Below are positions 1 through 32,235 of a DNA stretch of 32,235 nucleotides, in pieces. The translations under genes and the position numbers were made by a program. The notes under the pieces were generated by a model, which was not told where the DNA came from, did not search any database, and saw only the letters and a list, made by a program, of their open reading frames with translations. This DNA is from an uncultured Gammaproteobacteria bacterium (GTDB lineage Bacteria; Pseudomonadota; Gammaproteobacteria; Pseudomonadales; Pseudohongiellaceae), in NCBI GenBank assembly GCA_903862645.1, contig CAIOZF010000227.1, positions 1-32,235 on the forward strand, given 5' to 3'. Numbering within the stretch: position 1 is the stretch's first letter; the number at the start of each line of letters is the position of its first letter.

Positions 1-186
1 ATCTATCTCTTCCACATCTTCCGTGTCCGGGAGGATCTGCTGGTGCATGACTACCACCAGGCGACGCTCTTCTTCATCGGGATCGACGAGGTCCAGCCAC
101 AGGGCACCTGCCAGCGACTTGGCGGTATGTTCCTCGTGGCCGGAGATCAGGCACTGTTCTTCATTGAGATCGTAAGTGTTCAGCAT
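1..186 (-). CDS. corA: Magnesium/cobalt transporter CorA, N-terminal part (gene runs off the left edge)
   Basis: Reading leftward from an ATG at 186-184, 62 codons stay open to the window edge. The product begins MLNTYDLNEEQ and contains ALWLDLVDPDEEERR followed by DTEDVEEID. This matches the cytoplasmic N-terminus of E. coli CorA as I remember it (MLSAFQLE..., VWIDLVEPDDDER, ELEDIEAS). CorA forms a homopentameric inner-membrane channel for Mg2+, Co2+ and Ni2+. The diagnostic GMN motif and two membrane helices would lie beyond the edge, so the family is inferred only from the start. It lies downstream of ilvD on the same strand with an 85-bp gap. No strong ribosome binding site is visible before the ATG. 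Confidence 0.72.
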   Translation of the reverse strand, partial: MLNTYDLNEEQCLISGHEEHTAKSLAGALWLDLVDPDEEERRLVVVMHQQILPDTEDVEEID

Positions 187-233
187 GAATGATTTCTACC
201 ACAGCGATATGAGCAGGCGGCTAAGGCGGCCTT

Positions 234-251
234 GGGTAGCGCATGCTACCC
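234..251 (-). terminator. Possible hairpin downstream of ilvD
   Basis: GGGTAGC (234-240) and GCTACCC (245-251) form a perfect 7-bp stem with a 4-nt loop, about 20 nt past the ilvD stop on the minus strand. No T-run follows on either side, so an intrinsic terminator is uncertain. It may be a transcript-stabilising hairpin between ilvD and corA. Confidence 0.3.
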
Positions 252-271
252 GGAGCTTCATGACAGTCTGA

Positions 272-2002
272 TTACAAATACTTGTCCGTTACAGCGCCTT
301 CTGACGCAGATGAGACGGTCTTCGCATATTTGGCCAGCACCCCCTTGGTGTAGCGGGGTGCAGGTTTTTTCCAGGCAGCCAAGCGCGCCTTGATGTCGGC
401 ATCGCTCAGTTGCAGCTTCACTTCGTGAGTTTGCGCGTCGATGGTGATCTTGTCGCCGTTCTGCACGATGGCGATGGGGCCGCCCTCGATGGCTTCCGGT
501 GTGATATGCCCGACCACAAAGCCGTGGCTGCCGCCGGAGAAGCGGCCATCGGTAATCAGTGCGACTGTTTTGCCCAGCCCCTTGCCCATGATGGCGGAGG
601 TGGGACTGAGCATCTCCCGCATGCCGGGTGCGCCTTTCGGGCCTTCGTAGCGGATGACCAACACGTCGCCAGCGACCACTGTGCCGTCGAGGATGCCCCT
701 GAGGGATTCCTCTTCAGAGTTGAAGACGCGGGCGGTGCCGGTGAATTCCAGGCCTTCCTTGCCGGTTAGCTTGGCGACGGCGCCTTGCGGGGCGAGGTTG
801 CCGCGCAGAATGACCAGGTGGCTGTCCTTCTTGATCGGTTTGTCGAAGGACTGAATGATCTCCTGACCGACCGGGTAGGGCTGCACCTCCTTGAGGTTCT
901 CGGCCAAGGTTTTGCCGGTCACGGTCATACAATCGCCGTGCAGCATGCCGCGATCCAGCATCATCTTCATCAGGGGCTGGATGCCGCCGATCTTGATCAG
1001 TTCGGACATCAGGAAGCGGCCGCTTGGACGCAGGTCTGCCAGTAATGGAGTGTTGGCGCCGAGCCGAGTGAAGTCATCCAGTGTGAGTTCGACGCCGACG
1101 GTGTGCGCCATGGCCAGCAGGTGCAGCACCGCATTGGTGGAACCGCCCAGCGCTATGACCACCTTGATGGAATTCTCGAAGGCCTTCCGGGTCATGATGT
1201 CCGAAGGTTTGATGTCGTGGCGCAGCAGATTCATGATTGCTTCGCCGGCGCGCAGGCAGTCGTCGATCTTCTCGTTGGAGATCGCGTCCTGAGCAGAGCT
1301 GTTGGGCAGGCTCATGCCCAGGGCTTCGATGGCAGAGGCCATAGTGTTGGCGGTGTACATGCCGCCGCAGGAACCTGCTCCGGGAATCGCCGTTTCTTCG
1401 ATGTTCTTCAGTTCGATGTCAGACACCCGGCCGTTGGCATGGCCGCCCACCGCTTCGAACACGGAGATGATGTCGGTGTGGTTCTTGCCGGGCTGGATGG
1501 TGCCACCGTAGATGAACAGTGACGGACGGTTCAGGCGTGCCATGCCCATGAGGCAACCGGGCATGTTCTTGTCGCAGCCGCCGATGGCGATGATGGCGTC
1601 GTGGCCCATACAGCCGGAGACTGCTTCGATGGAATCGGCTATCACTTCGCGGGATACCAGCGAATACTTCATGCCCTCAGTGCCCATTGAGATGCCGTCG
1701 GACACGGTGATGGTGCCGTAGATGACGCCCTTGCCATTCGCTGCATCGACGCCGCGATTGACCTCCTCGGCGAGCTTGTTGATGTGCATGTTGCAGGGGG
1801 TCACCATGCTCCAGGTGGAAGCGATACCGATCTGCGGTTTCTTGAAGTCAGCATCGCCGAAACCGACCGCTCTCAGCATGGCTCGACTGGGCGCGTGCTC
1901 AACGCCGTCAACCACCTGGCTGGAGTATTTGCGGCTGCTGGCGTCGCTGGCGGCGTAGTCGGAATTGTTGACTGAATTGTTGTCCTTGGTGTTGTCGCTC
2001 AT
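272..2002 (-). CDS. ilvD: Dihydroxy-acid dehydratase
   Basis: 576 residues, a normal length for IlvD/Edd-family dehydratases. The enzyme removes water from 2,3-dihydroxy-isovalerate or -methylvalerate to give the 2-keto acids that lead to valine, leucine and isoleucine. Iron-sulfur cysteines are visible in TPCN (C70), [10 protein letters not shown] (C143) and GSCGG (C212). Other family blocks are [12 protein letters not shown] near 100, [11 protein letters not shown] near 285, and the C-terminal [13 protein letters not shown] plus [10 protein letters not shown] (485-494). The first 25 or so residues are Ser/Asn/Asp-rich and lie before the conserved core, so the start could be slightly downstream. 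The ATG at 2002 has GAGAAAAG just upstream. It is transcribed divergently from the quinoprotein at 2239. Whether the cluster is 2Fe-2S or 4Fe-4S cannot be decided by eye. Confidence 0.96.
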
Positions 2003-2238
2003 CGTCTTTTCTCACTACGGTACAGGGTCTTGAAATGCGGGCTGAAACTGGCTGCGAACTATACACCAAGCCCGCTCGGCTGAGCTATAAAAAAGGCGGT
2101 ATTCAGCGTAGTTCGGGCGCTGTTTGATTTCGTAATCTGAACGGCTTCAGGTAAGATCAGACCACAATCACCTCGCGATTGGATTGGATGATTTTGGCGG
2201 GGGGCATCACCTGCGTTCATGCATCGGGGAAAATAATA

Positions 2239-4119
2239 ATGAGAAAGTCACGATCTGGTCTGTTGTCCATATTGTCCCTGATGGCCAGTCTGCTGGCGAG
2301 TGCCGCTGTCTTCGGACAGGCAGTGGGTAGCCCGTCGACTGCAGTCGCTGCCGCCGCTGCGGAAGGCGAGGCGGTGTACAACCAGTATTGTGCCACCTGT
2401 CATGCTGCTCCCACTGATCTTCGCACGCCTGCGCGCACCGCACTTGCTACGTTTACCTCCAACAGCATCTACAACACGCTGACACAGGGCGTCATGGCAC
2501 CGCAGGGCTCCGCGCTCAGTGACACCCAGAAGATGCAGGTGGCGCAATACCTCACCGGTCGGCCCTATTTGGCGACCCGTCTTGAACAGCTCACTCGGTG
2601 CGCCGCGCCTCTGACCGCTCTCGACCTGACGGCAGCCGGCAATTGGAATGGCTGGGCCAATGGTGAACGCAGCGCCCGCCATCAGCCTGCCTCCGGTACC
2701 CGCATTGATGCCGGCAACATTGGCACGCTGGAGCTGGCCTGGGCCTTCGGCATGGAAGAGTCCTCGGGCTCCCGTGCCCAGCCGACGATCATCGATGGAG
2801 TCATGTTCATGGGCAGCAGCAGTGGCAACGTCTACGCACTGGATCTGGCAACCGGATGTGCGCATTGGACGTTTCTGGCCACCACCGAGGTCAGGGGTGC
2901 AGTCTCGCTCGTGCACTCGGACGTGCTGAACAAGGCGCTGGTGGTGGCTGCTGACAACTCCAACAGGGTCTTCGTGCTCGACGCTCTGACGGGCGAAAAA
3001 CTCTGGCACGCGGATGTCGATTCCAACCCCTATGCTCGCAGCACCGGTTCGGTGGTCGTACATGGCAGTAAAGTTTTCGTGCCCACGTCCTCTATCGAGG
3101 TTGCAGTGGCGGGGACGTTGAGCCACGCCTGTTGCAGCTTCCGAGGCAATATGGCCGCCTACGATCTCAACACCGGAGAGCAGCTCTGGCATACCTACAT
3201 CATGGAGGAGGCGCAGGCGGTAGGCACCAACAGTGCCGGAAACACCGTTTTTGCTCCCTCTGGGGCACCAATCTGGGATGCGCCAACCGTCGATGCCAAA
3301 CGCAATCGCCTCTATGCCGGCACCGGGCAGAACTACACTCGGCCCGCCAGCGCCACCAGTGATTCGGTGATTGCCTTCAACATGGACACCGGCGAGATGG
3401 ATTGGGTGCTGCAGACCACCAGTAATGACGCCTTCACCATGGCCTGCACCGGCGGCGGTGGGAACTCCCATCCAAACTGTCCGGACCCCGGTCCGGATCT
3501 GGACATCGGTGCTCCGGTGCTCAATGTCACGCTGTCCACCGGCAAGGACATCCTGGTGGCCGGCACCAAGGGTGGTCTCGTCTTCGGGCTCGATCCTGAC
3601 GACAACGGCAAGGTGCTGTGGCAGATTCGTGTCGGTCGTGGTGGACCCCTCGGCGGTGTGCATTGGGGAATGAGTTTTGCTGGTGACATCGTGTATGTGC
3701 CGGTATCGGATCGCAGCACAGGTGGTGCCGAAGATATGCCCCGCCAGCCAGGGCTGCACGCCATCGACATGAAGACCGGTGAGCGTCTCTGGTATGCGGA
3801 AGTCCCGCAGCGCTGTGCCGTGGATCAGCGCGCCTGCCTGGACGCTTATTCGGCCCCCGCCAGTACGACTGATGATCTGGTGGTGACGGGCTCGTTGAGC
3901 GGGTATCTGTTTGCGCACGATCAACGCACTGGAGCGGTGGTGTGGGAATACAACACCCTCCAGGACTATGCGACTGTCAACAAGGTGCCTGCCAAGGGTG
4001 GCGCGATTGACTCCGCTGGTCCGGTGCTCTCCGGTGACTACATGATCGTGAACAGTGGCTACGCGAGTTTCGGTCAATTGCCCGGCAACAGCGTGCTGGT
4101 CTTCCGGCTTGCTCGTTAG
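2239..4119 (+). CDS. Polyvinyl-alcohol-dehydrogenase-like PQQ quinohemoprotein, N-terminal cytochrome c
   Basis: 626 residues. I chose the ATG at 2239 because it begins a clean signal peptide (MRKSRSGLLSILSLMASLLA...) and has GGGGA 8 nt upstream; an in-frame ATG at 2179 would only add 20 unlikely residues. A class I cytochrome c domain comes first: CATCH at 51-55 and probable axial Met86. A W-rich junction (NWNGWANGERSARHQ, about 135-149) follows, then a PQQ beta-propeller with repeated blade motifs such as VYALDLATG, VFVLDALTGEKLW and MAAYDLNTGEQLW, and a vicinal Cys pair at 298-299. This heme-then-propeller order is that of bacterial polyvinyl alcohol dehydrogenases. Expected role: periplasmic oxidation of secondary or polymeric alcohols, passing electrons to cytochromes. 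The true substrate is unknown. No PQQ synthesis genes or oxidised-PVA hydrolase are nearby. Confidence 0.82.
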   Translation: MRKSRSGLLSILSLMASLLASAAVFGQAVGSPSTAVAAAAAEGEAVYNQYCATCHAAPTDLRTPARTALATFTSNSIYNTLTQGVMAPQGSALSDTQKMQVAQYLTGRPYLATRLEQLTRCAAPLTALDLTAAGNWNGWANGERSARHQPASGTRIDAGNIGTLELAWAFGMEESSGSRAQPTIIDGVMFMGSSSGNVYALDLATGCAHWTFLATTEVRGAVSLVHSDVLNKALVVAADNSNRVFVLDALTGEKLWHADVDSNPYARSTGSVVVHGSKVFVPTSSIEVAVAGTLSHACCSFRGNMAAYDLNTGEQLWHTYIMEEAQAVGTNSAGNTVFAPSGAPIWDAPTVDAKRNRLYAGTGQNYTRPASATSDSVIAFNMDTGEMDWVLQTTSNDAFTMACTGGGGNSHPNCPDPGPDLDIGAPVLNVTLSTGKDILVAGTKGGLVFGLDPDDNGKVLWQIRVGRGGPLGGVHWGMSFAGDIVYVPVSDRSTGGAEDMPRQPGLHAIDMKTGERLWYAEVPQRCAVDQRACLDAYSAPASTTDDLVVTGSLSGYLFAHDQRTGAVVWEYNTLQDYATVNKVPAKGGAIDSAGPVLSGDYMIVNSGYASFGQLPGNSVLVFRLAR

Positions 4120-4240
4120 GTCTCGCGTCGCGTCGCTATCCTGTGCAGGGGTTGTGTATACTGCTCGTCGCGCGAAGGCGCGGTGCAGACGCGCTGGTAA
4201 CGGATTAAAACTGCTGAATCTTAGAAAAGGTAATTGAGAC

Positions 4241-6436
4241 ATGTTGAAGTTCAAGAATATTTCCACTTTGGCCGCAGCGGCGCTGCTGTTGTCCGCATGC
4301 AGTCCGGCCGAAGATACGCCGCCTGCGGCACAGGTCGCACCGGCGGCTGCTCAGTCAGCGGCTGCGCCAGCGCCCGTCGAAGCTGCCGATTACGGCGCGC
4401 ATGTAACGGAAGCCCGCCTGGTGGCGGCAGACAACGAGCCAGGCCAATGGATGTCCATTGGTCGTGACTACGGCGAACAACGCTACAGCCCGCTCGAGCA
4501 GATCAATGTGGACAACGTGAGCCAGCTGCAATTGGCTTGGTCTGCCGACATCGACACCAGCCGGGGCCAGGAAGCGACACCGATCGTCGTGGACGGCGCC
4601 CTGTACGTCAGCACCGCCTGGAGTCATGTGAAGGCCTACGATGTCCGCACCGGTCGCCCGCTGTGGGCCTATGATCCTGGCGTCGATCCTGCCAAGGGCG
4701 TGGATGCCTGTTGTGACGTGGTGAATCGTGGTGTCGCCGTCTGGGATGGCAAAGTATTCGTCGGCACTCTGGATGGCCGCCTGGTAGCGCTGGACTCCAA
4801 GACTGGCGAAGAAGTGTGGAGTGTTGTCACCGTTGACCAGACCAAGCCCTATACCATCACCGGTGCACCGCGCATCGTGAAGGGCCAGGTGATCATCGGC
4901 AACGGCGGCGCTGAATACGGCGTGCGTGGTTATATCACTGCTTACGACGCCCAGACAGGTGAGCAGAACTGGCGTTATTACACCGTCCCCGGCAATCCGG
5001 CAGATGGTTTCGAACAGCCCGAGTTGGAAATGGCCGCCCAGACCTGGAACGGCGAATGGTGGAAGCTGGGCGGTGGCGGCACTGTCTGGGATTCCATGGC
5101 CTACGATCCCGAATTGAACCTGCTTTACATCGGCGTTGGCAACGGCTCGCCCTGGAACCAGAGTCTGCGCAGCCCCGGCGGCGGCGACAACCTCTTCCTG
5201 AGTTCCATCATGGCGATCAATCCTGATGACGGTACCTATCGCTGGCACTACCAGACCACTCCGGGCGAGACCTGGGACTACACGGCGACCCAGCACATCA
5301 TCGTCGCCACGCTGCGCATTGATGGGCAGGAGCGTCGTGTGGTGATGCAGGCACCGAAGAACGGTTTCTTCTACGTTTTGGACGCAGAAACCGGCCAACT
5401 GTTGAGCGCCGAGAAGTTTGTGCCGAACACCTGGGCTACCCACATCGATCTGGAAAGCGATCGTCCTGTGGAGATCCCGGAGGCACGTTACAACGAGACT
5501 GGCGTTCCGTTGATCGTGCAACCGAGCGCGCTCGGTGGTCACAACTGGCACCCGATGTCGTTCAGTCAGCGGACCAATCTCGTCTATCTGGCGGCGCGTG
5601 AAAACATCATGGGGTACTCGGCCGAGACAGAATTTATTACCTCCGCGCGCGGCTGGAACACCGGTACCGATCTGGCTGCTGGTGGCGCCCTAATCAGTGC
5701 AGCCGGTGCCAACGCGCCGACACGGCAATCCTACCTGCTCGCTTGGGATCCGATCACGCAAACAGAAGCCTGGCGCATACCGCAGCTCGATCCAACAGAT
5801 GCGGCAGGAACACTGAGCACAGCGGGCGGTCTGGTTTTCCAGGGCAATGCTGCAGGTGAATTTGTGGCCTATCGAGACGACACGGGTGAGCGTCTCTGGT
5901 CCGGTTTGACTCAGGCCATGACCGTCGCAGCGCCGACCACGTTCCTGGTGGATGGTGTGCAGCACGTGGCAGTGCTTTCTGGAGGCCGCTCGTTGCCCAC
6001 GGTGGGTGCCGGTGCCATTGGCGCCACGACTCGTGCCTCCAACAACAATTCCCGCGTGCTGGTCTTCAAGATCGGCGGCACCGCGCAGTTGCCTTCGGCA
6101 TTGCCGCAGGAAGTTACCGCTGCAGGCGAGCTGAATCCTCCGCCGCTGACTGCGGTCAACGAGGTGCTTGCTCAGGGCGAGCAGATCTATGGCCGTCTGT
6201 GCAGCGTGTGCCATGGTCCGGCAGCGGTAAGCGCCAGCGTCGGGACCTTCCCGGATCTGCGTTACAGTCCGCGCATCCAGACTCTGGATGCGTTTGAGGC
6301 CGTAGTTGTCGATGGCGAGCTGTCCAGTGGTGGCATGGTGTCCTTCGATTCGTCGCTGGAAGAGGCTGACCCCGAAGCGATCCGTCAGTACATCATTGCC
6401 CAAGCGCATGCCGCGCTGGAGGCACAAGGGCGCTAA
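4241..6436 (+). CDS. Lipoprotein-type quinohemoprotein alcohol dehydrogenase (PQQ), C-terminal cytochrome c
   Basis: 731 residues. The N-terminus ends in LLLSAC, a good lipobox with Cys20, followed by an Ala/Pro-rich linker (about 21-50). This suggests a lipid-anchored enzyme rather than the soluble periplasmic form usual for type II quinohemoprotein alcohol dehydrogenases. The propeller starts at WMSIGRDYGEQRYSPL (70-85). Active-site features are visible: vicinal disulfide Cys157-158, likely Ca2+ ligands Glu225 (NGGAEYG) and Asn301 (GVGNGSPW), and likely catalytic Asp346 (GETWDYTAT). The C-terminal cytochrome c carries CSVCH at 654-658 with probable axial Met699. The enzyme should oxidise alcohols to aldehydes outside the inner membrane. 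It follows the other quinohemoprotein by 121 bp in the same direction. AGAAAAGG about 10 nt before the ATG serves as ribosome binding site. TATACT at 4157-4162 could be its own -10 box. Confidence 0.88.
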   Translation: MLKFKNISTLAAAALLLSACSPAEDTPPAAQVAPAAAQSAAAPAPVEAADYGAHVTEARLVAADNEPGQWMSIGRDYGEQRYSPLEQINVDNVSQLQLAWSADIDTSRGQEATPIVVDGALYVSTAWSHVKAYDVRTGRPLWAYDPGVDPAKGVDACCDVVNRGVAVWDGKVFVGTLDGRLVALDSKTGEEVWSVVTVDQTKPYTITGAPRIVKGQVIIGNGGAEYGVRGYITAYDAQTGEQNWRYYTVPGNPADGFEQPELEMAAQTWNGEWWKLGGGGTVWDSMAYDPELNLLYIGVGNGSPWNQSLRSPGGGDNLFLSSIMAINPDDGTYRWHYQTTPGETWDYTATQHIIVATLRIDGQERRVVMQAPKNGFFYVLDAETGQLLSAEKFVPNTWATHIDLESDRPVEIPEARYNETGVPLIVQPSALGGHNWHPMSFSQRTNLVYLAARENIMGYSAETEFITSARGWNTGTDLAAGGALISAAGANAPTRQSYLLAWDPITQTEAWRIPQLDPTDAAGTLSTAGGLVFQGNAAGEFVAYRDDTGERLWSGLTQAMTVAAPTTFLVDGVQHVAVLSGGRSLPTVGAGAIGATTRASNNNSRVLVFKIGGTAQLPSALPQEVTAAGELNPPPLTAVNEVLAQGEQIYGRLCSVCHGPAAVSASVGTFPDLRYSPRIQTLDAFEAVVVDGELSSGGMVSFDSSLEEADPEAIRQYIIAQAHAALEAQGR

Positions 6437-6491
6437 GCCCGACACTGCGCCGTCAACATGAGGCGATGAACGAAGAATGAGCGCTGCCTCG

Positions 6492-6511
6492 GGGTGGTGC
6501 CCATTTTTTTT
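6492..6511 (+). terminator. Weak hairpin with 8-T run after the dehydrogenase pair
   Basis: A short GGG...CCC stem (6492-6502) is followed directly by T8 (6504-6511), 55 bp after the stop at 6436. The stem is only 3-4 bp, so the T-run is the main support. Confidence 0.33.
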
Positions 6512-6543
6512 ATGATGTCCGAAAATGGCCAGTGCGACGTTGT

Positions 6544-6573
6544 ACGACTGTGCTAATTTGCCTCTGGTATAGA
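6544..6573 (+). promoter_or_regulatory. Candidate sigma-70 promoter for the alkylation-repair operon
   Basis: An extended -10 (TGG then TATAGA, 6568-6573) lies 33 nt before the chosen ATG at 6606. A weak -35 (ACGACT, 6544-6549) sits 18 bp upstream of it. The sequence between them, with AATTTGC, is where an Ada-type activator would be expected to bind. No exact Ada box was recognised. Confidence 0.42.
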
Positions 6574-6605
6574 TCAATCCGAATGCCCGAACGAGAGTGC
6601 AGACC

Positions 6606-8126
6606 ATGTTGCTGAATCCCGATGACTTCGAGCAGGCTCGCCAGGCCCGCGATCCGCACTTCGACGGACGGGTGTTCATCGGCGTTGTCACCACCGGCAT
6701 TTATTGTCGCCCTGTGTGCCCCGTGCGTCTCCCCCGCAAGGAAAACATTCGTCTCTACAGCACCGCAGCCGCTGCTGCCGAGGCCGGGTTCCGACCCTGT
6801 CTGCGTTGTCGGCCCGAGTCCTCGCCAGGCACTCCGGCCTGGATGGGCTCCTCGCACACCGTGTCCCGTGCGTTGCAGTTGATAGCGCGCGGCGTGCTCG
6901 ATGAGGGTTCTGTCGAGGAGTTGGCGGCGCAGTTGGGTGTTGGCGCTCGACAGTTGACGCGCTTGTTTGATCAGCATCTGGGCGTGGCGCCTGCCGCCGT
7001 GGCGAAGACCCAGCGTTTGCATTTTGCGAAGAAGCTGATTGACGAGACTCGCATGCCGATGAGCGAGGTGTGCTTCGCCGCGGGCTTCAGCAGTGTGCGC
7101 CGTTTCAACGCGGTCTTTCAGCAGATCTATGGTCGCACGCCGTTGTCGCTGCGGCGGCAGGAGAAGTCCACTATCCCGATGCAACAGAGCAACGCGCATG
7201 GCGTGCAGATTCGTCTGAGTTATCGGCCACCGTTCGACTGGCGTGCCATGCTGATCTATTTGGCGATGCGAGCCATCCCCGGTGTCGAACACGTCAGTGG
7301 TTACACCTATTCAAGAACGATCATGCTCAATGGCGAAGCGGGCGAGCTATCAGTGCAATTCAGTGATGTGAGTCACTCGCTGCTGTTGACGATCCGTACC
7401 GGACAAACACGGGCACTGCAACAGATCGTTGAACGTGTCCGCGTCATGTTCGATCTGAGGGCGGTGAGCAGTGAGATCGAAATTTTTCTCGCCGGTGACC
7501 CGCACTTGCTACCGATTATTGCAGCGCATCCTGGCATTCGCGTGCCGGTGGCGTGGGATAGTTTCGAGGTGGCGGTGCGCGCAATCGTTGGGCAGCAGGT
7601 ATCGGTGAAAGGAGCCACGACTCTGGTCTCGAGACTGGCGCTTGTTTACGGCGAGCCTTACTCGGGACAGGGCAATCCGGCACTGAACAGGATCTTTCCG
7701 GCGCCGATCGTCCTGGCCGAGGCATCGCTATCGGGGCTTGGCATTACCACTCGACGCATCAGCGCCATTCGTGAACTGGCCAGTGCGGTCTGCGCCGAAG
7801 AGTTGCGTTTTGATGGCAGCATGGACGCACCAACATTTTTGGAACGTATCGTGCGAATCTCTGGTATCGGTCCGTGGACGGCGCAATATATTGCCCTGCG
7901 CGCACTCAACGATCCGGATGCTTTTCCACATGCCGATCTGATTCTGCTGCGCGCCGCCGCCTTACCGCGCGAGGTGCTGACGCCAGCGCAGCTCCTGCTG
8001 CGCTCCGAACGGTGGCGCCCCTGGCGAGCGTATGTGGTGATGCTGCTGTGGCGGCATTATGCGGCCATAGCTAATAGCCCCGCTTCCACAATCAGTGCGA
8101 TGATAAAAGAGGAGTGCAATTCATGA
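6606..8126 (+). CDS. Ada N-domain / AraC regulator fused to AlkA 3-methyladenine DNA glycosylase
   Basis: 506 residues in three parts. Residues 1-75 match the Ada zinc/methylphosphotriester domain, with Cys34, Cys38, Cys65 and Cys68 (YCRPVCP and CLRCRP) in the same pattern as E. coli Ada. Residues about 80-180 are an AraC-type double helix-turn-helix. From about 195 an AlkA N-domain and a helix-hairpin-helix glycosylase follow (IVGQQVS, then ISGIGPWTAQYIALR). The catalytic Asp is in FPHADLIL, matching AlkA Asp238. The product should sense methylated phosphate backbone, activate its own operon and excise alkylated bases. A GTG at 6597 is possible, but the ATG at 6606 has GAGAG at good spacing. 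The stop overlaps the ogt start (ATGA). The O6-methyltransferase half of Ada is absent here and is supplied by the next gene. Confidence 0.93.
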   Translation: MLLNPDDFEQARQARDPHFDGRVFIGVVTTGIYCRPVCPVRLPRKENIRLYSTAAAAAEAGFRPCLRCRPESSPGTPAWMGSSHTVSRALQLIARGVLDEGSVEELAAQLGVGARQLTRLFDQHLGVAPAAVAKTQRLHFAKKLIDETRMPMSEVCFAAGFSSVRRFNAVFQQIYGRTPLSLRRQEKSTIPMQQSNAHGVQIRLSYRPPFDWRAMLIYLAMRAIPGVEHVSGYTYSRTIMLNGEAGELSVQFSDVSHSLLLTIRTGQTRALQQIVERVRVMFDLRAVSSEIEIFLAGDPHLLPIIAAHPGIRVPVAWDSFEVAVRAIVGQQVSVKGATTLVSRLALVYGEPYSGQGNPALNRIFPAPIVLAEASLSGLGITTRRISAIRELASAVCAEELRFDGSMDAPTFLERIVRISGIGPWTAQYIALRALNDPDAFPHADLILLRAAALPREVLTPAQLLLRSERWRPWRAYVVMLLWRHYAAIANSPASTISAMIKEECNS

Positions 8127-8617
8127 CGACGTACTACAGCTACCTGTTCTCTCCCATCGGCGACCTGCTGCTTGCCGGCGACGGTGAGAACTTGCATCTG
8201 CTGGGCTTTCCAGAGGGCAAGGCGCGCATGCGCCATCAGGAACTCTGGCTTGCGGATGACTCCGTGTTTGTTGAAGTGAAGAGCCAACTCAATGCCTATT
8301 TTTCTGGCGAACTGCAGGACTTCGATCTGCCACTCGCACCGCAGGGCACGGAATTTCAGATGAGTGTGTGGGCTGCCCTCACTACGATTCCCTACGGCAG
8401 CACCCGCAGCTATGGCCAGATTGCGGAGCAAGTCGGCAGTCCGAAAGCGAGCAGAGCCGTCGGCGCTGCCAACGGTCAGAATCCCATTCCCATCATCATT
8501 CCCTGCCATCGCGTCATTGGCAGCACCGGCAAACTGACAGGGTTCGGTGGTGGCTTGCCGACCAAGGTCGCTCTGCTGAATCTGGAGCAGCGCCACCGTA
8601 CGTTCCAGCTTATGTAG
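8123..8617 (+). CDS. ogt: Methylated-DNA--protein-cysteine methyltransferase
   Basis: 164 residues. The enzyme transfers the methyl group from O6-methylguanine or O4-methylthymine to its own cysteine in a single-use reaction. The active site PCHRVI has Cys128, and the helix-turn-helix segment SRAVGAAN provides the DNA-intercalating Arg111. The N-terminal portion (TYYSYLFSPIGDLLLAGDG) fits the Ogt/Ada-C beta-sheet domain. The ATG at 8123 overlaps the previous stop as ATGA and has AGAGGAG 8 nt upstream. A GTG at 8114 lies inside that ribosome binding site and is rejected. Translational coupling to the Ada/AlkA fusion gives a compact two-gene adaptive response. Confidence 0.95.
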   Translation: MTTYYSYLFSPIGDLLLAGDGENLHLLGFPEGKARMRHQELWLADDSVFVEVKSQLNAYFSGELQDFDLPLAPQGTEFQMSVWAALTTIPYGSTRSYGQIAEQVGSPKASRAVGAANGQNPIPIIIPCHRVIGSTGKLTGFGGGLPTKVALLNLEQRHRTFQLM

Positions 8618-8649
8618 TTTGCAAGCAGGCCTTGGCGCTAAAAGTCTGC

Positions 8650-8678
8650 GCGACACTCCGATGGCAAAACCCTATACT
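8650..8678 (+). promoter_or_regulatory. Candidate sigma-70 promoter upstream of the MATE gene
   Basis: GCGACA (8650-8655) is separated by exactly 17 bp from TATACT (8673-8678), about 54 bp before the ATG at 8732. The boxes match consensus at 4/6 and 5/6 positions. Confidence 0.42.
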
Positions 8679-8731
8679 GCCGCCTCCTCAGAGCCGCCAT
8701 TCATTGCGCCCCGGCAAATTCGGATCGAATC

Positions 8732-10135
8732 ATGAGCATCAAAAAAGTCCGTGCGGGCATGAGCCTGTTCAAGCAAGCCCTCGTCGGCAGCTCGACCATC
8801 AATTACACAGAAGGCTCCGTCGCCAAAGCCACCTTCCTGCTGGCCGTGCCGATGATTCTTGAGATGGCGATGGAGTCGGTGTTCGCCATTGTCGATATTT
8901 TTTTCGTGGCCGGTCTTGGGCCACAGGCCGTGGCGACCGTCGGCCTGACCGAGGCGGTGATGACGCTGCTGTATGCCGTTGCGATTGGCCTGTCCATGGG
9001 CACCACAGCTATGGTGGCGCGGCGTATCGGCGAAGACAACGCAGCCGCTGCCGCCTTCGCTGCCGGGCAGGCGCTGTGGATGGGGATATTCGTCTCAGTG
9101 TTTGTAGGGATAGTCGGCGTTTTTTATGCGGGAAAAATCCTGACCCTGATGGGGGCTGAAGCGGCCGTGGTGGAAGGGGGCACGAATTACATTCAGATCA
9201 TGCTCGGCGGCTCCTTCACCGTCGTGTTTCTGTTTCTCAACAACGCGATCTTTCGAGGTGCGGGGGATGCGAGCATCGCCATGCGTTCGCTCCTGCTCGC
9301 CAATGGCATCAACATTGTGCTCGACCCCTGTCTTATCTATGGCGTAGGGCCGTTCCCAGACATGGGTGTCACCGGGGCAGCGGTCGCGACCAATATCGGT
9401 CGTGGTGTCGGCGTGCTCTATCAGCTGTGGTATCTGTGCGCGAATAACCGACGCATCCAGCTGGGTGTGCAGAATCTGATTTTAAACATGTCGGTGATAC
9501 TGGCGCTGTTCCGTATCTCCGCTGGAGGTATCGCGCAGTTCCTGATTGCCACGGCGAGCTGGGTGTTCCTGATGCGGCTGGTCTCGGATTATGGCAGTGA
9601 CGCTGTCGCCGGTTACACCATCGCGCTGCGGGTCATGATGTTCACCATATTGCCAGCGTGGGGGCTCAGCAATGCAGTCGCAACGCTGGTCGGACAGAAC
9701 CTTGGCGCCGACAAGGTGCAGCGTGCCGAGAGTACCGTGTGGCAAGTGGCTAAATACAACGTGATCTATATGGTAGCTGTGTCCTTGGTAATGCTGCTGA
9801 TGCCGCAGAGTATAATGCATATCTTCACGCAGGAACCGGCTGCGGTACGATACGGTGTCGATGCGATGCGCATCATGAGTTACGCCTACGCGTTCATGGC
9901 GGTCGGCATGGTGGTGGTACAGGCGTTCAATGGGGCGGGGGACACTATGACGCCGACCTGGATCAATGTGCTGTGCTATTGGATTGTGCAGGTGCCGGTG
10001 GCGTGGTTGCTGTCCGCGCAGTTGGACATGGGGCCGCAGGGCGTGTTCTGGTCGATCTTCGTGGCCGAGCTACTTATGGGCGTCGTGGGCGTGTACTGGT
10101 TCATGCGCGGCTCGTGGAAAACCCAGGAGGTTTAG
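8732..10135 (+). CDS. MATE-family multidrug/metabolite efflux transporter
   Basis: 467 residues, the usual length for the family, with about 12 hydrophobic helices. MATE proteins export cationic or other small molecules in exchange for Na+ or H+ across the inner membrane. Recognisable blocks are FLLAVPMILEMAMESVFAIVDIFFVAGLG (helix 1, about 36-64), GLSMGTTAMVARRIGE, FLFLNNAIFRGAGDASIAMR and, in the second half, GLSNAVATLVGQNLGA and QAFNGAGDTMTPTWIN. The two halves repeat the same pattern, as expected. The ATG at 8732 follows a weak GGAT. It stands alone between ogt and the REP-bearing gap upstream of the XdhC gene. The substrate cannot be inferred. Confidence 0.93.
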   Translation: MSIKKVRAGMSLFKQALVGSSTINYTEGSVAKATFLLAVPMILEMAMESVFAIVDIFFVAGLGPQAVATVGLTEAVMTLLYAVAIGLSMGTTAMVARRIGEDNAAAAAFAAGQALWMGIFVSVFVGIVGVFYAGKILTLMGAEAAVVEGGTNYIQIMLGGSFTVVFLFLNNAIFRGAGDASIAMRSLLLANGINIVLDPCLIYGVGPFPDMGVTGAAVATNIGRGVGVLYQLWYLCANNRRIQLGVQNLILNMSVILALFRISAGGIAQFLIATASWVFLMRLVSDYGSDAVAGYTIALRVMMFTILPAWGLSNAVATLVGQNLGADKVQRAESTVWQVAKYNVIYMVAVSLVMLLMPQSIMHIFTQEPAAVRYGVDAMRIMSYAYAFMAVGMVVVQAFNGAGDTMTPTWINVLCYWIVQVPVAWLLSAQLDMGPQGVFWSIFVAELLMGVVGVYWFMRGSWKTQEV

Positions 10136-10184
10136 TTTTGGGCTTCGTAGTCCGGTCTGTGTGAGACGCGAAGTACAGTGTCAA

Positions 10185-10229
10185 TCGCGGGCAGGCCTTG
10201 ATGCCCTCCGGGTACGCTCCCACAGTGGG
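10185..10229. repeat. Degenerate REP-like element
   Basis: TCGCGGGCAGGC (from 10185) and GCTCCCACA (to 10224) are the two halves of the window's REP-like motif, read in inverse orientation and separated by a diverged middle. A perfect CCCAC-A-GTGGG palindrome covers 10219-10229. It lies in the 174-bp gap between the MATE and XdhC genes. Confidence 0.5.
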
Positions 10230-10309
10230 ATACGTCGTTGTAATCCCGCGCGCAGTTGCTGTAAGCTCCGCTTCGCAAAAGCGGGCAACCGGTCACCAGA
10301 GGCGTCACC

Positions 10310-11335
10310 ATGCAGAGTGGACAGCAGCACATCATCACCAGCGTTTTCGAGTGGCTCAACTCCGAGCGACCGGTCTGGTTATGCACGATCCTGAAGACCT
10401 GGGGCTCCTCACCCCGACCGATCGGCTCCATGATGGCCTGCACACTGGACGGTGAGATTGCCGGCTCTATTTCCGGTGGATGCATCGAAGAAGACTTCCT
10501 CGCCCAACTGCGCGATGGCAGCCTCAAGAGCCAGTACGACATCGAGAACAAACCGTTTATTGTCAAATACGGTGTCACCGCTGAGCAGGCTGCCCGGTTG
10601 CGTCTGCCTTGTGGTGGTCAGCTGCACGTGCTGCTCGAATATATCGCTCCCAATGCCAGCGCTCGTCAGGTATTCGGCGAGCTGACCGAAGCGCTGGAAA
10701 ATCAGCGGCGCACCAGTCGAGAGGTCGATCTCCACACAGGCTTGATTCGCGTCGTGAACAGCGCTGCTGATGAAGAAGTCATTCTGAATGACGACACACT
10801 GCTGCATTGCCTGAGCCCTAAATACCGCCTACTGCTGCTCGGTGCGGGGGACGTGGCACGCTACGTCGCCGAAATGGCTATGGCATTGGAATACGAGGTG
10901 ACGCTTTGCGATCCGCGCCCGGATTATCTGGCCAACTGGCATGTGGAAGGGGTGCACCTCACTGCTGAGCTACCCGATGATGTAGTGCGTGAACACTTCA
11001 GCGATCCCTATAGCGGCATCATAGCGCTGGCGCATGACCCGCGTGTGGATGACATGGCACTGATGGAGGCACTGAAGACACAAGCGTTTTATGTGGGGGC
11101 GATGGGCTCTGACAGAACGTCGGCGAGTCGTCGCGCGAGGTTGCCGGAGCTTGGTTTGACTGCTGAGGAAATTGCCCGTCTGCATGCGCCGATCGGTTTG
11201 CAGATCGGCAGCAAGACGCCTGCCGAGATTGCGATATCCGTCATGGCTGAGGTCACCGCAGTGCGCCACGCTGGTGAACAGCGTGGCACCACCGAGGCCT
11301 GCGCGCTTGACGCTGGCGGTCCGGTCTGCGGCTAA
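10310..11335 (+). CDS. XdhC/CoxI-family molybdenum-hydroxylase maturation protein
   Basis: 341 residues. XdhC proteins bind molybdenum cofactor, help sulfurate it and insert it into xanthine-dehydrogenase-type enzymes. The N-terminal domain has the family block KTWGSSPRPIGSMMA (29-43), SISGGCIEEDF with Cys58, and LPCGGQL with Cys101; these cysteines are the usual cofactor-handling candidates. The C-terminal XdhC domain starts with a Rossmann motif (LLLLGAGDVARYVAEMA, about 174-190). It ends with MGSDRTSASRRARL and GLQIGSKTPAEIAISVMAEV. AGAGG lies 7 nt before the ATG. No hydroxylase subunits are adjacent, so the client enzyme must be elsewhere. A MocA-like nucleotidyltransferase lies at 31331-31981. 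Confidence 0.9.
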   Translation: MQSGQQHIITSVFEWLNSERPVWLCTILKTWGSSPRPIGSMMACTLDGEIAGSISGGCIEEDFLAQLRDGSLKSQYDIENKPFIVKYGVTAEQAARLRLPCGGQLHVLLEYIAPNASARQVFGELTEALENQRRTSREVDLHTGLIRVVNSAADEEVILNDDTLLHCLSPKYRLLLLGAGDVARYVAEMAMALEYEVTLCDPRPDYLANWHVEGVHLTAELPDDVVREHFSDPYSGIIALAHDPRVDDMALMEALKTQAFYVGAMGSDRTSASRRARLPELGLTAEEIARLHAPIGLQIGSKTPAEIAISVMAEVTAVRHAGEQRGTTEACALDAGGPVCG

Positions 11336-11344
11336 ATTCCGGGT

Positions 11345-11376
11345 GCCGCTGGCTCTGCTGGCAGAGGCTTGGCGGC
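11345..11376. terminator. Imperfect hairpin between convergent genes
   Basis: CTCTGC (11353-11358) and GCAGAG (11361-11366) form a perfect inner stem. GCCGC (11345-11349) and GCGGC (11372-11376) extend it. It sits in the 60-bp gap between the convergent XdhC and ppa genes, where a bidirectional terminator is expected. There is no T-run. Confidence 0.38.
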
Positions 11377-11395
11377 GTGGCTTGGTTGTTGAGTA

Positions 11396-12016
11396 CTAGT
11401 TGGAGGAACCGTACTCGTCGGCGTAATCGTCCATCGCGGCCTGAATGACCACCTTGGCGTGCTCATAACCGTAGGCAGCGCCGATAGACACCTTGTTCTC
11501 TTGACCGGGGATCAGCTTGTAGGTCAGGAAATAGTGGCGCAATCTTTCGATCAAAGCCTGTGGCAGCTCGCTGATATCATCGATGTCAGCGAACAGAGGG
11601 TCGTTCTGCAGTACGGCAATAATCTTGTCATCCGCTTCACCACCGTCCAGCATGGGCAGCCCGCCGATTACCTTGGCATTCAGAATGATCTCGGTCTTGG
11701 AGATGGGTCGTTCGCTGATGACACAGATATCCAGCGGGTCGCCGTCACCTCGACTTGCACCTGGCATCAGATCACGGCAGCGATTGCCACAGTAGGTGCG
11801 CGGAATGAAGCCATACAGGGTCGGATGCTGGGATGAAGAGCGCTGTGGGCGGTCGACACGCAGGTAACCGGTCGTCTTGTCAACTTCATATTTCACCAGA
11901 TCGAATGGGCATATCTCGATGAATGCATGAACCAGACGCGGTGCGTCAGGACCTACATCGAGTCCATGCCACGGGTGCGGACGCCAGCGGTAAAAGGGGG
12001 GCGGAAACTTTTTCAT
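11396..12016 (-). CDS. ppa: Inorganic pyrophosphatase, family I
   Basis: 206 residues. The cytoplasmic enzyme hydrolyses pyrophosphate to phosphate, pulling nucleic acid and other synthetic reactions forward. The signature [10 protein letters not shown] has metal-binding Asp91, Asp93 and Asp96. Other conserved segments are [16 protein letters not shown] (41-56), [10 protein letters not shown] (68-77), and [18 protein letters not shown]. The N-terminus ([19 protein letters not shown]) is longer and more aromatic than in E. coli Ppa, typical of a subgroup slightly larger than the 176-residue enzyme. The start at 12016 has TGAGA upstream, and an extended -10 promoter lies about 75 bp further. 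Confidence 0.93.
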
Positions 12017-12091
12017 TCGGGTATCTCATTCTGGTCAGTCGTTACCCGGAGTTTGTTATTGTAGTCGGGCGGAATTGGTGAAAAGGCCGGC

Positions 12092-12100
12092 ATTATAGCA
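12092..12100 (-). promoter_or_regulatory. Extended -10 promoter for ppa
   Basis: On the minus strand TGC is followed by a perfect TATAAT (complement of 12092-12097). No good -35 is found 16-18 bp away, which is tolerated by extended -10 promoters. It would give a leader of about 70 nt before the ppa ATG. Confidence 0.58.
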
Positions 12101-12194
12101 GGGAAAGCCTAAACCACACCGCGAGCTCCGTCGATCAAACACCGCTTTGCGAACACATGGCGTGTCTCCGGCTTGATCATTTCCTGAGGAAGCG

Positions 12195-12282
12195 GGCCTG
12201 CCCGCGATGAAATTTTGGGGTCAGAGTAAAAATACAGCCTGTATTTTTACTCTGACCCCAAAATTTTAGCGCGGGCAAGGCC
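12195..12282. repeat. 88-nt nested palindrome (REP-like outer stem, 28-bp perfect inner stem)
   Basis: The inner arms 12210-12237 and 12239-12266 are perfect reverse complements of 28 bp separated by one base (C12238). They contain TTTTGGGGTCAGAG and its complement. Outside them GGCCTGCCCGCG (12195-12206) pairs with CGCGGGCAAGGCC (12270-12282) with one bulged base, leaving a 3x3 internal loop. The outer segment has the core of the REP-like motif seen elsewhere in the window. It starts 16 nt past the stop of the VOC gene (minus strand) and lies upstream of the ppa promoter. No transposase gene is nearby. Confidence 0.9.
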
Positions 12283-12297
12283 CTCTCCCATAACCAA

Positions 12298-13107
12298 TCA
12301 GCGCATATCGGGCGCGCGGTGCACCAGTTCTATGCGCGCACCCTCGGGGCCCTGCACGTAGAAGAAGTTGATGATGCCGTTGGGCAGCGTCATGTCGCGC
12401 GGCTCTGATGTGAACTCCACACCCTTGGCCTGCAGGTCAGCAATAGTCACAGCCGAATCCAGCGCACGCCAGCCGATGTGGTCGATAGAAGCTCCCTGAC
12501 TCGGGAACGTGGAATCGGCCTGAGAGATCAGCAGCCAGACATTGCCGGGGTAGAGGATGCCATCAAGGCGGCCGCGCATATTGGTGCGGATGCCGCCGAA
12601 GGTGGCCTCGTACCAGGCGAAGGTCGCCTGCGGGTCAGCGGAGCGCAAGTGTACGTGGTGGAAACCCAGGTGCTGAGCGTCTTCGATCAGTTCCATGCGG
12701 TTGCCGAACGGGTCGACAATGAAAGCCAGTTTGAACAGGCCCGGTACGTCGCGTACTTCGCTGCTCACAGTCGCGCCAGCTGCACGCACACGCTCAACCA
12801 CTGCGGCAAGATCAGTGAAGGAGAAGCCCAGATGATCCACCACACCACCCGTGCTGGGTGTGGCGGCATCGCCATTGAGGAACATGATGCGGGTCGTTCC
12901 GAACAAGAGTCTATCGGTGCGGCCGTCGATGAATTCTCCGCCGATATTGTCCTTATACCATTGGGCGGCCACTTCCGGCTCGGGTACCGCCATATGGACG
13001 TGGTCGTACATGTAGGTCTTGCTCTGCGCCTGTGCCTGGGCTGAAATCAGTCCCGGCAGACAGAACAGCATGAGGAGTACGAGACCAGTTTTGATTTTGT
13101 TGTGCAT
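12298..13107 (-). CDS. Exported two-domain VOC (glyoxalase/bleomycin-resistance superfamily) protein
   Basis: 269 residues. A signal peptide is clear: basic MHNKIK, hydrophobic TGLVLLMLFCLPGLI, then ISAQAQAQ with likely cleavage near residue 27. Two VOC modules follow. The first starts at YDHVHMAVPEPEVAAQWY (34-51, His38) and ends with NRMELIED. The second starts at HHVHLRSADPQATFAWYEATFGG and ends with ARIELVHR. The His and Glu at these places are the usual metal ligands of the superfamily. The reaction is unknown: glyoxalase, dioxygenase, epimerase or resistance function are all possible. Most VOC proteins are cytoplasmic, so export is notable. AAGGAGAG lies at ideal distance before the ATG. 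The gene appears monocistronic, with the large palindrome just past its stop. Confidence 0.85.
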   Translation of the reverse strand: MHNKIKTGLVLLMLFCLPGLISAQAQAQSKTYMYDHVHMAVPEPEVAAQWYKDNIGGEFIDGRTDRLLFGTTRIMFLNGDAATPSTGGVVDHLGFSFTDLAAVVERVRAAGATVSSEVRDVPGLFKLAFIVDPFGNRMELIEDAQHLGFHHVHLRSADPQATFAWYEATFGGIRTNMRGRLDGILYPGNVWLLISQADSTFPSQGASIDHIGWRALDSAVTIADLQAKGVEFTSEPRDMTLPNGIINFFYVQGPEGARIELVHRAPDMR

Positions 13108-13239
13108 GGAACTCTCCTTGGGTGTATCGCTGTGAATGCGTGCTGTATTTTTCTATTTATAGCGGGCAATGCGTGACGTGCGTCTAACTTACAAAGTGGC
13201 GCAAGCATAGACCTGTGTCTGTGTTGCGTCCAGCCTTGA

Positions 13240-14352
13240 TCAACTCAGTTGCACAACCTTGAACCCGTCCTGTAGACATAGCGTCGTGATGTTCTGGAAG
13301 TGCTCCGCCGCGACCTTCTCGATGGGGATGAACTGGTTGACGACCAGCAGGGCGATGCCCTTGTCGGCTAGCAGTTTTCTGATCTGGGCCAGGAATTTCG
13401 CCGCGAGCGCGCTGCTGGTGCTGAAACCCTGATGGAAGGGTGGGTTGCAGAGAATCACATCGAAACGTTCCTGCAGATGTTCGCCACAATCATCCAACGT
13501 CACGCTGACAGCAAGCTGCCTCTGCTCAAAACAGGCCTTTGCCGCGAGCACTGCTGCGGCATTGTTGTCGGTGCCACTGCATCGCGTGAAGGGCAGGTCC
13601 GCCGTCATCAGCAACAGGTAGCCATAACCGCAGCCCAGATCCAGCACTGAGCCGAGCCCGGCGCCCTTTCCCGGGCCCGCAGTCGTGCGTCCGATAAGCA
13701 CCTGGCGAGCCTCGCGGACCAGCAGTTCACTGCCGTGATCGATTTTATTCCATCCGAATACGCCGGGCTTGCTGATGAACTCCAGTCCACCGGCTTGGCA
13801 GGAGCGCAGTCTTGCGTAATCCTTGCTGTCTAGCCATTCAGGGTTGTCATTGGCGGATGCGAGCTGGGAGAACTTGCGTAATGTCGTGCAATACGCAATT
13901 CCGTGTTTTTGCAGTTGCGCCTTGTTGCGGAAGAGCTGTTCGCCATTCTTGCCATGGGTCTTGATGCCATCGTCCTTGTGCCCGAGCAGATTCAGAGTGC
14001 CGCCGGGCAGCAGCAATTTATAACCCTCGTTGATGCAGTGATGGACCAGAGCACGCTCTTTGGAGACTCGATAGACGATGCGCGCAACGCTGGTCACGGG
14101 CAGCGCCGCAAAGTCGAAATCGTTAACCAGCACCTGCTTGCCCGCAGCGCGCAATGCCTCGCCGACCTCGAAGCGATTGGTGATGGCGAGCAGCGCCGCA
14201 CGCGGGTGGATCGCCTGCAGTTGTGCTGCAGAGAGATTCTCGTCGACGATCCATAGCGTTGGCCCCTGAGCGTCGTGGGATGCATCGTTGAGCATGCCAA
14301 TCAGGAGATGTTCGAGGTGATGGCCCTGGTGGCCGGGCGTGGTCTTAGTCAT
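13240..14352 (-). CDS. RsmC/RlmG-family rRNA (guanine-N2) methyltransferase
   Basis: 370 residues with two domains, as in RsmC (16S G1207) and RlmG (23S G1835). The N-terminal half is a degenerate methyltransferase fold (LWIVDENLSAAQLQ, then VYRVSKERALVHHCIN). The C-terminal half is catalytic: GVFGWNKIDHGSELL (197-211), SAM-binding motif VLDLGCGYG (236-244) and the catalytic CNPPFHQG (302-309). It uses S-adenosylmethionine to modify guanine exocyclic amines. RsmC and RlmG cannot be told apart safely here, so no symbol is given. Its ATG overlaps the rsuA stop by 4 bp (ATGA), linking two rRNA-modification enzymes in one operon. Confidence 0.85.
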   Translation of the reverse strand: MTKTTPGHQGHHLEHLLIGMLNDASHDAQGPTLWIVDENLSAAQLQAIHPRAALLAITNRFEVGEALRAAGKQVLVNDFDFAALPVTSVARIVYRVSKERALVHHCINEGYKLLLPGGTLNLLGHKDDGIKTHGKNGEQLFRNKAQLQKHGIAYCTTLRKFSQLASANDNPEWLDSKDYARLRSCQAGGLEFISKPGVFGWNKIDHGSELLVREARQVLIGRTTAGPGKGAGLGSVLDLGCGYGYLLLMTADLPFTRCSGTDNNAAAVLAAKACFEQRQLAVSVTLDDCGEHLQERFDVILCNPPFHQGFSTSSALAAKFLAQIRKLLADKGIALLVVNQFIPIEKVAAEHFQNITTLCLQDGFKVVQLS

Positions 14353-15044
14353 GGCAAAAAGCTCTGTATTTCAGTTTCGGTGAGGGCGCGGGTCTGACCC
14401 TCTGCCAGGGTGTCATCGAGGGTAATCGTGCCAATGCTCTCACGATGCAGGCTCAGTACGTGATTGCCGCAGGCGGCGAACATGCGCTTGACCTGATGGT
14501 AGCGTCCCTCATTGAGTGTCACGCGTGCGCCGTTGTCCGGCAGGGCCTCGCACTGGGCCGGCGCCGTTGGTTTGTCTTCGCCGCGCAGTAGCATACCGGC
14601 GGCGAAGCTGTCGATGGTCTGCTGACCGAGTGGCTCCTGCAGCGTCGCGCGGTAGACCTTGCTGAAAAGGTGTTTGGGGGAGGTCACGCGGTGCAGCCAT
14701 TGGCCATCGTCGCTGAGCAGAACCAGCCCGGTGGTGTCGATGTCCAACCGTCCGCCGATGCTCAGCCCCTCTTTGTCCATGTCAACGATCAGGTCGAGCA
14801 CCGTCGGATGGTCGCCGTCTTCATTAGCGCAGACATAACCAACGGGTTTGTGCAGCATCAGGTAACGCGGCCCTGCGATATGCAGATCCTGACCTTCCAT
14901 ACTGACCACATCGGTTTCCGCCACCTGATAGGCGGCGTTGCTGACCATGGTGCCGTTGACCTGGACCTGGCGCTTGCGGATCAAACGCTTGCTGATCTCC
15001 CTCGGCAGGCCGGTGGCGTGACTTACAAATTTATCCAGACGCAT
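14349..15044 (-). CDS. rsuA: 16S rRNA pseudouridine(516) synthase
   Basis: 231 residues, the same length as E. coli RsuA. It isomerises U516 of 16S rRNA to pseudouridine. An S4 RNA-binding domain (MRLDKFVSHATGLPR..., 1-50) is followed by the synthase domain with YLMLHKPVGYVCAN (61-74) and the catalytic GGRLDIDTTGLVLLSDDG, where Asp101 should be the nucleophile. GRYHQVKRMFAACGNHVLSLHR is the conserved C-terminal block. The frame is open further upstream, but the ATG at 15044 fits the family start exactly and has AGGAAAA about 9 nt before it. The start overlaps the mtfA 3' end by 14 bp, and the stop overlaps the next methyltransferase start. Confidence 0.93.
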   Translation of the reverse strand: MRLDKFVSHATGLPREISKRLIRKRQVQVNGTMVSNAAYQVAETDVVSMEGQDLHIAGPRYLMLHKPVGYVCANEDGDHPTVLDLIVDMDKEGLSIGGRLDIDTTGLVLLSDDGQWLHRVTSPKHLFSKVYRATLQEPLGQQTIDSFAAGMLLRGEDKPTAPAQCEALPDNGARVTLNEGRYHQVKRMFAACGNHVLSLHRESIGTITLDDTLAEGQTRALTETEIQSFLP

Positions 15045-15936
15045 GCGGCGATTTTCCTGAGTCAGTGTGCTTATTGAATGCTTGCAGGCGACCAGCCGGA
15101 GGTGGTGGCTGCCACTCGCGCGGATCGACCCGATAGTAGGCCAGCAGTTCGGCGAAAAGTTCGGGATGAGCGCTGGCCATCTCATGTGGGCGTTCGTAAA
15201 AAGTCTCTGTCACTACTGCGAAGAATTCTGCGGGATCGCTGGCCCCATAGGGGTCAATGAGTGTTTCGCGATTCTCGTCACTGGCGCGCTGCAGCGCCGC
15301 ATATTCCCGTGCGAACACCTGTGCCCAATTGCGATAGTCGCTCTTTTTGTAGAGCAATGGTGCGCCATTAGTGACGCCGGATTCGTGATCGAGTTGATGT
15401 GCGAATTCGTGCAGCACCACATTCTGGCCGTCGGCGAAACTGCTGAGTCCGTGCTCCACACTGTCCCATGCCAGAATGACTTTGCCGACGCTCCAGGATT
15501 CCCCCGCGAGGTAATTCTCTTCCTCGGTGACCACACCAGATTCATCGTGGTGTTCACGGTCGACGACAAAACCGGAAGGGTAGACGAGAATGCTGCGCAG
15601 GTCCTGATATTCGTTACTGGTGCGATTTAGCAGCAGCAAACAGGCGTGGGCCGCAATTGTCACACGGATCTCATCGGTGATGACTAGCTCGCCACAACCG
15701 ATGAATTCCTTGCTGTCCAGGAAGCGGATGATCAGCCTGCGCAACTGCTCCTGCTGGTTGGGCCACATGGCTCGGTACACCTTGAGATTGTCACGGAGAA
15801 TCATCAGCCATGCGGGCGGAAATGGTGTTGCGTCGAGTTTGCGGCGCCGGTAGCGCGGATAGACGAACAGCAGGAGCGCGACTGCGACGACAATCAACCA
15901 CAGCGCGATGAGAGTGAGGGTGGTACTTAGGTCCAT
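15031..15936 (-). CDS. mtfA: MtfA-family zinc peptidase (M90), membrane-anchored
   Basis: 301 residues. MtfA in E. coli is a cytoplasmic metallopeptidase that binds the repressor Mlc and so affects the glucose phosphotransferase system. The zinc motif HEFAHQLD has His176, Glu177 and His180; the third ligand is probably Glu237 in DPAEFFAVVTE. The block VVTEEENYLAGESWSVGKVILAWDSV is also typical. An N-terminal hydrophobic helix (about 7-26, LTLIALWLIVVAVALLLFVYP) followed by RYRRRK suggests inner-membrane anchoring with the catalytic domain inside. The C-terminus is a Pro-rich tail after the conserved domain. It is the first gene of an overlapping three-gene operon with rsuA and an rRNA methyltransferase. 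Whether Mlc is its partner here is not shown. Confidence 0.88.
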   Translation of the reverse strand: MDLSTTLTLIALWLIVVAVALLLFVYPRYRRRKLDATPFPPAWLMILRDNLKVYRAMWPNQQEQLRRLIIRFLDSKEFIGCGELVITDEIRVTIAAHACLLLLNRTSNEYQDLRSILVYPSGFVVDREHHDESGVVTEEENYLAGESWSVGKVILAWDSVEHGLSSFADGQNVVLHEFAHQLDHESGVTNGAPLLYKKSDYRNWAQVFAREYAALQRASDENRETLIDPYGASDPAEFFAVVTETFYERPHEMASAHPELFAELLAYYRVDPREWQPPPPAGRLQAFNKHTDSGKSPHASG

Positions 15937-15956
15937 GCAGGTAACCCGCAGGACTC

Positions 15957-15979
15957 TGTGGGCGCGGGCCCGCGCGGGC
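15957..15979. repeat. REP-like palindrome upstream of mtfA
   Basis: TGTGGGCGCGGGCCCGCGCGGGC-type element. It has a perfect 14-bp GC palindrome at 15962-15975 and starts with the TGTGGG edge typical of the family. Confidence 0.55.
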
Positions 15980-16016
15980 TATCTGTTCCGCTGCCAAGGC
16001 AATAGAAACCATGGCG

Positions 16017-16067
16017 GGCAGGCAGGCTTCCACAAGCAATCACCGGCATGCCGGCTCCCACGGGCGG
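16017..16067. repeat. REP-like element downstream of pilU
   Basis: A perfect 12-bp palindrome CCGGCATGCCGG (16043-16054) runs into CTCCCACGGGCGGG. An imperfect partner, GGGCAGGCAGGCTTCCAC, lies at 16017-16034. It occupies the 151-bp gap between pilU and mtfA, next to the copy at 15957, so the two may form a pair. Confidence 0.5.
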
Positions 16068-16087
16068 GATGCTCAGGGTCAGGCGCC

Positions 16088-17221
16088 TCAATGCCCGTGC
16101 CTGCGTTCATCTTTCGGTTCCAGCGACAAGCCGCCTTCGTCCTCATCAGGCGAAGCTTTTTTGCCTTCGGAGAGTTGTATTTTCAGACGCAGATTGTTCT
16201 TGGAGTCGGCGTTTTTCATCGCCTCTTCGAGTGTGATTCGGCCAGCTTTGTAGAGATCATAGAGCGCCGAGTCAAAGGTCTTCATACCCTGGTTTTCGGA
16301 CTTCTCCATCACTTCCTTGATTTCGTCGACCTTGCCCTGCTTGATTAGGTCACATACGCGCGGTGTGCCCAGCAGGATTTCGATGGCGGCAGCGCGCTTG
16401 CCATCCACTGTCGGAATCAGCCGCTGGGACACGAAGCCCTGCAGGTTCAGCGACAGATCCATGAAGAGTTGCTTGTGGCGCTCTTCTGGGAAGAAGTTGA
16501 TTATACGATCCAGAGCCTGGTTGGCATTGTTGGCGTGCAACGTGGACAGACACAAGTGGCCAGTCTCGGCAAAGGCGAGTGCGTGCTCCATGGTTTCCTG
16601 GCTGCGGATCTCACCGATGAGAATGACGTCCGGCGACTGCCGCAAAGTGTTCTTCAGTGCATCTTCATAACTGTGCGTATCGACGCCCACCTCGCGCTGA
16701 TTGATGATCGATTTCTTATGTTCATGCACGAACTCGACCGGGTCTTCGATGGTGATGATGTGGCCGTCGCTGTTGGTATTGCGATAGTCGATCAGCGCCG
16801 CCAGCGAGGTGGACTTGCCCGAGCCGGTGCCGCCCACAAACAGAACGAGTCCGCGCTTTAGCATGATCAATTTGGTGATCACCTCGGGGAGGCCAAGAGA
16901 TTGCCAGCTGGGGATCTCTGTCTTGATGTTGCGCGCCACGAGAGCGATCTGACCGCGCTGCTGGAAAATGTTGACGCGAAAACGACCGATCTCAGGATCG
17001 GCGATGGCGAGATTCATTTCCTGCTTGGCCTCGAACTCCTTGATCTGCTCCGGAGTCATGATCTGATAGGCGATCTGCTTCACCGCCCCCGGGGGCAGGG
17101 GCTGGCTCGACATCGGTGTCACCTTGCCATACGCCTTCATGCTTGGTGGCGCGCCGGTGGTGAGAAAAAGGTCGGAGCCATCCTTCTGGATCATGATGCG
17201 GAGCAGATCTTTGAATTCCAT
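16088..17221 (-). CDS. pilU: Type IV pilus retraction ATPase PilU
   Basis: 377 residues. PilT/PilU ATPases are cytoplasmic hexamers at the pilus base that power retraction in twitching motility; PilU assists PilT. The start MEFKDLLRIMIQKDGSDLFLTTGAPPSMK and the segment GRFRVNIFQQRG match PilU more closely than PilT. Walker A is GGTGSGKS (130-137), followed by the Asp box IITIEDPVEFVH, a Walker B-like DVILIGEIRSQETM and a His box (STLHANNANQALDRI). The C-terminal tail after about 345 is charged and typical of PilU in being variable. PilT is not in the window, although the two are usually adjacent. pyrB starts upstream with a 41-bp gap, so the two may be cotranscribed. Confidence 0.9.
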   Translation of the reverse strand: MEFKDLLRIMIQKDGSDLFLTTGAPPSMKAYGKVTPMSSQPLPPGAVKQIAYQIMTPEQIKEFEAKQEMNLAIADPEIGRFRVNIFQQRGQIALVARNIKTEIPSWQSLGLPEVITKLIMLKRGLVLFVGGTGSGKSTSLAALIDYRNTNSDGHIITIEDPVEFVHEHKKSIINQREVGVDTHSYEDALKNTLRQSPDVILIGEIRSQETMEHALAFAETGHLCLSTLHANNANQALDRIINFFPEERHKQLFMDLSLNLQGFVSQRLIPTVDGKRAAAIEILLGTPRVCDLIKQGKVDEIKEVMEKSENQGMKTFDSALYDLYKAGRITLEEAMKNADSKNNLRLKIQLSEGKKASPDEDEGGLSLEPKDERRHGH

Positions 17222-17262
17222 GTGGTCCTTCCTTTGCTACGGCTTGCGATGTTGGGCTGTGG

Positions 17263-18276
17263 TTAGAAACGTCTTTCCGTGTACCAGTTCACCTCGCGTG
17301 AGCTCTTCTCGATCTGATTGCAGATATCCAGCGTGAGCGCGAAGAGCGCCATGCGCACCAGCACGCCATTGTCAGTCTGTCTGAAAATTGCCAGGTTGGG
17401 GTGCTGATTCAGGTCGTTGTCCAATTCGTTGGCTTCCGCGCGTGAATCACGGGGCAGGGGATGCATGATTACCGTCTTCGGCTGGCAGTAGCGCGTGTAG
17501 ATGGCCTCGTTCAGGCGGAAGCGGCCTCGGTAGAGGTCTGCTTCCATCTTGGTGTCGAAACGCTCTTCCTGGATGCGGGTCAGGTAGACCGTGTCGTTGC
17601 CGACTAGCCCCTGCTCCATGTCTTCGGTCTCAATCACCGTATGACCGTTGTTGCGCAGTTCATTGACAATTTCGCCAGGCATGCGCAGCTCCGGTGGAGA
17701 GATCAGCGTGAAGGTGATGTTCGGGTAAAGCTGAATCAGCCGGGAGAGCGAGTGCACGGTGCGTCCATGTTTGAGGTCGCCGATCATGGCGATCCTCATG
17801 CCCTCCACTGCGATGTCATTGCTGCCCAGTTCCTTGCGAATAGTGTATAGGTCCAGCAGAGCCTGGCTCGGGTGCTCGTTGGGGCCGTCGCCCGCATTGA
17901 TCACAGGCACGCGACTGGCACGGGCGAATTCGGCGACCGAGTCCGACTGGGGGTGACGCATGACGATGATATCGTTGTAGCCGCTGATAACGCGTGCCGT
18001 GTCGTAGAGGGATTCGCCCTTGGAGATGGACGAGGTCTTCACATCGGTAGTCTCGCGTACCTCGCCGCCCAGCAGGTTGAAGGCGCAGCCGAAGCTGAGT
18101 CGTGTGCGGGTGCTGGGCTCGAAAAACAGGTTGCCGAGGATCGCGCCGTCCAGCACTTTGGTCATCCGCTCACGATGGGCATATGGCACCATAGCATCGG
18201 CCACTGCGAAAATTCTCTCGACGTCTGCGCGTTCGAACTGGTTGACACTGAGGATGTGGGCGCCGGGGAAGTGCAT
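17263..18276 (-). CDS. pyrB: Aspartate carbamoyltransferase, catalytic subunit
   Basis: 337 residues. It condenses carbamoyl phosphate with aspartate in the first committed step of pyrimidine synthesis. The carbamoyl-phosphate loop STRTR is at 55-59. Lys86 (SISKGES) and His135 (GPNEHPSQALLD) match catalytic Lys84 and His134 of E. coli PyrB. HPLPRDSRAEAN is the 240s/proline loop. Sequence features (MRHPQ, GDLKHGRTVHSL) are E. coli-like rather than like the Pseudomonas enzyme that needs an inactive dihydroorotase. It is about 25 residues longer than E. coli PyrB, mostly at the C-terminus (CNQIEKSSREVNWYTERRF). No pyrI or pyrC gene is adjacent, so regulation by a partner subunit is not evident. 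AAAGAG is the likely ribosome binding site. Confidence 0.95.
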   Translation of the reverse strand: MHFPGAHILSVNQFERADVERIFAVADAMVPYAHRERMTKVLDGAILGNLFFEPSTRTRLSFGCAFNLLGGEVRETTDVKTSSISKGESLYDTARVISGYNDIIVMRHPQSDSVAEFARASRVPVINAGDGPNEHPSQALLDLYTIRKELGSNDIAVEGMRIAMIGDLKHGRTVHSLSRLIQLYPNITFTLISPPELRMPGEIVNELRNNGHTVIETEDMEQGLVGNDTVYLTRIQEERFDTKMEADLYRGRFRLNEAIYTRYCQPKTVIMHPLPRDSRAEANELDNDLNQHPNLAIFRQTDNGVLVRMALFALTLDICNQIEKSSREVNWYTERRF

Positions 18277-18361
18277 GTGCTGAGCTCTTTCTGGTGTGGA
18301 AGATGTCGGGGCGAAATACTACTACTAATGCCCCGGCTGAAGGAATGCGCGGGGCGAAATA

Positions 18362-18370
18362 TGCTATAAG
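18362..18370 (+). promoter_or_regulatory. Extended -10 element just before sbcB
   Basis: TGC followed by TATAAG (18365-18370) is an extended -10. Transcription would begin near 18377, only about 9 nt before the proposed sbcB ATG. No -35 was found. Confidence 0.35.
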
Positions 18371-18371
18371 C

Positions 18372-18400
18372 TGTGGCAGCGGGCCATGTCCGCTCCCACA
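18372..18400. repeat. REP-like element overlapping the sbcB start
   Basis: TGTGGCAGCGGGCCATGTCC continues into GCTCCCACA. AGCGG (18378-18382) and CCGCT (18390-18394) are inverted. The outer TGTGG and CCACA-type edges are the family's signature. The ATG at 18386-18388 lies in its loop. Confidence 0.65.
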
Positions 18401-19906
18401 AACAGTGCCTTATTCGAGTTCAAATTGACCAACAGTATCTACTGGCACGACTACGAGACCTTCGGCGTCGATCCCCGCCGCGACCGCGCCGCGCAGTTTG
18501 CCGGCGTGCGCACAGACGAGCAGCTCAACATCATCGGCGAGCCCCTGGTGATCTACTGCCAGCCCGCGCCGGATATGCTGCCCCATCCGGAATCTTGTCT
18601 GATCACGGGTATCACCCCGCAAAAGGCACGTGCCGATGGATTGCCCGAGAATGAATTCATCCGCCGCATTCACGAAGAATTTTCCGTGCCACAGACTTGT
18701 GTGGCGGGCTACAACAGCCTGCGCTTCGACGACGAGATGACGCGCCAGCTGCTTTACCGCAACTTCAGTGATCCCTACGAGCGTGAATACAAAAACGGCA
18801 ATTCGCGCTGGGACATCATCGACATGGTGCGGCTGTGCTGCGCACTGCGTCCCGAAGGCATTGTGTGGCCCCTGAAGGAAGACGGCACGCCAGGCTTCCG
18901 GCTGGAGCATCTCACCGCCGCCAATGGCATCGTCCATGCCGACGCCCACGATGCGCTCTCCGACGTGCTGGCCACTATCGCGCTGGCCCGTCTGATCAGG
19001 GACAAGCAGCCGAAGCTCTACGACTATGTGTACCAGCTGCGCGACAAAGCCCGCGTGCAGGAGCAACTCGACGTCATCAGCAAGAAGCCGGTGCTGCACG
19101 TCTCTTCGATGTATCCAGCCAGCCGGGGCTGTCTGGCGCTGGTCGCGCCGCTCACGAAGCACCCGACGGACAAGAACGGCGTCATCGTTTATGACTTGCG
19201 GGTCGCCCCGACTGACTGGATGGCACTCTCCGTGGAGGACATGCAGCGTCGTCTGTTCACCCGCCACGAGCAGCTGGGCGAAGGCGAGACGCGTATTCCG
19301 CTCAAGGTGCTGCATTTGAACCGCTGCCCCGTGGTGGCGGCCGGCAAGCTGTTGGACGAGCGTCTCGCCCAGCGCTACGAGATCGATCTGGCCACGGCGC
19401 ATAAACACTGGCAAGTGCTGTTGGACAATCCACAGGTGATAGCGAAGGTGGCTTCGGCTTTCGATACCCGGCCTGAAACCGAAGCGGATGGCGTCGTGGG
19501 GGACCCTGATTTCATGATCTACGGGGGTGGCTTCTTCGGTCAGGGCGACAAGCGGGCGATGGCGCAGATCCGTGCCTCGTCGCCCCGGCAACTGGCAGAA
19601 TGGCAGCAACCCTTCGTGGACTCGCGGCTGGCGGAGATGCTGTTCCGCTACCGGGCGCGCAACTTCCCCTCCAGCCTGAACCCTGAAGAGGCACTGAGCT
19701 GGCAGAATTTCTGTCGACAACGCCTGCAGCGCGATGCCGATGTGCCCGGCGCTGGGGTGCCCCTGAGCGCGTTCAGCAGCGAACTGGCGAGGCTGCGCGA
19801 GCTGCATACGGATGAGCCGACCCGGCAGCTGTTCGATCAGCTGGACCAATACGCCGCAGAAATCAATGCCCTTGCGGGGGCAGGCCCGCTTTCACATTGG
19901 ATTTGA
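18386..19906 (+). CDS. sbcB: Exodeoxyribonuclease I
   Basis: 506 residues. Exonuclease I degrades single-stranded DNA 3' to 5' in recombination and mismatch repair. The DEDDh catalytic set is visible: Asp22 and Glu24 in WHDYETFG, Asp115 in LRFDDEM, and His188 with Asp193 in AHDALSDV. These match E. coli positions shifted by 7. Downstream come the SH3-like and helical domains, with RARNFPSSLNPEE near the C-terminus. The ATG at 18386 lies inside a REP-like palindrome with no clear ribosome binding site. The next in-frame candidate is a TTG at 18425, which would leave 7 residues before the first motif. The first 13 residues look non-homologous. It is followed 13 bp later by an ABC exporter, probably in one operon. 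Confidence 0.94.
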   Translation: MSAPTNSALFEFKLTNSIYWHDYETFGVDPRRDRAAQFAGVRTDEQLNIIGEPLVIYCQPAPDMLPHPESCLITGITPQKARADGLPENEFIRRIHEEFSVPQTCVAGYNSLRFDDEMTRQLLYRNFSDPYEREYKNGNSRWDIIDMVRLCCALRPEGIVWPLKEDGTPGFRLEHLTAANGIVHADAHDALSDVLATIALARLIRDKQPKLYDYVYQLRDKARVQEQLDVISKKPVLHVSSMYPASRGCLALVAPLTKHPTDKNGVIVYDLRVAPTDWMALSVEDMQRRLFTRHEQLGEGETRIPLKVLHLNRCPVVAAGKLLDERLAQRYEIDLATAHKHWQVLLDNPQVIAKVASAFDTRPETEADGVVGDPDFMIYGGGFFGQGDKRAMAQIRASSPRQLAEWQQPFVDSRLAEMLFRYRARNFPSSLNPEEALSWQNFCRQRLQRDADVPGAGVPLSAFSSELARLRELHTDEPTRQLFDQLDQYAAEINALAGAGPLSHWI

Positions 19907-19919
19907 TACGAAGGAAAAT

Positions 19920-21710
19920 ATGACAGACACAACCACCAGCGCACAGCAGACTCCCAAACCTGGCATTTCCCGTCTCGGCAAGGCACTCGCCTTCATGCGC
20001 CCCTACAAGCTGCAGATGACGCTGGCGACAGTCGCACTGGTATTCACCGCCGGGGTCACGCTGGCCCTGGTGCAGTTCGTCCAAGTGATCGTCGACGAGG
20101 GCTTCGTCAAAGCCTCCACTGAATCACTGGGGCTGGCTATCGCGGGCTTCCTCGTGGTCGCGGTGATACAGGCGCTGGGAACTTTCGCGCGCTTCTACTG
20201 GGTGTCCTGGCTGGGCGAGCGCGTCACCGCCGACATCCGCACCGCTGTGTTCTCCCACCTCATGACGCTGCACCCCGGTTACTTTGAAGAGAATCTCAGC
20301 GGCGAAATCCAGTCGCGCATCACTACCGACACCACGCTGCTGCAGACAGTGATCGGTTCCTCTGTCTCGGTGGCGCTGCGCAACCTGCTGATGCTGCTGG
20401 GCGGCACCGTGTTCCTGTTCATCACCAACCCGCGCCTGACCAGTATCGTCATGATCTGCATTCCTCTGGTGGTCGGCCCGATCCTGATTTTCGGGCGCAA
20501 GGTGCGGCAGCTCTCGCGCAGCAGTCAGGACGAGATCGCCAACGTTGGCGCTTATGTCTCCGAAAGCATCCAGCACATCAAAACGGTACAGGCTTATAAC
20601 CACCAGACGGTGGACGTGCGGTCCTTCTCCGGCCATGTCGAGAAAGCGTTCACGGTAGCGCTCGATCGCATCCGTTCGCGCTCCTTCCTGATTACCGTCG
20701 TCATCACTCTGGTGTTCGGTGCCGTGGCGGCGATGATCTGGGTGGGCGGACAGGATGTGATCAGCGGGCGCATGTCGGCCGGAGAGCTGACGGCATTCGT
20801 GGTGTATGCGGTGATTGTGGCTTCAGCGGTGGGTGCCATCAGTCAGGTCATCGGAGACTTGCAGCGCGCAGCCGGTGCCACCGAGCGCTTGATGGAGTTG
20901 CTGCACGCGCCCAGCAACATCGTGCCGCCCTCGCAGCCGCAAAGCTACGTCGAGCCCTTCCGAGGCGAGATCGAATTGCGGCAATTGCGCTTCAGTTATC
21001 CGTCGCGTCCCAACACCAACGCTATCGACGGACTCGATCTGCACATTCGTGCGGGCAGCAGCGTGGCACTGGTGGGCCCGTCCGGCGCCGGTAAATCGAC
21101 GCTCTTCGATCTGCTGCTGCGCTTCTACGATCCGCAGCAGGGCAGTGTCCTGATCGACGGGCTCGATAATCGCCATGCCGACCTGCTGGCACTGCGCAGC
21201 CACATCGCCATCGTCTCTCAGCAACCGGCGATGTTCACGGGCAACGTGCGCGAGAACATCCGTTACGGTCGCCCCGATGCCACTGACGCACAGGTGCTCG
21301 AGGCCGCGCAGGCGGCGTTCGCCAGCGAGTTCATCGAGCAGTTGCCGGAGGGCTATGACAGTTATCTGGGCGAGTCCGGTATTCGTCTGTCCGGTGGGCA
21401 GCGGCAGCGCCTCGCCATTGCCCGCGCCATTCTCAAGGACGCGCCGATCCTGTTGCTGGACGAAGCCACCAGCGCATTGGATGCAGAGAGTGAGCGCAAG
21501 GTGCAGATGGCACTTGACGCCCTGATGCGTGATCGCACCACCATTGTCATCGCTCATCGACTGGCCACAGTCATGAACGTGGGCGCCATCGTGGTGATGG
21601 ACGCTGGACTCGTGGTCGCGCAGGGCACGCATCAGGAACTGCTGGTCAGTTGCCCGCTGTATGCCAATCTGGCCGAGCTGCAGTTTGCCGCCAACAGGCA
21701 AAGTGAGTAG
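19920..21710 (+). CDS. ABC exporter half-transporter (fused membrane and ATPase domains)
   Basis: 596 residues. The ATG at 19920 is chosen because AAGGAAA precedes it and the sequence from there resembles the family; the frame is open further upstream but overlaps sbcB. Residues about 25-325 form a six-helix exporter membrane domain (LVQFVQVIVDEGFV, WLGERVTADIRTAVFSHLM, AAMIWVGGQDVISGRMSAGELTAFV). The ATPase domain has Walker A GPSGAGKST (386-394), a Q-loop (SQQPAMFTG), signature LSGGQ (490-494), Walker B ILLLDEATSALD (Asp514, Glu515) and the H-loop IAHRLAT. Such proteins dimerise and export lipids, drugs or peptides. The lipid-like acyltransferase gene 44 bp downstream makes a lipid cargo possible but unproven. 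Confidence 0.93.
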   Translation: MTDTTTSAQQTPKPGISRLGKALAFMRPYKLQMTLATVALVFTAGVTLALVQFVQVIVDEGFVKASTESLGLAIAGFLVVAVIQALGTFARFYWVSWLGERVTADIRTAVFSHLMTLHPGYFEENLSGEIQSRITTDTTLLQTVIGSSVSVALRNLLMLLGGTVFLFITNPRLTSIVMICIPLVVGPILIFGRKVRQLSRSSQDEIANVGAYVSESIQHIKTVQAYNHQTVDVRSFSGHVEKAFTVALDRIRSRSFLITVVITLVFGAVAAMIWVGGQDVISGRMSAGELTAFVVYAVIVASAVGAISQVIGDLQRAAGATERLMELLHAPSNIVPPSQPQSYVEPFRGEIELRQLRFSYPSRPNTNAIDGLDLHIRAGSSVALVGPSGAGKSTLFDLLLRFYDPQQGSVLIDGLDNRHADLLALRSHIAIVSQQPAMFTGNVRENIRYGRPDATDAQVLEAAQAAFASEFIEQLPEGYDSYLGESGIRLSGGQRQRLAIARAILKDAPILLLDEATSALDAESERKVQMALDALMRDRTTIVIAHRLATVMNVGAIVVMDAGLVVAQGTHQELLVSCPLYANLAELQFAANRQSE

Positions 21711-21754
21711 AATCGTGGCCCTCATTCGGCGCATCTGGACATCACCTGCAGACC

Positions 21755-22951
21755 ATGGATCAGTTCAAGGACATCAGGCCCTACCACGACGACGAAGTCC
21801 GTTCTGTTATTGACGGGCTGCTCGCCAATCCCGAATTTATTCGCAGCATTGCCGGATTCAGCTTCCCAAAGTCGTATCGAATACTGCCCGCCGTAGTTTG
21901 CTGGCTGACCAAGCGCAAGCTCACTGCGCAGCTGGAACACGTCAACAGTGTGAAGAGCATGCAGGGCATCATTGCCTTGTATATGGACCAGATGATTGAG
22001 AAGACGGCGTCGAACCTCACTCATTCGGGGTTGGACAAACTGCCCCGCGACAAGCCCTGTCTGTTCATCAGCAATCACCGCGACATCGCCATGGACCCGG
22101 CGTTTGTGAACTACATGCTCTACCACGCCGGCTTCGAGACTGTGGACATCGCCATCGGCGACAACCTGCTCAAGCGCCCCTTCGTCACCGATCTGATGCG
22201 CCTGAACAAAAGTTTTATCGTGCGACGTTCTTTGAAAGGTCGCGAGCTGTTGAAATCTTCGAAGCAGCTGTCGGAATACATCCATCACTGTGTCGAGACC
22301 AATCGCAGCGTCTGGATCGCGCAGCGTGAGGGCAGGGCCAAGGATGGTGTGGATCGCACCGACACCGCACTGCTGAAGATGCTGTCGCTGGCGAAGAGGG
22401 AGCTGGGGCTGAAGGAGTCATTGAGTTCGCTGCACATCATCCCCGTGGCAATTTCCTACGAATTCGACCCGTGCGATATCCTCAAAGCCGACGAGTTGTA
22501 TCAGAAGGCTGAGTTGGGCTCCTATCAGAAGGATGAAGGGAGTGATATCAACAGCATCGTCACAGGCATGATCGGGTTCAAGGGGCATGTGCATGTCAGT
22601 TTTGGTGAGGAAGTGTCTCTGACGCGTGACGACGCCGATGATGCAGCCAGGCAGATCGATAAACAGATTATCCAGAATTATCTGCTGCAGCCGACCAACT
22701 TTCTGGCGTTGCAAAAATTGCGAGACAGTGACCCGCAACGGGCGCCCGTCATTGAGTTGCCGGCAGATCTTACTGTGCCGGTGAATGCCGAGAGCGCGGC
22801 AAAATTTGAGGAGCGGCTGCGCGCTGCAGATCCCGTTATTCGTCCCTATTTGCTGCAGGCCTATGCAAATCCGGTGATCAGTCGATATGCACCTGAGAAG
22901 AGTAATCCGTTTGCTGAACAAGTGGGAGCGGCCGAGACGGCAGAAGGCTGA
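21755..22951 (+). CDS. PlsC-like glycerolipid acyltransferase
   Basis: 398 residues. The acyltransferase core spans roughly 85-290, with a first motif ISNHRDIAMDP (His108), FIVRRS (about 153-158, substrate Arg) and WIAQREGRAKDG (about 191-202, the Glu-Gly block). LHIIPVAISYEF is the proline motif. Proteins of this kind transfer acyl chains to glycerol phosphate-type acceptors at the inner membrane; the exact acceptor is unknown. The first motif has five residues between His108 and Asp114, one more than the common HX4D, which I recall in a subfamily with NHRDI. There is a long N-terminal extension (1-85) and a C-terminal region rich in Ala, Pro and Glu. The last codons (QVGAAETAEG) read through DNA that resembles a REP half-site. 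No clear ribosome binding site is seen. Confidence 0.8.
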   Translation: MDQFKDIRPYHDDEVRSVIDGLLANPEFIRSIAGFSFPKSYRILPAVVCWLTKRKLTAQLEHVNSVKSMQGIIALYMDQMIEKTASNLTHSGLDKLPRDKPCLFISNHRDIAMDPAFVNYMLYHAGFETVDIAIGDNLLKRPFVTDLMRLNKSFIVRRSLKGRELLKSSKQLSEYIHHCVETNRSVWIAQREGRAKDGVDRTDTALLKMLSLAKRELGLKESLSSLHIIPVAISYEFDPCDILKADELYQKAELGSYQKDEGSDINSIVTGMIGFKGHVHVSFGEEVSLTRDDADDAARQIDKQIIQNYLLQPTNFLALQKLRDSDPQRAPVIELPADLTVPVNAESAAKFEERLRAADPVIRPYLLQAYANPVISRYAPEKSNPFAEQVGAAETAEG

Positions 22952-22986
22952 TTGCGATTTTCACCTGCTTTGAGCGAGTATCCCCG

Positions 22987-23015
22987 TGGATAAACTACTC
23001 GCTATGGCATATTAT
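22987..23015 (+). promoter_or_regulatory. Sigma-70 promoter for the tRNA pair
   Basis: TGGATA (22987-22992, 4/6) is separated by 17 bp from TATTAT (23010-23015, 5/6). A GC-rich stretch (CCGCCCCG) follows immediately, typical of stringently controlled stable-RNA promoters. It is about 58 bp upstream of the first tRNA. Confidence 0.55.
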
Positions 23016-23072
23016 CCGCCCCGACCGTCTGGCTCTGATGAGCGGGTGCGGACAACAAGCGAAGAGTCAAAT

Positions 23073-23149
23073 CGGAGTGTAGCTCAGCCTGGTAGAGTGC
23101 TACGTTCGGGACGTAGAAGCCGGAGGTTCGAATCCTCTCACTCCGACCA
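23073..23149 (+). tRNA. tRNA-Pro (anticodon CGG)
   Basis: 77 nt with encoded CCA. The acceptor stem pairs CGGAGTG with CACTCCG, discriminator A. The D-loop has AGCCTGGTAGA, the anticodon stem-loop is CTACG-TTCGGGA-CGTAG, and the T-arm has GGTTCGAATCC. The CGG anticodon reads CCG proline codons. Confidence 0.97.
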
Positions 23150-23188
23150 TCATCGCTTGTCACATACCTGTTGCGTTAGAACACCCCT

Positions 23189-23262
23189 GCGGGTGTAGTT
23201 CAATGGTAGAACGAGAGCTTCCCAAGCTTTAGACGTGGGTTCGATTCCCATCACCCGCTCCA
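23189..23262 (+). tRNA. tRNA-Gly (anticodon CCC)
   Basis: 74 nt with encoded CCA. The acceptor stem pairs GCGGGTG with CACCCGC, discriminator T. The D-loop has TTCAATGGTAGAA, the anticodon loop is TTCCCAA and the T-arm has GGTTCGATTCC. The CCC anticodon reads GGG glycine codons. It is 39 bp downstream of tRNA-Pro and probably on the same transcript. Confidence 0.97.
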
Positions 23263-23275
23263 AATTGCAGTCCTG

Positions 23276-24565
23276 CTACTTCCTCTTGCCGCACAACTTC
23301 TGAAACAATTCAAAATAGGTAGGGAATGTCTTCGACGTGCAGCCTGGATCATTAATGATGATCGCGCTGTCACCGAACGCTGCTAACGAAAAACACATGG
23401 CCATGCGGTGGTCGTCATAGGTGTCGATCGCTGCGGGCAAGATCTTCTGCGGTGGCGTGATCTCGATGTAATCTTCTCCCTCGATTACCAGCGCACCCAC
23501 CTTGCGTAATTCCGTGGCCATCGCCGCCAGGCGGTCAGTTTCCTTCACCCGCCAATTGTAGATGTTGCGGATGGCGGTTGGGCCCTTGGCGAACAATGCT
23601 GTGGTGGCGATCGTCATGGCAGCGTCCGGGATGTGGTTCAAATCGACATCGATACCGTGCAATTCGCCCCGGCTGACTTCGATCCAGGTGTCACCCCAGG
23701 TCACCTTTGCGCCCATCTGTTCCAGCACTTCGGCGAAACGGGCATCGCCCTGTACGCTGGCGCTGCCGATGCCATGCACACGCACCGTGCCACCGGCAAT
23801 TGCCGCAGCGGCGAGGAAGTAGGAGGCCGAAGAAGCATCGCCCTCGACCATCATGGTGCCGGGAGACACATAGCGTTGTCCGGCTTTGATGACGAAGCGC
23901 TGATAGTCATGGTTATCGACCTGCACACCGAACTTTGCCATCACATCCAGAGTGATGAGGATGTAGGGTTTGGAGACAAGTTCGCCCTCCACGACAATCT
24001 CCAGATCGCTGTCGCAGAAAGGCGCCGTCATCAGCATGGCAGTGAGAAATTGGCTGGAAATGTTGCCCTTGATGCTGACTCTGCCGCCGCCCAGGCCATG
24101 ACCATGCAGCCGCAGGGGCGGGTAGCCCTGTTTGCCCAGATAATCGATCCGGGCGCCACAGGTGCGCAGACAATCCACCAGATCGCCGATAGGGCGTTCG
24201 TACATGCGCGGTTCGCCCGTGAGCGTGAATTCACCGTTGCCACTGCACAACATCGCACATAAGGGCCGCATCGCGGTGCCGGCATTGCCGAGGAAAATCT
24301 CGAGTGTGCCGGCGAAATGCAGCGGGCCAGCGCGGCCCTGCAGCGTGCAGACGCTCCTGTCGGCATTCATGGTGTAAGCGACACCAAGTGCCTTGAGTGC
24401 ATTCAGCATGTGGCGCACGTCGTCGCTGTCGAGCAGATTGCTGATCTGCGTCTCGCCCTGAGCCACTGCTGCCAGCAGCAGGATGCGGTTGGAGAGGCTC
24501 TTGGAGCCGGGCAGGGTGAGCTCGCCATTGATTGACTGGAGAGGGCTGAGAGTCAAGGATTCCAT
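23276..24565 (-). CDS. aroA: 3-phosphoshikimate 1-carboxyvinyltransferase (EPSP synthase)
   Basis: 429 residues, the usual length. It joins phosphoenolpyruvate to shikimate 3-phosphate in the aromatic amino acid pathway. The N-terminal substrate motif [10 protein letters not shown] includes Lys22, Ser23 and Arg27. [10 protein letters not shown] holds Gly96, the position whose glycine marks class I enzymes. [33 protein letters not shown] (catalytic Asp314), [10 protein letters not shown] and DDHRMAMCF follow in order. The stop lies 13 bp from the convergent tRNA-Gly. The start at 24565 has only a weak purine stretch upstream. A perfect REP-like palindrome separates it from the DUF349 gene upstream. 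Confidence 0.97.
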
Positions 24566-24582
24566 GTCTGTTCCGATTTATG

Positions 24583-24610
24583 TGTGGGAGCGGGCAGGCC
24601 TGCTCCCACA
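24583..24610. repeat. REP-like palindrome between aroA and the DUF349 gene
   Basis: TGTGGGAGC (24583-24591) and GCTCCCACA (24602-24610) are perfect 9-bp arms. The centre also forms GCAGGCCTGC (24594-24603). It fills the 56-bp gap between two minus-strand genes and is the cleanest copy of the family in the window. Confidence 0.8.
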
Positions 24611-24621
24611 GGGTTCCAGGC

Positions 24622-27609
24622 TTAGAGCTTTTCCTTGGCCTTGCCGATGCGTTTTTCACAGGACATGCGAGCGGCGCTGTCGATTGGGCCTATGCACAGC
24701 AGTTGCATTTCCAGATCGTTCACCAGTTGCGCGCCGCTCTTGGCAGCACGACTGCCGAAGCTGCTCTTGAGCTGCTTCAGCTGTACCTGCATGCGTAAGG
24801 GCTTGTCGGCGTCCGGTGAGTCGATGCCCGCATGAATCTCTGCAGCGATGCACAATTCGCGCGCCTTGTCCTCGTTGTCTTTCGACTGTTTCTTGAGCAG
24901 ACGGGCATCCGCGCCACCATGCACGATACTGTGGAAGCGTTGTTCGAGCGCCTGTTCTTGCATCAGGTCGGAGAGCCTGCCCAGTGTCAGCCACTGTTCG
25001 GTCAGCGTATCGAGATCCGCTGCTACGCTCTTGCCCGCGACAACATCGGACTCCAGCTTCTCGCAGAATTCCGCCTTCCCTCTGACCTGACCGATCAGCT
25101 GCAGGCTCTTCTTGTCCGGTGCTGCGCGCAGTTTGGTGTCAAAGGTATTGCTGAGCTTTTCGAACTGCTCCAGCAAGGTTTTTTTCTCGTGCTTCATGTC
25201 TGGTGTCAGCGTGTTGAAGAATGCCTCTTTGAGTTCGGTGAACAGTCTGCGGGACTGTGCCAGTTCCTGGCTGCTCTGGCCGACCAGATCACTGATCTTC
25301 TTCAACTGATCGCGCGCAGCGGCAACCGCTGGATTCAAAGGTGGTTTGGCACGGCCTGCAGAGGAATTGTTCGAGCCAGCAGAAGCGCCGCCACTGCCTG
25401 CAGGCGCTGCTGAACGAGGTGGTCGACTGGACGATTTATCTGCCGCTGGTTCGGCACTGCGTTTGTTGAAAATCTTGTCACAGGCGGCACGGAAGGCGTT
25501 CCAGTGACTGCGATCATCTTTATAAGGGGAGGGGCCGATGCCTTTCCACAAGGCCTGCAGTTTCTTCGCCTCGGTCATTGCCTCCTGGACATTTTCGTTG
25601 GTGTCCAGTTGCTCTGCCTGTGCGATCAGTTCCAGTTTGCGCACTGCGTTGGACTGCAGTGATTTGCGCTTGAATAGACGCAGCGCGGTGAGCACGGTGT
25701 TGAAGCGTTTCTGCAATTTCTTGATCTTGATCTGCTCGACCGGAGCAAACAGCTTCCAGTCCTCCAGTGCTTTGGTCTCGATCTTGTTCAGATTGGCGAT
25801 GTTGAGATTTTCCGGTGTCAGGGTCGGCAGCAGTTCCTCCAGCTGAGCGCAGATATTGTTGCGTTCCTCCAGATTGCTGTGCAGCTTGGTCTTGCGCTCC
25901 TTGAAGTATTCTTTGCAGGGTTCGAAGGCCTTGTGTGACAGATCGTTGAAGTCATTCCATAACGCATCGTTATGCAGAGAGTGGCCCAGTTTCTTCCATT
26001 CGTCTTGCAGCGTTTTGATGCGTTTGGCCTTGTCGGCAGCGTGCAGCTGGCCATCGATCAAGGCCTGCATGGCCACAATCAGTTCCTTTTTCTTCTCGGT
26101 GGCCGCGAAATTTTTCCAGTCCGTCAGTTCTTTGATACGAGCCTTGTAGGGAGCCACGCGATCCTGCAGTTCTTTCTTCAGATCGTCATCGGCATTCTTG
26201 ATCGCACCCTGGACTTTGTCCCACAGGCGCTGGGCGTCGCTGACCTGCCCCTGCTCGACATGCTGTTCGAGTGCGGTGATGTTGGCCAGAGAATCCTTGT
26301 GGAGTTTTTCCTGATAGGCGCGGTTTTTTTCAGTCAGGCGCTGCGCCTGTTGGAGCATCTCGGCGCAACTCTCGTAGAGCGCGCTGTGGGGAAGACCTTC
26401 CGGCCAGGCGTCTTTGGCGAACAACTTTTCCAGACGTTGCAGAGTCTTGCCAATGCCAGCGGTATTCTTGGGTGTGAGCGCCGTCAGTTCACCCTTGAGC
26501 GTGACCAGATCGGCGGCCTTGGCTTCGAGCGTATGAAAGGCAGTGAGCGACTTCTCGCCCTTGCTGAGGAGAGTGCGGGCCTGATTGAGCAGCTCGGCCG
26601 GTTCCTCGTTGCTGCGCTGCGCATAGAGTCCGGCCAGCGCGTGAATCTGCTGCTGCAGAGCCGCGATCTGTGCCTCGGTAAGCGGTGCATGCAGAGCGGC
26701 GATGCAATCTCCCGCACTGCTGCAGGCGGCGGCGAGGCTCTCGAAAGTCTGCTGCTGCAACGCCAACTGTTGTTGCTCGGCGTGGTGCTCGGCAATTTTG
26801 GCGCTCAGGTTCGCGCAGGCTGCTTCGAAGCGTTGCTGCAGAGCCGCATCGACGACCTCACTGACTTCCTGCCACTGGCTGATTCGGTAGTCGAACTGAG
26901 CTTGGCTGAGGCCAACGATGACCTTGTCGGCGAGACTCTCCAGCGTGGCACAGATCTCATTGGCCAGATTCTGGTCGGCGACCTGTTGGGACTGGGCGTC
27001 GTGCAGTTCCTGCAGCGTTTCCTTGCAGTACTTGTAAACAGTCTTGTCCTTGTGCCGCACGAGGGTACTGAGTTTTTCCAGTAGCGCGGGTTCGGTCACT
27101 CCGAGAGCGGCGGCATTACGGACAGTGTGGTTGTTGGAGTGGGCGGCGATATTGAGCAGTGTCTGTTCATCGATTGCATGCTCCTCGTTCACGCGGTTGA
27201 GCGTGGCCAGTCCTGTCTCATCGCAGCCGCAGTCGTGCAGCACGGCCAGCAGGGATTGCACTTCGGACATTTCCAGCATCAGCGCGATACGCTCGGCGGG
27301 TGACAAGCCACTCGGAGCAGCGCCGGAGACGACGCGGCAGTATTGAACTCGGGCGGCCTGCTGCACCTCTTCATTGGCATCGGCAATCAGCTCCTGCAGC
27401 ACCTCATGGGAGCGCAGATGAGTGATGGAAGCCAGACGCACGGGGGTATCACTGTCGGTGCGGGCAAGATCGATGAATATTCTTGCAGCGGCGAGCGCCT
27501 CTTCTTCGCTCGGCTCAGTGCCGTGACTTAGCTCCACGATTGCTTCCAGACGTACTGCAGGGTCTTTGTGCTGCCATTTGTTATTCTGTAGAAACTTCTG
27601 AAAAATCAT
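24622..27609 (-). CDS. Large DUF349 protein with N-terminal HEAT-like repeats
   Basis: 995 residues, function unknown. The first about 220 residues look like short helical HEAT-type repeats (DPAVRLEAIVEL, DTPVRLASITHL, NEEVQQAARVQY, HTVRNAAALGV). A long, strongly charged, coiled-coil-prone middle follows, with repeated DUF349-like units rich in K, E and W, such as DEWKKLG, EYFKERKTKLHSNLEERN, KIETKALEDWK and AKKLQALWKGIG. A Ser/Gly/Pro-rich linker (about 720-760) precedes a last helical unit (LFTELKEAFFNTLTPDMKHEKKTLLEQFEKL). The protein has no signal peptide and should be cytoplasmic. DUF349 proteins are widespread in gammaproteobacteria, but I know of no established role. It is divergent from dinG with a 203-bp gap and lies upstream of aroA on the same strand. 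Confidence 0.85.
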   Translation of the reverse strand: MIFQKFLQNNKWQHKDPAVRLEAIVELSHGTEPSEEEALAAARIFIDLARTDSDTPVRLASITHLRSHEVLQELIADANEEVQQAARVQYCRVVSGAAPSGLSPAERIALMLEMSEVQSLLAVLHDCGCDETGLATLNRVNEEHAIDEQTLLNIAAHSNNHTVRNAAALGVTEPALLEKLSTLVRHKDKTVYKYCKETLQELHDAQSQQVADQNLANEICATLESLADKVIVGLSQAQFDYRISQWQEVSEVVDAALQQRFEAACANLSAKIAEHHAEQQQLALQQQTFESLAAACSSAGDCIAALHAPLTEAQIAALQQQIHALAGLYAQRSNEEPAELLNQARTLLSKGEKSLTAFHTLEAKAADLVTLKGELTALTPKNTAGIGKTLQRLEKLFAKDAWPEGLPHSALYESCAEMLQQAQRLTEKNRAYQEKLHKDSLANITALEQHVEQGQVSDAQRLWDKVQGAIKNADDDLKKELQDRVAPYKARIKELTDWKNFAATEKKKELIVAMQALIDGQLHAADKAKRIKTLQDEWKKLGHSLHNDALWNDFNDLSHKAFEPCKEYFKERKTKLHSNLEERNNICAQLEELLPTLTPENLNIANLNKIETKALEDWKLFAPVEQIKIKKLQKRFNTVLTALRLFKRKSLQSNAVRKLELIAQAEQLDTNENVQEAMTEAKKLQALWKGIGPSPYKDDRSHWNAFRAACDKIFNKRSAEPAADKSSSRPPRSAAPAGSGGASAGSNNSSAGRAKPPLNPAVAAARDQLKKISDLVGQSSQELAQSRRLFTELKEAFFNTLTPDMKHEKKTLLEQFEKLSNTFDTKLRAAPDKKSLQLIGQVRGKAEFCEKLESDVVAGKSVAADLDTLTEQWLTLGRLSDLMQEQALEQRFHSIVHGGADARLLKKQSKDNEDKARELCIAAEIHAGIDSPDADKPLRMQVQLKQLKSSFGSRAAKSGAQLVNDLEMQLLCIGPIDSAARMSCEKRIGKAKEKL

Positions 27610-27734
27610 CGGAGTGCTGTTCTCTGGGATGGTGATGAAGTGCGGTCATTCTAGCAGAAGTTTTTTCTGCGCCGATAGCACGCATTGTGTTTGTCACAGA
27701 TGGTGGCAAATGCGGCGCCGCGCGGGTTTGGCAG

Positions 27735-27743
27735 TGCTATACT
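27735..27743 (+). promoter_or_regulatory. Extended -10 promoter for dinG
   Basis: TGC plus TATACT (27738-27743) lies 69 bp before the dinG ATG. No -35 was found at 16-18 bp. No CTGT-N8-ACAG LexA box was seen in the divergent gap. A GCAGAA-GTTTT-TTCTGC palindrome at 27654-27670 is of unknown meaning. Confidence 0.42.
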
Positions 27744-27812
27744 CGCATCGCCGCTGCGGCAAAAAATACCGTGGTTTTTCAGCAACCGAAGCCCCCAATC
27801 GACTCGCTTTCT

Positions 27813-30038
27813 ATGCTCCCCGATGACGTCAAGAACACCATCCAGAGTGCCTACCGGCAGATACTGGAGAATAAATCGCTGACCCCGCGGTATGGTCAGC
27901 GACTGATGATCGCCGAGATCGCGCGCAGCCTGGGCGGTATATTGGATGCGGAGAGAGCGGCCCTGCAGGCCCCGGTGCCAATGGAGGGAGAGCCCGATCC
28001 GGAGCTGCCGCCTGGACCGATCTGCGTCATCGAGGCCGGCACTGGCACCGGTAAGACGCTGGCCTATGTGCTGGGCACCTTGCCCATGGCGAAGTATTTG
28101 AAGAAAACTGTGGTTCTGGCCACGGCCACCGTTGCATTGCAGGAACAGGTCACGCTCAAGGATCTGCCTGACATCAAGCGCTACAGCGATCTTGAATTCA
28201 GCTTTACGCTTGCCAAGGGGCGTGGCCGCTATCTGTGCCTGTCGCGTCTGGATCTGCTGCTGCAGGGCAACGCCAGTCTCAATGCCATGGCCGATCTGTA
28301 TGGCGAGTTCATCGCTCAGCCTAACGATTACGCTCTGGCGTTGTACGAGCGCATGTTCCACAAAATCAATGCGGGCGAATGGCAGGGTGACCGGGATGAG
28401 TGGGAAGACCTGGTCAGTGACAAGGACTGGACTCCGGTGACCGTGGACAACGGCCAGTGCATTGGCCAGAAGTGCTCCAATTTCAGCAACTGCTGTTTCT
28501 ACAAGGCTCGTGAAGAGGTGCAGAAGGCAGACTGTGTGGTTGCCAACCATGACCTGGTTCTGGCCGACCTGGCGCTGGGAGGCGGGGTAATTCTGCCGGC
28601 GCCGCAGGACACCATTTATATCTTCGACGAAGCCCACCATCTGCCGCTGAAGAGCAACAATCACTTCGCTTGCTTCACTCGCATCAAGGGCAGCCTTGCC
28701 GCGCTCGACCAATGGCGCAAGACGCTGGCCAAACTGGGCGGCGACTCCGTGGTGGAAGAAAACAAGACTTTGCAGCGCGAGTTGCCGGGAATCGACGATT
28801 CCATGGCGTTGGCGGAGATCCGCCTCAACGAGATTTGGCCGTTATGCGAACAGACTCTGCAGGGCGTGGTCCCTTATCGTCAGTCTGACATGCAGCGCGA
28901 TCAGGGGCCGCAGCATGCGTTTGAACTGGGACTCGTGCCGGAGCCGCTGCGCGAACTGGCCGTCGGGCTGGAGGCGCAATACACCCGTCTGGCCACGCTG
29001 TTTCAGGAGATCGGCAACGATCTCAAGCGCGGAATGGAAGACGGGCAGAATGTGGACGCGCGCCAACGTGCCGAGTACTGGTTTCCCTTGATTGGCAGCA
29101 TGACCGCCAGGGCGGCGGCAGCGCAGAAACTCTGGCAGCATTTCGGCCGCAGCGATGTCGTGGGAGAAGCGCCTTGGGCGCGCTGGCTGGGGCTGGGAGA
29201 GCAGGGCGGAAGCCCCGATATCACGCTGTCGTGCAGTCCGGTGTTGGCGGCGCGCACGCTGCAGGAGAAGCTCTGGAGCACCTGCGCCGGCGCAGTTCTG
29301 ACCTCGGCGACGCTCTCGGCTCTGGGGCAGTTCGATGTGCTGCGCATGCGCGCCGGTCTGCCGGCACACACCACTTACCATCGCATTGCCAGCCCGTTTG
29401 ACTACGCCAATGCGGCGCGATTCATTGTCCCGAAGCTCAATTGCGACCCCGGCAACAGCGCCCAGCACACCGAGGCGATCATTCGCTTGCTGCCCCAGGT
29501 GCTCGATCGCAACGAAGGAGCGCTGATGCTGTTCAGCTCACGGCGGCAGATGCAGGAAGTCCTGGAGGGTCTGGACAAGGAGTGGCGGGAGATCATTCTT
29601 TGTCAGGATGACTATCAGAAGGCGCAGTTGCTGAAGTTTCACCGCCAGCGTATCGACAAGGGCGAGCCCAGCATCATTTTCGGTCTTGCGAGTTTTGCGG
29701 AGGGTGTGGATCTGCCCGGCAAGTATTGTGAGCATGTCTTGATCGCCAAGATTCCCTTCGCGGTGCCCAATGATCCCATCGAGGCGACGTTGTCCCAGTG
29801 GATCGAGAAACAGGGGGGCAATCCCTTTATGACGCTGGCAGTGCCGGAGGCGGCGTTCAAGCTGGTGCAGGCGGCTGGCCGGCTGTTGCGCAACGAGCAA
29901 GACACCGGCCGCATCACACTCTTTGACGAACGCATTGTCAGCAAGTTCTATGGCGCAGCGATCTTCAATTCACTGCCGCCATACCGCCGCGAAATCTTTC
30001 CGACGCTACCGGTAGGAGCGAACTCCGTTCGCGATTAG
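27813..30038 (+). CDS. dinG: ATP-dependent DNA helicase DinG
   Basis: 741 residues, close to E. coli DinG (716). It is an XPD-like superfamily 2 helicase with an iron-sulfur cluster that unwinds R-loops, D-loops and forked DNA 5' to 3'. Walker A is EAGTGTGKT (74-82), and GRGRYLC supplies Cys142. Cys216, Cys221 and Cys227 have the same spacing as the other three cluster ligands in E. coli. DEAH is at 272-275. Later come TSATLSALGQF and VQAAGRLLRNEQDTGRI (motif VI). The ATG at 27813 gives MLPDDVKNTIQSAYRQIL, which fits the family; a GTG further upstream would add 42 odd residues. The basic tail of E. coli DinG is missing. Instead the last eight codons are a REP-like element. Confidence 0.93.
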   Translation: MLPDDVKNTIQSAYRQILENKSLTPRYGQRLMIAEIARSLGGILDAERAALQAPVPMEGEPDPELPPGPICVIEAGTGTGKTLAYVLGTLPMAKYLKKTVVLATATVALQEQVTLKDLPDIKRYSDLEFSFTLAKGRGRYLCLSRLDLLLQGNASLNAMADLYGEFIAQPNDYALALYERMFHKINAGEWQGDRDEWEDLVSDKDWTPVTVDNGQCIGQKCSNFSNCCFYKAREEVQKADCVVANHDLVLADLALGGGVILPAPQDTIYIFDEAHHLPLKSNNHFACFTRIKGSLAALDQWRKTLAKLGGDSVVEENKTLQRELPGIDDSMALAEIRLNEIWPLCEQTLQGVVPYRQSDMQRDQGPQHAFELGLVPEPLRELAVGLEAQYTRLATLFQEIGNDLKRGMEDGQNVDARQRAEYWFPLIGSMTARAAAAQKLWQHFGRSDVVGEAPWARWLGLGEQGGSPDITLSCSPVLAARTLQEKLWSTCAGAVLTSATLSALGQFDVLRMRAGLPAHTTYHRIASPFDYANAARFIVPKLNCDPGNSAQHTEAIIRLLPQVLDRNEGALMLFSSRRQMQEVLEGLDKEWREIILCQDDYQKAQLLKFHRQRIDKGEPSIIFGLASFAEGVDLPGKYCEHVLIAKIPFAVPNDPIEATLSQWIEKQGGNPFMTLAVPEAAFKLVQAAGRLLRNEQDTGRITLFDERIVSKFYGAAIFNSLPPYRREIFPTLPVGANSVRD
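30012..30034. repeat. REP-like element forming the 3' end of dinG
   Basis: GTAGGAGCGAACTCCGTTCG plus CGA has perfect arms GCGAAC (30018-30023) and GTTCGC (30027-30032) with a 3-nt loop. It matches a common Pseudomonas-type REP wording. It lies in frame as codons VGANSVR, and the stop follows at 30036. Confidence 0.75.
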
Positions 30039-30053
30039 TTCTGATCACCAACT

Positions 30054-30263
30054 CTAATGCGGGTTCTTCGGCCGTCGGCCGTAACTAATGCCATTCTTCC
30101 TGTCGAGCTGAAAGCCCAGCGCACTGCCGGCGGCGACGCCGATCAGCATCACCAGCACAAACTCTCCCATCAGCGCCCCCAGGCCGATCCCGATGAACAA
30201 ACCAACGGTGGCGCACATGGGCAAAACACTGGTGGGTTGGCGTTTCTTCGGCTTTCTGGACAT
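30054..30263 (-). CDS. Small membrane protein of unknown function
   Basis: 69 residues. It starts MSRKPKKRQPTS, strongly basic, then has two hydrophobic segments (about 16-31 and 34-50) rich in Gly and Ala (GLFIGIGLGALMG, LVMLIGVAAGSALGFQLD). A polar tail (RKNGISYGRRPKNPH) follows. The positive-inside rule places both ends in the cytoplasm with a helical hairpin in the inner membrane. I do not recognise the family. It could resemble small Gly-zipper proteins. It is convergent with dinG (15-bp gap) and lies 61 bp downstream of the cyclophilin gene on the same strand. The ribosome binding site is weak (GAGAG, about 11 nt away). Confidence 0.62.
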   Translation of the reverse strand: MSRKPKKRQPTSVLPMCATVGLFIGIGLGALMGEFVLVMLIGVAAGSALGFQLDRKNGISYGRRPKNPH

Positions 30264-30324
30264 AAGCTGTACTCTCGCTGGATGAATGTTTCTACTTTGT
30301 TGTGATGCTGTTCTGAAGCTATTC

Positions 30325-31197
30325 TCAGAGTAGGCCGTTGACCTGCCGGATATCGAAGATCATGGTCCCGGTATTGGGGCTCGGAGTCGTGCTGTTGCCG
30401 CGCATTGCGGCAGACGCATTGATGCGATCGACAATGTCCAGCCCTTCCACCACCTGGCCGATGATCGTGGTTTTACCCGCCAGCCAGGGCGCATCGATGG
30501 TGGTGATGAAGAATTCCGCATTGATGGTGTTGGGGCCGGGGCCGGTCATGGCGATGCTGCCTCGCAGCGCGGGACGGGAGGCGAGCCGGTCGTTGTAGCG
30601 ATAACCTTGATTTTCATAGGCCTGCAGCAGTGTCATCTCTTGCAGGCTGCTGTGGACAGCAAACTGCCGCGCCTCCAGCGCTTCGGGCGTGCGGATGTCG
30701 AGGCTACGGTAGAGGGGTAGCAGTACCTCGCGCTGAAAATCCTCGTTATCCTGCAGATTGAGCCAGGGATGCGGTTTGCCAAAAGGGTCGAGTACCTTGA
30801 GCTCATGCAGGCCGAACTGTCGCGCGTTAATCTCGTCTTCGAGTTGATATTCCGGCACCGGAGCGCCGGCCTGACGCGGGGCACCGGCCTGGATCAGATA
30901 GTTTTTCAGCACGCGATGAAAGGTCATGCCGTCGTAGTAATTCGGTTGCACCATGCTGCCGGAGGTGACGTCAAACAGGGGAACCCGAGCCTGAGCCAGC
31001 GCGATGAAGTTGGCCACGTTGCGCGGAGCCGATTCGGGGAACAATTCGAGAAACACCTCCCCGCGGGAGGTGCGCATCAGCAGCAGCGGATTGCTCGGAT
31101 TCTCCATGGCCTGAATGGCCGATGTAACGTCGGCGGCGACTAGTGGAGCAAGCAGCAGCAGCCCTGCGGCAGTGAGTAGTTTGAGCGAAAGTTTCAT
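30325..31197 (-). CDS. Exported cyclophilin-type peptidyl-prolyl isomerase with a large insertion
   Basis: 290 residues, against about 190 for PpiA. Start: two ATGs are adjacent (31200 and 31197). AGGGG is 6 nt from the second, which begins MKLSLKLLTAAGLLLLAPLVAA, a signal peptide, so the protein is periplasmic. The cyclophilin core begins LLMRTSRGEVFLELFPESAPRNVANFIAL (39-67), with FHRV (93-96, Arg95) and LIQAGAP. About 90 residues (roughly 122-210) then interrupt the fold before LRGSIAMTGPGPNTINAEFFITT and WLAGKTTIIGQVVEGLDIVDRI. Glu228 stands where most cyclophilins have the active-site Gln (SQFF). The core suggests proline isomerisation of exported proteins, but activity could be reduced. 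The ribosome binding site abuts a REP-like repeat. Confidence 0.87.
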   Translation of the reverse strand: MKLSLKLLTAAGLLLLAPLVAADVTSAIQAMENPSNPLLLMRTSRGEVFLELFPESAPRNVANFIALAQARVPLFDVTSGSMVQPNYYDGMTFHRVLKNYLIQAGAPRQAGAPVPEYQLEDEINARQFGLHELKVLDPFGKPHPWLNLQDNEDFQREVLLPLYRSLDIRTPEALEARQFAVHSSLQEMTLLQAYENQGYRYNDRLASRPALRGSIAMTGPGPNTINAEFFITTIDAPWLAGKTTIIGQVVEGLDIVDRINASAAMRGNSTTPSPNTGTMIFDIRQVNGLL

Positions 31198-31207
31198 CAT
31201 AATCCCC

Positions 31208-31248
31208 TGTGGGAGCGAGCCCGCTCGCGATCCCCGCGATCCCCGCGA
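31208..31248. repeat. REP-like element plus short tandem repeat upstream of the cyclophilin gene
   Basis: TGTGGGAGCGAGCCCGCTCG continues to CGA at 31230, with perfect arms GCGAGC (31215-31220) and GCTCGC (31223-31228). Its right edge expands into a 9-bp tandem repeat GCGATCCCC (31227-31235, 31236-31244) ending GCGA. The remainder of the 133-bp gap to 31330 holds nothing else I can name. Confidence 0.75.
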
Positions 31249-31330
31249 CAAGCGTTCAGCATTCACCCGGATTGTAGGTCGTCCCTGTGCAGCGGTGCAA
31301 TCCCGGCAGCAGTCGGAGGCGAGGGCACGG

Positions 31331-31981
31331 TCACGGCAAATCAAACCGCGCCAGATCCTCCGGCGTATCGATATCCTGCAGAATGGCGGCATCGGTAACC
31401 GGCAGCTTTCGCACCCGCTCGCGATTGGCTCGCATCACCTCGCGACCTCCAGTGTCACCCTGCACCGCCCGCAGCGCCGGGAAGAAATCGCAGCCGAAGC
31501 CGACCGGATTGCCGGTCTGACCTTCGTATTCGGGAAGCAGTATCGTGTCGTGGCGCAACGCCGTCAGCATTCGGGCATAGGTAGCAGTGGCAATGAAGGG
31601 CATGTCGCCCAGGCAGATCAGGCAGCCCTCCCAGTCCGGCAGGTGTGCCATGCCGAAGGCCAGCGTATGCCCCATGCCCAAGCGCGCATCGGGGCAAAGT
31701 ACTACCTCGATCTGACCGCTTACGTTGAAGTTTGCTGCGATCCTTTGTGCCGTTTGCTGCACCTCGGGCAGGTCGGTACGGGTGACGACGAGAACTCGGG
31801 GTGTCGCGGCGGTGATTCGGCTCAGCGTCTGTTCGAAGACGCTGGTGCCGCTGCGCAGGGGTGCACGCAGCTTGATGTCGCCGAAGCGTCGGCTGAAACC
31901 CGCTGCCAGCACCAGCGCACCCCTCCTGTCATTGCTGGCAGGGGGGGTGGCAGACATTGGGGAGTGAGGCTGCTCAGGCAT
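31331..31981 (-). CDS. MocA/MobA-like nucleotidyltransferase
   Basis: 216 residues from the ATG at 31981; another ATG at 31957 would remove 8 residues, and neither has a clear ribosome binding site. The NTP-transferase fold starts GALVLAAGFSRRFGDIKL (21-38), with the nucleotide-binding loop and Lys37. LGDMP (124-128) holds the metal-binding Asp126. TGNPVGFGCDFFPAL and GDTGGREVM follow, ending DIDTPEDL. These blocks resemble MocA-type molybdopterin cytidylyltransferases, which make the cofactor of xanthine-dehydrogenase-family enzymes, more than MobA. Other sugar or cofactor nucleotidyltransferases remain possible. It starts 26 bp after the nrdB stop on the same strand. Confidence 0.78.
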   Translation of the reverse strand: MPEQPHSPMSATPPASNDRRGALVLAAGFSRRFGDIKLRAPLRSGTSVFEQTLSRITAATPRVLVVTRTDLPEVQQTAQRIAANFNVSGQIEVVLCPDARLGMGHTLAFGMAHLPDWEGCLICLGDMPFIATATYARMLTALRHDTILLPEYEGQTGNPVGFGCDFFPALRAVQGDTGGREVMRANRERVRKLPVTDAAILQDIDTPEDLARFDLP

Positions 31982-32007
31982 GATGATGTCACGTTGGCTG
32001 GGCAGGA

Positions 32008-32235
32008 TTACTCCCAGGTCAGCGCGCCGCCAGTCTGGTACTCGGTGACGCGGGTCTCGAAGAAGTTCTTCTCCTTGCGCAGGTCCATGATCTCGGACAT
32101 CCACGGGAAGGGGTTCTTGACGCCCTTGAACTGCTCCGGCAGGCCGATCTGAACCAGTCTGCGGTTGGCGATGAACTGCAGGTATTCTTCCATCATTACT
32201 GCATTCATGCCCAGCACGCCGCGCGGCATGGTGTC
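32008..32235 (-). CDS. nrdB: Ribonucleotide reductase class Ia, beta subunit, C-terminal 75 residues
   Basis: The frame is open from the right edge (32235) to TAA at 32008-32010. It ends with [32 protein letters not shown], the very conserved NrdB tail. [19 protein letters not shown] before it is the last helical part of the ferritin-like domain. The C-terminal peptide with Tyr (EYQTGGAL) is the segment that binds the alpha subunit and relays the radical. The iron ligands and the tyrosyl-radical residue lie outside the window. The gene supplies deoxyribonucleotides for DNA synthesis. Confidence 0.95.

Follow-up and report, generated by a model that had tools for sequence, protein, structure and literature searches.

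TIRtrons are Y1 genes located between inverted repeats, many of them with the motif GGGGWSAS (Di Nocera et al. 2013, PMC3733652). According to the part of that paper drawn on here, some TIRtron TIR families are dispersed as dimers or clusters, and REPs favor places downstream of genes (PMC3733652). In the portion of Quentin et al. (2018, PMC6006769) considered here, 20 of 26 TIRYT examples fall into TnpAY1 subclass 2.1, with an HTH domain.

We analyzed an 88-nt palindromic structure in a window of 32,235 nt, a stretch of contig CAIOZF010000227.1 of an uncultured gammaproteobacterium. This structure is probably a non-autonomous TIR dimer of a TIRYT-type Y1 transposase that sits in the spacer of an older REP doublet (REPIN/BIME). 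The element is of a known kind, the TIRYT/TIRtron class, and not a new system. Like the TIRtrons as excerpted above, it involves a Y1 gene between inverted repeats, with GGGGTCAG fitting GGGGWSAS, and TIRs that are also dispersed as dimers, 18 of them in the genome containing the window (G000, hereafter the source genome). Unlike the dimers described there, those found here are joined nearly head to head, with 0 to 2 nt between the 21-nt core arms in 53 of 63 copies. In contrast to subclass 2.1 as presented in the cited portion, the Y1 protein of the source genome has no C-terminal HTH, such as Bac_DnaA_C, detectable at E up to 1, and we therefore file it as TIRYT-like by anatomy, not as subclass 2.1.

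As in the BIMEs and REPINs associated with RAYTs, to the extent that these are covered by the parts of PMC2817692 and PMC3116915 used, the outer stems are formed by a pair of GC-rich REPs in inverted orientation, the 3' sides of which point inward; unlike those elements, the arms of the inner palindrome lack the REP hairpin and tetranucleotide (PMC2817692, PMC3116915). The nearest published parallel to the composite, by description and not by sequence, is a group of Pseudomonas TIRs in which a degenerate GTAG-1 REP adjoins an unrelated stem-loop, in hundreds of copies (PMC3733652, in part). Given this account by Di Nocera et al., the composite has precedent. REPs are also known, from the parts of two papers considered, as landing sites of mobile DNA (PMC1525189, PMC8450116); the mobile DNA in those cases is a full-length insertion sequence, whereas here it is a gene-less TIR dimer of ~50 bp. 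The exact core 15-mer GGGGTCAGAGTAAAA was not found in the literature searched, and the matches listed for two 9-mers look unrelated by title. In the same literature, as far as the portions considered extend, we found no earlier description of center inversion or of lodging in REP spacers.

A palindrome enclosed by two REPs

An inverted-repeat search delimited two 44-nt arms (12194-12237 and 12239-12282) that are 91% complementary, with 1 nt between them, and reading of the sequence showed the inner 28 bp of each arm to be perfect around C12238 (Table 1). With the settings used, this 88-nt structure is the longest among the six inverted pairs listed for the window. Folded as RNA, 12180-12300 reaches -77.7 kcal/mol; 200 shuffled versions average -30.1 (z = -13.2), and none of them does as well. 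The original prediction had described perfect 28-bp inner arms around a single base, enclosed by a REP-like stem belonging to a different motif and located just past a VOC gene stop. All of this holds: search and reading agree on the arms, the stem is an inverted pair of Pseudomonas-type REPs, and the minus-strand VOC-type ORF has its end at 12298, separated from the outer stem by 15 nt. The start of this ORF (12298-13107) resembles a signal peptide by sequence reading, and its scores lie below the cutoffs of the glyoxalase and Fos-type models.

Table 1. Features at and around the palindrome (window coordinates)
Feature	Position	Strand	Remarks
Left outer REP, GGAAGCGGGCCTGCCCGCGA	12188..12207	+	3' side toward inner palindrome; REP consensus scan, 1 mismatch
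Left inner arm, 28 bp	12210..12237	+	core TIR GGGGTCAGAGTAAAAATACAG = 12217-12237
Central base C	12238	no strand	between inner arms
Right inner arm	12239..12266	-	exact reverse complement of left arm; core TIR 12239-12259
Right outer REP, GGGAGAGGGCCTTGCCCGCGC on minus strand	12269..12289	-	variant with 3-nt loop
VOC/glyoxalase-type ORF	12298..13107	-	structure lies downstream of its stop
Inorganic pyrophosphatase gene	11396..12016	-	next gene, same strand as VOC-type ORF; NF001886

Dispersal of the inner motif and its link to a Y1 gene

The core 15-mer has 40 exact matches in the source genome (3.1 Mb, 254 contigs), 20 on each strand, against 0 for a reversed-pattern control; with up to 2 mismatches, the counts are 45 and 2, and none of the 5 extra matches makes a new palindrome. 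Of these 40 exact matches, 36 pair up into 18 palindromes, two form a pair 797 bp apart, and two are half copies at contig ends (C123 and C158). A single-copy hairpin is therefore rejected: the genome-wide search for the inner motif, which had been named in advance as a check that could refute a mobile element, revealed a dispersed family instead of one copy without relatives.

The palindromes are built of two 21-nt core arms around a center of 0 to 18 nt, and AAATTT or a variant of it usually borders the arms on the outside. We gathered 63 copies from the draft genomes of four species of the genus (18 from the source genome, 7 from G009, 14 from G011, and 24 from G013), collected through an exact core match on both arms (the L284 copy excepted), a procedure that favors perfect arms. 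One-base centers are found in 33 of these copies (17 G, 13 C, 2 T, and 1 A) and two-base centers in 18. In an even draw of 276 gammaproteobacterial genomes, GGGGTCAGAGT palindromes occur in 15, the source genome included. The palindrome pattern had 0 matches in viral_contigs, and viral carriage was rejected. At seven of the nine places listed for one genome of the draw (G132), the palindromes have a constant length of 39 nt and GGGGTCAGAGT ends, with very different and often poorly matched inner sequences.

The two core matches that lie 797 bp apart in the source genome enclose a minus-strand ORF of 247 amino acids that encodes a Y1 (HUH tyrosine) transposase of the RAYT-like kind, with a match to Y1_Tnp (PF01797, E = 4.8e-13) and a score of 63 bits against NF047646, under the cutoff of 80. 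Y1_Tnp is the sole domain detected at E up to 1 both in this protein and in a homolog (L121), with no DnaA-like C-terminal HTH found, and the PDB contains no sequence relatives of the source protein at E up to 1. The HxH (N-H-x-H) and tyrosine (R-Y-x-E-L-N-P) motifs are invariant across 7 aligned Y1 homologs. The whole element, 810-812 bp with identical 21-nt arms, occupies the same chromosomal place in the source genome, G013, and G009, with GGGGTCAG arms flanking the Y1 gene on both sides in all three; the Y1 proteins of G013 and G009 are 71% and 67% identical to that of the source genome. In G011, no close Y1 homolog was found despite the many palindromes (best identity 32%), perhaps because of an assembly gap.

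The association extends beyond the genus. In Psychrosphaera, a Y1 homolog of 264 amino acids is followed directly after the stop by an exact arm, with variant arms at the opposite end; a broken homolog from a Thiotrichaceae record is flanked by arms at both ends. All 14 other palindrome-bearing genomes of the 276-genome draw encode a homolog of the source Y1 protein, in 13 of the 14 at 142 bits or more; in a search of relatives based on a different draw, that score is reached in 20 of 57 genomes. Allowing one substitution, the best Y1 locus of each of the 14 genomes, some of them cut by contig ends, has arms on both sides in 6 cases, an arm on a single side in 4, and no arm in 4; for 16 further Y1 loci of the same genomes, the respective numbers are 0, 2, and 14, and for 30 Y1 loci of the relatives, 11, 3, and 16. 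In a comparison by eye that drew on one or two palindromes from each genome, the Y1 arms resemble the palindromes of the same genome in five of nine genomes (G273, one of two in G248, G202, G244, and G159), do not do so in G211, and have no clear match in G326, G132, and G289. The tie between the inner motif and Y1 transposases, raised in the original prediction, is thus substantiated by Y1 genes flanked by the same inverted arms, and similar arms found in several genera connect one TIRYT family with dispersed TIR dimers of its own. We accordingly read the inner palindrome as a pair of TIRs, belonging to a TIRYT-type Y1 transposase, that have probably fused in almost head-to-head fashion, giving a dimer that the Y1 protein might have mobilized in trans, in a MITE-like manner. 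Mobility of the palindrome, like any RNA role discussed below, is a reading of sequence comparisons.

Two other Y1 genes are present in the source genome. One (L038, on C22) lies between different inverted repeats, 1057-1089 and 1958-1990, with palindromic tips (CGCGGGTCAGACCCGCG), and the other (L039, 892-1887, on C128) encodes a C-terminal DnaA-type HTH (Bac_DnaA_C, PF08299).

Nesting in the REP doublet

The left outer motif differs by 1 mismatch from GGGAGCGGGCNNGCCCGCGA over 12188-12207 and is one of 77 matches at up to 3 mismatches in the source genome, a count in which some palindromic places appear on both strands (control, 4). Two GC-rich inverted REPs that are repeated in the genome make up the outer stem, as defines a GTAG REP pair or BIME; the inner arm GGGGTCAGAGTAAAAATACAG has, by reading, neither a GC-rich hairpin nor a GT(A/G)G head and is not a REP or REPIN by that definition. 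The REP heads in the window itself are degenerate, and better-kept REP copies of the source genome start with TGTGGGAGCGGGC, that is, with a GTGG head. REP doublets without the inner palindrome occur at C85:85707-85758, L047, L316, and L317, and the doublet is therefore an independent repeat. A RAYT of the outer-REP type was sought in the source genome and not found: the outer-type REP is missing from the loci of all three Y1 genes of this genome, one of which has other inverted repeats.

Across the four species, a REP lies within 80 nt of 27 of the 63 palindrome copies, on both sides in 5, and, with the patterns used, 36 copies have no REP within that distance; the 63 copies are partly orthologous and hence not independent in these counts. 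REPs are concentrated close to the palindrome, with 33 at distances up to 60 nt, 3 between 60 and 120 nt, and 2 in the range of 120-540 nt, and 28 of 32 nearest REPs turn the same (GCGA) side toward it. A preference of both elements for gene ends could inflate the co-occurrence, yet this alone would not produce the orientation. One G013 copy (L248) is situated within a REP stem whose G011 counterpart (L300) is continuous. Together, this case and the prevailing orientation of the REPs support the notion, put forward in the original prediction, of one element inside another. Single-stranded REP and TIR hairpins might be the preferred landing places.

History of the window site and of near-empty sites

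A search with the window region yielded matches in all 14 genomes of the genus, the source genome included. In seven other genomes, both sides of the site were recovered, on one contig or, in G013, on two contig ends; for G002, G004, G005, G006, G008, and G010, the listed matches cover the pyrophosphatase side only. The palindrome lies within a REP pair in G011, together with extra partial arms, and in G013, where it is split over the two contig ends. G009 has a REP, one arm, and a REP, and G001, G003, G007, and G012 contain neither REP nor palindrome. An empty REP doublet was seen at this place in none of the relatives for which both sides were recovered. With the palindrome in a REP pair in G011 and G013 and one arm in G009, a recent insertion at this site is rejected. 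The choice offered originally, that such perfect arms are either recent or under selection, was too simple: the recent origin is not borne out, because three other species share the palindrome or a one-arm remnant at the site, and part of the likeness of the arms may be due to a process acting on the DNA itself.

Comparison of flanks resolved 20 groups of linked loci, one of them the Y1 locus, with the group of L013 resting on one flank only. For near-empty counterparts, 15 loci were queried and nine were aligned. Two of these are clean near-empty sites, L268 versus L304 and L247 versus L299 (the relative retains a single AAATTT), the third is the REP-stem case of L248 and L300, and the other six alignments contain larger or ragged differences; near-empty sites of this kind do not tell insertion from precise loss as the first event. 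By eye, the G013 and G011 counterparts of L009 also lack both palindrome and REP.

Similarity of the arms and inversion of the center

In 16 orthologous groups (34 overlapping pairs), core arms differ at 9 of 1,428 sites (0.63%) and flanks at 9.46% of 20,656 sites, a contrast that is biased upward because the copies, L284 excepted, were found through an exact core match on both arms. Among 19 comparisons of one-base centers, 11 are exactly inverted, 8 are the same, and 0 differ otherwise; the inversions occur at five of nine loci, also where the flanks are 98% identical. At the window site, the center is C in both the source genome and G011, whereas the two contig ends of G013 have G. Two-base centers behave differently: the 11 comparisons comprise 5 with the same center, 6 with some other difference, and 0 inversions (TA and CG cannot show inversion), and the remaining four center comparisons also differ otherwise.

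Pair comparisons of 27-nt arms revealed 10 matched two-sided changes, 31 one-sided changes, and 7 unmatched two-sided changes; the 10 matched changes correspond to about seven separate ones and were scored at ungapped positions, so that some may be one-base length shifts. Examples are AAATTTT on both arms at the window site versus AAATTT in G011, and GGGGTCATAG on both arms of L284 in G011 versus L261 in G013. In the core alone, five of the six separate changes between orthologs are one-sided and one, that in L284, is two-sided. In a count over 61 copies without regard to orthology, 1,267 of 1,281 core pairs have the consensus; the others comprise 7 two-sided and paired changes, most of them from the short copy L297, the arms of which overlap in the count, 6 one-sided changes, and 1 unpaired change. 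These patterns, read from aligned copies, provide some support for arm correction, mostly in the outer bases and in L284, short of a demonstration.

Template switching between inverted repeats is recognized, according to the part of the published source considered, by homogenization of the arms and inversion of the spacer (PMC8604942). Hairpin template switching, combined with turnover, is a plausible but unproven cause of the likeness of the arms. Template switching equalizes the two arms but does not explain why the same letters recur at all loci, which is why we infer turnover. Hairpin template switching during replication and copy turnover could jointly keep the arms alike, with new copies coming to old sites and damaged copies being lost mainly by deletion. 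Partial-arm remnants within 45 nt on at least one side accompany 28 of 64 copies, compared to 7 of 1160 control windows of 45 nt, and fit repeated events at the same places. That these partial arms arose when new copies entered the loops of older ones is unsupported; by eye, the partial arms mostly end near GGGGTCAG.

A stronger form of this proposal holds that the hairpins are dynamic, with strand switching at the fork copying the arms and inverting the center faster than point mutation, and with extruded REP and TIR hairpins acting as landing sites. We regard this form as tentative and rather unlikely. If it were true, hairpins would grow inside hairpins at gene ends, correction and turnover would account for the perfection in place of youth or selection by the host, and the single base at the center would serve as a natural reporter of the process. 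The two-base centers and the one-sided changes in the core lower our confidence both in the dynamic hairpins and in the preferred explanation, the TIR dimer lodged in an older REP doublet.

Gene ends and alternative explanations

By a crude longest-open-frame heuristic, the genes around the palindrome are convergent at 23, tandem at 22, and divergent at 5 of the 50 loci retained from the 63 (the 13 dropped had short flanks or ran into contig ends). Of the 68 gene 3' ends at these 50 loci, 61 lie within 56 nt of the core. This placement and the very stable fold would suit a palindrome kept by the host as a 3' RNA hairpin, either an mRNA stabilizer or a bidirectional terminator, with pairing selection matching the arms. 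We consider that explanation improbable. The placement is unspecific, given that REPs also favor sites downstream of genes (PMC3733652, in the part used), and pairing selection alone would neither fix the core letters across loci and species nor predict exact inversion of a one-base center. The terminator role raised in the original prediction finds no support in a T tail, with 0 T-run intrinsic terminator sites in 11900-12500, and a canonical terminator is rejected. A known RNA family is rejected as well: no Rfam family matches the structure above the gathering score, and miRNA matches at E ~1e-5, far below the thresholds, probably reflect any long hairpin. Some effect on mRNA ends may exist.

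Arm identity and center inversion might also be artifacts of short-read assembly or of libraries at palindromes, an account that we deem to have a low probability. It draws on C6, where the contig end is folded back so that the flank mirrors itself and the palindrome probably supplies the second half of the C158 copy, and on the position of 5 of the 18 source-genome palindromes and both half copies at ~200 nt or less from a contig end (C6, C74, C123, C153, C158, C182, and C210). However, the other source-genome copies and the listed copies from other genera read through into different flanks on each side, and the string "k141" in the contig names of records matching G013 and G011 suggests an assembly word longer than the palindrome. 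Improbable too, in our estimate, is the spread of the REP-palindrome-REP block as one composite mobile unit. Consistent with such a unit are the five copies with REPs on both sides and a pair of contigs of the source assembly, C74:1-360 (L306) and C119:1-216 (L305), which differ by a whole hairpin block: the compared flanks (~80 and 80-100 nt) are 100% identical, and C119 lacks ~127 bp that in C74 hold the palindrome and another REP-like stem (GCCAGCCCTGCTGGC), perhaps a strain polymorphism within the assembly. A unit spreading together is at odds with the 36 copies that have no REP nearby, the REP doublets that have no palindrome, and the variation of spacer sequences and junctions among copies.

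Compared with these alternatives, the TIR dimer in the spacer of an older REP doublet remains the reading we prefer. The dispersed, orthologous, and nearly identical palindromes form a natural data set in which arm changes and center inversions can be counted between species, and they bear on the persistence of short perfect palindromes in bacteria, although such palindromes are expected to be unstable. REP doublets, in turn, come into view as hosts for TIR dimers. On contig C156 of G009 (L315), the flanks of two G013 palindromes that lie 6.3 kb apart are joined over a REP doublet, with the interval missing or moved.
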